Part shown: one piece after another, positions 1-64,000 of the stretch
Numbering within the stretch: the stretch's first letter is position 1
Layout: the number at the start of each line of letters is the position of its first letter
Assembly (NCBI RefSeq): GCF_002008315.2
Contig: NZ_MVDG02000001.1
Span: forward strand, 1,798,001 to 1,862,000
Source of the DNA: Arthrobacter sp. KBS0703
GTDB lineage: Bacteria > Actinomycetota > Actinomycetes > Actinomycetales > Micrococcaceae
DNA: 64,000 bases
Direction of reading: 5' to 3'
The notes under the pieces: generated by a model
Database searches by the model: none
The model's input: the letters and a program-made list of their open reading frames with translations, nothing else
Told to the model about the DNA's origin: nothing
Program-made: the position numbers and the translations under genes

Positions 1-799
1 CCGCCGCCAGGCCCGCAATGGAGTAGGCGCGCGGGTCGCCGAAGAGCTCAAGCAGGTACGGCTGCAGGGCGTAAAACACATAGATTCCGACGCCGGCGCT
101 GAACGGCGCGGCCAGCATCACGTATCGTACCGGCGGGTTCTTGAGACCGTTCTCGATTGAGGCAGCGAGTACGGCACGGGTGGCCTGAAGAGGACGGGCC
201 GATCGTTCAGGGGTGAATCCGACATCATGCATCAGCCAGAACGCGACGGCGAACATGGCGACCAGGACGCCGACGCGTAACAGAAACGGCACGCCCAGAT
301 TGGTGACCTGCGCGATCACGCCGCCGGCCACCGAGCCGACGAGCATCGCGACGCCCCCCACCATCTGTCCGCGCCCGAGCACCGTTTCCAGCCCGCCCTC
401 GTATCCCGCGAAGCGCAGCGCGTCGACAAGCCAGGCCTCGACCGCACCCGAGAAGAATGTGAAACCCAGGCCGAGCAAAATAGACACCACTGCCCACGAC
501 CAGAACGGCGCGGAAAGCTGCCAGAGCATGTAGTAGAGGTAGGTGGAAGCCGCCAGGGTCACGGTACCCAGCAGGAACGAGACCCGGCGCCCCCAACCGT
601 CGGCCACGACTCCGGTGGGCACCTCGAACAGCACCATGCCGGCCGTGAAGAACGCGTTGGCGGCAAAGGCCTCGAGGTTGCTTAGTCCGGCGTCCAAGAG
701 AAAGAGGGTGTTGATCCCCCAGATGAACGAGGCTGCAAGGGTATTGCCCAGCGTCAATGTGAGATAGATCCGCTGGGTCTTTCGGGCGGCGGCGTTCAT
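1..799 (-). CDS. MFS transporter, C-terminus outside window
   Basis: About 266 codons are present and the gene runs off the left edge. The protein begins MNAAARKTQRIYLTLTLGNT and shows successive hydrophobic segments. After the second segment comes a VPTGVVADGWGRR stretch, the loop 2-3 signature of the major facilitator superfamily. The 'FLLDAGLS...FEVPTGVVAD' arrangement resembles MFS drug/sugar-type permeases, but the substrate cannot be read. The start at 799 is the ATG just before the first membrane segment. It lies divergently from the hydrolase at 967. No operator is evident in the gap. Confidence 0.8.
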   Translation of the reverse strand, partial: MNAAARKTQRIYLTLTLGNTLAASFIWGINTLFLLDAGLSNLEAFAANAFFTAGMVLFEVPTGVVADGWGRRVSFLLGTVTLAASTYLYYMLWQLSAPFWSWAVVSILLGLGFTFFSGAVEAWLVDALRFAGYEGGLETVLGRGQMVGGVAMLVGSVAGGVIAQVTNLGVPFLLRVGVLVAMFAVAFWLMHDVGFTPERSARPLQATRAVLAASIENGLKNPPVRYVMLAAPFSAGVGIYVFYALQPYLLELFGDPRAYSIAGLAA

Positions 800-966
800 C
801 GCGCTGCCGTCCGCCCCTCGGCGAAGATGCAGCACATACCTATTCTGGCCTCCCTCGCCTTTGCGTGCCAGACCGCGTTCCTGCCGACGGCCGGCGGGTC
901 TGCTAGTCCCATCCGGCATCCCTGCGGCTCCGAACCAGATGCGGAGAACACGAACGGAAGGTGGCC

Positions 967-1881
967 ATGAGCGTCCAGCAGGAACCCGCCGCCACGGGGG
1001 CCGCCACGATTCGGCGGCAGATTATTCCCACGGAGCTGGGTCCCTGCACGGTGCGTGTCCAGCAGGGCACCGGAGGACGCTGGCCTGCCTTCAGTACACC
1101 GGACGTCTACCTTCACGGCGCCGCGGGATCCTGGACTACGTTCCGGGCGCTGCTTTCCGGAGCGCCCGGCCAAGATCGGGTGCTGATTGACCTGCCGGGC
1201 TGGGGTGAGTCCACGGCGGGCGCCCGGCTGGAACAGTTCAGCATCGAGGCGATGGCGCGTTCGGTCACCGAGGTGCTGGACTCGCTCGGCTACTCGCGGT
1301 GGAACCTCATAGGCCACTCCATGGGAGGCTTCCTGGTTTTGCACCTTGCCGCGGCCTGGCCGGAGCGGACAGCCAGCGCGGCCACCATTTCGGCCACCAC
1401 ATTCGGCGTGTCCGAGGCGGCGAGGGGGCCACTGCGCAGCCTGTTTGGGTTCCCGGCGTTCGCCGGCATGCTGCTGGCCATGCGGTCCATGGCCGCCCTT
1501 GGTCCGGCGGGCTCGGCGCTGATCCGTGCAATCGCCACCACCCCTGTGATGGGACCGCTAATGTCCCCCTTCTTCGCCGATCCCGCAGCCATATCCAACG
1601 CCGTGATCCGCAGGCTCGGCGATGACGCCCGGCCGGCCGGGTTCTCCGCGGCCGCCCGGGACGCGGCGCACTACGACTTTGCCCAGTGGCGCAGCATCCT
1701 CTGCCCGGTGCTGGCGATCCGCGGGGACCGCGACGTGTTCACGCCGGCGTCGGACCTGCTCCGGCTGGCTGAAATAGTCCCGCACGTCCAGACGGCGACG
1801 ATCCCGCGTTGCGGCCACTTCGCCAACATCGAGCGGCCGAAGCAGGTGCAACGGCTCCTCGATGACCTGCGGCGTCCGTGA
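967..1881 (+). CDS. Alpha/beta-fold hydrolase
   Basis: A 304-residue protein with the alpha/beta-hydrolase catalytic set. The nucleophile elbow is GHSMGG near residue 117. The acid is in the RGDRDVFTP segment near residue 255. The histidine is in RCGHFANIERP near residue 283. The glycine-rich HGAAGSWTTF segment supplies the oxyanion-hole region. A GTG at 961 is also in frame, but GGAAGG at 956-961 is correctly spaced only for the ATG at 967. The substrate is unknown; the family includes esterases, C-C hydrolases and haloperoxidase-like enzymes. It converges on the glutamate dehydrogenase gene across a strong hairpin. Confidence 0.85.
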   Translation: MSVQQEPAATGAATIRRQIIPTELGPCTVRVQQGTGGRWPAFSTPDVYLHGAAGSWTTFRALLSGAPGQDRVLIDLPGWGESTAGARLEQFSIEAMARSVTEVLDSLGYSRWNLIGHSMGGFLVLHLAAAWPERTASAATISATTFGVSEAARGPLRSLFGFPAFAGMLLAMRSMAALGPAGSALIRAIATTPVMGPLMSPFFADPAAISNAVIRRLGDDARPAGFSAAARDAAHYDFAQWRSILCPVLAIRGDRDVFTPASDLLRLAEIVPHVQTATIPRCGHFANIERPKQVQRLLDDLRRP

Positions 1882-1910
1882 GGTGCGCGCCCGTACCGCC
1901 GCCCCGACAA

Positions 1911-1948
1911 GGCCCCGTCCAATGCGTGGTTACGCATCAGACGGGGCC
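1911..1948. terminator. Bidirectional hairpin between convergent genes
   Basis: GGCCCCGT at 1911-1918 pairs perfectly with ACGGGGCC at 1941-1948, and an inner ATGCG/CGCAT stem closes a TGGTTA loop. It lies between the convergent hydrolase and glutamate dehydrogenase genes and can serve both strands. No strong T-tract follows it. Confidence 0.7.
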
Positions 1949-1969
1949 GAAGAACTCGTGAATCCGAGG

Positions 1970-4900
1970 TCACCGCCGCGCCAGGGTCCGGAGGAGTTTC
2001 AGGGCCACGGAGATCGAGGCCAGGTCCACCTGCCCGGGTCTGGTGACCTCCGCGAAGGTGTCCTTGATCCGCCCCAGCTGCTCCTGCCGTCCGCGCTCCC
2101 ACTCCACAATGCGTTCCACAGCAGTGGCGGTGCTCCCCGGGTCGTCTGCATCACGGAAATCGCAATATCGACGACGGCGGAGTAGGCGTCGTCCCGCAGG
2201 GCGGCACGGGCCAGCGCCTCCCACCGGCTCTGCCGCGGCAGGTCAGTGACGCGCAGCAACAACGTTCCCACGCCGACCCAGTGAATCACCGTGTGGTACA
2301 TGTCCGCGATCGTGGTGAGGGGTTCATCCACCTGCTCCGACACGAGTGAAATGTCCAGCAGTCCGAAGCTTTCCAGCAGGTCGGAGGCGCGGCGCCCCAG
2401 CTCGCTTGGCATCCCGACGTCGTTCCAGTGCGCCAGCCGCCCCTTGGCGCGGTCCAGATCCGAGCCGCGCAGAAAGTCCGAGGTCCTCGTCCGCAGCAGG
2501 TCCACGGTCGGAGCGACCCTCGCCAGGGCTTCGCCGACGGGCTGGTCGCGGTGGTCATGGGTCACGTACCACCGCGTCGCGCGGTCGATGATCCTGCGCA
2601 GCGGCTGGACCACAGCGGCGGCGTGTTCGCTGGAAAGCCCGGAGGCAGGGCGGCGATCCTGTCCACGAACCACTGCAGCTGATAGGCCTCGCGAACCACC
2701 ACGAAGGCCCTGGCCACTGCAGCCGCAGTGGCCGTTGTTTCCTCGATGGCGCGGAACGCGAAAGTGATTCCGCCGAGGTTGATCATGTCGTTGGCCACCA
2801 CCGTGCAGATGATCTGCCGGCGCAACGGGTGTTCGTCCAGCTCAGCATCGAAGCGTTCGGGCAGCTGGTGCGGAAAGTAGCCGCGAAGCACGCTCCTGAA
2901 CCACGGATCATCGGCGAGGTCGCTGGCGGTCAGCTCCTTGGCCAATTCGATCTTGGCGTAGGCGGCAAGCACCGACAATTCCGGTGCGGTCAGTCCGTTG
3001 CCGGACTGCAGCCTGTCCCGGAGCTGGTCCGTGCTCGGCAGTCCCTCCAGGCTGCGGTCCAAGTCCGCGGCGGCCTCCAGCCAGTCCATGATCCGCTCAA
3101 AGCCGGGGCTCAGCTCCGGCGCCATGTGCCGGTCGTTGAACAGGAGGACCTTCTGGTCCGCATTATTTGCCAGGACCAGCCGGCCGACCTCATCGGTCAG
3201 GGATTGCAGGAAGGCTGCGCGTTCCGCGGCCCGCATCTTTCCCTCCGCGATCATCCGGTCCACGAAAATCTTGATGTTGACCTCGTGGTCCGAGCAGTCC
3301 ACGCCGGCCGAATTATCTATCGCATCGGTGTTGAGCAAGACGCCGGCAAGGGCTGCCTCGACGCGTCCGCGCTGGGTGACGCCCAGGTTTCCGCCCTCGA
3401 CCACTATCCGGGCCCTCAGTTCATTGCCGTTGACCCTGATGGCGTCGTTGGCTTTGTCACCCACGTCTGTTTGCTGTTCCGTGGAGGCTTTGATGTAGGT
3501 GCCGATGCCCCCGTTGTAGAGCAGGTCTACGGGCGCACGGAGAATAGCCTGCAGGAGTGCGTGCGGCGGCAGCGATGCGGTTCCTGGCTTCAGGCCGAGG
3601 CAGAACCGGACCTCCTCAGTGATGTCGATGGTCTTGGCGCGGCGGGAGTGGACGCCCCCGCCCGGGCTGATCAACGAGCGATCGTAGTCCGCCCAGGACG
3701 AACGGGGCAGGCCGAAGAGTCGCCTGCGTTCCCGGAAGGACGATGCCGCACCGGGTGTGGGATCAAGAAAGATGTGGCGATGGTCAAATGCCGCCACCAG
3801 CCGGATGTGCGGCGAGAGGAGCATAGCGTTGCCGAACACGTCCCCGCTCATGTCTCCGATGCCGGCGACAGTAAAGTCTTCGGTTTGTGAGTCAATGCCC
3901 AGCTCGCTGAAATGGTGCTTCACGGATTCCCACGCCCCGCGGGCCGTGATTCCCATTTGCTTGTGGTCATAGCCGACGGACCCACCGGATGCGAAGGCAT
4001 CCCCGAGCCAGAACCCATAGTCCCCTGCGAGAGCGTTCGCTGTGTCGGAAAAGGTGGCCGTTCCCTTGTCGGCCGCCACCACGAGGTAGTAGTCGTCGCC
4101 GTCGTGGCGCACTACGCCTTCGGGCGGCACAACCGTTTCACCGCGGTCCGTGACTACGAGATTATCGGTCAGGTCCAGTAGCCCGCTGATGAATATCCGG
4201 TAGCATTCCAGTCCCTCGGCAAGCCAGGCCTCCCTGTCCGCGGCAGGGTCGGGCAAACGCTTGGGATAGAACCCCCCCTTGGCTCCCGTCGGCACGATGA
4301 CGGAATTCTTCACGTTTTGCGCCTTGACCAGCCCCAGGACCTCGGTCCGGAAATCCTCGCTTCGGTCGGACCAGCGCAACCCGCCGCGAGCCAAGGCACC
4401 GAAACGGAGGTGGACGCCTTCAACGCGTGGGGAGTACACCCAGATCTCGTACCTTGGTCGCGGAAACGGGGCATTGGCGATCGCGGCCGGATTCAGTTTG
4501 AAACTCAGGTGTGTCTTATCCAGGAAGTAGTTGGTCCTCAGTGTGGCTTCCACGAGGTTCATGAAGGTGCGCAGCAGCCGGTCTGCGTCGAGGACGGGAA
4601 TTTCGTCAATGGCGGCCAGCAGCTCCTCCCGGGCAGCTGTGGTGCGCTCGAGCCGGGCGGGCGCGTCCAGCCTGGGATCGAATTTCGCCTGGAACAAGTC
4701 CAGGAGTGCTTGAGTTGCCCGGGCATTGGTCAACAGCGTGTCCGCGATGAAACCGTAAGAGTTGGTTGTTCCCAACTGCTGGAGGTACTTCGCGTAGCTT
4801 CGCAGTATCGCCGCCTGCCGCCAGCCCACCCGCTCCCTGATGACCAGTGCGTCGATCCGGTCGGATTCGATGTCGCCCCGCATGGCAGCGGCGAAGGCAT

Positions 4901-6806
4901 CAGCGATCAGTTCGCTGGTTGCTTCGGGGTCAACGCCGCCGGGATACTTCACGCCCAGGTCGTATAAGAACACATCCCGGCCGCTCCCCCTTCGGAGCTG
5001 GAAGGGTCGCTGGTCGAGCACCTCGAGCCCGAGGTTATGCAGGAACGGCAGGATCTGCGTGAGGCTTCTAGGCTTGGTGAGATACAGCCGGATCCGTGCG
5101 TCCTCGGCCAGGGTGGGCGACGTGCCCGGCCTGACGTACACCGTGAGCAGCGGATCCCCGTCGGGACGGCCGCCCGTGCCGTCTAGGTCGAACTTCTCGA
5201 AGTTGAGGATGTCCCCGATCGCGGCTTCCGCCTCGTGGTCCGCGCGATAACTCGGCGGGAAGGCCTCTGACCACAGCTCGGTCAGCCGTGTGGCCTCTGC
5301 CGCGGTGAAGCGCTCGCGGATCACTTCCTCGAGGCCCTCCGACCATGGCCGGGTGGCCGCGATCAGCCGCCGTTCCAGTGCGTAAGGGTCGACGTCGGCC
5401 GTCGTGGACTCCGATGCGTCCAACGCCGTGCCGGCCATGTGGATCCGGAAGAAGACCCGGGCCATCGGCGACTCCGTCAGCCGGACATCGAACTCAATGG
5501 ATTTCGCTTTGAAGACCTGCCGCAGCTCCTGTTCCGTCAGCAGCCGGACGGCCGTGCTGTAGCGGCTGCGCGGGAAGAGGACCAGCGCGGACATGAACCG
5601 GCCAAAGCTGTCAGGCCGGAGGAACACGCGGGTCCGCCGCTGCATCTCGGCGCGGAGCACTTCGTCCGCCAGCCGCGTGAGATCATCCACATCGACGTGG
5701 AAGAGATCGTCGCGCGGGAAGGTCTCCAGTATGGCCAGGACTTCCTTGCCGTGGTGGGACCGGGGCGCATATCCCAGGCGTTGGCTAACAGCCTGGACCT
5801 TTTCACGGATCACCGGAATCCGCCGGACGGACTGATGCGCGGCGCCGGCGGTAAACAACCCCACGAAGCGCCGTTCCCCTATGGTTTCGCCGGCCCCGTC
5901 GAACACCCGCAGACGCAATTCATCCAGGTACGACCGCCTCAGGACCGTAGACCTTTCCTCCGAAGTGGTCAGCGTGAGCGCCTCGGGTCCGCGTATCACG
6001 GGCCGCCCCGGCGCCGGCCCTCCGGCAGAGGTGTCCGCCTGCGGCCGTCTCAGCAGGCCCAGCGCGGAACCGGGCCGCTCGGAAAGCAGCTCCGGGCCGC
6101 CGCCCGCCGTCGTGAGCTCATATTCGTCGTAGCCCAGGAACAGGAAGTTGCCGTCGACAAGCCAGAGGAGCAGCTCGCGAATCTCTTCCAGTGGCGGAAC
6201 AACAGTGCGCGGGACTCCGACCGCGACGGCGACGGCATCGGCCACCTTGCCGTGTATCGCAGCGGCGTCCTCGGCGGCAACCCGAACATCGTCCAGCACC
6301 CTGTGCAGGTTCGCTGTCAGCTCCGCTGCGGCCGCGTCGTCCGCCAGCCTTCCGATCTCGGCCGCAATCCATACCTCGGTTGTGCCTGTTCCGCGGGCTC
6401 GGCCTCCCAAAACGCCCTCCGGGGAAGAACCGGTCCAGGCGTCCAACAGCTCATGGGAAACCGGATCCCGCAGCACCTGAAAGCTCGGATGCACAAGCAG
6501 CCGGATCGCGGCATCATCGCGTGCGAGCTCCGCCGTGACTGAGTGGACCAGATACGGGATGTCCTCGGTCACCACCGCAACGATGCTGGCGTCCATTTCG
6601 TTCAGGATCCCGACGGCGGTCTCACCGGGCGCGCGCGACGACGCCACCTTGAGGTGGTGCGCCACCCGCATGCGAAGAGTCTCCGGACTGTAGCTCCGCA
6701 GATCCTCCGGCGGCACCTTCGCGAAGTAGTCGGTCAGGAGAACTTCGCTTGCCTTGCGGAGTACGTCGGACCCGGCCTGCTCCCCGGGCCCCGGTTTGTC
6801 TGACAT
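1970..6806 (-). CDS. gdh: NAD-specific glutamate dehydrogenase, large (180-kDa) class, with two frameshifts
   Basis: About 1,612 codons if two frame breaks are repaired, which matches the large NAD-GDH class known from Streptomyces (oxidative deamination of glutamate to 2-oxoglutarate). The catalytic region contains GAKGGFYPKRLP near residue 845, SPGGGVHSRRAKTIDIT near 1050, NGGIGTYIKAS, and VEGGNLGVTQRGRVEAA near 1140. The start is the ATG at 6806, preceded by GGAGGT eight bases upstream. The frame breaks near 2638 (after ALPPG; continues LSSEHAAAVVQP) and near 2140 (after SVMQ; continues DPGSTATAVERIVEWE). Both sides match the expected family C-terminus, so a sequence error is more likely than a dead gene. 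Confidence 0.88.
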
Positions 6807-7064
6807 GCCACCGCACCTCCGCCGCGGGGTGCCACCGCCACGTGCGGATGACATTCCGGCCCTCGCGCTTCCTCCCATCATGGCTTGGGGCACCGGCACC
6901 GTCCAGTGCTGACGCCATCCCCTTGGATGCAGGGCGCACCGGCCAAAACCCAGCGGGCGGCCGCCCGGGCCAACCAGTCCCGGCCGGGGCTTGCGGCATC
7001 GTCGCGGCTGAGTACATTTGCTTCACACAGGGTGTCCGCGGTTTCGACTGCACTGGAGGCGACG

Positions 7065-7976
7065 ATGTCTGGTGACGGACCGGTGCTAGTGGTAGGCGGC
7101 ACCGGCATGCTGGGAAGCCAAGTGGTGGCCGACCTGCTCTCGCATGGAAAACAAGTTCGGGCCCTCGTGCGCCAGGGATCCGACGCGACCCGCTTGGAAG
7201 CCGCCGGGGCAGCCATCGCCCGCGGCGACATGATGGACCTTGGCTCGCTGATCCGCGCGATGGAGGGCGCCGACAGCGTGATCACCACGGCGGCCGGCTA
7301 CACACGTCACCGCAAGGGCGACACCCCTCAAACCGACACCATTGGCAACAGCAACCTGGCCGAAGCGGCCAGCCGCACCCACGTCCGCAGATTCGTGCTG
7401 ACGAGCATCCTCACCTGTGACCAGACTCCGCACGTTCCGCACTTCTGGCACAAGAAGCTGACCGAGGACCGGCTCGAGCAACTCGGGGTCCCGTTCGTGG
7501 CGCTGCGGCCGGGGGCCTTCCTTGACCAGGTCACCCGTTACGGCGGCGACCCTTTCAGCAACGGGCGCCTCACCTGGCTCGGGTCATCGCGCATTCCCTT
7601 GACCTTCGTCCTCACGGCTGACCTTGCCGGCTACCTGGCAGCCGCAACGGACTCGCCCGGCATTGACGGGCAGCGCATCGATATCGGCTGGGACCGGCCG
7701 GTCAGCATGCAGGAAATCGCAGAGATCTCCGGCAGGCTCCTCCGCAAACGCATCCGGGTCCGGACAATCCCCACCGGACTCATCCGCGCCGTCGGCACCG
7801 TCCTCGGACCGATCAACCCGCTGGCCAAGGACATGGGAGCGATGGCCGGCTGGTTCCAGTCCGGCCGCTACGTCGCCGACACCACCCGGCAGCGCGAAGT
7901 CTTCGGCGCAGTGCCGACCGCCGAGGACGCCATAACCCGCCTCCTCACGAGCCTCGGACACGCGGTCAGAAACTGA
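7065..7976 (+). CDS. NmrA-like NAD(P)-binding SDR-family protein
   Basis: A 303-residue protein starting MSGDGPVLVVGGTGMLGSQV. The VGGTGMLG Rossmann motif is that of atypical short-chain dehydrogenases of the NmrA / NAD(P)H-azoreductase type. The active-site YxxxK is replaced by an FWHKK segment, as in many NmrA-like proteins that bind nucleotide without classic SDR catalysis. The middle (LGVPFVALRPGAFLDQV) also fits this group. The ATG at 7065 is chosen because TGGAGG lies at 7055-7060; the longer in-frame upstream extension has no folded-protein character. It stands alone, diverging from the glutamate dehydrogenase gene. Confidence 0.8.
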   Translation: MSGDGPVLVVGGTGMLGSQVVADLLSHGKQVRALVRQGSDATRLEAAGAAIARGDMMDLGSLIRAMEGADSVITTAAGYTRHRKGDTPQTDTIGNSNLAEAASRTHVRRFVLTSILTCDQTPHVPHFWHKKLTEDRLEQLGVPFVALRPGAFLDQVTRYGGDPFSNGRLTWLGSSRIPLTFVLTADLAGYLAAATDSPGIDGQRIDIGWDRPVSMQEIAEISGRLLRKRIRVRTIPTGLIRAVGTVLGPINPLAKDMGAMAGWFQSGRYVADTTRQREVFGAVPTAEDAITRLLTSLGHAVRN

Positions 7977-8051
7977 GCACGCCACGAACAGGCACAGATC
8001 AACGCTCTACGCTCAATCGATAAATGGCCTATTCGGAAGGGCGGGAATCGC

Positions 8052-8786
8052 ATGAATCCAAGAACCAGAATGCTCGCGGGAATCATCGTTTTAGTGGTGG
8101 TTATAGCCGGCGGGGCATTGTGGTATTTTGCCAACCTAAGAAGCATGGCAAGCGAGTACAATCCGCAGATCAAACCGGCAGACTTCACCACCAATATTAC
8201 CAACAAGTATTTCGCCCTTCCCGCGGGCAAGAAGATGACGTATGAGAGTACGGACCTGCGCGGAATCACCGAGAGAATCGAGATTGAGATCCTCAATGAA
8301 TCAAAGGTCATTGAGGATGTTGAGACGGCCATCTACCTGGACAAGGTCTACAGCAACGGGCAGCTTGTCGAGGAAACCAGGGATTACCTGGCACAACACA
8401 AAAACGGAGACGTGTGGTACTTCGGCGAGGACGTAAATAACTTTTTCAACGGAAATCTCCTCAATCATTCCGGCAGCTTCATTCATGGAAAAGATGGCGC
8501 AAAAGCCGGTATTTGGATGAAGGCCGAGCAGCGGGTGGGCGACTCCTACAGGCAGGAATATTACCTGGGACAGGCCGAAGATATGCGGGACACTCTCGCC
8601 ACTGGCCTGACGGTATCCACGAAGTCCGGCAAATACACCGACTGCGTCAAGGTCTACGACTGGACGCCGCTTGAGAAAAACTCCAGGGAACATAAGTACT
8701 ACTGCCCCAAGGTCAGCTCGCTGGTCCTCATTGAGGACCTGGAAACCGGCCAACGGTCAGAACTCACAAATCTTGTGCTGCCGTGA
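8052..8786 (+). CDS. Membrane-anchored extracytoplasmic protein of unknown function
   Basis: A 244-residue protein. Residues 7-27 form one hydrophobic N-terminal anchor (MLAGIIVLVVVIAGGALWYF). The rest is polar and lacks further membrane segments. The conserved features NKYFALPAGKKMTYES, GDVWYFGEDVNNF and RVGDSYRQEYYLGQAEDM are shared with an uncharacterised family found in scattered bacteria, where the 'DxxGNVWYFGE' block is typical. Function is unknown. Base composition is clearly lower in GC than the neighbours, with many AAT, AAA and ATT codons, which suggests acquisition from outside. It is a single-gene unit. Confidence 0.75.
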   Translation: MNPRTRMLAGIIVLVVVIAGGALWYFANLRSMASEYNPQIKPADFTTNITNKYFALPAGKKMTYESTDLRGITERIEIEILNESKVIEDVETAIYLDKVYSNGQLVEETRDYLAQHKNGDVWYFGEDVNNFFNGNLLNHSGSFIHGKDGAKAGIWMKAEQRVGDSYRQEYYLGQAEDMRDTLATGLTVSTKSGKYTDCVKVYDWTPLEKNSREHKYYCPKVSSLVLIEDLETGQRSELTNLVLP

Positions 8787-8951
8787 GGCGGATCCGTTGA
8801 CGCCAGCGTTCACCTTTCAAGAAGACCACTGCAGAACGGTCTAAAGTCACGCCCCTCTGCTTGTCGAGACCCAACAAAATCCTGTCTCCGATGGGGAACT
8901 AGCGTCGGTTCGGAGGAACATCCGCAGCCACCAAGCGCAAAGGACCCATCA

Positions 8952-10022
8952 ATGACGATTCAGGCAAACGTCGCCACGAGCGACGAAGCAAGCGACAAAA
9001 CAAGCCCAGCGGTCAGCAACGCCACGACCTATGAAATCCTGGAAACCGCCCGCCGGCAGGTCCTGGAGGACGGCATCGGCCTGACCCAGGGCCAGCTCGA
9101 GGAAGTACTCCGCCTCCCGGATGAAGCACTCCCCGCAGCCCTGGAACTTGCCCACCAGGTCCGCCTGAAGCACTGCGGCGAGGACGTCGAAGTCGAAGGC
9201 ATCATCTCCATCAAGACCGGCGGCTGCCCCGAGGACTGCCACTTCTGCAGCCAGTCGGGCCTGTTCGACTCCCCCGTCCGCGGCGTCTGGCTGGACATCC
9301 CCGAACTCGTCAAAGCCGCGAAGGAAACCGCCGCCACCGGGGCCACCGAGTTCTGCATCGTGGCCGCCGTCCGCGGACCCGACATCAAGCTCATGAACCA
9401 GATCAAGTTCGCGATCGACCGCATCAACGAAGCCGTGGACATCAACATCGCCTGCTCCCTGGGCATGCTCACCCAACGCCAGGTGGACCAGCTCGCCGAA
9501 TGGGGCGTGCACCGCTACAACCACAACCTCGAAACCGCCCGCAGCTACTTCCCCGAAGTGGTCACCACGCACAGCTACGAAGAACGCCTCGACACCTGCA
9601 ACATGGTCAAAGCCGCCGGCATGGAACTGTGCTGCGGCGCCCTCATCGGCATGGGCGAATCCCTGGAACAGCGCGCCGAACTCGCCGCCCAGCTCGCAGC
9701 CCTGGAACCGCACGAAGTCCCGCTCAACTTCCTCAACCCCCGCCCCGGCACACCCTTGGAAAACCAGGGCATCATGGACGGCAAGGACGCCCTCCGCGCC
9801 ATCGCCGCGTTCCGGCTCGCCATGCCCCGCACCGTGCTGCGCTACGCCGGCGGCCGGGAACTGACCCTCGGCGACCTCGGCACCCGCGAAGGCCTGATGG
9901 GCGGCATCAACGCCGTCATCGTCGGCAACTACCTCACCACCCTGGGCCGCCCGGCCACCGCCGACCTGAACCTGCTGGTCGAGCTGAACATGCCCATCAA
10001 GGAACTCCAGAAAACACTATGA
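8952..10022 (+). CDS. bioB: Biotin synthase
   Basis: A 356-residue radical SAM enzyme converting dethiobiotin to biotin. The radical-SAM cluster motif is Cys92-x3-Cys96-x2-Cys99 ([14 protein letters not shown]). Downstream segments [13 protein letters not shown] and [13 protein letters not shown] are standard BioB signatures. The start at 8952 follows AAAGGA with good spacing. It is the first gene of the biotin operon, and its TGA overlaps the ATG of the next gene (ATGA, 10019-10022). The long N-terminal leader of about 25 residues is typical of actinobacterial BioB. Confidence 0.96.
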
Positions 10023-10270
10023 ATCGGGTATCCACGGGCGCGAGCAACGGGGTATCCACGAGCGCAACCACCGCTGAGTTTTGCGGGCACTGCGGCGAGC
10101 CGTCCGACGGCGGCGCCGGCCCGACGTCGGACGTTCACCGCCGCTGCGCCGAGCGCCTCGCGATGGAACCGCCGCGGTACTGCGCCGTGTGCCGACGCCG
10201 AATGAAAGTCCAGGTGACGCCACTGGGCTGGTCGGCGGAATGCTCCCGCCACGGGGTGCTCGCACCATGA
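10019..10270 (+). CDS. bsaP: Biotin synthase auxiliary protein (BsaP-type)
   Basis: A small 83-residue protein. Cysteines lie at 22, 25, 43, 55, 58 and 75, in two CxxC pairs (FCGHC and YCAVC) followed by a lone C before RHG. This size, cysteine pattern and position directly after bioB match the actinobacterial BsaP proteins, which are reported to be needed for mycobacterial BioB activity and to carry an iron-sulfur cluster. It overlaps bioB and bioA by 4 nt each, so it is probably translationally coupled to both. The assignment rests on context plus cysteine pattern; a general zinc-ribbon protein is the alternative. Confidence 0.8.
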
Positions 10271-11621
10271 CGGACACGCCAATGGGCCTGATCCAGCGGG
10301 ACCGTGCGCGGCTGTGGCACCCATACGCACCGGCGTCCCCGGACCTTCCGCTCTGGGAGGTTGAGGCGGCCGACGGCGTGCGGCTGCGGCTTCGGGGTGA
10401 GGACGGCGGCCGCCATGACGTGGTTGATGCGATGTCCTCGTGGTGGTCGGTGATCCATGGTTACCGCCACCCGGTGCTGGACGCCGCTGCACGGCGGCAG
10501 CTGGCGGATTTCAGCCATGTGATGTTCGGCGGACTGACGCACGCCCCGGCCGTTGAACTGGCCGAACGGCTGGTGGACATGGCCCCGTCTGCCCCGGGCC
10601 GGCCGGGTTTGGAGCGGGTGTTCCTCGCGGACTCGGGCTCGGTGGCCGTGGAGGTCGCACTGAAGCTGGCGGTGCAGTTCCAGACCGCAGCCGGGCGCCC
10701 GCGGAGGCAGCGGTTCCTTAGCCTGCGCGGCGGATACCACGGGGACACCTTCGCGGCGATGGGCGTCTGCGACCCCGTGGATGGCATGCATTCCTCCTTC
10801 CCGGGCCTGCTGGCCGGCAACGTGTTTGCGCCGCGTCCCCCGGCGGCATCGTCAGCCACGCCCGAATCCGTGCGGGAGTGGGCATCCGGGCTCGGGGACA
10901 TCGCTGCTGCGCATTCCGGGGAGCTGGCCGCGATCATCGTCGAGCCGGTCCTGCAGGGTGCCGGCGGCATGCACGCCTACCCGGCCGAATGCCTGACCGC
11001 GCTGCGGCAGGTGGCGGACCGGCACGGCCTGCTCCTCATCTTCGATGAGATCGCCACCGGATTTGGCCGGACCGGCGAGCTGTTCGCGGCCGATCATGCC
11101 GGCGTCGTGCCGGACATCATGTGTTTGGGCAAAGCCCTGACCGGCGGCTACCTGACGCTGGCCGCCATGCTCTGCACCGGCGAAATCGCGGCTGCCGTCT
11201 CGGCCGGCGCGGCCGGGGCCCTGCTGCACGGCCCCACCTTCATGGGCAACCCGCTGGCATGTGCGGTGGCCAACGCCAGTCTTGGCATGATCGGCGACGG
11301 CGGGTGGCGGGCCGACGTTGCCCGGATCGCCGCGGGCCTGGCGTCGGGCTGGCCCCCGCCCGGGACCTTGAGGCCGTCCGGGAGGTCCGCACCACCGGCG
11401 CCGTCGGAGTCATCGAGCTGCACGGCGCCGTCGACGTCACCGCGGTCACTGCCGCGGCGATCCGGCACGGCGTCTGGGTCCGGCCGTTCCGGAACCTCGT
11501 CTACACGATGCCCCCGTACATCAGCACAGCGGCTGATGTTGAACAGATCACCGCGGGCATGACGGCGGCCGTCGCCGAAGTCCACGAACGCGTCCCGGCA
11601 CGGTCCGGAGGCGTGGCATGA
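10267..11621 (+). CDS. bioA: Adenosylmethionine-8-amino-7-oxononanoate transaminase, one frameshift
   Basis: PLP aminotransferase that makes 7,8-diaminopelargonate. It starts [23 protein letters not shown] overlaps the bsaP stop. Visible BioA motifs are SSWWSVIHGYRHP, LRGGYHGDTFAAMG, IFDEIATGFGRTG and the PLP-lysine block CLGKALTGGYLTLAAML. After IAAGLASG the frame breaks at about 11349. Adding one C there gives SGLAPARDLEAVREV and continues to the expected end VRPFRNLVYTMPPY...SGGVA. The repaired length is about 451 residues, normal for BioA. The break lies in a region of poor sequence quality and is probably not biological. Confidence 0.92.
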
Positions 11622-12808
11622 ACGCCTCGATGAACCAGTGGCTCGAGCGCCAGGCCGCTGTCCGGGACCGCCGGGGCCTGGTCCGCCGCCCGCTCCCCCG
11701 CACCGCGGACGAACGGTTCATCGACCTGGCGAGCAACGACTATCTGGGCCTCGCGGCGGACCCGCGGGTTGCGGGGGCTGCTGCGGCGGCCGCGTCGCTG
11801 TGGGGCGCGGGCGCCACATCCTCGCGTCTGGTGGCCGGAACCACGCGGCTGCACCTGGACCTCGAGGAGGAACTGGCCTTGCTGGCCGGGATGGAGTCGG
11901 CGCTGGTGTTCTCCTCCGGCTATCTGGCCAACCTTGGTGTGATCACGGCGCTGGGCGGCCCAGGAACCCTGATCGTCGCGGATGAACACTGCCACGCCTC
12001 GATGATCGACGGATTCCGGCTCAGCCGCTCCCGCACCGAATCGTTCACCCACAACAGCGTGGCGGAGGCCGGCCGGCTGCTCGCTGACCGTCCGGAACCC
12101 CGCGCGATCATCGCCGTCGAATCGGTCTACAGCGTCCTGGGTGACGAAGCCCCGCTCAGGGACTTACTGGCACTGGCCGAGGAACACGACGCCGTGCTGC
12201 TCATCGATGAGGCCCACAGCCTGGGAGTCACCGGCACCGGCAACGTCCAGGGCCGTGGCTCGGTGGCCGGGACCGCCCTTGCGGGGCATCCGAACGTGAT
12301 CGTGACCGCGACGCTGTCCAAGGCCCTGGGCAGCCAGGGCGGAGCGGTCCTGGGATCCGCCCTGCTGCGGGAGCACCTCGTCAACCGGGCCCGGGCTTCA
12401 TCTTCGACACCGGCCTGGCGCCCGCCTCGGCAGCGGCGGCCCTCGCCGCGGTGCGGATCATCCGGGACGAACCGTGGCGCGCGGGATCCGTCCGAAGCAA
12501 CGCTGCGGCGCTGTCCGCCGGGCTGCCCCGGCCCTTGCAGCCCGCGGATCTGCCGCCGGTGGCGGCGCCGCCGTAGACCGGGCGGCGGGGGCGGTCCAGT
12601 CCATCGCCATGCCGTCCGCGGAATCAGCCCTGGCAGCTGCCGAGGCCGCGCGCACGGCCGGCGTCCGGGTCGGCTGCTTCCGCCCGCCGTCCGTTCCCGA
12701 CGGAATTTCACGCCTGCGGCTCACCGCCCGCGCCACCCTGTCTCTTATACACATCTAGATGTGTATAAGAGACAGGTGCTGCGCGGCATTTTGGAGGAAC
12801 TTCCATGA
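11618..12808 (+). CDS. bioF: 8-amino-7-oxononanoate synthase, frameshifted and interrupted by adapter sequence
   Basis: PLP-dependent condensation of pimeloyl thioester with alanine. It starts ATG at 11618, overlapping the bioA stop. Good BioF motifs are LASNDYLGLA, GAGATSSRLVAGTT, VFSSGYLANLG, DEAHSLGVTG and the PLP-lysine block TATLSKALGSQGG. The frame breaks at about 12396 (repair gives RARAFIFDTGLAPASA) and again at about 12523 (repair leads into GAVQSIAMPSAESAL...RLRLTARATL). A 38-bp adapter at 12738-12775 follows, then VLRGILEELP and stop. A few codons between LTARATL and VLRGIL are probably missing. The true gene is likely intact. Confidence 0.9.
   Translation: MNASMNQWLERQAAVRDRRGLVRRPLPRTADERFIDLASNDYLGLAADPRVAGAAAAAASLWGAGATSSRLVAGTTRLHLDLEEELALLAGMESALVFSSGYLANLGVITALGGPGTLIVADEHCHASMIDGFRLSRSRTESFTHNSVAEAGRLLADRPEPRAIIAVESVYSVLGDEAPLRDLLALAEEHDAVLLIDEAHSLGVTGTGNVQGRGSVAGTALAGHPNVIVTATLSKALGSQGGAVLGSALLREHLVNRARASSSTPAWRPPRQRRPSPRCGSSGTNRGARDPSEATLRRCPPGCPGPCSPRICRRWRRRRRPGGGGGPVHRHAVRGISPGSCRGRAHGRRPGRLLPPAVRSRRNFTPAAHRPRHPVSYTHLDVYKRQVLRGILEELP
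12738..12775. other. Nextera mate-pair junction adapter (assembly artefact)
   Basis: CTGTCTCTTATACACATCT (12738-12756) is followed directly by its exact reverse complement (12757-12775). Each 19-mer is the Tn5 mosaic end used in Nextera libraries, and the head-to-head 38-bp palindrome is the mate-pair circularisation junction. Its translations (SYTHLDVYKRQ, MCIRDR, SLIHI) are well-known contaminant peptides. It is not natural DNA of this organism. Confidence 0.98.
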
Positions 12809-13482
12809 ACCTGCCCCGCATCATTCTGGTCACCGGAACGGACACCGGCGTCGGAAAAACCATCACGACGGCGGCCCTCGCCGCCGCCCTCCGGGGCCGG
12901 GGACGCAGCGTCGCCGTGTACAAGCCCTGCCAGTCCGGGGCCGCCGCAGGCGATTCCGACGCGGGCGAAATCATGCGGCTCGCGGGCGCGGTGACGGCGG
13001 AAACCGGGGTCGTCCTGCAGCAGCCGTTGGCCACCGTCGCCGCTGCCGCCATCGATGGAACGCCGCTCCCTACGGTGGCCGTGCACGCCGGGACGGTCCG
13101 CGAACTCGCCGCGTCCCACGATCACGTCCTGGTTGAAGGCGCAGGCGGCCTGCTAGTGGCGCTGGACTCCGACGGCGGCACCCTGGCGGATCTCGGATCT
13201 CTCCTGGCGGCCGCATTCCTCCTCGTTGCCCGGCCGGGGCTCGGCACCCTGAACCACACCGCCCTGACCCTCGAAGCACTGGAGGCACGGGACCTGCGGG
13301 TCGTTGGTGTGGTGCTCGGCAGCTGGCCCGTCAACCCTGAATTCGTGCACCGCAGCAACCGGCAGGTGCTCGGATCGCTGCCGGCGCCCTTCCTCGGCGC
13401 CCTGCCCGAGCAGGCCGCGGAACTGTCCCCGGCCGCTTTCCGTGCGGGGGCAGCTGCATGGCTGAACGGCCTGCCCGCATGA
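12805..13482 (+). CDS. bioD: Dethiobiotin synthetase
   Basis: A 225-residue ATP-dependent enzyme that closes the ureido ring of dethiobiotin. The N-terminus MNLPRIILVTGTDTGVGKT carries the P-loop GTDTGVGKT of BioD. YKPCQSG and the VEGAGGLLVALD segment are further family motifs. ATG overlaps the bioF stop (ATGA at 12805-12808), and the bioD stop overlaps the ATG at 13479. The reading frame is intact across its whole length, so the sequence problem upstream ends at the adapter. Confidence 0.96.
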   Translation: MNLPRIILVTGTDTGVGKTITTAALAAALRGRGRSVAVYKPCQSGAAAGDSDAGEIMRLAGAVTAETGVVLQQPLATVAAAAIDGTPLPTVAVHAGTVRELAASHDHVLVEGAGGLLVALDSDGGTLADLGSLLAAAFLLVARPGLGTLNHTALTLEALEARDLRVVGVVLGSWPVNPEFVHRSNRQVLGSLPAPFLGALPEQAAELSPAAFRAGAAAWLNGLPA

Positions 13483-14735
13483 ACCCGGCGATGACGGCCG
13501 GATCGGCGGGGCCGTGGACGGACCGGGTCGGGCAGGCGGAGGGCTCTGACCAGGTGGAAAGCGCTGACCGGGCGGAAGTGCCTGGCCAGGGCCGCTGCCC
13601 GTACCTCGTGGTGCGCGACCCGGACACCGTCCGTGACGTGCTGCACCGGCCTGCAGACTTCAGCCCGGCGAATGCCCTGGTCGCGGTGACGCCCCTGGAA
13701 GGGGCCGCCCTGCGCGTCCTGCAGCGCGTGGGCTTTGCGCTGCCACCCGTGCTGGCCAGCAACGACACAGACACGCACGCCGGGATCCGCAAGGTCGTGG
13801 CGGGATTCTTCACCCCTGCCACGGTCGCGGCCATGGAGCCGCGGATCCGGGAGCTGGCGCGGGAAGCGGCACGGAACGCCGCGGACCAGATCGGCCATTT
13901 CGGCCATGCGGACCTCGTGCAGACGGTGGCGGCGTTTCCCCCGGCCGTCGTGATGCTCGAGCTCCTCGGACTGCCCGTCCGGGATCTCGCGGACCTCAAG
14001 CGGTGGGGCCTTGACTCCATGGAGCTGTTCTGGGGCTGGCCCGACACGGACCGGCAACTGGCACTGGCCCACAGCGCCGCAGATTTCTACGCCTGGCTGC
14101 GCAAGCTCGTGGCGGAAACCAGGGCGGCTCCCGGCCGCAACCTGTTCAAGTCGCTGGCAGAACACGGCCTGTCCACGCCCGAGATGTGTTCGCTCGGATA
14201 CTTCCTGCTGATCGCCGGGCAGGAAACAACCACCCAGCTGATCAGCACCACCCTGTTCCGCCTCATGGAAGGGTCCGCGCCCGCGGGCTGGAAGGACGCG
14301 GCGTCCGAAGCAGGCTCCAAGGCCACGGTCCGGCACGTGCTCAACAGCGAATCGTCGGTCCCGACCTGGCGCCGTGTGGCAGCCCACGCCACGGACCTCG
14401 GCGGCGAACTGATCCCCGCAGGCACGGAGATCCTCCTCGAACTGAGCGGCAACAAGATCACACCGGCGTCCGCACCTGGGAGTCAGTCCCGGTCCGCGCA
14501 GGCGGCCTCTCCGGAGACGGCCAAGGGACAATCAACCGGCTATGGCATCGTGTTCGGCTCCGGTATCCACCGCTGCCTCGGGGCCAAGCTCGCGGAACTG
14601 GAGGCGGCCGTCACCGTCCAGGAAGCTGCCGCGGCGCTGCCTCGCATCCAGTTGAGCGATCACGAGCCCGAATGGATCCGGTTCCTGTCCTTCCAGGCTC
14701 CGCGGACAGTCACCGTGCTCGACAGGCCACGCTGA
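13479..14735 (+). CDS. Cytochrome P450 encoded at the end of the biotin operon
   Basis: A P450 of 418 residues. The heme-binding loop FGSGIHRCLGAKLAELE places the ligand at Cys366. The I-helix oxygen-activation motif is AGQETTT, and the ExxR pair is in LNSESSVPTWRR. The start at 13479 is preferred because it gives the same ATGA overlap seen at all other junctions of this operon; an in-frame ATG at 13458 lies inside bioD. In Bacillus, the P450 BioI cleaves acyl-ACP chains to pimeloyl-ACP. The position here, with no other visible pimelate gene, makes an analogous supply role possible but unproven. Confidence 0.88.
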   Translation: MNPAMTAGSAGPWTDRVGQAEGSDQVESADRAEVPGQGRCPYLVVRDPDTVRDVLHRPADFSPANALVAVTPLEGAALRVLQRVGFALPPVLASNDTDTHAGIRKVVAGFFTPATVAAMEPRIRELAREAARNAADQIGHFGHADLVQTVAAFPPAVVMLELLGLPVRDLADLKRWGLDSMELFWGWPDTDRQLALAHSAADFYAWLRKLVAETRAAPGRNLFKSLAEHGLSTPEMCSLGYFLLIAGQETTTQLISTTLFRLMEGSAPAGWKDAASEAGSKATVRHVLNSESSVPTWRRVAAHATDLGGELIPAGTEILLELSGNKITPASAPGSQSRSAQAASPETAKGQSTGYGIVFGSGIHRCLGAKLAELEAAVTVQEAAAALPRIQLSDHEPEWIRFLSFQAPRTVTVLDRPR

Positions 14736-14760
14736 CCGCACGGCGCCATGGTTCCGGGGC

Positions 14761-16014
14761 CTACCCGCGGGCCAGCTCGTCAATCTTGCGTTCAAGGGCT
14801 GCGCGTTCGGCCGCGTTCGTGCACAGGCTGACCGCCTGCTGCAGGGCCGCCCGCGCTTCGCCGGCCCGGCCGAGCCTGATCAGTATCTCTCCCCTGACCG
14901 CCGGCAGCAGGTGCGAGCCGTTGAGTTCGCCGCGCCTGTCGATTGCGTCAACCAGTTCCAGCCCTGCAGCCGGGCCTGATGCCATGGCCACCGCCACAGC
15001 ACGGTTCAGTTCGACAATCGGCGACGGTGACAGCCGCCCCAGCGCCTCATAGAGGATGACGATCCGCTGCCAGTCCGTTTCCGAAACCGAGCGGGCCACG
15101 GCGTGGCATTCGGCGATGGAGGCCTGCAGTCCGTAGGCTCCCAGCCCGCGGCCGGCTGCTATGGCCGTCGAAAGCCCCGCGCGGCCGCGCCGGATCGCGG
15201 ACTGGTCCCACCGCCGTCGGTCCTGGTCCTCCAGGAGGACGGGCCGGCCAGACGAGTCGAGCCTCGCCGGGAACCGCGCGGCGGTGAGTTCCATCAGGGC
15301 CAGCAGGCCATGCACCTCGGGTTCGGGCGCGAGCCGCACGAGCACACGGGCCAGGCGGCGTGCTTCGCTGGCCAGGTCCGTTCGCATCCAGGAGGTACCG
15401 CCGGACGCGAAGGAACCCTCGGTGAAGATCAGGTAGACCACCTGGAGGACAGAGCCAAGTCTTGCCGGTAGCTCCTGCGGTTCGGGAACGGCGAAGGGAG
15501 CGTGGGCGGCGGCCAGTGTCTTCTTCGCCCGGGTGATGCGCGCCTGGATGGTGGGCACCGGAACCAGGAACGCCTTCGCGATCTCGTCGGTGCCCAGGCC
15601 TCCCACTACCCGCAATGTCAGCGCGATCCGCGCCTCCTTGGACAATACGGGATGGCAGGAGATGAACATCAGGGCCAGGACGTCGTCGTCGATCGCTTCG
15701 GGATCGAAGAGGGAATCCGCGCCCGGCTCCTCCTCCGAGAGGTCCCGGGCCAGTAACGCGTACTTTTCGTCCCGGGCGGCACGGCGCCGGAAGGTGTCGA
15801 TCGCACGACGCCGGCCGGTGGCCAGCAGCCAACCCACAGGTTCCGCGGGGACTCCATTCACGGACCAGGACACCAGCGCCTCGGCAAGCGCCTCCTGTGC
15901 GAGGTCTTCGGCCAGCGGGAAATCGCCCGTGTAGCGGGCAAGGGCGCCGACGATGCGGGCGGACTCCATGCGCCACACCGCTTCGACGGCGGCCCTTGCC
16001 TCGTTGCTGCTCAC
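14761..16014 (-). CDS. RNA polymerase sigma factor, ECF42-type (SigJ-like with C-terminal helical domain)
   Basis: A 417-residue protein. Residues about 1-180 carry sigma region 2 (FPLAEDLAQEALAEAL, WLLATGRRRAIDTFRRR) and region 4 (LTLRVVGGLGTDEIAKAFLVPVPTIQARITRAKK). The C-terminal half (from LPARLGSVLQVVYLIFTEGS) is the long helical domain of the ECF42 group, which regulates without an anti-sigma factor. A YCII-domain gene lies 36 bp upstream on the same strand, the standard ECF42 partner. The promoter set it controls is not visible. Confidence 0.9.
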   Translation of the reverse strand: MSSNEARAAVEAVWRMESARIVGALARYTGDFPLAEDLAQEALAEALVSWSVNGVPAEPVGWLLATGRRRAIDTFRRRAARDEKYALLARDLSEEEPGADSLFDPEAIDDDVLALMFISCHPVLSKEARIALTLRVVGGLGTDEIAKAFLVPVPTIQARITRAKKTLAAAHAPFAVPEPQELPARLGSVLQVVYLIFTEGSFASGGTSWMRTDLASEARRLARVLVRLAPEPEVHGLLALMELTAARFPARLDSSGRPVLLEDQDRRRWDQSAIRRGRAGLSTAIAAGRGLGAYGLQASIAECHAVARSVSETDWQRIVILYEALGRLSPSPIVELNRAVAVAMASGPAAGLELVDAIDRRGELNGSHLLPAVRGEILIRLGRAGEARAALQQAVSLCTNAAERAALERKIDELARG

Positions 16015-16050
16015 TGCCGGATCAAAGCTGTCGGGTCAGAACTGGCCGGT

Positions 16051-16470
16051 TCAGAGCTGGCCGGTCTGCTCGCGCCACGCGCGTTCCTTCTGGATCCATT
16101 CGTTGTCCTGGGGGAACTCGTCGATCGAGGGTACCCGGCGGATTTCGGTCTTGGTTCCAGCCGTCATGGGTGCCCGCTTGGCCCACTCAATGGCTTCCTG
16201 CTTCGATGCCACATCCAGGATGTAGTAGCCGCCGAACAGCTCCTTGGTTTCGCCGTAGGGCCCGTCGGTGACCACTGGCGTTTCGCCGGTGAAGTCCACT
16301 ACGACGCCCTCCTTCGGATCGTCCAGGCCCTCGGCCGCCAGCAGGACGCCGGCGCGGATCAGTTCGTCATTGAACTTACCCATGGTCTCGAGCATTTCGT
16401 TGAAGTCGGCCTTCTCAAGGTTGGCGTAAGACTCGTCGGTTCCGCGCATGATCAACATGTACTTTGCCAT
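16051..16470 (-). CDS. YCII / DGPF-domain protein
   Basis: A 139-residue protein starting MAKYMLIMRGTDESYANLEK. The VTDGPYGETKELFGGYYILDV block is the DGPF motif of the YCII family. The start at 16470 is supported by AGGAGA (reverse strand) ten bases upstream; an upstream in-frame extension lacks this. It sits ahead of the ECF42-type sigma factor in a two-gene unit. Such pairs are frequent in actinobacteria, and the YCII partner is thought to work with the sigma factor's C-terminal domain, but its biochemical role is not settled. Confidence 0.88.
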   Translation of the reverse strand: MAKYMLIMRGTDESYANLEKADFNEMLETMGKFNDELIRAGVLLAAEGLDDPKEGVVVDFTGETPVVTDGPYGETKELFGGYYILDVASKQEAIEWAKRAPMTAGTKTEIRRVPSIDEFPQDNEWIQKERAWREQTGQL

Positions 16471-16706
16471 TTCAATCAATCTCCTAGGTTTTGGAAGGCC
16501 GCCCTTCGACCTTCTCACCCACAGGTCGAACGGCGCGAGGGCAGATCGACACGGGCCCGGAAATTTCTTTGCCCTTCCTTCAGGCAGCCTTCAAGACAGC
16601 CGGACTGACGCGATGGAGGGGCAGTGCTCCGGACCGGCTCCTTGGGGGAGCCGGTCCGGTGCACGTGATCGCTCATCCGGCAGCAGGGCCGGGACCCGTC
16701 ACCGGA

Positions 16707-17963
16707 TCAGGCGGAAATCCGGTCCGCCAGCCTGGAGTCGGCGGCCCGAGCTGCCGGCACGCCGTCGCCGTCCTGGCCGTAGAGCCAGTCGTTGTACTGG
16801 AAGTTGTTGTCCTTCCGGCTCTTGAAGAGCAGGTTGCGCAGCGTCCGGGCCAGCCCGGAGACGTGCCAGGATTCGCCCCAGATGCGGGCGGTGCGCTGGA
16901 CCCGGGCCGTACGGCCGGCGCGGAGGATGTTGAATTCCCGGATAGCGTCATCCCAGGCTCCCGGGTTGACGCCGTTCGGGGTGAACACGGTGCCGCTGGT
17001 GGCGTCCTGCAGCACGGCCGCGTCCTCGAGCGCCTGGCAGGCGCCCTGGGCGAGGTACTGCAGCATGGGGTGCGCGGCGTCACCCATCAGCACCATCCGG
17101 CCGGCGACCCAGTTTTCGATCGGATCGCGGTCGTACATGGGCCAGCGCATGCTGGTACCCAGGTTCTCGAGCGCTTCCCGGACGGCCGGGACGCAATCCT
17201 TGTACGCGGCTTCGAGCTCGTCCACTCCCCCGTACTGCTCCTCGCCGCGTTCGAAGGACGCGGACTTAAAGACGGCCACGGTGTTCAGCAGCTCGCCTTT
17301 GCGCAGCGGGTACTGCACCAGGTGGCAGTCCGGGCCGAGGTAGACAATGACGTCCTCGAGGTCCGCCTTGGGCGTGTTTTCGGTGATCGGCACCGTGCCG
17401 CGGTAGGCAACGTAAGCGGACGAGACTGGCTCGTCGCCGGCCACGAGCGGACGGAGGGTGGACTTGAGTCCGTCGGCGCCGATCACGACGTCGGCCTCGT
17501 AGTCCACGCCGGCGGCGGTGTGGGCCACGCCGCGCCCGTTCACGGTCTCAACACTTTCGACCATGACGTCGTTGACAAGCTTCACGCCCGCCGCCTCGCA
17601 GCCTTCGAGCAGGACCCGGTGCAGGTCGCTGCGGTGGATCACGACGTACGGCGCACCGTAGCGTTCCTCAAATTCGCCGTCCAGCGTCTGGCGGGTGAGC
17701 TCCTCGCCGGTGACGGCGTCGCGGAAGACCAGGTGCTTGGGCTGGACACCGATCTCCAGTGCCTTTTCCAGCAGGCCCCAGCGGCGCAGGACGCGGGAAG
17801 CGTTGGGGGCCATCTGCAGCCCGGCGCCGACTTCGCCGAATTCCGGGGCCCGCTCCACGAGGGTGACGTTGGCGCCGTTCTCCCGCAGCGCGAGGGCTCC
17901 GGCCAGTCCGGCCATACCCCCTCCGATGACGAGGACATCGGTGGACGTGGCGTGCTCAGACAT
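16707..17963 (-). CDS. genM: 3-hydroxybenzoate 6-monooxygenase (FAD-dependent)
   Basis: A 418-residue group A flavoprotein hydroxylase. The N-terminal dinucleotide fold is VLVIGGGMAGLAGALAL, and the second FAD motif is GRMVLMGDAAHPMLQYLAQGACQALEDA near residue 290. DVVIGADGLKSTLRP is the DG motif. Among this enzyme class, the QYLAQGACQALED stretch and gentisate context point to 3-hydroxybenzoate 6-hydroxylase rather than salicylate hydroxylase. It overlaps the transporter gene by 8 nt and so belongs to a transport-hydroxylation operon. The product gentisate is the substrate of the divergent operon. Confidence 0.88.
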   Translation of the reverse strand: MSEHATSTDVLVIGGGMAGLAGALALRENGANVTLVERAPEFGEVGAGLQMAPNASRVLRRWGLLEKALEIGVQPKHLVFRDAVTGEELTRQTLDGEFEERYGAPYVVIHRSDLHRVLLEGCEAAGVKLVNDVMVESVETVNGRGVAHTAAGVDYEADVVIGADGLKSTLRPLVAGDEPVSSAYVAYRGTVPITENTPKADLEDVIVYLGPDCHLVQYPLRKGELLNTVAVFKSASFERGEEQYGGVDELEAAYKDCVPAVREALENLGTSMRWPMYDRDPIENWVAGRMVLMGDAAHPMLQYLAQGACQALEDAAVLQDATSGTVFTPNGVNPGAWDDAIREFNILRAGRTARVQRTARIWGESWHVSGLARTLRNLLFKSRKDNNFQYNDWLYGQDGDGVPAARAADSRLADRISA

Positions 17964-19272
17964 TGCTTGCTCCTTGAGAGATTGAGGATTTTGACTTCAG
18001 CTTGAGGCCGATGGCGGCCAGCAGCAGCGCGGCGATGGCGGCTGCACCGGCGAAGGCCAGGAAATTGGAATTGACGCCCAGGCCGGCGGCCAACAGGAGG
18101 CCGCCTACCTGGGGTGCGGCGACGGCGCCGATGCGGCCGGTGCCCAGCGCCCAGCCCAGCGCGGTCCCGCGCAGGTGTCCGGGATAGTGGCTAGCGACGG
18201 CGGCGATGATGAGGCACTGCGTGCCGTGGGTGCCGACGCCGGCGAGGACCAGCATGAGGTACACGACGGTGACCGGCGGTCCCGTGACCAGGACGACGAG
18301 CGCACCGGCGGCGACGGCGGCCGCGGCTATCGCCGTCGGAATCGGACCGAAACGGGTCCCGGCCCAGGCCGTGATGACCGAGCCTGCCACCGCACCCAGG
18401 TTGAGGGCCAAAGCGAAGGTCAGGGCGGACCCCAGGTTGTAGCCGGCCAGTTGCATGAGGTTGGGCAGCCACGTTCCCAGCCCGTACCAGGCGAACAGGG
18501 TGGCGATCGTCGCCAGGGCGAACAGCAGGCTCACCCCCAGGTACGGGGCGCGGAGCAGGGAGGAAAAGCCTGCCGGCTCCTTGGTCTTGCGCGTGGCCCT
18601 ATCCGCGGCGCTGACCGGGGCCAGCGTCTCCGGAAGGTATTTCAGCCCGAGCGGCACCACGACCATCAGGGCCAGCACGGCCACCAGGAACATGGACTCC
18701 CAGCCGAAGGCGGGGATCAGCTGGATGCCGACGAGGGCGGCGATGGATCCGCCGATCGGGACGCCGGACATCATCAGGGTGGCGATGGTGGACCGCCACT
18801 TCGTGGGAACCAGTTCGGCGACCAGGGCGTTGGCTGAGGGCACCAGGCCGCCGAGGCCAATGCCGGCCAGGAGCCGAAGCCCCCCGAAGACGGCGGCGTT
18901 CGGGGCGAAGGCACAGAGGATGGTGAAGATCGAGAAAACGACGGCGCAGCCCAGGATGGTACGGCGGCGCCCCCAGGAGTCGGCCATCCGGCCGGCGAAG
19001 ATTGCCCCGATCATCATGCCGACGAAGGCCATGGAACCGATGGTTCCGGTGGTGGCCTTGGTCAGTCCCCAGCCGGTCTCGGAGATCAGGGAGGACTGGA
19101 CGGTGCCGTAGACGATGAGGTCGTAGCCATCGAAGACCACCAGGAGCCAGCAGACCAGGACGGCGGCTGCGGAGCCTTTGGAAAACCGCGATGCAGGCCC
19201 ATCGGCGGCAGTGGGGGCGGGAACCCCGGGCGGGAACCGGTGCGGCGCTGCATCGGGAAGTGTGTGATTCAT
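17956..19272 (-). CDS. genK: Aromatic acid:H+ symporter family MFS transporter
   Basis: A 438-residue permease with 12 predicted membrane segments. The segment VVFDGYDLIVYGTV in TM1 carries the DGxD aspartate motif typical of the aromatic acid:H+ symporters (BenK, PcaK, GenK). Loop 2-3 reads GRMADSWGRRRT. It is first in a two-gene unit with the 3-hydroxybenzoate hydroxylase, so 3-hydroxybenzoate or gentisate is the likely substrate. It is divergent from the IclR gene; an ATTCTG-N5-CAGAAC site lies 41 bp upstream of its start and could control both directions. Confidence 0.88.
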   Translation of the reverse strand: MNHTLPDAAPHRFPPGVPAPTAADGPASRFSKGSAAAVLVCWLLVVFDGYDLIVYGTVQSSLISETGWGLTKATTGTIGSMAFVGMMIGAIFAGRMADSWGRRRTILGCAVVFSIFTILCAFAPNAAVFGGLRLLAGIGLGGLVPSANALVAELVPTKWRSTIATLMMSGVPIGGSIAALVGIQLIPAFGWESMFLVAVLALMVVVPLGLKYLPETLAPVSAADRATRKTKEPAGFSSLLRAPYLGVSLLFALATIATLFAWYGLGTWLPNLMQLAGYNLGSALTFALALNLGAVAGSVITAWAGTRFGPIPTAIAAAAVAAGALVVLVTGPPVTVVYLMLVLAGVGTHGTQCLIIAAVASHYPGHLRGTALGWALGTGRIGAVAAPQVGGLLLAAGLGVNSNFLAFAGAAAIAALLLAAIGLKLKSKSSISQGASNV

Positions 19273-19312
19273 CCCACTACTGTCGTGGCCGCCGCAGGTG
19301 AAGCACCATAGA

Positions 19313-19329
19313 ATTCTGTTGTGCAGAAC
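19313..19329. promoter_or_regulatory. Likely IclR-regulator operator 1
   Basis: ATTCTG-TTGTG-CAGAAC, an inverted repeat with 6-nt arms and one end mismatch. It lies between the transporter and the IclR gene and covers the GTG at 19321. The same arms and spacing recur at 20181-20197 upstream of the dioxygenase, which supports a shared binding protein. Confidence 0.65.
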
Positions 19330-19359
19330 AACCCAGCACCCAGATCAGCCAGGAAGCCC

Positions 19360-20142
19360 GTGCAGAAGCGGCCGACCTATTCCATCGAGGCCGTCGACAA
19401 CGCGCTGCAGCTTCTCCAGCTGCTCCGCGATGGCGGGGCGCTGCGGCTCAAGGACGCCGCCGAGGAGCTCGGCGTGGCCCCGTCCACCGCCCACCGACTC
19501 CTGGCCATGCTGGTCTACCGGGGGTTCGCCGTGCAGGATGAAACCCGCCGCTACGCACCCGGTCCGGCCATGGGCGTCGGTCCGGCCGGCCTGGGCTGGA
19601 CCAGGCTGCTCCGCTCGCTCGCCCAGCCGCACATGGAACTGCTCTCTGGGCGGCTCAACGAGACCGTCAATCTGATGGTGCGGGTCGGGACGAAAGTGCG
19701 CTTCCTGGCCACCGTCGAAGGAGAGAATGTGTTACGTGTCGGCGACCGGCAGGGGACGGTCATGCCAGCCAACAAGACCTCAGGGGGCAAGGCCATGCTC
19801 GCCGAACTGGAACCGCACATGATCGAACAGCTCTTCCGCAGCAGTAACGCCGAGATCGGCGGGGACACGATTCCCGCCACGGAGTATCCGGCGTTCCTGC
19901 GCGAACTCGAGTCCATCCGCAGCAACGGCTTCGCCGCCAATTTCGAAGGCACGGAGGAGGGCGTGAGCGCCTTGGGAATCGCCCTGCACAACAGGCACGG
20001 TCAGGTTGTGGGCGCGATCAGCGTCGCCACTCCCGCGACCCGGTTCCGCAGGGTGTTCGACGGCGGACTCGTCGCCGCCCTGCGTGAAACCTGCCGGCAG
20101 CTGGAGATCGACATCGCGGCAAATCCGGCCGAGCCGGACTAA
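19360..20142 (+). CDS. genR: IclR-family regulator of gentisate genes
   Basis: An IclR-type protein: N-terminal winged helix (YSIEAVDNALQLLQLLRDGGALRLKDAAEELGVAPSTAHRLLAMLVYRG) followed by the effector-binding domain with LPANKTSGGKAML-like block 'MPANKTSGGKAMLAEL'. GTG at 19321 would add 13 residues but has no ribosome site and lies inside an operator; GTG at 19360 has AGGAAG four bases upstream and is preferred. Position between the two halves of the pathway matches GenR of Corynebacterium glutamicum, an IclR regulator responding to 3-hydroxybenzoate and gentisate. Autoregulation is likely. Confidence 0.88.
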   Translation: MQKRPTYSIEAVDNALQLLQLLRDGGALRLKDAAEELGVAPSTAHRLLAMLVYRGFAVQDETRRYAPGPAMGVGPAGLGWTRLLRSLAQPHMELLSGRLNETVNLMVRVGTKVRFLATVEGENVLRVGDRQGTVMPANKTSGGKAMLAELEPHMIEQLFRSSNAEIGGDTIPATEYPAFLRELESIRSNGFAANFEGTEEGVSALGIALHNRHGQVVGAISVATPATRFRRVFDGGLVAALRETCRQLEIDIAANPAEPD

Positions 20143-20180
20143 GGCTCCGTCGGTCTCGAGAATTCAGCCTCGACCAACTA

Positions 20181-20197
20181 ATTCTGACCAGCAGAAT
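20181..20197. promoter_or_regulatory. Likely IclR-regulator operator 2
   Basis: ATTCTG-ACCAG-CAGAAT, a perfect 6-5-6 inverted repeat 76 bp upstream of the gentisate dioxygenase start. A further half site, GTTCTGACC, lies at 20250-20258, just ahead of the GAGGAGG ribosome site. The arms are identical to those of the site at 19313. Confidence 0.72.
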
Positions 20198-20272
20198 ATG
20201 TTGGGGGTCACACTGCTCCGTCCGTAGGGTCGAACTACGCCAACGAACTGTTCTGACCTAGAGGAGGCCCTC

Positions 20273-21403
20273 GTGTCCATCAGCGCCGAAAGCACGACCC
20301 ATGATTCAGTGGCCGCCAGCCACGCCCTGCCGGAGCCCACGCCTGAAGAGGCAGCCCAGCTGAAGCAGCTGTACCGGGATTTTGACCGCGAGAACCTGAT
20401 CCCGTTGTGGACGGAGATTGCGGATCTGATGCCGATGGTTCCGTCCCCGAAAGCCGTGCCGCATGTGTGGCGGTGGAGTGACCTGTATCCGCTGGCCGCC
20501 CGGGCGGGCGACCTGGTTCCCGTGGGCCGGGGCGGTGAACGCCGCGCGATTGCACTGGCCAACCCGGGCCTGGCGGGTACCCCCTACGCGACGCCCACGC
20601 TGTGGGCAGCCATCCAGTACCTCGGTGCGCACGAAACCGCGCCGGAACACCGCCACTCGCAGAACGCGTTCCGCTTCGTCGTCGAGGGCGAAGGCGTCTG
20701 GACCGTGGTGAACGGGGACCCGGTCGCGATGCGCCGCGGGGACTTCCTGCTGACCCCGGGCTGGAACTTCCACGGCCACCATAACGACACTGACCAGCCG
20801 ATGGCCTGGATCGACGGCCTGGACATCCCGTTCGTGCACTACGCCGACGCCGGGTTCTTCGAGTTCGGCACCGAGCGCGTCACCGACGAGGCCACCCCGG
20901 ACATCTCCCGCTCCGAACGGCTCTGGGCCCACCCCGGCCTGCGCCCGCTCTCGGGTCTGGATGACACCACCAACTCCCCCATCGCCGCGTACCGCTGGGA
21001 ACACACCGACCGTGCCCTGACCGAGCAGCTGCTCCTCGAAGACGAAGGCCACCCGGCCACGGTCTCCCAGGGCCACGCCGCGGTGCGTTACTCCAACCCG
21101 ACCACCGGCGGGGACGTGATGCCCACCATCCGGGCCGAGTTCCACCGCCTCCGTGCCGGCGCCAGCACCGAGGCCGTCCGGGAGGTCGGCTCCAGCGTGT
21201 GGCAGGTCTTCGAAGGGTTCGGCTCGGTGGTCCTGAACGGCGAGACCAGGACCCTGGACAAGGGCGACCTGTTCGTCGTCCCGTCCTGGCAGGAATGGTC
21301 CCTGCAGGCGGACACCGAGTTCGACCTGTTCCGTTTCAGCGACGCACCCATCTTTGAACGGCTGAATTTCAACCGCACCTACACCGAAGGACGCAACAAG
21401 TAA
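20273..21403 (+). CDS. genD: Gentisate 1,2-dioxygenase
   Basis: A 376-residue bicupin Fe(II) dioxygenase that cleaves gentisate to maleylpyruvate. The N-terminal cupin carries the metal ligands in PEHRHSQNAFRFVVEGEG and the following GWNFHGHHND block. The C-terminal cupin (SSVWQVFEGFGSVVLNGETRTLDKGDLFVVPSWQEWS) is degenerate, as usual for this family. The start is GTG at 20273 with GAGGAGG upstream. Its TAA overlaps the next ATG (TAATG). It is the first gene of a three-gene catabolic operon. Confidence 0.93.
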   Translation: MSISAESTTHDSVAASHALPEPTPEEAAQLKQLYRDFDRENLIPLWTEIADLMPMVPSPKAVPHVWRWSDLYPLAARAGDLVPVGRGGERRAIALANPGLAGTPYATPTLWAAIQYLGAHETAPEHRHSQNAFRFVVEGEGVWTVVNGDPVAMRRGDFLLTPGWNFHGHHNDTDQPMAWIDGLDIPFVHYADAGFFEFGTERVTDEATPDISRSERLWAHPGLRPLSGLDDTTNSPIAAYRWEHTDRALTEQLLLEDEGHPATVSQGHAAVRYSNPTTGGDVMPTIRAEFHRLRAGASTEAVREVGSSVWQVFEGFGSVVLNGETRTLDKGDLFVVPSWQEWSLQADTEFDLFRFSDAPIFERLNFNRTYTEGRNK

Positions 21404-22230
21404 TGAGACTCCTCACCCTCCGCACCGGCAACGGAACGACGACGGCCGTCCGCCAGGACGGCGACACCCTGACCCAGATCGACGGCTTCGCCGACGTCGG
21501 AGAGCTCCTCCGCAGCGACGGCTGGGAAGACACCGCGAAGGCAGCCAGCGGCGCAACGCACCCGTTCGACGGCGCCGACCTCGCCGCCGTCGTGCCCTTC
21601 CCGGGGAAAATCATCTGCGTGGGCCACAACTACCGTAACCACATCAAGGAAATGGGCCGGGAGATCCCGGAGTACCCCACCCTGTTCGCCAAGTACCAGG
21701 AATCCCTGATCGGCCCGAACGACGACCTGGCACTGCCGCAGGAATCCGACACCGTCGACTGGGAAGCCGAACTCGCCGTGGTGATCGGCAAGCAGGGCCG
21801 CCGGATCAGCGAGTCCGACGCCAAGGACCACATCGCCGGGTACTCCGTGCTGAACGACGTGTCCATGCGCGACTATCAGTTCCGCACCATCCAATGGCTG
21901 CAGGGCAAGACCTGGGAGAAGTCCACCCCGTTCGGCCCCGCCCTGGTCACCAGCGACGAATTCACCGCCGGCCCGCTCATGACCTCGGCCGTGGACGGCG
22001 AGATCCAGCAGCAGACCCCCACCGGCGACCTCGTCTTCACCCCGGAGTTCCTGGTCTCCTACATCTCCACCATCATCACGCTGAACCCCGGCGACGTGAT
22101 CGCCACCGGCACCCCGGGAGGCGTTGGCCACGCCCAGGACCCCAAGCGCTACCTGCAGGAAGGCCAGCTCCTGGTCACCACCATCGAGGGCCTGGGCCAG
22201 CTGAACAACCGCGTGGTCAAGGAAGCCTGA
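21403..22230 (+). CDS. genF: Fumarylpyruvate hydrolase (FAH family)
   Basis: A 275-residue fumarylacetoacetate-hydrolase-fold enzyme. VGHNYRNHIKEMG opens the catalytic domain. Metal ligands lie in the DWEAELAVVIG block (two Glu) and the LNDVSMRDYQ segment (Asp). In this operon it should hydrolyse fumarylpyruvate to fumarate and pyruvate, the last step of the gentisate route. It is flanked by 1- and 4-nt overlaps with the dioxygenase and the isomerase (TGATG at 22228-22232), so the three are co-translated. Confidence 0.9.
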   Translation: MRLLTLRTGNGTTTAVRQDGDTLTQIDGFADVGELLRSDGWEDTAKAASGATHPFDGADLAAVVPFPGKIICVGHNYRNHIKEMGREIPEYPTLFAKYQESLIGPNDDLALPQESDTVDWEAELAVVIGKQGRRISESDAKDHIAGYSVLNDVSMRDYQFRTIQWLQGKTWEKSTPFGPALVTSDEFTAGPLMTSAVDGEIQQQTPTGDLVFTPEFLVSYISTIITLNPGDVIATGTPGGVGHAQDPKRYLQEGQLLVTTIEGLGQLNNRVVKEA

Positions 22231-22982
22231 TGGCTGCCCGCACCGACCAGACCACCGACCCGCAGCTGCTCGAGGGTTTGCTGCAGGCCCGGCGGGGCAC
22301 CGCGTTCTTCGCCCGCAAACTCAACGAACTCAGCGACCAGGAGCTCGACGGCGATTCGCTGCTGCGGGGCTGGACCCGCCGCCACGTGACGGCCCACATC
22401 GGCTACAACGCGCGGGCCATCGCGCGGCTGGTCGAGTGGGCGGGCACCGGCGTGGAGACACCCATGTACGCCTCCACGTCGGTGCGGGACCACGAAATCA
22501 ACTTCGGCGCCACGCTCAGCCCGATCGCGCTGCGGAACCTGTTCGACCACTCCGCCGTTCACCTGAACGTCGAATGGCGCGACCTCCCCGAAGATGCCTG
22601 GCACCACAAAGTGCGGACCATCCAGGGCCGGGAGGTGCCTGCAACGGAAACGGTCTGGATGCGCACCCGCGAAGTCTGGATGCACGCCGTCGACCTGGAC
22701 AACGGCGCCTCCTTCGCCGACATCCCGGCGCCCGTCCTGGAACGCCTGCTCAAGGACATCACCGGTGCGTGGCACACCCGCGGCACCGACGCGGGACTGG
22801 TGGTCAAAGTGACGGACCGCAATCTCACGTTCGGGGATCCGACGTCGGCGTCCCCCACCGTGGTCTCCGGGCCGTTGGCCGCCGTCGTCGAATGGGCCGC
22901 CGGCCGGGGGCTCGGCGGCGTCACCGCCACCGGCATGGCAGCCACCAACGGTGCGGTTCCGGCCGCGCCGAAGTGGATTTGA
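22230..22982 (+). CDS. genH: Maleylpyruvate isomerase, mycothiol-dependent type
   Basis: A 250-residue DinB-fold protein. Residues about 10-150 form the MDMPI N-terminal domain. The probable metal ligands are His52 (RRHVTAHIGYNARA) and the Glu148/His152 pair in REVWMHAVDLD, the His-Glu-His arrangement of the Corynebacterium enzyme. It isomerises maleylpyruvate to fumarylpyruvate using mycothiol, a thiol made only by actinobacteria. It is the last gene of the operon; a strong hairpin follows 28 bp after the stop. Confidence 0.9.
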   Translation: MAARTDQTTDPQLLEGLLQARRGTAFFARKLNELSDQELDGDSLLRGWTRRHVTAHIGYNARAIARLVEWAGTGVETPMYASTSVRDHEINFGATLSPIALRNLFDHSAVHLNVEWRDLPEDAWHHKVRTIQGREVPATETVWMRTREVWMHAVDLDNGASFADIPAPVLERLLKDITGAWHTRGTDAGLVVKVTDRNLTFGDPTSASPTVVSGPLAAVVEWAAGRGLGGVTATGMAATNGAVPAAPKWI

Positions 22983-23010
22983 ACCCATCGCCGCACTGAT
23001 TCCGGCAACG

Positions 23011-23041
23011 GGAAAAGCCCCCTCGCCGAGGGGGCTTTTCC
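23011..23041. terminator. Bidirectional terminator of the gentisate operon
   Basis: GGAAAAGCCCCCTC (23011-23024) pairs perfectly with GAGGGGGCTTTTCC (23028-23041) around a 3-nt loop. The A and T ends of the stem supply a T-tract in both directions. It separates the convergent isomerase and MerR genes. Confidence 0.92.
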
Positions 23042-23056
23042 AGTATTCGGCCGCAG

Positions 23057-23812
23057 CTACAGGTTCGCTTCCGCGTAGACGCGCAGGGCGTCCCGAACGA
23101 AAGTTGCGCCGGACTCGCCGCCATAGTTTGCGCTGAAGCGAGGATCGGCCACATACATTTCGCCGAGCCCGATCACGTAACCCTTCACGTCACCTCCCGA
23201 TGCCGCCGGCGTACCTGGAATTCCCCGGAGCCATTCCACCTGCCGCCGGGCAAGGTCCTGCGCCTCGTCGCTATCGGCGGCGATGCCCGCACCGGCCGCG
23301 GCGATCCAGTCGCTGCCGAGCTGCTGCGAGCGCTGCTTCCAGGCCGCTTTCTCCCGGGCGTCCATTCCACGCCACCAGGAGTGGCCGCTGGCATAGGCAT
23401 CCCTGCCCCAGCGTTCCTCCACTTCATCCTTGTACCGGGTGTGGTCAAAGCCGTCGAACATGTTCTCTGCCATCAGCTCTCCACCTCCTTTCACTGCCTC
23501 GATGGTGCGCTGGACCGATGCGATCTGCCGGTTCAGCCTGTCCTGCTCCTGGCGCAGCCACTTCAGGTGGCCGCTCAGGGCCTTGACGGCGTCTGACTCG
23601 TCGCCAAGCACTTCGCCGATCACCGACAGGCCAAGGCCCAGCTCGCGCAACAGCAGAATCCGCTGGAGCTGGACCAGCGCCGCCTGGTCGTAGTGCCGGT
23701 AGCCGTTGGGGGCCATCCGGCTCGGCTTAAGCAGGCCGATGTCGTCATAGTGCCGCAGCGCCCGGCTTGTGGTGCCGGCGATCCTGGCGATCTGTTGGAT
23801 CGACCAGTCCAT
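23057..23812 (-). CDS. MerR-family regulator with TipAS domain
   Basis: A 251-residue protein. Residues 1-70 are a MerR winged helix (WSIQQIARIAGTTSRALRHYDDIGLLKPSR...GYRHYD), followed by a coiled-coil dimerisation helix. The C-terminal half (from HTRYKDEVEERWG) is the TipAS antibiotic-sensing domain known from TipAL of Streptomyces. The start at 23812 has AAGGAGG five bases upstream. A target gene is not obvious; the flanking oxidoreductase is on the same strand but belongs to another regulator's divergent unit. Confidence 0.9.
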   Translation of the reverse strand: MDWSIQQIARIAGTTSRALRHYDDIGLLKPSRMAPNGYRHYDQAALVQLQRILLLRELGLGLSVIGEVLGDESDAVKALSGHLKWLRQEQDRLNRQIASVQRTIEAVKGGGELMAENMFDGFDHTRYKDEVEERWGRDAYASGHSWWRGMDAREKAAWKQRSQQLGSDWIAAAGAGIAADSDEAQDLARRQVEWLRGIPGTPAASGGDVKGYVIGLGEMYVADPRFSANYGGESGATFVRDALRVYAEANL

Positions 23813-23878
23813 GCGTTCCTCCTTCCGCGGCACCTCCGCGCCGATAAGCCGACTCTAAAGGTTGACGCAACGGGAAGG

Positions 23879-24940
23879 TCAAGAACCTGATTTGGGAATG
23901 GTGATGGCGATTTTCCCGCGGGTTTTGCCGGCATCGAAGTAGCGCATTGCATCGGGGACCTGTTCCAGCGGATAGGTACGGTCGAGGGTAGGGGTCAGGG
24001 TTCCTGCTTCGATGAGTCCGGCGAGGTGCTCGAGGTCCGCTGCCTCCGCCTTGGCCAGGACCATGGTCAGCCGCTGGCTGATGAACGGTGACAGGGCCAG
24101 CGCCCGGAACTGCCTGTCAATACTGCCCGTCCAGGGCCCGCCTTCCTCGCCGCCGGTAATGACGGCCGTTCCGGTGCGGGTGAGCGCCCGGCGGAGGCGC
24201 GCCAGGCCGGGGTTGCCGGCGATGTCCAGGATCAGGTCGTAGTGTTCGCTGCCGTCGGCGAAGTCCTGCCTGGTGTAGTCGATGACGTGGTCGGCGCCGA
24301 GCGAACGCACCAGGTCCATCTTGCCGGTGCTGGAAACTCCGGTGACCACTGCGCCGGAAGCCTTGGCGAGCTGCACAGCGTAGCTGCCGACCCCGCCCGA
24401 GGCGCCGAGGACCAGCACCTTCTGCCCCGGCGTTATCGGGCCGGCGGTGCGGAGGGCCTGCAGGGCGGTGCAGGCGGACACAGGAACCACCGAGGCTTGT
24501 TCGAAGCTGATGTTCGCCGGCTTGCGGGCGAGCTGGCTTTCGCGGGCGGTGGCGTACTCGGCGAAGGGGCCTTTCCCTGCGCCGAAGACGTGGTCCCCGG
24601 CTGAGAACCGGGTCACGGCCGCTCCGACCGCGATGACGGTGCCGGCCAGGTCCAGCCCGGGAACGGGGTTTTTGGGGGCGCGGATGCCGTAGGCCAGGCG
24701 CAGCGCGTACGGCAGGCCCGTGGTGACGTGCCAGGTGCCCCGGTCCAGCCCGGCGGCATGGACCTGGATCAACACTTCGTCCTCTCCAATCCCCGGACTG
24801 GGAATCTGCGCCATGTGCAGGACACCGGCGGAGCCGTAGGACTCCTGCACGATGGCCCGCATGGTGACCTCGCCTCCCGGCGAGCCGCCCGGCGAGCCGC
24901 CCGGACGAGGGGTCCCCTTAGCTTGTTGACCAGAGGTCAT
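23879..24940 (-). CDS. Quinone oxidoreductase-like zinc-independent MDR enzyme
   Basis: An NADP-type medium-chain dehydrogenase/reductase, about 353 residues. The GroES-like part begins MRAIVQESYGSAGVLHMAQIP and the nucleotide fold contains VLVLGASGGVGSYAVQLAKASGA. The zinc-binding cysteines and GHE motif are absent, so it resembles quinone/enal reductases. Two starts have ribosome sites: 24940 (AGGA) and 24862 (GAGG), the latter giving the family-standard N-terminus. The extra residues include PGGSPGGSPGG, encoded by a 12-bp tandem repeat at 24881-24904. Divergent from a TetR gene that probably controls it. Confidence 0.85.
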   Translation of the reverse strand: MTSGQQAKGTPRPGGSPGGSPGGEVTMRAIVQESYGSAGVLHMAQIPSPGIGEDEVLIQVHAAGLDRGTWHVTTGLPYALRLAYGIRAPKNPVPGLDLAGTVIAVGAAVTRFSAGDHVFGAGKGPFAEYATARESQLARKPANISFEQASVVPVSACTALQALRTAGPITPGQKVLVLGASGGVGSYAVQLAKASGAVVTGVSSTGKMDLVRSLGADHVIDYTRQDFADGSEHYDLILDIAGNPGLARLRRALTRTGTAVITGGEEGGPWTGSIDRQFRALALSPFISQRLTMVLAKAEAADLEHLAGLIEAGTLTPTLDRTYPLEQVPDAMRYFDAGKTRGKIAITIPKSGS

Positions 24941-24982
24941 GGCCGTTCCTTTCAAACACTTGGAGTGTGCAGCCCACTGATT

Positions 24983-25020
24983 CGTACGCTGTACTAAAAA
25001 GAGTATCGTACAATGTACTA
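24983..25020. promoter_or_regulatory. Paired operator for the divergent TetR regulator
   Basis: CGTACGCTGTACTA (24983-24996) and CGTACAATGTACTA (25007-25020) are near-identical direct repeats 24 bp apart. Each contains a GTAC-N3-GTAC inverted pair. They sit in the divergent promoter region between the oxidoreductase and the TetR gene, where an autoregulator would bind. Confidence 0.7.
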
Positions 25021-25045
25021 AACCGCTACGGCCAAGGAGTTTTCG

Positions 25046-25738
25046 TTGTCGACCACCACGCCGCCCGTCCCTGGGAAGAGACTTCCGCTCAGCCGGGAGA
25101 AAGTGCTTGAGTGCGCTTTGGGCCTGGCCGACGAGTCCGGAATCGCCGCACTGACCATCCGATCGCTCGCGCAGAGCATGGGGACCAAACCCATGTCGCT
25201 CTACTACTACGTGGCCAACAAGGAAGAGATTCTTGACGGCATCGTGGACATTGTCTTCGGCGAAATCGAACAGCCCTCCCCCGCGGGCGACTGGCGGGAC
25301 GAAATGCACCGCAGGGCGCACGCGATGCGCCGCGCGCTCAGGCGCCACCCGTGGGCGGTCGGACTCTTGGAATCCCGCACCTCCCCCGGCCCGGCGACCC
25401 TGCGCCACCACGACGCGACGCTGGGCACGCTAAGAGCCGCCGGCTTTTCAGTTCAGCTCACGGCCCACGCCTACGCCCTGCTGGACAGCTACATTTACGG
25501 TTTCGCCCTCCAGGAAGCCGCCCTGCCCTTTACCGGCCCGGACACCGCCGCGGAAACCACGACGCCGATCGTGGAGAGTTTTTCAACCGGTCAGTACCCC
25601 CACCTGGTCGAGATTGCCACCGAACACGTGCTCAGACCCGGCTACGACTTCGGGGATGAGTTCGACTTCGGGCTGAACCTCATTCTTGACGGCCTCAGCC
25701 GGTCGATTCCACCCGCTGGCCCAGACGCGGAGCATTAG
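25046..25738 (+). CDS. TetR-family regulator
   Basis: A 230-residue regulator. The DNA-binding domain is LSREKVLECALGLADESGIAALTIRSLAQSMGTKPMSLYYYVANKEEILDGIVD, with the TetR recognition helix ending in SLYYYVANKEE. The C-terminal part fits the TetR_C (TetR/ActII-like) ligand domain. The start is TTG at 25046, which has AAGGAG eight bases upstream. It is divergent from the MDR oxidoreductase, with two direct-repeat operators between them; repression of that enzyme and itself is the probable role. Confidence 0.87.
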   Translation: MSTTTPPVPGKRLPLSREKVLECALGLADESGIAALTIRSLAQSMGTKPMSLYYYVANKEEILDGIVDIVFGEIEQPSPAGDWRDEMHRRAHAMRRALRRHPWAVGLLESRTSPGPATLRHHDATLGTLRAAGFSVQLTAHAYALLDSYIYGFALQEAALPFTGPDTAAETTTPIVESFSTGQYPHLVEIATEHVLRPGYDFGDEFDFGLNLILDGLSRSIPPAGPDAEH

Positions 25739-25792
25739 AACGGAAACTCCGGAAACCTATTACTGTGGCGCGGAATTCCGTTGTAATACGTG

Positions 25793-27487
25793 TCAGAAGG
25801 CGGGGCCGCCGGGCTCGCCGAGCGGGTACTCACGCTGGATCTCGGCGACCTTCGGATCGTTCTCGTCGGCGCCGTAGTCCGAGCTGCGCGTGATGTCCTT
25901 TCCATCAGGGACCTTGAATGCACGGAGTACCAGAGACAGGCCGGCAGCGACGATAAGGTTTATCACGAAGGCCACGACAGCGATGTAGACCTGCACGTCG
26001 GTACCGGGGATGGCCGCGATGGAGCCGCCAAAGTTGGCTTTCGTGACTGGGTTGACCACGTTGTAGGCAGCGATAGTGCCATAGATGATTCCGGCTGCCC
26101 AGCCGCAGAACAGCGCCCACCGGTGGAACCAGCGGGTGTATAGCCCTGCCACGATTGCCGGGAAAGTCTGCAAGATCCATATGCCGCCGAGGAGCTGCAT
26201 ATTAATGGCTGCCGACTGGTCCATGGCGATGACGAAAATCAGTGCACCGAATTTCACCACCAGCGATGCGATCTTGGAGACTTTGGCTTCCTGCCTGGGT
26301 TTGGCGTCAGGTCGGATCAGATCGCGGTAAATGTTGCGGGTGAAGAGGTTGGCGGCGGCTATTGACATGATCGCGGCCGGGACCAACGCGCCGATGGCGA
26401 TGGCGGCCAAGGCGATGCCGGCAAACCAGTCCGGGAAGTGGTCAAGGAACAGCTGCGGCACCACCAGCTGCGGGTTAATGGCGCCGTTCAAGTCGATGGG
26501 CTTGGTACCGGCGTAAATCGCCGCGTAACCCAGCAGCGCCAGGAACCCCAGCATCAACGAGTACAGCGGCAGCACCGCGGCATTCTTCCGGATCGTGTTC
26601 CTGCTCTTCGTCGCCAGGACGCCCGTGATCGAGTGCGGATACATGAACAGCGCCAAGGCCGAGCCCAAAGCCAGCGTCCAGTACGCGGAGTAGCTGCCGG
26701 CGCCCGGAATGAATACTCCAGCGGGTTTGCCGGTTGCCGGGTTGACCGCACCCAGTTTCGCCTCAGCCGAGTCGAAGATGGTGCCCCAGCCGCCGAACTT
26801 GATCGGCAGGTAGATCACCGCAACGATCACCGCCAGATAGATCAGCAGGTCCTTGACTACTGCGATCAGGGCCGGAGCCCGCAGACCCGACGTGTAGGTG
26901 TAGGCGGCCAGGACTACGAACGCGATGATCAGCGGCAGATCCGTCAGCAGCACGTTCTCCGCACTGCCCAGGCCCAGCACCGTGAGCACAGCCTTGATGC
27001 CAACCAGCTGCAGCGCGATGTAAGGCATGGTCGCGACGATGCCCGTCACGGCGACGGCAACGGTAAGGGCCTTGCTGCCGTAGCGGCCGCCAACGAAATC
27101 GGCCGGCGTGACGAACCCATGCCGGTGCGAAACGGACCACAGACGGCTCATAAGGAGAAACACGATCGGGTACAGAACGATCGTGTACGGTACTGCGAAG
27201 AAACCGCTGACGGCTCCCGTGGCCCACATCGCAGCCGGGACTGCCACGAAGGTATAGGCCGTATAGAGGTCGCCGCCCAGCAGGAACCAGGTCACCCAGG
27301 TTCCAAAACCGCGGCCTCCAAGGCCCCACTCGTCCAGGCTGTGGAGCCCAGTCGCCTCTTCTCGGCGCCACCGCGCCGCAAAGAACCCCAAGGCAGCCAC
27401 CAAGACGAAGAGAATAATCACAATAGTGAGTGCAACGCCGTTAATGGGCCGGTCCGGAACGGCCAGCGGCACGGTGAGCCCGCTCAT
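25793..27487 (-). CDS. Sodium:solute symporter, monocarboxylate permease type
   Basis: A 564-residue polytopic membrane protein of the SSS family, with 13-14 hydrophobic segments. The segments TWFLLGGDLYTAYTFVAVPAAMW, GFVTPADFVGGRYGS and the AIAIGALVPAAIMSIAAANLFTRNIYRD block are those of MctP/ActP-like monocarboxylate permeases. A DUF3311 protein precedes it with an ATGA overlap, the pairing found for such permeases. Substrates could be acetate, pyruvate, lactate or similar; the sequence does not decide. Confidence 0.88.
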   Translation of the reverse strand: MSGLTVPLAVPDRPINGVALTIVIILFVLVAALGFFAARWRREEATGLHSLDEWGLGGRGFGTWVTWFLLGGDLYTAYTFVAVPAAMWATGAVSGFFAVPYTIVLYPIVFLLMSRLWSVSHRHGFVTPADFVGGRYGSKALTVAVAVTGIVATMPYIALQLVGIKAVLTVLGLGSAENVLLTDLPLIIAFVVLAAYTYTSGLRAPALIAVVKDLLIYLAVIVAVIYLPIKFGGWGTIFDSAEAKLGAVNPATGKPAGVFIPGAGSYSAYWTLALGSALALFMYPHSITGVLATKSRNTIRKNAAVLPLYSLMLGFLALLGYAAIYAGTKPIDLNGAINPQLVVPQLFLDHFPDWFAGIALAAIAIGALVPAAIMSIAAANLFTRNIYRDLIRPDAKPRQEAKVSKIASLVVKFGALIFVIAMDQSAAINMQLLGGIWILQTFPAIVAGLYTRWFHRWALFCGWAAGIIYGTIAAYNVVNPVTKANFGGSIAAIPGTDVQVYIAVVAFVINLIVAAGLSLVLRAFKVPDGKDITRSSDYGADENDPKVAEIQREYPLGEPGGPAF

Positions 27488-27765
27488 CGCTCATCCTCTG
27501 CACCGGTCGTTCCCCGCACGGCTTCGCGACGGCGCCGATCCTCCTTGGTGATCAGCCAGTAAGAGCACCCCACCAGGCCCGCGGTGACCGGAATCCACAT
27601 CATCTGATACCAGTAGAAGAACGGCATACCGGCCAAGCGCGGCTCATCGATTGAATACGCCGGCACAAACAACGGAACCACAATGGCGGTTGCCAACAGT
27701 ATTCCGGCGATGACGTACGGACCAGGTCTTGCCGGCCCGCGCGTTGGAGCATCAGGAATGGACAT
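27484..27765 (-). CDS. DUF3311 small membrane protein
   Basis: A 93-residue protein with two hydrophobic helices: YVIAGILLATAIVVPLFVPAYS and FFYWYQMMWIPVTAGLVGCSYWLI. The PFFYWYQMMWIP block is the DUF3311 signature. Its stop overlaps the symporter start (ATGA), so the two are made together. DUF3311 proteins are regularly found beside SSS permeases and may act as accessory subunits; this is inference from context. Confidence 0.88.
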   Translation of the reverse strand: MSIPDAPTRGPARPGPYVIAGILLATAIVVPLFVPAYSIDEPRLAGMPFFYWYQMMWIPVTAGLVGCSYWLITKEDRRRREAVRGTTGAEDER

Positions 27766-27944
27766 CGACGCCTCCTCATCGAGACGGGCCCCGCAGCGGG
27801 AAGGCTTCCCGGGACGTGCCGGCGGCCTGTGGACCGTGTGTCGCGGCGGTCCTAACCAACAGAATAGACACTGGACTTATTCTCCAACAGGGCATTTGCG
27901 CCCGTACTTTCTAGTTAGTTGGCGGAACCGGTAGATTTGAGGCG

Positions 27945-28418
27945 ATGATTCACATTGACCCCGATGACCCCGCCCGCGAGGATGTCCACCAACTCCTGAG
28001 CGAGCACCTGGCGGACATGTTCGCCACTTCTCCGGCCGAAAGTGTGCACGCACTGGACCCCACAGCCCTGTCCGGGCCGTCCATCACCCTTTGGACGGCC
28101 CGCGAGGACGGCGAGCTCCTGGGGTGTGGCGCGCTTAAACTCCTCGACTCCCCGCCCGGCTCTGCACAGCACGGCGAGATCAAGTCCATGCGGACCACAG
28201 CACGTGCCCGGGGGCGCGGCGTCGCGACCCTCATGCTCAGGCACATCCTGGACGACGCCCGAAGCCGGGACTTCAAGCGCATCTATCTTGAGACAGGAAC
28301 AGAGGAGTATTTCGCTCCCGCCCGGCGGCTGTACGCCCGCCACGGATTCACCGAGTGTCCGCCCTTTGCCGGCTACGCCCTGGATCCAAACAGCGTTTTC
28401 ATGGAACTCCGCCTCTGA
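27945..28418 (+). CDS. GNAT-family N-acetyltransferase
   Basis: A 157-residue acetyltransferase. The acetyl-CoA pyrophosphate-binding loop is in MRTTARARGRGVATLMLRHIL, matching the RxxGxG/A consensus. The later LETGTEEYFAPARRLYARHGFTECPPF block is typical of the PhnO/YafP-like small GNATs. The substrate is unknown. The ATG at 27945 gives the standard length. It is divergent from the DUF3311-symporter unit and precedes arfB, but with a separate gap of about 90 bp. Confidence 0.87.
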   Translation: MIHIDPDDPAREDVHQLLSEHLADMFATSPAESVHALDPTALSGPSITLWTAREDGELLGCGALKLLDSPPGSAQHGEIKSMRTTARARGRGVATLMLRHILDDARSRDFKRIYLETGTEEYFAPARRLYARHGFTECPPFAGYALDPNSVFMELRL

Positions 28419-28508
28419 GCCATCCCGTAGCCTCGCCCGTCGCTGGATGACCGAGCCAGGTGGATGTCGGGGGCTTCGACCGCGCCCACAACGTGCAAGG
28501 CTGGTTGC

Positions 28509-28931
28509 ATGGATCTGGAAGTGTCGCCCTCGCTCACGATTCCCTCGTCGGAACTCGGCTGGCGGTTCTCGCGTTCATCCGGGCCAGGCGGGCAACACGT
28601 CAACACCTCGGACACCCGCGTCGAGCTGTCGTGGAACGTCGTTGACTCGACTGCGCTTTCGGACGGCCAACGCCTGATGCTGGTCACGCGTCTCGGCCGT
28701 CGCCTCATCGCTGGGGTCATCACCGTGACCGCCTCCGAGCATCGCTCTCAGCTGCGTAACCGCGAGATCGCCCTGGCCAAGCTCTCCGACCTCGTGGCCG
28801 AGGGTCTTGCTCCAGAAGCTGCTCAACGCCGGGCGACTAAACCCACCCGGGGTTCGAACCGTCGGCACCGCGCTGCGAAGGAACAGCGGGCGGCGACGAA
28901 ACAGCAGCGAAGGCGTCCGCCCGCCGAGTAG
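28509..28931 (+). CDS. arfB: Alternative ribosome-rescue peptidyl-tRNA hydrolase
   Basis: A 140-residue release-factor-like protein. The catalytic GGQ is residues 27-29 in SGPGGQHVNTSDTRVELSWN, the ArfB/YaeJ signature. The C-terminal tail is basic (RRHRAAKEQRAATKQQRRR), which in ArfB enters the empty mRNA channel of stalled ribosomes. It rescues non-stop ribosomes by peptidyl-tRNA hydrolysis. The ATG at 28509 is the standard start; in-frame upstream codons lack the family N-terminus. Confidence 0.93.
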   Translation: MDLEVSPSLTIPSSELGWRFSRSSGPGGQHVNTSDTRVELSWNVVDSTALSDGQRLMLVTRLGRRLIAGVITVTASEHRSQLRNREIALAKLSDLVAEGLAPEAAQRRATKPTRGSNRRHRAAKEQRAATKQQRRRPPAE

Positions 28932-29303
28932 CGCCGTGCACCAGCATTCCTTCCGTCGACGCACGGACGTTCGACGACGGCGACGGGCACCTTCGCGTCC
29001 GACCAGGGACGACGTGACGCAGGACTTGGACTCGTCGCCCTACGGGCGCGTTAGACAAATAAGTTGTTGCCCAGCTCAGGTGGCGAACCTAAAATCGGGA
29101 CAACTCACGGGAGTTCAGACGAATGTCTGAGAGCCGCATCTGGTGACCTTCGGGCGCCGATGCCGACCACATCCAAGGAAAATTGACCAAGGGTTTCGCC
29201 CTTTGACCCGGAAGCATCGACCGATGAACACAGTTCATCAACATGATCCGGAACTTGAGATCCAACAGCTCTGCAGGAGTTACGCGGGCGGCTGTCGGGA
29301 TCA
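28932..29303. other. Stretch without a recognised gene
   Basis: About 370 bp between arfB and the BBE-like gene. Short frames on both strands have no family resemblance or ribosome site. A local drop in GC occurs near 29050-29110. Given the shortened gene downstream, this may be remnant DNA. Confidence 0.5.
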
Positions 29304-30080
29304 TTGATCGAGCCACAGGATCCGCTCTATGAGGAAGCCCGGGCGGTATGGAACGGCATGGTCAATGTCCATCCTCGTGCCGTTGCCCGGACGGCCGCCG
29401 GCGAGCACGTGCGCAGCGGCGGAGGGACGATCCTCGTACTCCAGCCCGAATTCGGGATGGGCGACGAGCCGTGGATGATTGTCGGATTCGCCTGGGTTGC
29501 CGACGACCACCAAGCCGGCCTCAAGCTCCTTGAGCAACTGCGCCTAGAGGCTCCTCCCGACCAAGAGGAAGTGGGCGCGACTTCGTGGGTGGGCTGGCAG
29601 GGCGCCATGGACACCGTGTTTCCTAAGGGCTCGCGCGGCTACTGGAAGAACGTTGCGTTCTCCAGCCTCGACCAGGAGGTCATCGACGTACTGGTTGGTT
29701 TAGCCTCCGAGCTGACCTGGCAGGGCACGGGGATAGACGTCCACCATCTGGAAGGCGCGTTCGGACGGGTGCCGGAAGTGGCCACAGCGTTCCCGAACCG
29801 GTCCGCGCGTTACTGGCTCAACGTCTATGGGTTCTGGCACGACCCATCCGAGGACGACCGGCTGACCGCCTTTGCCCGCAAGGCCTACGCACTCATGCAG
29901 CCATTCTCCGAGGAAGGCCAATACGTCAACTTCCTTGGCGCCGAACTCGGACCCCACGACGCAGACGCCGCGCGCCGGGCCTACGGGCAGGAGAAATATC
30001 AGCGCCTCCTTGCACTCAAAGACCGCTACGACCCACAATCTCTTCCGCCTCACCACAACATTCCGCCGACGCCCGTCTAG
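29304..30080 (+). CDS. BBE-type FAD oxidoreductase lacking the FAD-binding domain
   Basis: A 258-residue protein. The start (DPLYEEARAVWNGMVNVHPRAVART) matches the extreme N-terminus of FAD-linked berberine-bridge-type oxidoreductases. The sequence then jumps to the substrate-domain region (LKLLEQLRLEAPPDQEE...) and ends in a BBE block (YVNFLGAELG...AYGQEKYQRLLALKDRYDP). Roughly 200 residues, including the glycine-rich PP-loop that binds FAD, are absent. The last residues SLPPHHNIPP also depart from the usual NLFRLNHNIPP, as if the frame wobbles. The protein cannot bind FAD in the normal way and is probably a decayed gene. Confidence 0.7.
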   Translation: MIEPQDPLYEEARAVWNGMVNVHPRAVARTAAGEHVRSGGGTILVLQPEFGMGDEPWMIVGFAWVADDHQAGLKLLEQLRLEAPPDQEEVGATSWVGWQGAMDTVFPKGSRGYWKNVAFSSLDQEVIDVLVGLASELTWQGTGIDVHHLEGAFGRVPEVATAFPNRSARYWLNVYGFWHDPSEDDRLTAFARKAYALMQPFSEEGQYVNFLGAELGPHDADAARRAYGQEKYQRLLALKDRYDPQSLPPHHNIPPTPV

Positions 30081-30146
30081 GGAAGTCCTCCCCCGGAACG
30101 GGATGCTGAGGGGTTACCTGGGGGTCGGTTCTGCCAGGGCACATGG

Positions 30147-30494
30147 TCAGGCCAACTTGTGGCGCCAGTCTTGGGGGACTCGCGAGGCCGGCCCCGGGAC
30201 GCTCTGATCGAGTGGGTGATGGGCCGGCGGCGCCAGGTCCGGTCCGTCGAAAAAAGTGGAGCGGGGGTAGTCGTAGAACCAGGCTTCGCCCGGTTCGAAG
30301 GTGCGGATGACGGGATGGCCCGTGGATCGGGCATGAGCGGAGGCGTGTTGGGCCGGCGAGTTGTCGCAACAGCCGATGTGGCCACACTGGGCACACCGGC
30401 GAAGATGCAGCCACCAGCCTCCGCTGGCGTCGCATTCAATGCATCCGGCACCGCTGGGCGGGACCGAGACATCAATGCCCTGCACCACGTTCAT
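30147..30494 (-). CDS. UBP-type zinc-finger protein
   Basis: A 115-residue protein. The segment CIECDASGGWWLHLRRCAQCGHIGCCDNSPAQHASAHARSTGHPVIRTFEPGEAWFYDY contains the cysteines and histidines of a ZnF-UBP domain. In eukaryotes this domain binds ubiquitin C-termini; bacterial versions are free-standing and of unknown role. The ATG at 30494 is chosen because the zinc-finger family begins just after MNVVQGIDV. It lies downstream of the DUF5996 gene on the same strand. Confidence 0.85.
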   Translation of the reverse strand: MNVVQGIDVSVPPSGAGCIECDASGGWWLHLRRCAQCGHIGCCDNSPAQHASAHARSTGHPVIRTFEPGEAWFYDYPRSTFFDGPDLAPPAHHPLDQSVPGPASRVPQDWRHKLA

Positions 30495-30615
30495 TTGGCT
30501 TCTCCTCGGATTCGGGCGCCGTCGCCCGCGCACTATTTTACGTCCAGATCCATGCCTGGGCCGATGGAGGGTCCTTGTCCTGTCGGTCCGACGTCGGGTC
30601 GCGAAAGGCCCGGGG

Positions 30616-31608
30616 TCAGGGCGAGGCGGCGCCGCGCGCCTGCCCCGGGGGCTGCCGGTGGTGACGGTGCTGCCGCCAGCGGTCCGGATCGATTTCAAGA
30701 CCTGCCCGGTCCCAGCGGCCTGTCTCGGCGGCCGCCTCGTAAGTGGAGTGAAGGAACCGAGACAAGGTCCCGTCCGGATCCGGTGCGGTGCGGACGTTCT
30801 CATAGGGAAGCAGGTAGAGCTTGTCGGCTTTGCTGTAGACGGTACCGTCCGCTTCGGTGACGTACTCGGAGTAACCGGCCGGCTCGGGGAACGAATAGGC
30901 GTAGGAGGCGCCTTCCTCACCTCCGCCCGGCCAAAACCCGCAGCTGCTCGTTTCGTGGGAGTAGGCCTCGGCCATGACCCAGTCGGGGCAGTTTGGGGCA
31001 CCGCCCGGTTGGGTCGACGTCGCGCGCCCGGAGAACCTCGTGTATGCCAGATCTATCGATCCCCAGAAGAAGTGAACGGGACTCGCCTTCCCGCTGAAGT
31101 AGGACCTGAATTCATTCAGGACCCGGTCCGTCTGGACCAATTGGTGCCAGAACAGCCGGACGGCCTGGGCGTCGTAGGAGGCATGCCGGTCGTCTGCTGC
31201 GAAGGGTATGGCCGGATCCACCTCGTTCGGAATCGCCCGGATGGACGTGTTGATGCCGAGCCTCCGCAATGCCTGAAATACCTCGGCATGGAATTCGGCC
31301 ACCGATTTGGCTTCGAGGACGACGCTCTCGGCAGTCCCGTCGCTGGAGCGTATGTGCAACCGGTGGTCACAAAAATCGAATTCGATATCGAAAGCGCCGT
31401 GGCCATACGGGATCCTGGAGGTCGCAAGCCCGCGCGGTGTGACGTACAGGGTCACGTGCCACCAGTGGTTGAGCATCGGCGCATGGGCCATGCGGATCTT
31501 GCCCACGATCTGGGTCCACATGTGCACCGTATCCCGGGTTTCAGCCCAGTCAGCCACACGAAGCCGGGGCCACCCGTTGCGAGCGTCGGCAGCTTCCGCA
31601 TAGTCCAT
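30616..31608 (-). CDS. DUF5996 family protein
   Basis: A 330-residue protein of an uncharacterised family. Recognisable blocks are ETRDTVHMWTQIVGKIRMA, NHWWHVTLYVTPRGLATS, SPVHFFWGSIDLAYTRFSGR and EAYSHETSSCGFWPGG. The histidine- and tryptophan-rich motifs suggest an enzyme or metal-binding fold, but no activity is known. The start at 31608 has GGAGGA seven bases upstream; the in-frame extension to 31794 is not family-like. A basic histidine-rich tail (RQHRHHRQPP) is unusual and may be unstructured. Confidence 0.82.
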   Translation of the reverse strand: MDYAEAADARNGWPRLRVADWAETRDTVHMWTQIVGKIRMAHAPMLNHWWHVTLYVTPRGLATSRIPYGHGAFDIEFDFCDHRLHIRSSDGTAESVVLEAKSVAEFHAEVFQALRRLGINTSIRAIPNEVDPAIPFAADDRHASYDAQAVRLFWHQLVQTDRVLNEFRSYFSGKASPVHFFWGSIDLAYTRFSGRATSTQPGGAPNCPDWVMAEAYSHETSSCGFWPGGGEEGASYAYSFPEPAGYSEYVTEADGTVYSKADKLYLLPYENVRTAPDPDGTLSRFLHSTYEAAAETGRWDRAGLEIDPDRWRQHRHHRQPPGQARGAASP

Positions 31609-31811
31609 CGCAGGGTCCTCCGCCGTCCGGACTTCAGCTTCCGGGGACCGTCTGCACTGACCCCTGCGGGGGCGCGGTCCCTTCCCAAGAATTCTGCCAC
31701 TCGGCTCCCGGGGCGCATACCTGTGCGTTGCACCGCGGATGCGGTCCCCGAAAAAGCGTCCATCCGCGGTCATCACCTGCCGCTGCCCGGGCAACGCCCC
31801 GACAGACCACG

Positions 31812-33260
31812 CTAAGGGTTTTGGATGCCCTTGGGTTTGTCCGGCGTGCGCATGACTCGAACGCCGAGCCTGGGTGGCGGCGTTGTCCGCGGCGCGGGGT
31901 TCCGTGGCGGGTTCCTGATTCCGGAGGCTGAGACCGCAGCTCCGATGACCAGAAGGATGGCGACGGCGATCAGCACCCGGTGGAATCCGGCCAGGTCAAG
32001 CTGCGTTCCGGTAAGGAGTCCGACGAGGGCGATGCCAATCAGACCCGACACCCGGGCAACCGCGTTGTTCACTGCCGAGCCGATCCCGGACTGCTGTTCG
32101 GAGATCGAGCCCAGGATGGCTGCGGTAAGCGGTGCCACCGTGGCCGAGAGCCCGGCCCCGAAGAGGATGATTCCCGGCAACAGCTGAGTCCAGTAATTGA
32201 GGGGCGCCTGCGACGAGACCATCAAGAGGTAGCCGAGGCCGGCGCCGGCCGGACCCAAGGACATGAACCACCGCGGCCCGTACCGGCCGGCGAGTGAACC
32301 GAACCATGACGACAAGCAGATGCTCAGCAGGCTGACCGGCAGCAGGGCGAGGGCGGCGAAAGTCGCCGGGAATCCGGCCACCTGCTGCAGGAAGAGCACG
32401 ATGATGAATCCGCCGACGGAGAGCGCGGCATAGATGAACGTCGTGGCTATGTTGCCGGCCGCAAAGTTCCTGACGGCGAAGAGGCTCAGCGGCATGAGCG
32501 GCTGTTTCGCTGTTGCCTGCCGCCAGAGGAACGCCGCCAAGCAGAGTACTCCGAGGATCAAGGGCAGCAGGATGGCCGGACTCCCCCATCCGCGTGTGCC
32601 CTGCTCAATCAGGGCATACACGGGTCCGGCCAGTCCGAGAACGCACAGCACCGCCCCGGGGTAATCAATGCGAACCCCCGCCTCGCGGACGTCCGTCGCG
32701 TGCAACACGGCCAGAAGGCACAGGATCACCGCGATCGGCAGAACGTTGATGCCAAACACCCAGCGCCATCCGACGGAATCGACCAATATGCCGCCCAGGA
32801 GCGGTCCGGCGATGAAAGCCACGGTGGTACCGGCGGTCCATTGGCCAATGGCCTTGGCCCTGGCCGCCCCGTCAAAATGTGAGGTGATGAGCGCGAGGGA
32901 ACTGGGCACGAGCAAAGCCCCGGCAATGCCTTGCAGGGCCCGGGCAATGATCAGAACCTCGGCGGCGGGTGCGAACGCGCACATCAGGGACGTCACTCCG
33001 AAACCGACCAGGCCCACGCGGAGAATGCGGATCCGTCCGAGAACGTCAGAGAGCGATCCGGCAAGGAGGATGAGCGAACCGAGGGTGATCAGGTAGGCGT
33101 CCACGACCCATTGCTGGGTGGTCAGGCCGCCTCCCAGTTCACGGGAAATGGCCGGTAATGCGACGTTGATGACGCCGCTGTCCAAAAAGGACACGAAGGA
33201 GGCGAGAATCGCGATCCAAAGAACGAGTGTTTGAGCGCGCGACGCCGGAGGGAATCCCAT
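31812..33260 (-). CDS. DHA2-type MFS multidrug efflux transporter
   Basis: A 482-residue permease with about 14 hydrophobic segments, the EmrB/QacA topology. TM1 carries LDSGVINVALPAI, the DHA2 motif D1, and GSLSDVLGRIRILRVG is the MFS loop 2-3 motif. Motif C (GPLLGGILVDSVGWRWVFGINV) of drug/proton antiporters is present. The C-terminal tail is arginine- and proline-rich. Export of a toxic compound is the likely role; no regulator lies next to it. Confidence 0.88.
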   Translation of the reverse strand: MGFPPASRAQTLVLWIAILASFVSFLDSGVINVALPAISRELGGGLTTQQWVVDAYLITLGSLILLAGSLSDVLGRIRILRVGLVGFGVTSLMCAFAPAAEVLIIARALQGIAGALLVPSSLALITSHFDGAARAKAIGQWTAGTTVAFIAGPLLGGILVDSVGWRWVFGINVLPIAVILCLLAVLHATDVREAGVRIDYPGAVLCVLGLAGPVYALIEQGTRGWGSPAILLPLILGVLCLAAFLWRQATAKQPLMPLSLFAVRNFAAGNIATTFIYAALSVGGFIIVLFLQQVAGFPATFAALALLPVSLLSICLSSWFGSLAGRYGPRWFMSLGPAGAGLGYLLMVSSQAPLNYWTQLLPGIILFGAGLSATVAPLTAAILGSISEQQSGIGSAVNNAVARVSGLIGIALVGLLTGTQLDLAGFHRVLIAVAILLVIGAAVSASGIRNPPRNPAPRTTPPPRLGVRVMRTPDKPKGIQNP

Positions 33261-33554
33261 TCCTCAGCGCCCGGAAGAACTGGCCCATGTCCAAGGGAGG
33301 GAAAAGCACCAAGTCACGTTCGGTCAGGTCATCGTCCGGGCCCCGCCGCGGCGCTGGCGGCAACTCAATGCTGGCCGAAGCCCTGGCGGCACTGCGAAGC
33401 TAGGCAAACTCGTCCGGCGACGGCGTACATGAGAAGACCCTCACCGGCTTCTCATGGCTGCCTCACGTCTGCAGGCCAGCATGGAAGGTGTCAAAGACGA
33501 CGAAACGTTCGTGGTCTTTTCGGGACCCGGGCATCGTGACAGGCGGGACAGAGG

Positions 33555-34223
33555 ATGCTGAAGGTTCCGGCCCTCACCGGTGTTTGTGGCGCCCTCACCC
33601 GTGCTGCTCTCGCAGCAGGGTCCGAGCATTCCATAGCGGGAGATGTGACCTTGAAAACCTTGGAGGAAACCCACGATATATTCGACAGTTCCGACCGCCC
33701 AGGACGGGGATCCGGGTCCCACAGCAGGCGCGGAAACCTTCAGTGGCCGGAGCACGGGCGCAGCAACTGGAAGCCGCTGCGGAAGCACCACGTCGAACCG
33801 GTCGCATCAGCGTTCCTTCTCGACGAGGTCTCGGCGCTGCTCGCTTACGACCCCGGCGTACGATCCGGAGCACAGGATGCCTCACGCGCCATGATGGCCG
33901 CCACCGGCCGGGTCTGCCTGGACCTCGCGAACCACCGCAGGCTGTTGGACGCGACGACAGTGAACAGGCTCCTTGCGGAGCTGGAATGGCTCACCGTGGC
34001 TCTGGGCCCGCTCAGCCATTTCACGCCTCCCGAGGGAGACGGATACGCTGCGGCTTACACGACGGCACTCGCCGCGCTCGAATCCGACCGGTATTTCCGG
34101 CTGGTCGCCGATCTCCAACTGTTCTGTTCGGCTCCTCCGCTCAAAACGGGGAAGTCCCGGAAACACAGACAGTCCGAGCAAATGCGGCCGATGCACGGCC
34201 CGATCCGAAGCCCAATCTGCTGA
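33555..34223 (+). CDS. Degenerate CHAD-domain-like protein
   Basis: The central part (ASAFLLDEVSALLAYDPGVRSGAQDA...RRLLDATTVNRLLAELEWLTVALGP...LESDRYFRLVADL) follows the helical pattern of the CHAD domain, which binds polyphosphate through conserved His and Arg residues. Where functional CHAD proteins have a His-x-x-Arg-x-x-x-Arg-Arg run, this one has SRAMMAATGRVCL, and the Arg-Asp of the next helix is LSHF. The usual second half and CYTH domain are missing. GTG at 33645 is another possible start. A paralogue with altered or lost ligand binding, or a decaying gene, are both possible. Confidence 0.55.
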   Translation: MLKVPALTGVCGALTRAALAAGSEHSIAGDVTLKTLEETHDIFDSSDRPGRGSGSHSRRGNLQWPEHGRSNWKPLRKHHVEPVASAFLLDEVSALLAYDPGVRSGAQDASRAMMAATGRVCLDLANHRRLLDATTVNRLLAELEWLTVALGPLSHFTPPEGDGYAAAYTTALAALESDRYFRLVADLQLFCSAPPLKTGKSRKHRQSEQMRPMHGPIRSPIC

Positions 34224-34350
34224 CGGCGCCAGCATCCTGTCCCTGGCCATTTTGAGCAACTCAAAGCGACCGCCGCGCTGCCCGGGTAGGGGCGCGGGAG
34301 TTCTGTGTCCGAACGTCGAAGTGGTCGGCGTCCGGGCGTACGCTGCATTC

Positions 34351-34635
34351 ATGGACAACACATTCGAGATCGAGCTGGTCAATGACAACGAGTACGCTGT
34401 GCGGTCGGAAGCAGAAGGACAGTCGGTGGAGTCGCTTTTCCGAACCGATCCCGGTTTTCTTGAAAGCATCGGGCTGGCCGAGGCCGATGGGAAACGGGTT
34501 GTGGAGGAAACTGCCCGTTTCCTCGCCGAGCATCAGCCGGTGATCGATTTCCCGCCGTTGATCGATCTTGAAGACATCGCTGCCGCTTACGACGATTATC
34601 CGCAGCAACTCCGGAACCGGCTTGGAAAAGAGTAG
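34351..34635 (+). CDS. Small acidic protein of unknown function
   Basis: A 94-residue protein, MDNTFEIELVNDNEYAVRSEAEG at the start and strongly acidic overall. It has no hydrophobic segment or recognised motif. Its stop lies six bases ahead of the glycosylase start, so the two genes are probably co-transcribed. The composition and frame use resemble the neighbours, which supports it as a real gene. No function can be given. Confidence 0.6.
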   Translation: MDNTFEIELVNDNEYAVRSEAEGQSVESLFRTDPGFLESIGLAEADGKRVVEETARFLAEHQPVIDFPPLIDLEDIAAAYDDYPQQLRNRLGKE

Positions 34636-34641
34636 TTCGGC

Positions 34642-35223
34642 TTGAGGTTTACTCGGTCTGCGCTTGATTCGTTCCGCGGCGGGAGCCTGCCGGACCTGCT
34701 CGCGGACCACACGCGACTTCTGTTCGTCGGCATTAATCCCGGCCTGCGCGCCGTCGCAGTGCAGGCGCATTTCGGCGGCGGAAGCAACCGCTTCTATCCC
34801 GCTCTCTACCTGGCGGGCATCGTCGATCGGCGGATAGATGCTTCCGCGGGCTTCCTTCCCGAAGACCTCGCACATCTGCGTGAGCGTGGCCTCGGCATCA
34901 CCTCGCTCGTTGCGGGAGCATCGGCGCGCGCGGACGAACTAACCGCAGAGCAACTCGTGACCGGCGCGGAAGCGCTCTCCGAGCGCGTCGAACGCATCGC
35001 TCCGGCAGTGGTGGCGGTACTGGGAATCACTGCCTACCGGACGGCCTTCGCCCGGCCGCAGGCGAGGACCGGCCGTCAGCCGGATCCTCTCGGCGGCTCC
35101 CCCGTCTGGGTGGTCCCGAACCCGAGCGGCTTGAACAAACACGCGAGCCTCGCTGACCTGGCAAACGCCTACCGCGAAGTCGCAATCGCGGCCGGCATCG
35201 AACTCTTCGCCGCGTCAGCGTGA
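34642..35223 (+). CDS. Mismatch-specific (G:T/U) DNA glycosylase, Mug/TDG family
   Basis: A 193-residue protein of the uracil-DNA-glycosylase superfamily. The active-site motif A is GINPGL at residues 30-35 (in LLFVGINPGLRAV), with the Asn typical of Mug/TDG. The second motif is VVPNPSGLNKH near the C-terminus, and GSNRFYP lies between. It removes U or T mispaired with G. The start is TTG at 34642, following the small acidic gene by six bases. Confidence 0.9.
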   Translation: MRFTRSALDSFRGGSLPDLLADHTRLLFVGINPGLRAVAVQAHFGGGSNRFYPALYLAGIVDRRIDASAGFLPEDLAHLRERGLGITSLVAGASARADELTAEQLVTGAEALSERVERIAPAVVAVLGITAYRTAFARPQARTGRQPDPLGGSPVWVVPNPSGLNKHASLADLANAYREVAIAAGIELFAASA

Positions 35224-35269
35224 CCCGGCGCGCGCCCGCCAGGTCTAATCGGGGATTCTCTCTCCGACG

Positions 35270-35839
35270 TCATAGTCCGTCGACGATGCCGTCGACGACT
35301 GCGCCGAACCTCTCCGATGACCCACCCGCCTTGACGAGCACGCTAAGCCCGACCACAGAAGCAAGCAGCTGACTGGCGGCGGTCTCGGCATCCCGATCCA
35401 CGCTGAATTCTCCAGACTCCCGTCCCTGCGCGACTGCTTGACGAAACACCGCTTCGATCCGCGTGAAGAGGTCGTCCGCGATGCGGTTCACGTCGTCGTC
35501 GGCGGTGCCGAGCTCTGCGGCGGCATTGACCATGACGCAGCCCCGCTGGTGCTCGCCTACGCCGGCAAGGACAGTCACCGCAGCTTTGAGGCGCGGCCCG
35601 ATCGGCCCCGGCGCTGAGAACAGCTCGGTCAGGTACTCGAGTCGTCTCTCGCTGTAGCGCCGAAGAGCACGCACGAAGAGCGCGTGCTTGCTTTCAAACG
35701 TGTTGTAGAGACTACCTTTTCCGATCCCCAGCTCACTGGCCAGCTCCTGCGGCGTCGTTCCGGCGTACCCCTGGCGCCAGAACAGGTCCATCGCCCTGTC
35801 GACGGCCGCGTCCGTTTCAAACTGCATCGGTCTGCCCAT
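35270..35839 (-). CDS. TetR-family regulator
   Basis: A 189-residue regulator. It begins MGRPMQFETDAAVDRAMDLFWRQGYAGTTPQELASELGIGKGSLYNTFESKHALFVRAL, with a full TetR helix-turn-helix. The C-terminal part (GCVMVNAAAELG) is the AcuR/TetR_C_16-like ligand domain. The ATG at 35839 is the family-standard start; longer frames are spurious. It is divergent from the TDT-type transporter, separated by 96 bp, which it probably controls. A clear palindrome in the gap is not visible. Confidence 0.88.
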   Translation of the reverse strand: MGRPMQFETDAAVDRAMDLFWRQGYAGTTPQELASELGIGKGSLYNTFESKHALFVRALRRYSERRLEYLTELFSAPGPIGPRLKAAVTVLAGVGEHQRGCVMVNAAAELGTADDDVNRIADDLFTRIEAVFRQAVAQGRESGEFSVDRDAETAASQLLASVVGLSVLVKAGGSSERFGAVVDGIVDGL

Positions 35840-35935
35840 GGGAAAAGCGTAACTTGCGTGATATTGTACTTCAAGGTCAAAAACTGCCGATGACCACCCG
35901 CCGGGTCCCCCTACCCCTTTCAGGAAGGCATTCCT

Positions 35936-36967
35936 TTGTCCGCTCAACCGCACTTGGCGCACGCCGCCCCTGCGAGCCGCTTGCGCAAGAGGGTCCCGTT
36001 GAACACGCTTGCTATCCCGCTGGGCTTGGCTGGCCTCGCCCAGGTTTGGTCCGTGGCGACTTCCGCGCTCGGCATCCCGTTCGAGGTCGGGCAGGCGTTC
36101 TGGCTGATCGCCGCGATCGCCTGGATCTGGACCATCGCGGTGCACGTGCATCGCGGCACGCGCACCGATCAACCGCTCTCGCATCAGCTCACGCACTTCG
36201 CTCAGGGTCCGCTGGCGGCATTGCTCCCCATCGCCGCGATGCTGCTCGGAGCGAGCCTTCACCGCACGGTTCCGCTTGCCGCGACCGTGCTGACCTTGAT
36301 CTCCCTCGCCGCCGCTGCCGCGTTCGGCGCATGGATTCTGAGCTTCTGGATGCGCGGGGAAATGCCGCTCGAATCCGTGCACGGCGGCTACTTCCTGCCC
36401 ATCAGTGCCGCCGGTTTCGTCGGTGCCCTCGCTGCCGCAGAGACGGGCCTTAACTGGCTCGCCGTCGGAAGCTTCGCGGTCGGCATCTTCTTCTGGCTGG
36501 TGATCTCCGTGTTTTTCTTCCTCCGGCTAGCGGTCCGTCCAGCCATGCCTGCACCACTTGTCCCGACACTCGCGATCATGATCGCTCCCCCGGCCGTTGC
36601 GTCAGCAGCATGGCTTACCATCTCTGGCGGTCGACCCGATCATGTTTTCGAGGGGTTGACGGCGATGACGGCGTTCATGGTGCTGATCCAGGTGATGTTG
36701 TTGCCGCGCTACCGCGCGCTGCCGTTCTCGCTCGGATTCTGGTCATTCACCTTCCCTGTGGCGACTGTCGCTGCGCTCGCAATCACGTGGTTGCATCTGC
36801 TCCAACCGTTTGCCTGGCAGGCCATCACAATTGCGGTGCTCGGCGCCGTTACGCTACTTGTGGTGTCGATCGCGGCGAAGTCGATCCTCCTGCTCATCGC
36901 CACGGCCCGCGCGGAACGGCGACAGCGGCCAACCGCCGGGGAGCAGGCGATGGCTGGCCACGAGTAA
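35936..36967 (+). CDS. TDT-family (TehA/SLAC1-like) transporter
   Basis: A 343-residue membrane protein with about ten helices. The N-terminal PLNTLAIPLGLAGLAQVWSVA and the middle HGGYFLPISAAGFVGALAAAE segments are those of the tellurite-resistance/dicarboxylate transporter (TDT) fold. It may export anions or toxic compounds. The start is TTG at 35936, with AGGAAGG upstream. It is divergent from the TetR gene at 35839 and followed by a muconolactone-isomerase-like gene. Confidence 0.82.
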   Translation: MSAQPHLAHAAPASRLRKRVPLNTLAIPLGLAGLAQVWSVATSALGIPFEVGQAFWLIAAIAWIWTIAVHVHRGTRTDQPLSHQLTHFAQGPLAALLPIAAMLLGASLHRTVPLAATVLTLISLAAAAAFGAWILSFWMRGEMPLESVHGGYFLPISAAGFVGALAAAETGLNWLAVGSFAVGIFFWLVISVFFFLRLAVRPAMPAPLVPTLAIMIAPPAVASAAWLTISGGRPDHVFEGLTAMTAFMVLIQVMLLPRYRALPFSLGFWSFTFPVATVAALAITWLHLLQPFAWQAITIAVLGAVTLLVVSIAAKSILLLIATARAERRQRPTAGEQAMAGHE

Positions 36968-37066
36968 GAACCACATCCATCGCCCGCAGAAGGTGACGCC
37001 GGGGTCTCCCCCACCACCCATCCAGCCCGACACCCCTCACCAATCTGTTGAAGAAGGATCAAGGAA

Positions 37067-37366
37067 ATGGAATTCCTGACCACCCTCATTACAAACGTTC
37101 CCGACGGAACATCGGACGCGATCGTCAGCGACACCCGATCACGGGAAGCGCTCAGGGCCGCAGAGCTGGCCGAGCAAGGTCACCTGCTCCGGCTGTGGAG
37201 GCCTCCGGTCGAGCCGGGTGAATGGCGAACGCTTGGCCTCTGGAGAGCAGGCAGTGAGACAGAGTTGAAGGGCATTCTCGCCACCCTCCCTCTGCACAAA
37301 TGGATGACAGTGGAAATCACGCCCCTCAATCCCCACCCGAACGACCCGGCAAACAAGAGGTCCTGA
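37067..37366 (+). CDS. Muconolactone delta-isomerase-like small protein
   Basis: A 99-residue protein. The frame MEFLTTLITNVPDGT...REALRAAELAEQGHLLRLWRPP...WRTLGLWRAGSETELKGILATLPLHKWMTVEITPL fits the muconolactone isomerase (CatC-like) ferredoxin fold. CatC itself is about 90-96 residues, so the length is normal. No other beta-ketoadipate gene lies nearby, so the true substrate is unclear. It lies 99 bp after the TDT transporter gene and may be part of the TetR-controlled unit. Confidence 0.8.
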   Translation: MEFLTTLITNVPDGTSDAIVSDTRSREALRAAELAEQGHLLRLWRPPVEPGEWRTLGLWRAGSETELKGILATLPLHKWMTVEITPLNPHPNDPANKRS

Positions 37367-37393
37367 CGGCACCGTCAGTTTCCGTCGCTGCTG

Positions 37394-39322
37394 TCAGGTG
37401 CTGCGGTGCGCCGGGGCGAACTGCGCCGCCCGGCGGGTTTCCTCGGCGCGGATGAGGTGCACGAGCGCGTTGATGAGGGCCAGGTGGGTGAACGCCTGTG
37501 GGAAGTTGCCGAGATGCCGGCCGCTCACCGGATCCAGCTCCTCAGCGTAAAGGCCCAAGGGACTGGCGAGGGACAGCAGACGTTCGCACAGTGCCTTGGC
37601 GCGTACCACTTCTCCGATCTCGACGAGGGCTGAGACAAGCCAGAACGAGCAGGTCGTGAAGGTCCCCTCCACGCCGGTGAGTCCGTCGTCGGTCTCCTCG
37701 GGGCGGTAGCGCAGGACGAGCCCGTCCCGGGTGAGTTCGTCGGCGACGGCCAGGACAGTGGCGCACACGCGTGGATCGTTGGCGGGCAGGAACCGGACGA
37801 GCGGGACAAGGAGAAGTGAGGCATCGAGGTTCGTCGTGCCGTAGGACTGAACGAACACACCGCGGTCGTCGACACCATTGCGGCAGATGTCCTCATGGAT
37901 CTCCTCGGCGATGGTGTCCCACTTCCGGGCGTAATCAGCCTGGCCGTGCATGCGCGCCAGCCGGGCACCACGATCCAGGGCCACCCAGCACATGAGCTTT
38001 GAGGATGTGAAGTGCTTCGGTTCGCCACGGACCTCCCAGATGCCGTGGTCGGGGTCCCGCCAGTGGGCGGCGGCTTGCTCGACCTGGCGGAGCAGGACGG
38101 GCCAGAGCGGCTCGGGGAGCTGGTCACGGGATTTGGCGTGAAGGTAGACGGAGTCCAGCATGGTGCCCCAGACGTCGAGCTGCCGCTGGCGGGCGGCAGC
38201 GTTGCCGATCCGGACGGGGCGGGCGCCGTCGTAGCCGCCGAGCCCCTCGACAGTGACCTCGGGAAGATCCCTTTCGCCGTCGATGCCGTACATGATCTGC
38301 AAGTCCTCCTCGGCGGCGACGTCGCGGATGAAAGCGAAGAAGTCGTCGGCTTCCCGGTCCAGGCCGAGTGTGTACAGGGCCCATAGCGCGAACGTGGAAT
38401 CGCGCACCCACGTATACCGGTAGTCCCAGTTCCGCTCTCCCCCGGGCGTCTCGGGCAGCGACGTGGTGGGCGCCGCGACCAGAGCTCCAGTGGGCGCGTA
38501 GGTGAGGCCCTTCAACGTCAGCGCGCTGCGTTGCAGCTGCTCCCGCCACGGGTGGTCGGGGAACTCGCCCCCGGTGATCCATTGCCTCCAGAACTCAGTG
38601 GTCTGCCACTGCTTGCGCGTGGCTTCATCCCACGTCCGCGGCGGGGGCAGCGACCCCCAGGAGAGCGCGATAAAAGCCTGCTCGCCCTCGGTCATCCGGC
38701 TGCGGATGACCGCGATCGAGTCCTCGATGCCCAGCCGGCGGTCGGTGGTCAGACGAAGCAGCGGATCCTCCCCGTCGCCGCTGACCGTCACGATCTCCCC
38801 GTATGCGGGGCTGGAGAACTCCCACCTTGCCCGGCGCCGGCCGTAGTCGAAGACCGGCTCGCACAGCACGGACAACTCAACTGCACCGCTGACGCACCGG
38901 ACGGTCCGCAGCAGGCAATGCTCCGCCTCGTAGTTCATCGGCGGGCGGCGGTATCGTTCGGCCCTCTCTTCGGTGTGGTGCCACGGACCCATCACCAGGG
39001 CATCCCTCACGATCAGCCATCCGGTCCTGGTCTGCCAAGTGGTCTCCAGGATCAGGCTGCCGGGGAGATAGCGGCGCGCAGTGGGCTCCCGGACGCCGTA
39101 CGGCGCCACCTTGAAGCCACCCGCGGCGCGGTCGAGCATAGCGGAGAACACGCTCGGTGAGTCGTGACGCGGCACGCACATCCACTCCACCTGCCCGCTC
39201 GATGCGATCAGGCAGCTGGCTTCGCAGTCAGACAAAAACCCATAGTCGGCGATCGGCGGGTACGGGCTCGTGCCTGCCCCTAGCCGCCGCCCCTGGGCCC
39301 CTGATCCGGCGTCGATCCTCAC
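37394..39322 (-). CDS. Glycoside hydrolase family 15 (trehalase/glucoamylase-type)
   Basis: A 642-residue intracellular enzyme. The N-terminal beta domain (PIADYGFLSDCEASCLIASSGQVEWMCVPRHDSPSVFSAML) and the catalytic (alpha/alpha)6 barrel (ERNWDYRYTWVRDSTFALWALYTLG) are those of GH15 proteins. Actinobacterial members of this layout, such as the mycobacterial one, are trehalases. No signal peptide is seen. The start is GTG at 39322, at the beginning of a short non-conserved leader. Confidence 0.9.
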   Translation of the reverse strand: MRIDAGSGAQGRRLGAGTSPYPPIADYGFLSDCEASCLIASSGQVEWMCVPRHDSPSVFSAMLDRAAGGFKVAPYGVREPTARRYLPGSLILETTWQTRTGWLIVRDALVMGPWHHTEERAERYRRPPMNYEAEHCLLRTVRCVSGAVELSVLCEPVFDYGRRRARWEFSSPAYGEIVTVSGDGEDPLLRLTTDRRLGIEDSIAVIRSRMTEGEQAFIALSWGSLPPPRTWDEATRKQWQTTEFWRQWITGGEFPDHPWREQLQRSALTLKGLTYAPTGALVAAPTTSLPETPGGERNWDYRYTWVRDSTFALWALYTLGLDREADDFFAFIRDVAAEEDLQIMYGIDGERDLPEVTVEGLGGYDGARPVRIGNAAARQRQLDVWGTMLDSVYLHAKSRDQLPEPLWPVLLRQVEQAAAHWRDPDHGIWEVRGEPKHFTSSKLMCWVALDRGARLARMHGQADYARKWDTIAEEIHEDICRNGVDDRGVFVQSYGTTNLDASLLLVPLVRFLPANDPRVCATVLAVADELTRDGLVLRYRPEETDDGLTGVEGTFTTCSFWLVSALVEIGEVVRAKALCERLLSLASPLGLYAEELDPVSGRHLGNFPQAFTHLALINALVHLIRAEETRRAAQFAPAHRST

Positions 39323-39626
39323 TACCCCAGTATCGTCCTCCGGACTGGAAGCGGGAATCCTGAATCCCGCGCCCGCAGCAACTGCAACCAGGATTCCCCG
39401 ATCGGCAGAGGTGGTGGAGCAATCTCCGACGGCCCGGGTTAGTCTCGGGCGCGCGTGACGCTCACCATGATGGTGCGCCGATCAACAGTCGAGGGCTTGC
39501 GTAGCAGATCCGCACCGCCTCCGCGATCCTGTGGGCCGGCAACAGTTCGCCTTCGTCATTCACGGAAGCAGATTCTTCGAAGAGGGACGGGACGCCACCA
39601 ATACGCGGGAGCAAGGGGCAGGGAGC
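39323..39626. other. Gap between oppositely oriented gene ends
   Basis: About 300 bp between the trehalase start and the end of the hypothetical gene at 39627. It should carry the trehalase promoter. Frames here show no family resemblance, and no clear operator was found. Confidence 0.5.
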
Positions 39627-40106
39627 TTACCGGTTCCAACCCAGCGCGGAGTCATAGCTGCACTCCAGTGCACCCGTTCCGGGGGCGAGTCCGCCGCCGG
39701 AGGGGAAGTAGATGGCGCCGAAACCGGCGCCCGCGGACTCGATCCGTTTCCCGGCCCAGATCTTGGCGGCTTCAAGATCCTTCTCGGGGATAGGCTCCCG
39801 GGTGCTGTGGTCCCCGCCAAAATGGATGTCCAGCTGATACTCCCCCGGCTGGGAGGTCCCGCTGTGATGGGTCGGATCCATTTCATCACGTCTGCTGATG
39901 AGGACCTGTGCCGAGGCATGGAGGATGGAGGGCTCGCTGGCCAGATTGCCATTCTCCTGCTGTTTCATGCGCAGGCCCGAGACGACGCTCTCCACGGTGT
40001 CATCCGCCGTGACGACATACCCGGAACCGCCGACGTCAGCCTCAGAACCACCGACGCTTTTCAAATGCTGCCCGAAGTGGTCGGAGCTGGACTGGCTGGA
40101 AGTCAT
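39627..40106 (-). CDS. Hypothetical protein
   Basis: A 159-residue soluble protein, not recognised. It has a serine-rich start (MTSSQSSSDHFGQHLK), no membrane segment, and a C-terminal half containing DLEAAKIWAGKRIESAGAGFGAIYFPSGG. The ATG at 40106 has AAGGAGG just upstream, which strongly supports the start and that the gene is expressed. It stands alone between two gaps of about 300 bp. Confidence 0.7.
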   Translation of the reverse strand: MTSSQSSSDHFGQHLKSVGGSEADVGGSGYVVTADDTVESVVSGLRMKQQENGNLASEPSILHASAQVLISRRDEMDPTHHSGTSQPGEYQLDIHFGGDHSTREPIPEKDLEAAKIWAGKRIESAGAGFGAIYFPSGGGLAPGTGALECSYDSALGWNR

Positions 40107-40429
40107 GCACCCTCCTTGAGGGTTTTCGCGGCGAATGCCGACCGTCCCACCCTAGTGCCATACCGGGCGTCCGGACCGGGTCAGAACGGGATTGTTTCAG
40201 GGAAGATCCAGCCGGGGGCGGGCGTGGCCGCCAACCGGCAGCGGGTGGCCGGCGGTTCAGGAATGGTGATGGTATCCATCAGGGAGGCTCTGCACGGCAT
40301 CGTCCGGAAGCTCCCAAACAGGGGAGGAACCCGCCGTCGACATCGGCGCTGGCCCGGGCGTACGCTGGCAACATCGGCGCATGTGCCCGGTGACTCTGCG
40401 TCGATACCTCAATCGATGAAGGAGGACCA
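40107..40429. other. Divergent promoter region
   Basis: About 320 bp between the hypothetical gene (minus) and the CBS gene (plus). No recognised gene. Promoters for both must lie here; no strong inverted repeat was noticed. Confidence 0.5.
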
Positions 40430-40870
40430 ATGAGTGCCGTACGTGAATTCATGACTACGGATGCACAGTGTATTAAGGAGAACCAGTCCCTCGTAGATGC
40501 CGCACGGATGATGCTGGATCTGGACTGCGGCTCGTTGCCGATCTGTGGTGACGACGGCAAGTTGAAGGGCATGATCACTGACCGCGACATCGTTCTCAAG
40601 TGCGTTGCCGTGGGCCGGGATCCACGCGAGATGGTGGCCCGCGACCTCGCCACCGGTGCGCCGCGCTGGATTGATGCCGATGCGAACGTTGACGCCGCCA
40701 TCGAAATGATGGAAAAGTACCAGGTCCGGCGGCTCCCGGTCATTGCTGACCACAAGTTGGTCGGTATCATCAGCCAGGGTGACATCGCGCGCAACTACTC
40801 GGAGGAGCGTGTGGGCGAACTGGTGGAGCACATTTCGGAACGCAATCCACTGCAGTCGAGCAGTTCATAA
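40430..40870 (+). CDS. CBS-domain pair protein
   Basis: A 146-residue protein built of two CBS motifs. The first is MTTDAQCIKENQSLVDAARMMLDLDCGSLPICGDDGKLKGMITDRDIV. The second is ANVDAAIEMMEKYQVRRLPVIADHKLVGIISQGDIA. Free-standing CBS pairs bind adenine nucleotides and act as energy or stress sensors (compare the dormancy-type Hrp1). GGAGG lies just before the ATG at 40430. A compact hairpin follows the gene. Confidence 0.9.
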   Translation: MSAVREFMTTDAQCIKENQSLVDAARMMLDLDCGSLPICGDDGKLKGMITDRDIVLKCVAVGRDPREMVARDLATGAPRWIDADANVDAAIEMMEKYQVRRLPVIADHKLVGIISQGDIARNYSEERVGELVEHISERNPLQSSSS

Positions 40871-40898
40871 AGTCAAGCAATTCATCAGCAAACACGCG

Positions 40899-40928
40899 CC
40901 ACGGAGTATTCTCCGTGGTGCTGTTTTG
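40899..40928 (+). terminator. Rho-independent terminator after CBS gene
   Basis: CCACGGAG (40899-40906), loop TATT, CTCCGTGG (40911-40918), then TGCTGTTTTG. It lies 29 bp after the stop of the CBS gene. Confidence 0.8.
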
Positions 40929-41108
40929 TGCCCGCCGATTGCCGCGTCCGAGGCTTACACGGATAAAGTGGCCAGGTGATTGTGGCGCGCGGGTGAAAGC
41001 GCAGGACGCCGACACCACGGTCATCCTGGTGCCCGTTCAGCGGCGCATCTACGACCGTTACTTCCGCGAAGCGATTAATCCGCGCTGGTAAGGAAGGGAA
41101 CGACGCCA

Positions 41109-42182
41109 TCACCAACCGCCGCGCGTCGGCGTATGTCCCTTTCGGGCATCATCGGGCATTGCCATTTCGGCCCGCAGGCCTAGGAGCCGGATCGGACGGC
41201 CAGCTTCGATTCCGGCCGCGAGGTCCAAGGCCCGCGCGAGAATTTCGTCCCGGTCGATTGTCTCGGAAATCTTCCGCGCGTGGGTCTTGGTGAAGAACGG
41301 CGCGTACCGAACCTTGAGGGTCACCCCAACCACGGGCCGTCCTTCGGCCACAACATCCTCAAGGACACGCGCTGTCAGCTCCCTCACGGCGTCGTCCACC
41401 TGGGCGGGCTCGGTCAGGTCCCGCTGGAAGGTGGTTTCCCGGCTATGCCCGCGGGCAACCCACGGGGTGTCGTCCACAACGCTGGCGCCGTCCCCGCGTC
41501 CGAGCTCCGCGTACCAGGGACCCAACCTGGGGCCGAACTCCGGGACCAGATCTTGGGGGTCGGACGCGGCGAGCTCGGCGACTGTGTTGATGCCGAGCTT
41601 GGCCAGCCGGCCCGACACTTTCGTCCCGACGCCCCACAGGTCCTTGGTGGGCCGATTGCCCATGACGTCGAGCCAGTTCCCGGCAGTGAGGCGGAAGACG
41701 CCGGCCGGCTTGCCGAAACCGGTGGCGACCTTGGCTCGGACCAAGGTGTCGCCGATGCCCACGCTGCAATGCAGCTGCGTTCGCTCCAGGACAGCGGCCT
41801 GCACCTGCCGGGCGTAGGCCTCCGGATTCTCTGTCTCAGTGCCTACAAAGGCTTCATCCCAACCCAGCACCTGCACGGTGGCGCCGGGCTGCGCGCGCAG
41901 GGTGGCCATCACCGTTTCAGACGCCGCGAGGTAAGCCTCATGATCGACGGGCAGGATCACAGCGTCGGGCACTTTGCGGGCCGCAAGGCGTAAGGGCATT
42001 CCGGAACCCACCCCGAACGCCCTGGCTTCGTACGATGCGGTCGACACCACCGCTCGTTCCGTGGGGTCGCCTCGACCGCCGACAATGATCGGCTTGCCCG
42101 CAAGCTCCGGCCTCCGGAGCACTTCGACCGCCGCGATGAACTGGTCGAGATCGACGTGCAGCACCCACCGGATTCCGTTCAC
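41109..42182 (-). CDS. dinB: DNA polymerase IV-like Y-family polymerase
   Basis: About 357 residues. The palm carries WVLHVDLDQFIAAVEVLRRPELAGKPIIVGG with the first catalytic aspartate and LGWDEAFVGTE with the second Asp-Glu pair; classic DinB reads S-x-DEA-x-L/V-D there. The thumb is YARQVQAAVLERTQLHCSVGIG and the GVGTKVSGRLAKLGI helix-hairpin-helix. It carries out translesion synthesis. The GTG at 42182 gives the usual N-terminus; the ATG at 42236 overlaps the upstream regulator gene and adds a non-conserved cysteine-containing leader. Confidence 0.88.
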   Translation of the reverse strand: MNGIRWVLHVDLDQFIAAVEVLRRPELAGKPIIVGGRGDPTERAVVSTASYEARAFGVGSGMPLRLAARKVPDAVILPVDHEAYLAASETVMATLRAQPGATVQVLGWDEAFVGTETENPEAYARQVQAAVLERTQLHCSVGIGDTLVRAKVATGFGKPAGVFRLTAGNWLDVMGNRPTKDLWGVGTKVSGRLAKLGINTVAELAASDPQDLVPEFGPRLGPWYAELGRGDGASVVDDTPWVARGHSRETTFQRDLTEPAQVDDAVRELTARVLEDVVAEGRPVVGVTLKVRYAPFFTKTHARKISETIDRDEILARALDLAAGIEAGRPIRLLGLRAEMAMPDDARKGHTPTRGGW

Positions 42183-42232
42183 GCCACCAGTCTGCCCTAA
42201 ACATCCCTGGCAAGCAGTGGAGGGACGGTGGC

Positions 42233-43114
42233 TCATTTTTTCTCGTTGACCGCGGCAGTTGTCGTTTCACGCTGGGTGGCGGCCCAGCTGGCGAGGACTT
42301 TCAGTGCGTCCTCGGAGGCTGTCTCGGGATCTGCTGTGTACACGTTGATGCGCAGTCCCGGGGCTGCAGGGAGTTCCAGCGCTTCAAAGCTCAGGTCCAA
42401 GTCGCCAACGATCGGGTGGTGGAGCCGTTTGCGGCCGGCGCGGTGGTATTTCACGTCGTGACGGGCCCACCGGGCGCGGAACTCCTCGCTGCGGGTGGAG
42501 AGTTCACCGATCAGGTCCGTGAGGTCCTTGTCGTACGGGTTTTTCCCGGCCGTGGAGCGCAAGACTGCGACGACGTCGTCCGCAGCGCGTTCCCAATCGG
42601 CGAAGAACTCCCGCGCTTTCGGATTCAGGAAGGTGAAGCGTGCGCTGTTCGGCGGATTGGGCCCCTCTGCCATCATGTCCAGATAAAGGGCACGGCCCAG
42701 TTCGTTGGCGGCGAGGACATCCCCTCGGTCGTTGCGGACCCAGGCCGGCGCCGTTGTGATCGCGTCAATGACGCGTTGCACGCTCGGCCGCACCGTCTGC
42801 GGGCTGCGCTTGCGCCGCACCCGGGGGAAGGCGGTGGCGGCTCGGGCCAGGTCAAAAAGGTGGGCCGTTTCGGCGTCGTCGAGCTTCAGGGCACGCCCGA
42901 GGGCTTCGAGGACGCTGTCCGAGGCGCCGGAGAGGTTCCCTCGTTCAAGGCGTATATAGTAATCGATGCTCATCCCGGCGAGCATGGCGACTTCCTCGCG
43001 GCGCAGCCCGGTAACGCGCCGGTTGCCGCCGTAGACCGGCAGGCCGGCCTCTTCCGGCGTGATCCTTGCACGGCGGGAGGTCAGGAATTTCCGCACGTCG
43101 TCGCTGTGGGTCAT
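42233..43114 (-). CDS. XRE-family regulator with MmyB-like ligand domain
   Basis: A 293-residue protein. Residues 1-85 form a helix-turn-helix domain (FLTSRRARITPEEAGLPVYGGNRRVTGLRREEVAMLAGMSIDYYIRLERG). From about residue 100 comes the MmyB-like PAS-type domain with the LAANELGRALY and FLNPKAREFFADWE blocks. Such regulators normally repress a divergent short-chain dehydrogenase or MFS gene. Here the divergent neighbour at 43217 is a truncated MFS gene. The ATG at 43114 is used; a GTG nine bases upstream is also in frame. Confidence 0.88.
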   Translation of the reverse strand: MTHSDDVRKFLTSRRARITPEEAGLPVYGGNRRVTGLRREEVAMLAGMSIDYYIRLERGNLSGASDSVLEALGRALKLDDAETAHLFDLARAATAFPRVRRKRSPQTVRPSVQRVIDAITTAPAWVRNDRGDVLAANELGRALYLDMMAEGPNPPNSARFTFLNPKAREFFADWERAADDVVAVLRSTAGKNPYDKDLTDLIGELSTRSEEFRARWARHDVKYHRAGRKRLHHPIVGDLDLSFEALELPAAPGLRINVYTADPETASEDALKVLASWAATQRETTTAAVNEKK

Positions 43115-43216
43115 GGCATCCACGCTACGCGCCGTCGATGGGACGAGGGAGGCACTGGCGTTACCCGGAACGACAGTGACTCCCGGCCTATAAGGATTCA
43201 CGGTTGCATTAGAAGC

Positions 43217-43732
43217 ATGAAACCTGAACCCGCAACCGCTCCCCGCCGGGCAGCGATCCTGGCGATCATCCTCGTCAGCTACTTCATGATCCTGTTGGAC
43301 AACTCGGTCATCTTCACCGCCCTGCCGAGTCTGCAGGCAGACCTGCAGCTGAGCACCGGTGAGCTCTCCTGGGTTCAGGATGCGTACACGCTGGTCTTCG
43401 GCGGCCTGCTGCTCCTCGGCGCCCGGGCAGGAGACCTGCTCGGACGCCGGCGGGTTTTCGTGTTCGGGCTGGTGGTGTTCTCGATCGCGTCACTTCTGAT
43501 CGGACTGGCGCCGGCGGGCTGGTGGGCGATCGCCGGCCGCGCCGTCCAGGGTATTGGCGCCGCGATCGTCGCGCCCGCCTCGCTGTCCCTGCTCACGGCG
43601 AGCTTCCCGGAGGGCCGTGAGCGCACCCGGGCCGTCGCACTGTACGGCGCCACCGCAGGGATCGGAAGGAATTACTGGGATGCGATGAACGACGATACCG
43701 CCGGGTGCAGCACCGGCCGCTTCAGCCGGTAG
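43217..43732 (+). pseudogene. Truncated DHA2-type MFS transporter
   Basis: The first 150 residues are a normal MFS N-terminus: LDNSVIFTALPSLQADL in TM1 and GARAGDLLGRRRVFVFG in loop 2-3. After GATAGIG, at about nt 43670, the sequence turns abruptly into RNYWDAMNDDTAGCSTGRFSR and stops. Eight or more membrane segments are absent, and no continuation exists in other frames, so this is a deletion rather than a base-calling slip. The gene cannot give a working transporter. Its divergent MmyB-like regulator is intact. Confidence 0.8.
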
Positions 43733-43883
43733 CAATTCTACGGAACCACGGCGAGTTCCACACCGGCAGACCAGGGCTCCCCCGTTCCCCGCAGGTCTGA
43801 ATGAGCAGTGGTGCTGGTTGCTAAGCATGCTTATTATGTTTCTAAGGCCGAATCGAACGGCCGCCAACCAGAGGAGGAACACC

Positions 43884-44060
43884 ATGGGACTCGGCGACAA
43901 GATCGAAAACGCTGCAGAAAAGGCCGGCGGCAAGGGTAAGGAAGCCGCCGGAGCGGCCACGGGCGATGACAGCCTGAAGGCCGAAGGTCAGGCGGACCAG
44001 GCCAAGGGCGATTTGAAGCAGGCCGGCGAGAAGGTCAAGGACGCCTTCAAAAAGGACTGA
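43884..44060 (+). CDS. CsbD-family stress protein
   Basis: A 58-residue, lysine/alanine/glycine-rich protein, MGLGDKIENAAEKAGGKGKEAAG at the start and DLKQAGEKVKDAFKKD at the end. This is the CsbD pattern of small, probably disordered proteins of the general stress response. GAGGAGG lies eight bases upstream of the ATG, an unusually strong ribosome site. A strong terminator follows, so it is a single-gene unit. Confidence 0.92.
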   Translation: MGLGDKIENAAEKAGGKGKEAAGAATGDDSLKAEGQADQAKGDLKQAGEKVKDAFKKD

Positions 44061-44072
44061 CCTGAACGCAAG

Positions 44073-44105
44073 GAAGGGTGCATCTCCCGCGGGAGTGCAC
44101 CCTTC
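44073..44105 (+). terminator. Terminator after csbD-type gene
   Basis: GAAGGGTGCA (44073-44082) and TGCACCCTTC (44096-44105) form a 10-bp stem, extended inside by CTCCCGCGGGAG. TTGCTG follows. It lies 12 bp after the CsbD stop. Confidence 0.82.
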
Positions 44106-44180
44106 TTGCTGCAGCCGGGAATTGTGCGGGAAGGTACGGACCCGCTCCTACGCACCACGGCGGCCCATTAGGCTGTGCCA

Positions 44181-45437
44181 ATGGATGAATTGCTCCCGGA
44201 GCCCGTCGCGGCCGTGGCTAAAAAGACTGTGGTCCGCTCACTCTTGGCTGTCGCGGCGGTTCAGGGGGCGGTAATTGCCGGGCTCGTCCTATTGGACATG
44301 GCGAAGAAACGGGATCGAAGCAAGCGCAAGGGGTTCCCGCACCCGGGCATTTTTGAGAGCACCGTCTCCGACTCCCAGGTCACGACGTACACCTACGGGG
44401 CCGATCTTTACCGTGACATGATCCAGGCGATCGGCGAAGCAAAAGACCGGATCCTGATTGAGACGTTTATCTGGAAGGACGACGACACCGGCCGGAAGTT
44501 CAAGAACGCCCTGGATGAAGCGGCGGACCGCGGAGTCGAGGTCTTTGTCATTTACGACGGGTTCGCCAATTTGGTCGTGCCACCCTCGTTTTTCCGTTTC
44601 CACCCAGGCATCCACGTGTACCGTTTCCCGGTGGTCCGACCTTCAATGTTCTTCAAGACTCTTCGCAGCACCGGGCTGGACCACCGCAAGCTCCTTATCG
44701 TCGATGATCACATCGGTTTCGTGGGCGGCTACAACATCGGTTCCCTGTACGCCACCGAATGGCGGGACACGCACCTCCGACTCATAGGACCGTCCGTGTG
44801 GGATCTCCGCCAGGCTTTCGTGAATGTCTGGAATGACCACTCTTCCGGGTCCCTGCCCGAGATACCTCACACAACCCCGGACGTCTGGGAGCCGCGGATC
44901 CGCGCCGTGAACAACATTCCGTCGAACCTTGTCTATCCGATCCGCGGGGTCTACCTGGATGCGATCAACCGGGCGCAAGACCACATTTTTATCACCATGG
45001 CCTACTTCATACCGGACCAGCAGATCCTTAGGGCATTGCTCGCTGCCAGCAGGCGGGGTGTTGATGTCCGGCTGATCCTCCCCGAAGATTCCAACCACAT
45101 CCTCTCGGACTGGCTCTCCCGCGGGTTCTACCGGTCTCTGCTCGAGGAGGGTGTGACGATCCTGCTCTACCGAAACGCGATGATCCATGCCAAGACGGCC
45201 ACGATCGACGGCAGCTGGTCAACCGTGGGCAGCGCCAATATCGACAGGCTGAGCCTGACGGGCAACTACGAAATCAACCTCGAAATCCATGACGACACTT
45301 TTGCCTCGGACATGCAGAAAATATTCGACGTAGACAGCGAGAACTGCCGCGTATTGACCCTGGATGAATGGCAGGATCGGCAAATGATCGCCCGGTTCAG
45401 CGAAGCCGTCCTGGTCCCGCTCAGGCCGTTACTTTGA
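44181..45437 (+). CDS. Cardiolipin synthase-like phospholipase D protein
   Basis: About 418 residues. A single N-terminal membrane helix (VVRSLLAVAAVQGAVIAGLVLLDMA) is followed by two PLD motifs: DHRKLLIVDDHIGFVGGYNIG near residue 170 and HAKTATIDGSWSTVGSANID near residue 335, each HxK-x4-D. The protein fits bacterial cardiolipin synthase (ClsA/ClsB-like). GTG at 44175 is two codons upstream; ATG at 44181 is preferred. No transcriptional partner is evident. Confidence 0.9.
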   Translation: MDELLPEPVAAVAKKTVVRSLLAVAAVQGAVIAGLVLLDMAKKRDRSKRKGFPHPGIFESTVSDSQVTTYTYGADLYRDMIQAIGEAKDRILIETFIWKDDDTGRKFKNALDEAADRGVEVFVIYDGFANLVVPPSFFRFHPGIHVYRFPVVRPSMFFKTLRSTGLDHRKLLIVDDHIGFVGGYNIGSLYATEWRDTHLRLIGPSVWDLRQAFVNVWNDHSSGSLPEIPHTTPDVWEPRIRAVNNIPSNLVYPIRGVYLDAINRAQDHIFITMAYFIPDQQILRALLAASRRGVDVRLILPEDSNHILSDWLSRGFYRSLLEEGVTILLYRNAMIHAKTATIDGSWSTVGSANIDRLSLTGNYEINLEIHDDTFASDMQKIFDVDSENCRVLTLDEWQDRQMIARFSEAVLVPLRPLL

Positions 45438-45738
45438 GTTCGATCCGCCAATATGTTTGCCATTTCCAAGAACCCGATCCTGACATAGGGTGAAGCGCAC
45501 CACACGATACTCCGCGTGGGCCATCGGCCGGAATCACGAACTTGGATTGATATCACGGCAGGGGAATTGATGCGGCGTCAGGGTTGATGAGAGGGAGAGG
45601 TACGAAGATGATTCTTACCGGCATTGGCCCTCGGTGCGGCTCTGACCCCCACGTCATTCCTGCTGCGCGCCAATGTACGCGGGGCGGCCGGGGCGCAGAA
45701 TCAGCATTTCCATCCGCAGACAAACAAGGGAGACTCTC
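45438..45738. other. Stretch without a recognised gene
   Basis: About 300 bp between the cardiolipin synthase gene and a small membrane-protein gene. No coding family is recognisable. The promoter of the small gene is presumably within. Confidence 0.5.
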
Positions 45739-45885
45739 ATGTTGCTTTGGATAGCCATCATCATCGCTGTTCTCTGGCTTCTCGGCTTGCTCGGCAACAT
45801 CGGCGGCGGGTTAATTCACCTGCTTTTGGTTATTGCCGTGGTGGTTCTGATCTTCCACTTCATCCGTGGCAGGTCCCGCGCGTAA
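45739..45885 (+). CDS. Small membrane protein, lmo0937 family
   Basis: A 48-residue protein: MLLWIAIIIAVLWLLGLLGN, a short glycine turn, then LIHLLLVIAVVVLIFHFIRG and a basic end. Two hydrophobic helices around a GNIGGG turn match the lmo0937 family, which is widespread near stress genes. AGGGAGA lies upstream of the ATG. Function is unknown. Confidence 0.85.
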   Translation: MLLWIAIIIAVLWLLGLLGNIGGGLIHLLLVIAVVVLIFHFIRGRSRA

Positions 45886-46516
45886 TACAAACTCAGCTTC
45901 CGCCGCCGCGGACGCCGAGGCGCAAGCTGCCGCGGATGTGTCGGACGGTCCGCAGACGCTGGAAGGGCCAGGACGTCCCGGCTAAAATCATGCGCGGGAC
46001 AGGGCAGCCGTCGGCCCTTGCCTCGCCGGTCAAGGTCGCGCTGGCCTTGCCGTCACCACAATGCCGCCACGGCGCTGCCCGGCGGGAAGCTATCCGAGCG
46101 CAAATTGGACGGCTACAGGACCTGGGAGGCCGCATCGTTGTGTACATGGGTTCTCGTGTCCATTGCTCAGGATTCGGTGGGTGGGGCAACTCGGGTGACC
46201 GGCCAGATTCCCTTCTCCCCAGTTGTTTTGGCTGCTGGCGGAGCACCGCGTAGCTCAGAGAGGCAGCCGCCTCGGGTTGCGGACTCCTGCGCTGCGAGAT
46301 GAAGCCTTGGCGGTCCACAAACCTCTTTTGTTCCTGTGCCCCAAGGTCAATACTGGAAATGAGGACCGCAACCCCTTGAAGCTGCCTGGGCAGTTCTTCA
46401 GGCGGCCGAGAACGTCCCACCGCCGGGGCCAGGCGAGAAGGCCCCGGCCGTCGCCCCCACGCTGGCAAGCGTGGGCAGGTTCACATAAAAGGCTCAGCAC
46501 ACCGTGAGGTGAAACT
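45886..46516. other. Long stretch without a recognised gene
   Basis: About 630 bp. Frames exist on both strands but are arginine- and proline-rich with no family resemblance, as expected of shadows in GC-rich DNA. The one clear structure is an 8-bp hairpin at 46456-46475, just before the HdeD-type gene. Confidence 0.5.
46456..46475. promoter_or_regulatory. Perfect hairpin ahead of the HdeD-family gene
   Basis: CCCACGCT (46456-46463), loop GGCA, AGCGTGGG (46468-46475). It lies 41 bp upstream of the gene at 46517. It could be a terminator for an unseen transcript, an operator, or a leader structure; no T-tract follows. Confidence 0.45.
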
Positions 46517-47128
46517 ATGTCCTACTTTGCGGAACAGAAATCTTTCGAGGGAGCGGGAACTGCACTGTTCGTCCGCGGCGCTCTCGCCATCCTCTTCGCG
46601 ATCCTTGTGATCCTTTGGCCTGGCGTTACCGTCCTGGCCCTGATTTATCTGTTCGGCTTCTACGCCGGCGTGGATGGAATCGCGAACATCGTCCATTACT
46701 TCTCCGATCGCCCCCGCCGGTCCGTCTGGGCACTCGTCGGAGGCGTCGTGTCCGTTCTCGCTGGCGTCCTCGCCTTCGTTTGGCCGGGCCCTACAGCCCT
46801 GTCGCTGGCACTGGTGATCGGCGCCTGGGCCCTCGTTCTGGGCGTCACCCAGATCGCGCTCTCCTTTGAGGCGAAGAAGACGTTGAAATCCTGGTGGACC
46901 TGGCTGGCCAGCGGTGTTGTAACCGCATTGTTCGGCCTCTACGTCCTAATCCTCCCGGGCGCCGGTGTCCTCAGCCTCCTCGGACTGCTGGCAATGTTCG
47001 CGTTCCTGATGGGCGTTCTGCTGCTGGCAGCTGGCTTCCAGCTCCGCGGCTTCGCGGCCGGACCGGCGTCGGAGCATAGCGGGCCCCGGCCATCGACGCC
47101 TAGTGCCATAGCTGCAGCCGATCGATAG
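46517..47128 (+). CDS. HdeD-family acid-resistance membrane protein
   Basis: A 203-residue protein with six hydrophobic segments in three hairpin pairs (LAILFAILVILWPGVTVLALIYLFG and VSVLAGVLAFVWPGPTALSLALVIGAW are repeats of one unit). The WPGxTxLxL repeats are typical of the HdeD/DUF308 family. In E. coli, HdeD contributes to acid resistance at high cell density; the actinobacterial role is not known. The C-terminal tail is soluble. Confidence 0.87.
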   Translation: MSYFAEQKSFEGAGTALFVRGALAILFAILVILWPGVTVLALIYLFGFYAGVDGIANIVHYFSDRPRRSVWALVGGVVSVLAGVLAFVWPGPTALSLALVIGAWALVLGVTQIALSFEAKKTLKSWWTWLASGVVTALFGLYVLILPGAGVLSLLGLLAMFAFLMGVLLLAAGFQLRGFAAGPASEHSGPRPSTPSAIAAADR

Positions 47129-47140
47129 CCCCATTGCGGA

Positions 47141-48605
47141 TCAGGCCGGATGAGCTACTCGCGGCAACCATTCCGGTTGATCGGCGCCCATCGGCTGCAG
47201 CACCGTGGTGGTAAATCCCTGCGGCAGTGAAGAGAATTCGATCTGATCGGTCATTCCCTGGTAGGTGCCGAGGGGGGTCTTTGCGGTGAACAGCTCGGGC
47301 GGTATGACCGAGTGTTCCGCAGTGCTCCCCGCTGTGGTGGTAGCGAACTCCTTGTCGAAGATCCCCAGGGAGATCAGCCAGAGACAGACGCGGGTGAGTG
47401 AGACCCGCACTCGGTAGGAGCCGCCCTCGGCGGCTCTGCGGCGGAGCGCCTCCATTATCCCGACCGTGCCGAACCAGCCGACGATGTTATCGACTATGGG
47501 CAGCAGCGGTGGCATCCTGGGGCCTTCGAGCGTGCCGCCGAGAGCGAAGATCCCGCTGACGCAAGCGCCGATCTCGTCGAATCCCGGGCGTGTCGCCCAC
47601 GGCCCCTCGGCGCCGTGCAGCAGCACCTGCGCATGGATCAGACCCCGGTGGCCGGTGGCGACCTTCTCGGCCGTCAGGCCGACCTGCTCTAGGTGGGCAG
47701 GGTGACGGTTGGAGAAGAAGACGTCAGTTTCCCGCAAAAGCTCGTCCAGCTTGGCACGATCGTCGCCGGTATCGGATAGGTACGCCGATCGCATGCCTAC
47801 CTGTGTGTCCCAGTAAAACATTTCGACCTCGCTGTCGTCGGGGCGCCACACGTTCAGGACGTCAGCCCTGAACGATGCCAGATCCACGCCGATCCCGGAG
47901 CCGGCAATGACATGCCCCATTCCCAAGGCCCGGATGTCTTCCAGCGGCGTTGACGCACCGGCCGCCAGCGGCTGCGGATCGCCATCAGCGATCTTCTCGA
48001 CGGAGATGAGTGGCATGTGCTGCAGCACATGCTGGTACTGCTGCTCCTGGAAGGACTCCTCGGTCGATCGCACCTTGGCGATGATGATGCCGACATCAGC
48101 GGCCGCCTCCTCGAGCTCATCTGCGTCCCGCCTCGCGATGGCCTCGTGGACCGACTTGACGTTGTCCGCGCAGTCCAGGAACGTCAGGGCCCTCTGGTGC
48201 AGCCCCGGTAGACGTTGAGCGCAACCACATGCCGCCCGGCCCGGGTAGCGCGGAAGAACGGCACTTCGCCGAACGGGTTGTACTTATTCCACTTAAGCGA
48301 CGGCGGCCGTCCGTTGACCTGTTCCCACCGCCCGTCCGCGAATCCGGAGAACCGCTGGAACGCCCTCCGAACGTCGATGGCGATGTCCTGGCCGCCGACA
48401 CCGCGTTCGCGTTAAATCGCTGAAGCAGCAACACCCTTGGCGCCGAGCGCCACCGCAGCCGCAGACCCGAAAAGGAACGGACTGGCGATCACGGGTCCGC
48501 TCCGCCGTAGAAACGCACGTCCCCACCAGCGTCCTTGATGCTGAGACCGACAGTGCCCAGCACGTCGTCGAGAACTGCTGTGAAGTCGAAGTCAGTAGAA
48601 GTCAG
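47141..48605 (-). pseudogene. Decayed family III (CaiB/BaiF) CoA-transferase
   Basis: Conceptual repair gives a nearly full CoA-transferase: STDFDFTAVLDDVLGTVGL at the start, GQDIAIDVRRAFQRFSGFADG, ALNVYRG/LHQRALTFLD, RALGMGHVIAGSGIGVDLASFRADVLNVWRP and NRHPAHLEQVGLTAEKV. The lesions are: no start codon where ATG is expected (CTG at 48605), a frameshift at about 48509 (after YGGADP), an in-frame TAA at about 48420 (after ASAI), and a frameshift at 48202. The last is of the GGGC^T type and could be a sequence error, but the others mark a dead gene. The longest surviving frame starts at 48073. Confidence 0.8.
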
Positions 48606-48662
48606 GGGGTTGTTGACGCTGTGCCTGATCTGTTCGGTGAGGCCTGACGTTGCTGCTCCGTT

Positions 48663-48782
48663 GCTGGTCCCTTCGTAGATGCGTCCGCATTCCGTAAGAC
48701 AAGTCTGGCGCGCCGCCTCCGGGTCCCGCCCGCGAATAAGGCTGCTCGATCCCTGGTCCCTGGCGACCAGGGGGTTGAGCAC
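48663..48782 (-). pseudogene. Possible remnant of an acyl-CoA dehydrogenase 3' end
   Basis: In the frame just ahead of the CoA-transferase remnant, the sequence reads RIYEGTSN at about 48663-48683, the C-terminal motif of acyl-CoA dehydrogenases (IYEGTxEIQ). No FAD-domain sequence remains upstream. Acyl-CoA dehydrogenase and family III CoA-transferase genes are common neighbours, which supports the reading, but only one motif is visible. Confidence 0.4.
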
Positions 48783-49305
48783 TCCTGGTTCTCAGACTTA
48801 GGGATGACTACTGCCTCGCGAACGGCACCGGCCTTGCCGATGGCGGCGACGTAGACGCCATCCCTATGTCCATCATCCGCTCCGACCGGGAATCCTGACA
48901 CCCCTCTTACGACGTTCCGTTTCCTTGGAGCGGGCACCCCGTTGATGCGACAATCCCTCACGGATCCGGGCCGTCCAGAGCGGCCCGACTTAGGGGTAGT
49001 CCACCCATGGCCCAGTACCTTCTGTTCGGGCAGGCATAGTCGGCGTCGGTTCGCGTGCACGAAGTATGCTGCGGGGATGCGGATGCCCTGTGCGCTGCGC
49101 GGGCCGCCAAGGGGCACGTTCGCTGTGACTTCCATGGGCGTTGCCTGTGGATTATCCCCGGGCCCTTGCGCAACGCTGGTTGCCTGCGGCAATCTGTTGG
49201 TCACTTGGTGAAGTGATTTCAAGAGCGGACAGCGAAGGCGCCGTCGAACCTTTCCGCGGCGATGTCGCCGCCCGGGCAGGAAGCCCACAGAACGGGAGGA
49301 CCCCT
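48783..49305. other. Stretch without a recognised gene
   Basis: About 520 bp between the decayed CoA-transferase region and the YegP gene. Frames have no family resemblance. Probably leftover DNA of the decayed acyl-CoA unit plus the promoter of the YegP gene. Confidence 0.5.
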
Positions 49306-49605
49306 ATGGCCGGCTTGTTTGAACTGTTCGTTGACGCACAGTCGCACGTCAGGTTCCGGCTCACAGCACCCGATGGAACCGTCATGGCCGTCTCCAAACC
49401 GTTTGACGACAAACCCGCCGCCGTTGCAGGCATAGCCGCGGTCCGTGAATACGCCGGCATGGGTCACATCACCGACCTTTGCCCGCCTCACTCGGACGGC
49501 CCTGCACCAGCGCGTACGCATTCCGGGCAGCCTTCCGGGGCATACCGCGACAGGGCGCTGCACCGGGCCGCAACAACCAAACCCGGGTTGGCCGGCGCCG
49601 CCTGA
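49306..49605 (+). CDS. YegP-type DUF1508 protein
   Basis: A 99-residue protein. Residues 1-55 are a DUF1508 unit (FELFVDAQSHVRFRLTAPDGTVMAVSKPFDDKPAAVAGIAAVREYA). The rest is a low-complexity tail that may be disordered or an over-extension of the frame. GGGAGGA lies just before the ATG at 49306. YegP-like proteins are small, soluble and of unknown function. Confidence 0.8.
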   Translation: MAGLFELFVDAQSHVRFRLTAPDGTVMAVSKPFDDKPAAVAGIAAVREYAGMGHITDLCPPHSDGPAPARTHSGQPSGAYRDRALHRAATTKPGLAGAA

Positions 49606-49730
49606 CCGGGAACGCAGGCCCCACCGCCGCGGAACTCCCCGGGTGCTTCGGAGGAACCGGCTTCCGGGGCAATGGTGGATCCGGCGTCCCGGAAACGGGA
49701 ACTCTTTTAAACGCGTGAAAGGTAATTACG

Positions 49731-51626
49731 ATGACCGAATCTCAGGAACCGGCCCTGGCGCCGATGACGGCGGTGCAGTCCGGGCTCATCGGACGGCTTG
49801 CGGCGCAACTGCGCGTCGATTCCATCCGGTGCAGTACACAGGCCGGTTCCGGTCATCCGACCTCCTCGTTGTCGGCTGCGGATCTCATGGCTGTCCTGCT
49901 CGAACGGCACCTCCGCTATGACTGGGACGAGCCGTCGCTGCCGACGAACGACCACCTCATTTTCTCCAAGGGCCATGCCTCCCCGCTGCTGTACTCCATG
50001 TATCGGGCGGTCGGTGTGGTCGAGGAGGACGAACTAATCCATACTTACCGGCAGTTCGGCGGCCGGCTCCAGGGACACCCCACACCCGCCCTGCCCTGGG
50101 TTGACGTCGCGACCGGCTCGCTGGGCCAGGGCCTGCCGGCCGCGGTCGGCGTCGCTCTGGCCGGACGGTACCTGGACCGGCTGCCGTACCGGACCTGGGT
50201 CCTGTGCGGAGACAGTGAACTGGCCGAAGGATCCGTCTGGGAGGCTGTGGACAAGGCCGCCTACTACAAGCTGGGCAACCTGACCGCCATCGTGGACGTC
50301 AACCGCCTGGGCCAGAACGGCCCCACCGAGCTCCAATGGGACATGGAGCGTTACGCCCGCCGTGTGGAGGCCTTCGGTGCCCATCCCCTCATCATCGACG
50401 GCCACGACCATACGGCGATCGACGACGCGCTCACCCGGGCACGGTCCCGGCCCGACCAGCCAACAGTCATTCTCGCCCGAACCATCAAAGGTAAAGGCGT
50501 TCCCGAGATCGAAGACCGGAACGGCTGGCACGGCAAGCCGCTCCCGAAGGACATGGCCGACCGCGCCGTGGCAGCGCTCGGTGGCCCCGGTAACCTCCGG
50601 ATCACCACGGCCCTCCCTGAAGACGGCACCCCTGCGATCACCCCCAACGCACAGGCAGCTGTCAGTCTGCCCCGATGGGAGCCGGGTGAGGAGGTGGCAA
50701 CCCGGGCCGCCTTCGGCGCCGCCGTGTCCGCGCTGGCCGCCCGCCCGGAGGTCGTTGTCCTGGACGGGGAGGTGGGCAACTCGACCCACGCCGGGGAATT
50801 CCAAGACGCCGCCCCGGAACGGTACTTCGAAATGTTCATCGCTGAACAACAACTCGTCGCCTCCGCGATCGGGCTCTCGGTCCGCGGCTACACAGCGTTC
50901 GCCGCGAGTTTCGCGGCTTTCCTGGTCTCCCGGCCCTTCGACTTTATCCGGATGGCAGGAGTCTCCCAGGTCAATGTCCGGCTCGTCGGCACCCATGCCG
51001 GCGTGGAAATCGGCCAGGACGGCCCGTCGCAAATGGCGTTGGAGGACATCGCTGCCATGCGGGCCGTGCACAGCTCCAGTGTGCTGTACCCGGCCGATGC
51101 CCCCTCCACCGCCCAGCTCGTAAAGGCCATGGCAGACACCCCTGGCATCTCCTACCTCCGCGCCACCCGGGGCGCCTACCCGGTCATCTACGGTCCGGAC
51201 GAACAATTCCCCCTCGGTGGCTGCAAGGTCCACCACGCCGGATCCCGCGACGCCCTGACACTTATCGGCGCCGGAGTAACCCTGCACGAATGCCTCACCG
51301 CCGCCGCCCAACTCGCCGAGGACGGGATCAATGCCCGCGTCATCGACCTCTACTCCATCAAACCCATCGACACGGACACCCTGCGCCGGACCTGCCAGGA
51401 GACCGGGGGAAGGATCGTCATCGCCGAAGACCACTACCCCGAAGGCGGCATCGGCGCAGCCATCCTCGAAGCCCTCGCCGGCCCCGACATGCCCGAACTC
51501 CACGCCGCCCTGCTCGCCGTCAAAGGACTTCCCACCTCGGGCACACCGCAGGAACTGCTCGACGCCGCCGGCATCTCCGCTCGGCACATCACCGCCGCCG
51601 CCCGCAGCCTCCTGCAGACGGGATAG
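49731..51626 (+). CDS. tkt: Transketolase, single-chain
   Basis: A 631-residue TPP enzyme. The N-terminal part has GSGHPTSSLSAADLMAVLLERHL and the TPP-Mg block LCGDSELAEGSVWEAVDKAAYYKLGNLTAIVDVNRLGQNG. The middle Pyr domain (VVVLDGEVGNSTHAGEFQD...FEMFIAEQQLVASAIGLSVRG) and the C-terminal domain (LIGAGVTLHECLTAAAQLAEDG) follow in order. It is somewhat shorter than housekeeping transketolases of about 700 residues and closer to the metazoan-type/archaeal-like subgroup, so it may be a second copy with a special role. GGTAATTACG precedes the ATG; AAAGG is the probable ribosome site. Confidence 0.88.
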   Translation: MTESQEPALAPMTAVQSGLIGRLAAQLRVDSIRCSTQAGSGHPTSSLSAADLMAVLLERHLRYDWDEPSLPTNDHLIFSKGHASPLLYSMYRAVGVVEEDELIHTYRQFGGRLQGHPTPALPWVDVATGSLGQGLPAAVGVALAGRYLDRLPYRTWVLCGDSELAEGSVWEAVDKAAYYKLGNLTAIVDVNRLGQNGPTELQWDMERYARRVEAFGAHPLIIDGHDHTAIDDALTRARSRPDQPTVILARTIKGKGVPEIEDRNGWHGKPLPKDMADRAVAALGGPGNLRITTALPEDGTPAITPNAQAAVSLPRWEPGEEVATRAAFGAAVSALAARPEVVVLDGEVGNSTHAGEFQDAAPERYFEMFIAEQQLVASAIGLSVRGYTAFAASFAAFLVSRPFDFIRMAGVSQVNVRLVGTHAGVEIGQDGPSQMALEDIAAMRAVHSSSVLYPADAPSTAQLVKAMADTPGISYLRATRGAYPVIYGPDEQFPLGGCKVHHAGSRDALTLIGAGVTLHECLTAAAQLAEDGINARVIDLYSIKPIDTDTLRRTCQETGGRIVIAEDHYPEGGIGAAILEALAGPDMPELHAALLAVKGLPTSGTPQELLDAAGISARHITAAARSLLQTG

Positions 51627-52381
51627 CCTCAACGCGAGCCACTGACCTGGCCCGGCCCGAACACCAGCCCGCAGAAGCCAAGGTCCAGGAGCCCCGTTCC
51701 ACTGCTCCGCAACGGAGGCGAGCAAAGGTCTTCGGCCGGGCGGGCACCTGACCCCGGTCGTCCAGGCATCTGGTTAACCGAGGCGCTCCTTCTTGTGCCG
51801 GGCCTCTTCCAGATGATGCTCCAGTTATGCCTCGGCATCATTCCGGCGCCGCCCCACGGTTCGCAGCACCTGCGTCGAGAGAGGTCCCGCGTATATTCCG
51901 TGGTCCGGCCTGCGCTCCACCGTTGAAGCCGCGAGGGGCAACGGGGCATCTTTGTCCCTTTTCTCGCTCATACAGCGATGATCCCACTTGCCGTCGAACG
52001 CGAAAAGTGCCGGCGGATTCCCGGCGCGCGGGCAACGTTCCAGGGCCGGTGGCGGGCTGGGATGAGCCAGCAGGCATGGGGGACACATGCGGCTCATATA
52101 CCGCCGCCGGCCTGCCAAAATTCTACTCGCGTCCCAGCTCGCCGGCCACGATACCCGGCCACTCAGGGGCGCCAGAAGAGAACTTATCCCACCACACAAC
52201 TGCTCCTCCCGCACATGAATCATCTCCGGATGCTAAACGATGAAACTCAACGACCCCCTGAACCGGAAGGCGCACCGCGCACTGGAGCCCTCTTGCCCTC
52301 CGGCCCTTCCGGGAGCACGATGATGGCACATGAAGACAGCGGCGGATGGACCGGCACGGGTCCTAACTGGCGGGAGGACTC
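51627..52381. other. Long stretch with one possible broken small gene
   Basis: About 755 bp without a clear gene. On the minus strand, a small frame from 51971 reads MSEKRDKDAPLPLAASTVERR...VLRTVGRRRNDAEA, meets TAA at 51825, and continues in frame as LEHHLEEARHKKERLG to a second stop at about 51777. The helical, charged continuation suggests a former CAA codon. Nothing else is recognised. Confidence 0.4.
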
Positions 52382-52951
52382 ATGGCTCGGAACATTCTAG
52401 TAGCACCGGCGGGCCTCCCCTTGACTCCGCTGGGAGCTTTGGCTGCCGGGGCCGCTGCCGGAGCTGCCGGCACTTCTGCTCTGAACGCCGTCGCCTATCT
52501 GGATATGGTCTGGCGGGCCCGCCCTGCCAGCACCACACCGGAAGCAACCGTTCAGAGGATGTCCGACCTGGCTGGCACTGCAATCCCCGGAAGCGACGAG
52601 GAACGCAGCAACCGCCTGGCCGGGCTGGGCCCGTTGCTTGGCATCATGGCGGGAACGGGCCTCGGCGGCGCCCTCGGGCTGGCCCGCGCTGCCGGATACC
52701 GGCCCGGCCTACTGGGCACCTTCCTGACCGCCACGGCAGGAGCCCTTGTAGTAGGCAACGGACCTATGACAGCTCTCGGAGTGACCGATCCCCGCCGCTG
52801 GTCCCGCACGGATTGGATCAGCGACATTGTCCCTCACCTGGCCTACGGAATCACTGCCGCTGCCGCACTGCTGGCTATGGATCCGTCGACCCTGACCTCT
52901 AAACTGATCATGTCGCCCCGGACCCTGGCTACTCACTCTTTTCCATGTTGA
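52382..52951 (+). CDS. Hypothetical glycine/alanine-rich membrane protein
   Basis: A 189-residue protein, not recognised. Several hydrophobic, glycine-rich segments are seen: PLGALAAGAAAGAAGTSALNAVAYL, LLGIMAGTGLGGALGLA, LLGTFLTATAGALVVGN and HLAYGITAAAALLAMD. The glycine-zipper-like spacing is suited to packed membrane helices. GGAGGA lies just upstream of the ATG. It opens a run of three uncharacterised genes on the same strand. Confidence 0.75.
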   Translation: MARNILVAPAGLPLTPLGALAAGAAAGAAGTSALNAVAYLDMVWRARPASTTPEATVQRMSDLAGTAIPGSDEERSNRLAGLGPLLGIMAGTGLGGALGLARAAGYRPGLLGTFLTATAGALVVGNGPMTALGVTDPRRWSRTDWISDIVPHLAYGITAAAALLAMDPSTLTSKLIMSPRTLATHSFPC

Positions 52952-52962
52952 GGAGCAGCCAA

Positions 52963-53400
52963 ATGTCTGAAATCCCGGAGCCCAGGGCCCCGCATCCGTT
53001 TCTTTTGGCTGGGAGTGGGCCGTGGCCTGACCCGGTTGTGTGGTCTGCGGCCGATTGGTCACGGCACCGAGCCGAATTTGGCGTAGGCGGTCCCGGCGGG
53101 CACCGGCCCTATGCTTCTACGGTGTCGATGAGCAGCGTGGCTGCCGCTTCACCCTTTGGCCGTTTTCTCGACGAAGCCATCGCCGCTGACCGGGAAGCAG
53201 GGCCAGGACTCGGGCCGGATGCACTGTACGGCCTGTACACGAGCTGGTGCCTGATCACCCACTCCCCCGCCGCGCCTCCCAGGGTGCTATTCAAGGCGCT
53301 CAAGGACCTGCACGGCATCAGTCCCACGAGCAACGCCTTGGCTATGACCGGTCCCGCCGCGACCGATTACATCCTGGCCAGCGCGCCGAACGTCACCTGA
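52963..53400 (+). CDS. Hypothetical protein
   Basis: A 145-residue soluble protein. The C-terminal part (DALYGLYTSWCLITHSPAAPPRVLFKALKDLHGISPTSNALAMTGPAATDYIL) looks like a small winged-helix or primase-tail-like unit seen in Arthrobacter hypothetical proteins, but no function is assigned. The start MSEIPEP at 52963 follows GAGGAGC with good spacing; an in-frame ATG at 52945 lies inside the preceding gene. Confidence 0.7.
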   Translation: MSEIPEPRAPHPFLLAGSGPWPDPVVWSAADWSRHRAEFGVGGPGGHRPYASTVSMSSVAAASPFGRFLDEAIAADREAGPGLGPDALYGLYTSWCLITHSPAAPPRVLFKALKDLHGISPTSNALAMTGPAATDYILASAPNVT

Positions 53401-53516
53401 ATTTTGTGTCCGCTGCACGGCTCCGCCAGGGGACTTCCCAAACTCCCGACACCGGGCTTACATTGTCGCTCATCCAGTCCGCTGGACCTTCCCGCCGAAG
53501 CCACTGGGAGAACCGC

Positions 53517-54617
53517 ATGCCGCGCACTGTCCACCTAAAACTCCGGCTTGAACAGGGCCAGACCATCGAGGCACTTACGGCCGCTGGCTGGGAGCGGACG
53601 TCACCTCCTGGGATGGACTCCCTCGACGTCGAGGTGGCACGCACGTTTGAGACTGACGACGCAGCAGTCGTTAGGGACCTGGCCATAGTCGAGGCGAGCC
53701 CGTTCGACGTCCGTGAGGCACGGTTGAAAAGCCCGGACCGCATCTTCTATCGCAAGGACCAAACGGGCGGGGCCAAGATCGGTGCACCCGAAACCCTGAT
53801 GGACGGCTTCGTCAACATATTGTCGGAGGTCCTGTCAGCGGGAAACAACGACCATGAAGCGGGTCCCAAGACAGCCGTCCAGCCTCCAGCCGCCGGCCGC
53901 GACACCCCGGAACCCAAGCCGCCTGCGGCACCAGCACCGGCACCTCCCGCGCCGCACGAAGTACTGGCCGGCGTACCCAAAATTCCGGCCGAGGCGTGGA
54001 CTGCGATCAAAAAAGCCGACGCTGAGGTTGCGGCAAAGACCCTCATTGAGAAGGCCGTGGTCTTCGAAACCGACCGGAAGGGACGCGCCGCCTGGCTACC
54101 GACACGAGAAAACGCGCTGTTGGCACACCTGACGAACGACGATGAACGGGCAGACATAGCACGACGCTTGCTCGAAGAAGCCGGGGGGATTACCGCCGAA
54201 CACGCGGCAGCACGCAGGGCCCGGAATCTCATGCTGTTAGCTGCCGTGGACGTCAGCAAGTCAATCAACCAACAGCTCCAGAGGTGGACAGACCTGTCCA
54301 AACAGGTCGTCCCCATGCTCGCTGTCATGTCCCTGATAAGTGTCGTACTGATCGTTAGCTGTCTTGACCTGGTGCGGGCAGGACGAATGAACGGGACCGA
54401 ATTGGCCCTACTCGCGTTTGTTTTCACTCTGGCAGCTGTGTCTCCGGCAACGCTGTTGCTGATCGGCCGCCCGCTCAAGGGACTGGACCAATGGAGCCCG
54501 GCCGGGACAAAGCCGGACGAAGCGCCACCTAAAGGCGAGGACGCGGCACACAAAGCGGATACCGGGGGAAAACCGCCGGCCAGCAAGAGTTCCGTGGCAC
54601 CGAAAGCAGGCTCGTGA
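53517..54617 (+). CDS. Hypothetical membrane-anchored protein with proline-rich linker
   Basis: A 366-residue protein, not recognised. Residues 1-110 form a compact soluble region (MPRTVHLKLRLEQGQTIEALTAAGWER at the start). Residues about 125-155 are a Pro/Ala-rich linker. Residues 155-255 are helical and charged. Two hydrophobic helices follow (VVPMLAVMSLISVVLIVSCLDLV and ELALLAFVFTLAAVSPATLLLIG), and the tail is Lys/Pro-rich. The start at 53517 is preferred to upstream in-frame codons, which lack this fold. It is the third gene of the hypothetical run. Confidence 0.7.
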   Translation: MPRTVHLKLRLEQGQTIEALTAAGWERTSPPGMDSLDVEVARTFETDDAAVVRDLAIVEASPFDVREARLKSPDRIFYRKDQTGGAKIGAPETLMDGFVNILSEVLSAGNNDHEAGPKTAVQPPAAGRDTPEPKPPAAPAPAPPAPHEVLAGVPKIPAEAWTAIKKADAEVAAKTLIEKAVVFETDRKGRAAWLPTRENALLAHLTNDDERADIARRLLEEAGGITAEHAAARRARNLMLLAAVDVSKSINQQLQRWTDLSKQVVPMLAVMSLISVVLIVSCLDLVRAGRMNGTELALLAFVFTLAAVSPATLLLIGRPLKGLDQWSPAGTKPDEAPPKGEDAAHKADTGGKPPASKSSVAPKAGS

Positions 54618-55088
54618 CGCCGCTTCCCACTCGGTCCAGCCCAGGGCGGTGAATCCAAGTGCTCGAGCAAGCTAGGGCCTCCGCGGGAGGTCCTGCCGTA
54701 AGCCCCATCGCCGAGGGGAATGAGCAGATCGGGATTAGCCAGGGGTCCGGCGCCAGCTGGGGTACCTAAGCCCCGTCTCAGAAGGCTTCAGTCTCGTCGC
54801 CGGCCCCGGTTTCCTTTTTGCCACATTCCAAGTGACGTCCGAACAGCTGCCGCGTATGCAGAGCAGCACGCCGCAGCAGTTCCCTGATTGCCCCGGAAGA
54901 CCGGGCTCCTAGATCTTCAATCGGTCTGTCACCTGCAGCATTAGCAGCCCAATGGACCTTCCCGCTAACCTGTCTTGCGCAGCAGATGTGCGAGTTCTTC
55001 CATCACGGGTCGCTGGTGGCCTTGAGGCTCATGGGTGCCATCCCCTGCACGACGCATTCCCGCCGCGTCGCGATAAACTGGACCGGTC
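54618..55088. other. Stretch without a recognised gene
   Basis: About 470 bp. No family, tRNA fold or strong hairpin was recognised. It should carry the promoter of the lipoprotein gene at 55089. Confidence 0.5.
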
Positions 55089-55916
55089 ATGAACGGCGTC
55101 CCGCTCCGTCTTCTTGCTTGGTTCGTCACATTAGCGACCCTCCTCTCGGCCTGCGTTCCAGCTGTCAGCCTCGATGAGGCCGCCACCGGTCAGCCGGTCC
55201 AGACTTCCTCGGCCCCACCAGCCGCGCGCGATGTCGTCCCCGGTCCTCAGCGGCCCCCGTCCCCCACCCCGACATCGGTTCCCACGCCGACCCCGGTGCC
55301 CCGGCCGTACGCCCTCAACCTCTACCAGGAGGGGGACTTCGTGCCGCAGTACACCTTTGACTGGTGTGTGGCCGCGAGCATCCAGATCATGCACAACCTC
55401 ATCGACGACAAGGGGGCCGGCACGTGGGCCGATCGCGTTCACCAGGGCGAGCTGTGGGAGATGGCCCGGGCACGGTCGTCCAACTCGTTCAACGGTGCCA
55501 ACCCCTTGGGTTGGGCGAAAGTGCTGACCGAGGTCGGGATGGGGCCGTACACCGTCGTCAGCATCGCCGACTACGAGGAAGCGCTGCGGACCGCGGCGCG
55601 CGCCATCGCTGACACAGGCCGGCCCGTCGGGCTGGGCATGTGGCGCGGTCGCCACGTATGGGTGATGAGCGGCTTCGCGTCACTCGGCGACCCCGACCAG
55701 TTCCCGAAATTCTCGGTCACCGGCATCCGCGTCCAAGATCCGCTCTACCCGTATGGCGACCAGCAGTGGGGACGGTCCCCCGCACCCAACACCCTGCTCA
55801 CCCCCGAGCAGTTGGCGACGCAGTTCGTCGTCCGCGAACCGCGACGCTGGAGCAGCAATCTGCCGACCGGCTACATGCTGGTGCTGCCGATCGCCAAGGC
55901 CTTTCCAAGGACGTAG
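55089..55916 (+). CDS. Lipoprotein with a papain/C39-like cysteine-peptidase signature
   Basis: A 275-residue exported lipoprotein. The signal peptide ends in the lipobox LLSAC with Cys22 as the lipid site. A linker rich in Pro and Thr (PTPTSVPTPTPVPRP) follows. The folded part begins QYTFDWCVAASIQIMHNLI; the Cys in a WCxAAS context and a later GRHVWVMSGF histidine are consistent with a cysteine-peptidase-like fold (C39 or papain type). The catalytic role is an inference. The 'WCVAAS' Cys is otherwise the only one after the lipobox. Confidence 0.75.
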   Translation: MNGVPLRLLAWFVTLATLLSACVPAVSLDEAATGQPVQTSSAPPAARDVVPGPQRPPSPTPTSVPTPTPVPRPYALNLYQEGDFVPQYTFDWCVAASIQIMHNLIDDKGAGTWADRVHQGELWEMARARSSNSFNGANPLGWAKVLTEVGMGPYTVVSIADYEEALRTAARAIADTGRPVGLGMWRGRHVWVMSGFASLGDPDQFPKFSVTGIRVQDPLYPYGDQQWGRSPAPNTLLTPEQLATQFVVREPRRWSSNLPTGYMLVLPIAKAFPRT

Positions 55917-55985
55917 CGGGTGCCCTTGAAATCTGAAGAGCGCTGGACGTAGAAGGTCGCAAACAAAACACCCGCGGAGGTCACC

Positions 55986-56372
55986 ATGACGGTCACTTTC
56001 AACCACACCATCGTCTACGCAACGGACAAGCGCCGTTCGGCGGAGTTCCTGGCCAACGTGCTCGGACTGCCGAAACCCCAAGCCATGTGGTCTTTCATGA
56101 CCGTGCCCCTCGACCACGGCGTGGCCCTCGATTTCGCCACGGCGGACCGGCCCATCTCCCCGCAGCACTACGCCTTCCTGGTCAGCGAGGAGGACTTCGA
56201 CGGCATCTTCGCAAGGATCCAGGCCCAGGGCATCCCCTACTGGGCGGACCCGGGACGGTCCCGCCCGCAGCAGATCAACCACAACGACGGCGGACGTGGC
56301 GTCTACTTCGCGGATCCTGACGGGCATTTCCTCGAGGCGATCACGCGTCCGTACGGATCGGGTGCTGCATGA
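55986..56372 (+). CDS. VOC-family (glyoxalase-fold) protein
   Basis: A 128-residue vicinal-oxygen-chelate protein. HTIVYATDKRRSAEFLANVLGLP is the first beta-alpha-beta unit and GRGVYFADPDGHFLEAITRPYG the last. The metal ligand positions are His8, the Glu of FLEAIT and a central His/Gln. This fold covers dioxygenases, glyoxalases and resistance proteins; the substrate is unknown. CGGAGG lies upstream of the ATG. Confidence 0.87.
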   Translation: MTVTFNHTIVYATDKRRSAEFLANVLGLPKPQAMWSFMTVPLDHGVALDFATADRPISPQHYAFLVSEEDFDGIFARIQAQGIPYWADPGRSRPQQINHNDGGRGVYFADPDGHFLEAITRPYGSGAA

Positions 56373-56770
56373 AGTCCTAGGTACGCTGACGGCAGCCTTG
56401 GCAGCTCGCCCTGCCTTCTGGAAGCGAAGCGCCGCTGTTGCTGCCAGATCTGTCTGATTGGAACGGCCCGAAGATCCCCTATGGCGCTATCCGACGGCCG
56501 TTTTCCGCCACCCGTCCGACGCGGTGTGGACCCGGACATGGGCTGGGATGGTTTAGCGGCGCCGAACGACCGCCGCAGTCGGCGACAGCCCTCTATTCGA
56601 GGCCCTCTCGCCAGGTTTATTGGGCCAACGCGGCAACTACTCGACGATCCGCCAACCCAGGCTTTGATCCGGTTTGGACGCTACGTCCTGAGTCTAAGAA
56701 ATCCGTATCGTAACCAAAAGGAATTAAGGGCCCTTGACGGTAACTACTCCGCTCGGATCACTATGGCTTC
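56373..56770. other. Stretch without a recognised gene
   Basis: About 400 bp, with an AT-richer section near 56690-56765 that is probably the promoter of the dehydrogenase gene. No coding family was recognised. Confidence 0.5.
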
Positions 56771-57793
56771 ATGACCAAGACCATGAACGCAGTTGCCTAC
56801 ACCAAAAACCTTCCGATCTCTGATGATGCCAGCCTTGAAGATGTCCTCCTCCCCTTGCCTGAAGTCGGCCCGACGGACCTTCTGGTGGAAGTTAATGCGG
56901 TTTCCGTCAATCCTGTTGACGTGAAAGTACGTTCCGGCAATGACCCTGCCGGCAGGCCCAAGGTGCTTGGCTACGACGCAGCCGGGACTGTCCGCGCCGT
57001 TGGCGCCGACGTGACATTGTTCAAGGCAGGTGATGACGTCTTTTACGCGGGGGCCATCAATCGTGCGGGAAGCAACGCACAATTCCAGGCAGTGGATGAG
57101 CGGCTCGTTGGAGGTATGCCGAAAACCCTTAACTTCGCGCAGGCCGCCGCACTTCCGCTCACGTCCATCACCGCGTGGGAGGGACTGTTCGTCAAACTTG
57201 GCCTGTCCCAGGACAGTTCAGGGACATTGCTCATCATCGGTGGTGCAGGTGGAGTCGGGTCCATGGTGGTCCAGCTGGTCAAGGCCCTCATACCGGGTTT
57301 GCATGTCATCGCCTCCGCCGGCCGAAAAGAAAGCCAGGAGTGGGTCCGCTCCCTCGGAGCCCAAGAGACCGTCAGGCACGGAGAAGCTCTGCGGGAGGAT
57401 GTTCAGCGTGTCGCGCCAGAGGGCGTCGACTATATCTTCACCACGCATTCGGCAGGCCAACTGGACGCTTTTGTGGAAATCCTGAAACCGTTCGGCGAGA
57501 TCGTGGCCATCGACGATCCGGGTCAGGTCGACGTGGCACATCTCAAGAGCAAAAGCCTCACATGGCACTGGGAGCTTATGTTTACGCGCTCTTTGTTCCA
57601 AACACCGGACAGGATTGAGCAGCACCGGCTGCTCAACAAGGTCGCCTCGATGGTCGACGCGGGGATCATTCGCAGCACGCATACCCACACGTTCCACCCG
57701 ATCAACGCCGAGAATCTTCGCAAGGCACATGCCATGGTGGAGTCCGGCCACACGCTAGGCAAGATCGTCGTCGCGGCGAGCGATCCTCACTAA
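56771..57793 (+). CDS. Zinc-binding-type alcohol dehydrogenase family protein (enal/quinone reductase-like)
   Basis: A 340-residue MDR protein. It begins MTKTMNAVAYTKNLPISDDASL; the GroES-like domain contains VNAVSVNPVDVKVR and KVLGYDAAGTVRAVG. The nucleotide fold motif is LLIIGGAGGVGSMVVQLVKAL. The catalytic zinc cysteine and the structural zinc lobe are missing, so it belongs to the zinc-binding ADH-like group (ZADH2/YhfP type) without zinc. A 7-bp hairpin follows the gene. Confidence 0.87.
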   Translation: MTKTMNAVAYTKNLPISDDASLEDVLLPLPEVGPTDLLVEVNAVSVNPVDVKVRSGNDPAGRPKVLGYDAAGTVRAVGADVTLFKAGDDVFYAGAINRAGSNAQFQAVDERLVGGMPKTLNFAQAAALPLTSITAWEGLFVKLGLSQDSSGTLLIIGGAGGVGSMVVQLVKALIPGLHVIASAGRKESQEWVRSLGAQETVRHGEALREDVQRVAPEGVDYIFTTHSAGQLDAFVEILKPFGEIVAIDDPGQVDVAHLKSKSLTWHWELMFTRSLFQTPDRIEQHRLLNKVASMVDAGIIRSTHTHTFHPINAENLRKAHAMVESGHTLGKIVVAASDPH

Positions 57794-57814
57794 CCGAGGG
57801 CCAGCTGGAAACTG

Positions 57815-57835
57815 CGGCCACAGTCATCGTGGCCG
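57815..57835 (+). terminator. Hairpin after the dehydrogenase gene
   Basis: CGGCCAC (57815-57821), 7-nt loop, GTGGCCG (57829-57835), 22 bp after the stop. No T-tract; intrinsic termination is uncertain. Confidence 0.5.
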
Positions 57836-57876
57836 GCGCCCGTCAGCGCCTCACGACCTACGGGTAGCTGTCACAC

Positions 57877-58560
57877 CTACTCCAGCACGGTCCGGTACTG
57901 GGGCTCCGTCGCGCAGGGGCCGAACACGGTGGCCGAATCGAGCGGATCACCCTGCTTCCCGGCAGCGGTCGTGGCCGTGACCATGTCCACCACCTCGTCA
58001 TAGCGGCTCGCTGGCGCCAGGAGCCGGGTGGAGACGTGGCAGGTCTGGCCGGTGTTGCGCATGGAGGACCGGATCAGCACCTTGGACATGGCGTCCAGAT
58101 CCGCGTCGGGCAGCACAACGGCGCTGGATTTCCCGCCCAGCTCCAGCGTGACCGGGCGTAGCAGCTCACCGCAGGCCGCGCCAATTTTCCGGCCCACCGG
58201 CGTCGAACCCGTGAACGCCACCTTATCCATGCCTTGGTGCTTCACCAGCACATCCCCAGCCGGCCGGAACCGGTGACCAGGTTGACCACACCCGCCGGGA
58301 CCCCGGCCGCGGCAACGGCGTCGATAATCACCGGGATGGACAGCGGAGTGGGCGACGCCGGCTTGATCACCACGGCGCAGCCCGCAGCAGTGCCGGCGCC
58401 AGTTTGCTGACCGAGGTTGGTGGGGAAGTTCCACGGGGCGATCAGCGCGCAGACCCCCAGCGGTCGCGCCGGACTACCGACCCGTCCCGCCGAAAGCAAA
58501 CTCGCCATCGACAATGTCGGGAGGTCGCGGCAATCGACGGCGTCGACGCCCTGTTCCCGT
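57877..58560 (-). pseudogene. Decayed aldehyde dehydrogenase
   Basis: Fragments read in order PLGVCALIAPWNFPTN, AAGVPAGVVNLVTGSG, then after a one-base slip at about 58262, AGDVLVKHQGMDKVAFTGSTPVGRKIGAACGELLRPVTLELGGKSSAVVLPDADLD and RNTGQTCHVSTRLLAPASRYDEV. These are the ALDH motifs WNFP, FTGS, ELGGKS and GQTC (catalytic Cys kept). About 120 N-terminal residues are absent, and the gene ends early after YRTVLE, losing the last ~150 residues. The missing ends show that it is a true remnant whatever the cause of the slip. Confidence 0.82.
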
Positions 58561-58748
58561 GGGCACTCACCGCCGTCGTCCGACGACGGGAATCCACGAC
58601 AAGGGCGACCGGCGCCTTCGCTTCCGGCCTTACACGCCCGCCCGCCCATCGCAGTTGGTGCTTCTGTTTGATGGGAAATGGCCGGATCGACCATCGGAAT
58701 TCTCTGGCGGGACGTCCCTTCATCATTCGAATGCGTTCTCCGCAGCCG

Positions 58749-59312
58749 TCAGGGAGCGAGCAGTCCGTCGGCGACGATTGCGAGCATCGATGCCACTGAT
58801 TCGGCGGGAAGCTCGCTGTTGTCTGCCACTGCAGCCATCCCGCCAACAAGCCGACTGATTTGCATTGCCTCGACGCCGGGGCGCAGGGCCGAGTCCAACC
58901 CGTCAATTAGGCGCTGATTCGCATTGAGGTAAGTAGTGCATTTTGCTGCGAATGGAGACCCGGGATCACCCAGCGCAGCAGTGATCCGCGCGGCCGCACC
59001 CTTGTGTTCTGTCAGCATCGCCGCATAGTCGGTCAGCCAGGCCAACAGCTGCTCGCGCGCGGAGGCGTCGAGCGAAAGCGCCCTGTCGACTGCAGCGTTG
59101 ACCTTCTCCGCCCACGCCTCGAGGACTGCGTCGTACAGGGACTCTTTGGTCGGGAAGTGCCGGTACAGCGTGCCGGGGCCCACCTCGGCCCCTTTGGCGA
59201 CCTCGTCCATTGAGACGGCGTCGAAGCCTTTGGCGCGGAACAGCGCACGTGCAACCTCCACGATCCGATCGCGGTTGCGTTGGGCGTCAGCGCGCACAGA
59301 AACACCTTTCAA
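58749..59312 (-). CDS. TetR-family regulator
   Basis: A 187-residue regulator. Residues 8-60 form the TetR DNA-binding domain (RNRDRIVEVARALFRAKGFDAVSMDEVAKGAEVGPGTLYRHFPTKESLYDAVL). The C-terminal domain (MLTEHKGAAARITAALGDP) resembles the SbtR-like group. It is divergent from the MFS gene at 59412, with a perfect 7-3-7 palindrome between them, so it probably represses both genes until the transporter's substrate binds. Confidence 0.9.
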   Translation of the reverse strand: MKGVSVRADAQRNRDRIVEVARALFRAKGFDAVSMDEVAKGAEVGPGTLYRHFPTKESLYDAVLEAWAEKVNAAVDRALSLDASAREQLLAWLTDYAAMLTEHKGAAARITAALGDPGSPFAAKCTTYLNANQRLIDGLDSALRPGVEAMQISRLVGGMAAVADNSELPAESVASMLAIVADGLLAP

Positions 59313-59325
59313 ACATTGTTGCCAA

Positions 59326-59342
59326 ACGGAGAGTGTCTCCGT
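59326..59342. promoter_or_regulatory. TetR operator palindrome
   Basis: ACGGAGA-GTG-TCTCCGT, a perfect 7-3-7 inverted repeat 14 bp upstream of the TetR start and overlapping a -35/-10 region for the divergent MFS gene. A related CGGAG...CTCTCC half site lies at about 59356-59368. Confidence 0.78.
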
Positions 59343-59411
59343 ATAGTCTTAACCGGAGCATCTCTCCTCTTAGTGTACGTCAGCCCATCGGCTAGAACAG
59401 GACACCACCCC

Positions 59412-60821
59412 ATGACATCCACAATCGCCACCCGAGCGCCCGCCGGGATCGCGCCATCCGGCCGCCGCGCCGGCAGCATTGGCCTCTGGCTGGTCATGCT
59501 TGCCCAACTCATGCTTGTCCTCGATGCGACAGTGGTCAACGTCGCACTCCCCCACATCGCCACCGACCTCGATTTCACCCGCGCCCAGCTCAGCTGGGTC
59601 CTGAACGGCTACGCCGTCGCCTTCGGCGGCCTCCTGCTGCTCGGCGGACGGATCGGAGACGTCTTCGGCCGTCGCCGCACCTTCCTGGTGGGCGTCGCAG
59701 TCTTCACGGTCTTCTCGCTGCTCGGCGGCCTGGCCACCTCACCCCTGCTCCTGGTCATCGCACGCGCACTCCAAGGCCTCGGTGCCGCGTTCGCCGCCCC
59801 GAGCGTGCTCGCGCTCATCACCACGAGCGCGAGGGATGACGGCGCGCGGAACCGGGCACTTGCGTTGTTCTCCGCCGTCGCCTCGATGGGCGGCGCCCTC
59901 GGGCTCATTCTTGGCGGCCTGCTCACCGACATCGCCAACTGGCGGTGGACCCTCTTCATCAACGTGCCGATCGGCGTCGTCGTCCTCCTTGCCGTGCCGC
60001 GCCTCGTCGCCGAAACTCCCCGGAGACCCGGGCGCTTCGACGTGCTCGGAGCGGTGACCGCAACGGGCGGCGCCGTCGCCATCGTGTGGGCTCTACTCCA
60101 AGCGGGCGACGACGGCTGGTCCAGTCCCCGCACGATCGGCGGACTCGTGGTCGGCGCAGCGCTGATCACCGTGCTCGCCTTCACCGAGCGGAGGGTGGCC
60201 CACCCCCTCCTCCGCCCGCAGCTACTCCGCAGCCCGAGCCGGGTGGCGGCGCTGGCTGCGATGGCGGCCACCTATGGCGGGATGCTGGCGATGTTCTTCC
60301 TCATGGTCCAGTACCTCGAAAACGATCTGCAGCTCACGCCACTGTTGACGGGGCTGGCGTTCCTGCCGATGCCCCTGAGCATCTTCGCGATGTCGCGGAT
60401 CGTCCCGCGACTGGTCGAGCGCTTCGGGGCCATCCGCCTCGTCATCTTCGGCACGGCCCTTCGCGTGGTCGCCTTCCTGCCGCTCACGCAACTGAGTCCG
60501 GACACCCCCTTCGCCATCGTCATGGCTGCCCTTCTCTTGACGGGAATCTCAGCTGGCATAACGTTCATGCCGCTCACGACGCTCGCGCTTCGCAACGTCG
60601 AACCCGAGCACGCAGGGTCCGCCTCGGGTCTTTTCCAGACAATGCAGCAGCTTGGCGGCGCCGTCGGACTGGCCATCGTGGCTTCGACCTACGCGGCCTT
60701 TGCCACCCCCGGCGACTTCCTGACCGGCGGACGGGCCGGGTTCTGGTCGGCGACCATCCTCTCCGCCCTCGCGCTGGCAGCCGTCGTCGGGCTGGCCGTC
60801 AGACCTCGGAAAGAAGCATGA
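59412..60821 (+). CDS. DHA2-type MFS efflux transporter
   Basis: A 469-residue permease with 14 hydrophobic segments. TM1 has LDATVVNVALPHIATDL (motif D1), loop 2-3 is GGRIGDVFGRRRTFLVG, and motif C is GGALGLILGGLLTDIANWRWTLFINVPIG. The ATG at 59412 begins the leader MTSTIATRAPAG; the in-frame region upstream lies across the operator and is not coding. It is controlled by the divergent TetR. A hairpin (CGCCCG-TTCA-CGGGCG) follows at 60825. Confidence 0.9.
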   Translation: MTSTIATRAPAGIAPSGRRAGSIGLWLVMLAQLMLVLDATVVNVALPHIATDLDFTRAQLSWVLNGYAVAFGGLLLLGGRIGDVFGRRRTFLVGVAVFTVFSLLGGLATSPLLLVIARALQGLGAAFAAPSVLALITTSARDDGARNRALALFSAVASMGGALGLILGGLLTDIANWRWTLFINVPIGVVVLLAVPRLVAETPRRPGRFDVLGAVTATGGAVAIVWALLQAGDDGWSSPRTIGGLVVGAALITVLAFTERRVAHPLLRPQLLRSPSRVAALAAMAATYGGMLAMFFLMVQYLENDLQLTPLLTGLAFLPMPLSIFAMSRIVPRLVERFGAIRLVIFGTALRVVAFLPLTQLSPDTPFAIVMAALLLTGISAGITFMPLTTLALRNVEPEHAGSASGLFQTMQQLGGAVGLAIVASTYAAFATPGDFLTGGRAGFWSATILSALALAAVVGLAVRPRKEA

Positions 60822-60824
60822 GGG

Positions 60825-60840
60825 CGCCCGTTCACGGGCG
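60825..60840 (+). terminator. Hairpin after the MFS gene
   Basis: CGCCCG (60825-60830), loop TTCA, CGGGCG (60835-60840), directly after the stop codon. No T-tract follows. Confidence 0.55.
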
Positions 60841-61162
60841 AAGCTACACGGATGGAACGAGCCTGGATACGTGGCGGGCGTCTGGGTGATGTTGGCGTTG
60901 AGCTTGCCCTCGCTCATGAGAGACTGTTGACGGCGCGGCCCCTATTGGTCCCCAAGCTTGATGAGGCCAAACATCTGAAGTCCCTTGTGTCAGACTCTTC
61001 CAGGCCTGATGGTGGGCCTTCTTTTGCCCTTGGCGACGGAGACCGGCGGCGATCCGGCAGCCTGCAGGCGTCGCAACAAGTCACGGAAGAATATTGCTCA
61101 CAGAGGAGGAACTCGCGAGAATTGTCGCCGACTGCTGTTTCCCCCGCGGGGCCAAGGGCTCA
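60841..61162. other. Gap between convergent genes
   Basis: About 320 bp. No recognised gene on either strand and no further strong hairpin. Confidence 0.5.
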
Positions 61163-62515
61163 TCAGCCGGGCGGCGCCGTATCTGACGTTGACCGCGTGG
61201 CTGGCCCTGAAGGCGCTGCGCCGTAGAGGTCCCCGATGATGGCCTTGGCGATGGTCGACGCCGGGTCCCGTCCGTCCGGCGCAGGGGCAAGGTTGGTCCA
61301 CACGACCAAGGTCACTTTGTTCTGCGGATCCCTGCCCATGAAGGTGTTGTAGCCGGGGAGTTCGCCAGTGTGTCCGTAGAGCGGGCCGAACTGGGCCAGT
61401 GCCATGCCATACAGGGCCGCGCCTGCGTTGTCCGCGTCGACCGGCACAAGGCTGTCCATCCGCTTCTTTTGAAGGTCCGGGTTGAGCAGCCTGCCATCAG
61501 TGAGGCCCTCGGCCATTGTAACGAGGTCGCCCGCCGTGGAGACGCCCTGCCCAGCGGCCCACGTCCAAGAAGGGTTGGCGTTTGTGTAGTCGTTCGGTTT
61601 CAATGAGCCGTCCTGTGCCTTGGCGATCAAGTCGGCCGGAAGCTTGGTCGTGGACAGGGTGAGGAGGTTGTCCATGTACATGTAGCCGCGGGAGAAAGGC
61701 TCCGGAAGGCCCGAAGAGTCCGACGCCGGAAAGGATGTTTGGTTCAGGCCGAGTGGTCCCAAAATCCGGTCGCGCACGATCTGGCCGAAGCCCTTGCCAT
61801 CCAGCTTCTCGGCTATGAGCCCCAGCAGAACCGTGTTGGTGTTCGAATAGTGAAAGCCTTTGCCGGGGCCGAAATAGACGGGCAGCGGAAGGGCGATGGC
61901 CACGAGTTCCTCAGGCGTCCAGACCCGTTGTGGCGTGGTATCCAGGGCCTTGCTGAGCTCGTACGACTCCGAGTAGTTGTAGATCCCGCTACGCATGGTC
62001 AGGAGTTGCTCGATGGTGATGTTGTCGCCGTTCGGTACGTCTGGGCGGTATTTCGAAACGGGGTCCTCAAGCTTGAGTTTTCCTTCCTGCACGAGCTGCA
62101 GGATTACGGTCCCGGTCCATGTCTTGGTGATGGAGCCGATGCGGATGTGGTCATCGAGTGAGACAGATGTTGTCCCTCCGGCGCTCGTCACGCCGTAGGT
62201 GAGGTTGATGTCGCCTTGAGTGGTGCGCAGCATCATGGCCGCTCCCGGTACGAGCAGCTCCTTGGCAAGAGTCTGGAAAGTCTCCTGGACCCTGGCTTTG
62301 TCCAGTCCGCGCAGAGTCGCAGATCCCGTCTTTCCTCCAGCCGTTGTGTCGTTACTTGGAGTGGCCCCCGACGGCGGTGCAGTGGACGACGCCGGGGTCT
62401 GCGTAGGCGTGGACGTGCACGCGGTGATCGCCAATGCAGCTGCGGTTGCGATGCCGAACGCGATGATGAGGCGGGACGGGACATGCCAATTGTTCTTGGG
62501 CCTGCTATTGGTCAC
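61163..62515 (-). CDS. Serine hydrolase lipoprotein, beta-lactamase/D-Ala-D-Ala carboxypeptidase family
   Basis: About 450 residues. The signal peptide ends in the lipobox ALAITAC (Cys33 from the GTG at 62515), then a Thr/Ser/Pro-rich linker. Catalytic motifs of the class C-type serine hydrolases follow: SITK (Ser-x-x-Lys) in RIGSITKTWTG, YSN in FHYSNTN, and the HTG triad residue in GHTGELPGY. It may be a peptidase or esterase acting on the cell surface. The GTG at 62515 has GGGGAG six bases upstream; an ATG at 62551 is weaker. The C-terminus is disordered-looking. Confidence 0.88.
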   Translation of the reverse strand: MTNSRPKNNWHVPSRLIIAFGIATAAALAITACTSTPTQTPASSTAPPSGATPSNDTTAGGKTGSATLRGLDKARVQETFQTLAKELLVPGAAMMLRTTQGDINLTYGVTSAGGTTSVSLDDHIRIGSITKTWTGTVILQLVQEGKLKLEDPVSKYRPDVPNGDNITIEQLLTMRSGIYNYSESYELSKALDTTPQRVWTPEELVAIALPLPVYFGPGKGFHYSNTNTVLLGLIAEKLDGKGFGQIVRDRILGPLGLNQTSFPASDSSGLPEPFSRGYMYMDNLLTLSTTKLPADLIAKAQDGSLKPNDYTNANPSWTWAAGQGVSTAGDLVTMAEGLTDGRLLNPDLQKKRMDSLVPVDADNAGAALYGMALAQFGPLYGHTGELPGYNTFMGRDPQNKVTLVVWTNLAPAPDGRDPASTIAKAIIGDLYGAAPSGPATRSTSDTAPPG

Positions 62516-63208
62516 GGTTGACTCCCCGCCGACGCTGATAGTTGCGCTCAACCTACCCCAGCGGCGCCGCGAGATCTACCCCCAGCGGCCGCACGAGATG
62601 GCAGAAAAACACCTTCACACTGCGCTCCGCTGGAAACGGGATACACCGCTCATCGCTTTCGGTCTTGTTACGGCAGCCGGCGGATCGTCGAAGTCGCGAT
62701 AACCTCACTCGACCTTGTGATTTTCTCACCCAAGACGGCCAAACGCCCTCTTCGGGGTGACGACGTCAGATCGACGTACCGAACCCGTGTTCGGCGCCGT
62801 GCATGCGGCTTCTGGCCCAGGGAAAGCCTGGCCTGCCTCAGCGTCGACCCCAACCACATCGGCGCCACCCTCCGTATAGACCTCCCTCGGCACGACGGCG
62901 CCGAGCACCTACGCCCGCACCAGAATAATGGCGTCGGGAGCCGGGAAGCGGCTGGCGATGAGGGAGACTCAAACCATCCGCTACAGGGTCAGCGAGCGTC
63001 CTGGCCCAGGTCATTCGTACGATCATTCGGCTGAAAACCAAGCGTTTGAGCGGCGTTGGCATGTAGCCATCCCACCCCAAGGGAATTGAAAGGGTATGAA
63101 GAAAACGACCACTCAGCGGAGCACCACTCCCACGGCACCTACCCGCAGTCCGAGGCCCAAGAAAGACGGCGGGAGATACCGCCGTCGTCCTATGTCCGGT
63201 TATTGTTC
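62516..63208. other. Long stretch without a recognised gene
   Basis: About 690 bp. A 48-bp core near 63096-63200 contains an ATG with a weak AAAGGG site and a basic frame (MKKTTTQRSTTPTAP), but it runs into the HxlR gene on the other strand and has no recognised family. Nothing else was seen. Confidence 0.45.
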
Positions 63209-63691
63209 TTACTGGTCGGACGCCGGGACCGTACCGGCCGCTGACACAAGCGGTCCCAGCATCAGGCTTCCTGGGGTGAATTCCTCACCGCATTCCGCAC
63301 ACGACACCACCGGTTTCAGGTCGGCCCCGCAACTGTGTCGGTAGGAGGCACGGGGTGTCTCGTCGCGCATCCATGTACTGCTCCACGCTGCGAGTGAAAT
63401 GAGGATGGGCGCGACTTCGGCCCCGGAAGTTGTGAGGTGGTACTCGTAGCGCGGGGGGCGCTCGGAGTACTGGACGCGCTCGATCACGCCGTGGCTTTCG
63501 AGTGTGCGCAGCCGGCCCGTCAGGATGTCGCGGGACGCGCCGGTATTACGCGCGATCTGATCGAACCGGTGAACGCCCAAGGACATCTCGCGAAGCGCCA
63601 GCAGCGCCCACCGCTCCCCGAGCACGTCGAGCCCCGCCGCGATGAAACACGCCCTGGGCGCATCTACTGCCTTATCGGTCGGCCGATTCAT
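63209..63691 (-). CDS. HxlR-family regulator
   Basis: A 160-residue winged-helix regulator. The HxlR core is ACFIAAGLDVLGERWALLALREMSLGVHRFDQIARNTGASRDILTGRLRTLESHGVIERVQYSERPPRYEYHLTTSG. A C-terminal extension contains a CxxC pair (CAECGEEF), which could bind a metal or sense redox state and is common in this subgroup. It is divergent from the SDR at 63818 and probably controls it; an imperfect inverted repeat AGTTGG-N5-CAAACT at 63732-63748 is a candidate operator. Confidence 0.88.
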   Translation of the reverse strand: MNRPTDKAVDAPRACFIAAGLDVLGERWALLALREMSLGVHRFDQIARNTGASRDILTGRLRTLESHGVIERVQYSERPPRYEYHLTTSGAEVAPILISLAAWSSTWMRDETPRASYRHSCGADLKPVVSCAECGEEFTPGSLMLGPLVSAAGTVPASDQ

Positions 63692-63731
63692 CGCTCACCT
63701 GCTTTCGGTACTTTCTTCAAGTATACAAGTC

Positions 63732-63748
63732 AGTTGGAAAATCAAACT
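63732..63748. promoter_or_regulatory. Candidate HxlR operator
   Basis: AGTTGG-AAAAT-CAAACT, an inverted repeat with one mismatch, in the divergent promoter region between the HxlR and SDR genes. AT-rich composition fits a promoter. Confidence 0.45.
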
Positions 63749-63817
63749 CACTCGGCTACTCTGATGCTCTGAGGTCACGACAACCGCGTCGCCGCCTTTC
63801 TGAGATCAGGAGAATCC

Positions 63818-64000
63818 ATGCCACTGCTATCTGGCGCCGTCGTCCTCGTTACCGGTGCAAATGGAGGCCTGGGCCGCGAGCTCGTGGAGCAGGCCCTCGC
63901 CCGGGGTGCTGCGAAGGTGTACGCGACGGCCCGCCGCCCGGAAGAGTGGAACGACTCCCGGGTCGTCCCCCTCGCCCTCGATGTCACCAACCCTGACTCG
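63818..64000 (+). CDS. Short-chain dehydrogenase/reductase, C-terminus outside window
   Basis: The first 61 residues of an SDR. MPLLSGAVVLVTGANGGLGRELVEQALARGAAKVYATARRPE contains the TGxxxGxG cofactor motif, and the conserved D of the adenine pocket lies in LALDVTNPDS. The ATG at 63818 follows AGGAGA with normal spacing. It is divergent from the HxlR gene, the usual arrangement for this type. The window end cuts the gene before the catalytic Ser-Tyr-Lys. Confidence 0.88.
   Translation, partial: MPLLSGAVVLVTGANGGLGRELVEQALARGAAKVYATARRPEEWNDSRVVPLALDVTNPDS

What the first reader, a model, noticed from the sequence alone, without database searches (positions are those of the whole stretch)
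12738..12775. Nextera mate-pair junction adapter left inside bioF
The 38-bp head-to-head repeat of the Tn5 mosaic end is the exact library junction sequence. It replaces the last part of bioF, between LTARATL and VLRGILEELP. Its translated products enter databases as false peptides (SYTHLDVYKRQ). Any annotation of bioF as a pseudogene here would be wrong, and the surrounding contig join is untrustworthy.
Basis: partly seen in the sequence, partly recalled or inferred. Interest (0 to 1): 0.8.

Follow-up and report, generated by a model that had tools for sequence, protein, structure and literature searches.

The report
Sequencing adapter left inside bioF
A laboratory adapter used to prepare DNA for sequencing was left in this bacterial genome assembly, where it overwrote a short piece of a biotin gene, so it is an assembly artefact and not biology.

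Summary
The 38 bp at 12738-12775 are exactly two head-to-head copies of the synthetic 19-bp Tn5 mosaic end, the mate-pair junction adapter.

The same assembly holds 251 exact copies; 98 other genomes searched, 60 of the same genus, hold none. None of 45 exact copies checked has a 9-bp target duplication. Four flanks of other copies repeat DNA 3.1-3.7 kb away in the orientation that mate-pair circles produce (4 of 120 tests; 0 of 360 in control orientations).

Two side claims need correction. bioF also carries two single-base deletions, and bioA one, away from the adapter, so the adapter does not show that bioF is intact. And relatives support the large-scale join; only local bases are wrong.

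SYTHLDVYKRQ does occur in public protein sets (58 proteins). A known kind of artefact; only its number in one assembly and the similar length of the replaced stretches are notable.

The parts
12738..12756 (+). first 19-bp Tn5 mosaic end of the junction adapter
   Evidence: exact match; identical to Tn5MErev in PMC4248319 (passages)
12757..12775 (-). second 19-bp mosaic end, inverted, completing the 38-bp palindrome
   Evidence: exact match; the 38-mer is printed as a circularisation adapter in PMC7357533 (passages)
11618..12808 (+). bioF as assembled: 396-aa ORF, native frame for about residues 1-260, then out of frame, last residues back in frame after the adapter
   Evidence: ORF; frames by tblastn with relatives; TIGR00858 261.7 bits against a cut-off of 426.45, residues 20-260
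12390..12390 (+). single-base deletion in bioF relative to relatives (approximate place)
   Evidence: 5 of 5 relatives; again 4 of 4 under a stricter rule
12524..12524 (+). single-base deletion in bioF relative to relatives (approximate place)
   Evidence: 4 relatives; not returned under the stricter rule
10081..11618 (+). bioA, broken into two frames by a single-base deletion at about 11344
   Evidence: TIGR00508 positions 1-337 in one frame and 339-418 in another; deletion in 5 of 5 relatives
12805..13482 (+). bioD, intact
   Evidence: TIGR00347 123.7 bits, cut-off 83.3

Best explanation
The 38 bp are an untrimmed mate-pair junction adapter built into the assembly. Tagmentation puts a mosaic end on each end of a genomic fragment; the fragment is circularised, so the two mosaic ends meet as a 38-bp palindrome; reads run from genome into this palindrome. 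Here both edges of a small assembly break in bioF were extended into the same palindrome and merged through it: 33 native bp were lost and 38 artificial bp put in. Shown: adapter identity, copy number, absence from the relatives searched, replacement with colinear flanks, mate-pair polarity at four other sites. Inferred: that reads carrying the adapter closed a gap, and that a limit on gap size explains the similar lengths.
For: Exact 38-mer; halves and whole identical to published oligo and adapter (protocol); 251 copies in this assembly against 0 in 98 other genomes; 33 bp replaced in 5 of 5 relatives with colinear flanks; 0 of 45 copies with a 9-bp duplication; 4 of 120 flank tests positive in the mate-pair orientation, 0 of 360 in the control orientations; same 38-mer in unrelated named genomes.
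Against: The window site is not itself one of the four sites with distant DNA. Not every adapter site is neat: of 27 blocks tested against relatives, many had flanks that did not align up to the adapter, and close pairs of adapters replace quite different lengths. The gap-closing step rests on eight clean sites and no reads. The library type was not read from any record of this strain, whose name I do not know.
Confidence: 0.97

Rival explanations
1. A real insertion or scar of a Tn5-type transposon (natural or engineered) in the living strain.
For: The 19-bp halves are functional ends for Tn5 transposase (PMC4248319, passages).
Against: 0 of 45 exact copies has a 9-bp direct duplication (that Tn5 makes 9-bp duplications is recalled); native bases are replaced; no natural IS50 outside end with up to 2 mismatches in the assembly; nothing but the two ends is present at this site. 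The transposase family search gave no match but is uninformative, since its 14 control genomes were silent too.
Confidence: 0.01
2. At this site the adapter joins two places that are kilobases apart in the true genome (a chimeric contig join).
For: Mate-pair junctions do join distant DNA, and four other flanks in this assembly carry such DNA.
Against: Both flanks lie 33 bp apart on one strand in 5 of 5 relatives; the window site is not among the four hits.
Confidence: 0.01
3. A native dispersed palindromic repeat of this species that happens to equal the mosaic-end pair.
For: Hundreds of copies spread over the main contig.
Against: Absent from 98 other genomes, 60 of the same genus; letter-identical in unrelated named genomes and to synthetic oligos; copies sit in coding sequence in place of conserved bases.
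Confidence: 0.005

Closest known systems
Nextera (long) mate-pair junction adapter: two head-to-head 19-bp Tn5 mosaic ends
   Same: All 38 bases identical; positions within reads and circle polarity as the protocol predicts at four sites.
   Different: It sits in a finished-looking contig in place of native bases, where the protocol requires it to be trimmed before assembly.
Adapter contamination of public assemblies
   Same: The same 38-mer is in at least 120 stretches of species genomes (scan stopped at its limit), 7 stretches of viral contigs and 5 of 72,556 plasmid records.
   Different: 251 exact copies in one assembly; in a phylum sample of 396 genomes only one other had it, once. I did not count copies per genome in the named genomes.
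Tn5 / IS50 insertion
   Same: The ends are a laboratory derivative of IS50 ends.
   Different: No 9-bp duplication in 45 copies, no natural outside end, native bases replaced.

Membership tests
Mate-pair junction adapter artefact | Exact 38-bp head-to-head mosaic-end sequence | tested here: met
   0 mismatches; published sequences
Mate-pair junction adapter artefact | Belongs to one assembly and not to the lineage | tested here: met
   251 copies here, 0 in 98 other genomes
Mate-pair junction adapter artefact | Downstream end - adapter - upstream end polarity, kilobases apart, on one strand | tested here: met
   4 of 120 flank tests positive, 0 of 360 controls, at other sites of the assembly; not at the window site
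Mate-pair junction adapter artefact | Present in raw reads only as library sequence, absent from native DNA | not testable with these tools
   no reads held
Tn5 / IS50 insertion | 9-bp target-site duplication | tested here: not met
   0 of 45 exact copies
Tn5 / IS50 insertion | Natural IS50 outside end in the genome | tested here: not met
   0 matches with up to 2 mismatches; inside end not tested
Tn5 / IS50 insertion | Tn5 transposase gene in the genome | tested here: inconclusive
   PF02281 no match here, but none in the 14 control genomes either

The most novel reading that the evidence does not exclude
Adapter-carrying reads can act as false gap fillers: small breaks in a scaffold are closed with the palindromic adapter when the true gap is about as long as the adapter. 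This yields hundreds of nearly length-neutral false substitutions in a contig without N that still rates as 99.99% complete, an error that length-based and completeness-based checks would tend to miss.
Probability: 0.5. Interest if true: 0.25.

Novelty: not a real feature. Interest (0 to 1): 0.12.

Why it matters
No biology is at stake, but the assembly misleads: 251 exact adapters in a 4.86-Mb genome rated 99.99% complete, and the clean sites examined replace native bases. Translated adapters enter protein sets: 58 public proteins with SYTHLDVYKRQ were returned by one search. Claims of gene loss, pseudogenes or odd peptides in this genome should first be checked against the adapter sites and the reads.

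Tried and rejected
Real Tn5 insertion: rejected for lack of 9-bp duplications and of a natural outside end, and because native bases are replaced. The transposase search was uninformative.

Native repeat family: rejected.

General base errors as the cause of the bioA and bioF frameshifts: not supported. Private single-base indels agreed by four other sequences, more than 60 bp from adapters, were 3 in 46,492 covered bases of this genome (two of them at 11344 and 12390) against 18 in 214,874 for the relatives. A looser count gave 6, 22, 26 and 13 per region in this genome (5, 12, 17 and 13 of them away from adapters) and, for the relatives in the same regions, 0-4, 9-16, 1-13 and 11-24; only in one region (L163) does this genome clearly exceed all its relatives. 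So the deletions in bioA and bioF remain unexplained: local error or real.

A 1.8-kb segment between adapters at L158:3213-5027: no flank-to-flank match in the five syntenic relatives, part of it matches another place in one relative; its ORFs look ordinary by eye. Not pursued.

Flank test: one search flagged 7 of 132 40-base flanks as having a second copy in the sample. Four abut the adapter and are the mate-pair hits; one (L159:11257) is a 21-base match not abutting the adapter, and two (L164:476 and 526) are caused by neighbouring adapter bases. A first exact-match version found 2 of 51 in the right-flank predicted category, 0 of 51 in the left-flank predicted one and 0 of 51 in each of six control categories; it left out sites near stretch ends and any mismatch, so I repeated it with one mismatch allowed and each side judged alone. 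The 22-base length and the mismatch were set.

Flank alignments: one search tested 27 adapter blocks (21 full, 6 half). Eight full ones were carried into; at seven the replaced length agrees between relatives (one relative differs by 3 bp at one site), at the eighth (L163:11024) it varies from 26 to 35 bp. Dropped: sites whose flanks did not align up to the adapter, and sites next to another adapter where a flank found no match. Composite sites are less neat (for example own 137 bp against native 54; own 88 against 100-101). The 15 stretches were picked by hand, mostly where many adapters are listed, so they are not a random sample.

Literature: searches. In one search the terms YTHLDVYKRQ, CLLYTSRCV and MCIRDS were in no paper of the library; its one paper holds the DNA 38-mer. 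Passages only were seen of PMC7357533, PMC4074385, PMC4676930, PMC4248319 and PMC10978663; other papers only as search listings. PMC10978663 does not use the word adapter.

Full report
What is there. The window holds one exact copy of the 38-bp palindrome, at 12738-12775; none was found in 100 shuffles. It is made of two inverted 19-bp halves and lies in the last part of bioF, with 29 bp between it and the bioD start.

What it is. The 19-bp half is identical to the oligonucleotide Tn5MErev printed in PMC4248319, which also says that the wild-type Tn5 ends were replaced by hyperactive mosaic ends (passages). The 38-mer is printed as a biotin-labelled ring adapter for circularising fragments of about 4 kb in PMC7357533, a protocol that shears by ultrasound and ligates the adapter (passages). 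[quoted passage not shown] PMC4676930 describes the Nextera mate-pair steps and the trimming of junction adapters before assembly (passages). The strain's own library record was not available to me, and I do not know its name.

Copy number. The assembly (4.86 Mb, 37 contigs, rated 99.99% complete) has 402 forward and 389 reverse matches to the 19-bp half with up to 3 mismatches and 251 exact 38-mers. In a set of 99 genomes only this one has the 38-mer; the other 98 (60 of the same genus, 38 of the same order by my count of the table) have none. In a phylum sample two of 396 have it: this one, and one other with a single copy.

Other collections. A scan of species genomes stopped at its limit with 120 stretches; the 80 listed come from 17 organisms by my count, among them Enterococcus, Collinsella, Scytonema, Streptomyces, Ideonella, Rhizobium and Bacillus. 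Viral contigs: 7 stretches. Phage records: no match in 50,697. Plasmids: 5 of 72,556. E. coli genomes: no match in 20,395 records.

What it did here. Five relatives with the same bioF-bioD order have 33 bp where this assembly has the 38-bp adapter (5 of 5). The flanks are colinear, so gene order is right and local bases are lost. Of 27 adapter blocks tested against relatives, eight full ones were examined closely. Seven replace 33, 34, 43, 29, 37, 36 and 26 bp, agreeing between relatives except for one relative that gave 32 at the 29-bp site; the eighth varies from 26 to 35 bp. One half-length block replaces 11 bp in four relatives. The other sites are not this neat: flanks that do not align up to the adapter, or close pairs of adapters that replace quite different lengths.

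The mate-pair signature. In a circle a read passes from the fragment's downstream end through the adapter to its upstream end. So a right flank may copy upstream DNA, and a left flank downstream DNA, on the same strand. The window and the 15 stretches hold 66 adapter blocks. Of the flanks that could be tested, 3 of 58 right flanks copy DNA 3.1-3.6 kb upstream and 1 of 62 left flanks copies DNA 3.7 kb downstream; the six control categories give 0 of 360. The hits were first seen and the rule was set after that. The window site is not one of the four.

Not a transposon. 0 of 45 exact copies has a 9-bp direct duplication. There is no natural IS50 outside end with up to 2 mismatches. The transposase search says nothing, as its controls were silent.

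Mechanism, inferred part. No N occurs in the window or the 15 stretches, and the main contig is 4.42 Mb. Mean G+C next to the adapters is 0.71, against 0.67 for the stretches. With replaced lengths near 38 bp at the clean sites, this suggests that small GC-rich breaks were closed with adapter-carrying reads when the gap size fitted. This is inference from eight sites in hand-picked stretches; I give it about even odds.

bioF and bioA. Away from the adapter, bioF has single-base deletions near 12390 (5 of 5 relatives) and 12524 (4 relatives), and bioA one near 11344 (5 of 5). tblastn with a relative's BioF finds the window's bioF in three frames; bioA matches TIGR00508 in two frames. The adapter adds 5 bp against the relatives, which by arithmetic returns bioF to its native frame after the two deletions, so the ORF looks full-length at 396 aa; it matches TIGR00858 only over residues 20-260, at 261.7 bits against a cut-off of 426.45. 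Private single-base indels are not more common in this genome than in its relatives under a strict rule (3 in 46.5 kb against 18 in 214.9 kb); under a looser rule one of four regions shows an excess. So the adapter cannot be used to argue that bioF is intact in the strain; reads are needed.

False peptides. A search with the out-of-frame ORF that carries the adapter peptide returned 58 proteins from 110 candidates with E up to 10, five of them at E of 0.001 or less. All 58 contain SYTHLDVYKRQ, 44 of them in the middle of the protein. The query held that peptide, so this is expected of hits; it shows that such proteins exist, not how many, since only proteins of similar length were searched.

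Verdict. An artefact of a known kind.

Noticed in passing
window 11344, 12390, 12524: Three single-base deletions in neighbouring biotin genes bioA and bioF relative to relatives, in GC-rich stretches, away from the adapter; real decay or local error cannot be told.
   Followed up: partly
window 13458-14735: A cytochrome P450-like gene overlaps the end of bioD; it matches several P450 models, all below their cut-offs.
   Followed up: no
L158:3213-5027: A 1.8-kb segment between adapter copies that is missing from the syntenic place in five relatives; part of it matches another place in one relative. Possibly a misplaced piece or a real accessory segment.
   Followed up: partly
L201:1501-1538 (NZ_MT039157.1, last 38 bases): A plasmid record labelled complete and circular ends in the 38-bp adapter.
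   Followed up: partly
L200:1501-1538 (NZ_KY978628.1): A plasmid record labelled complete has 6 listed matches, both strands counted, to the palindrome, none under an annotated gene at the best place.
   Followed up: partly
L149:10-47, L151:7600-7637, L154:3164-3201, L155:8377-8414: In viral contigs four of seven adapter copies lie within 10 bases of an end of the stretch held.
   Followed up: no
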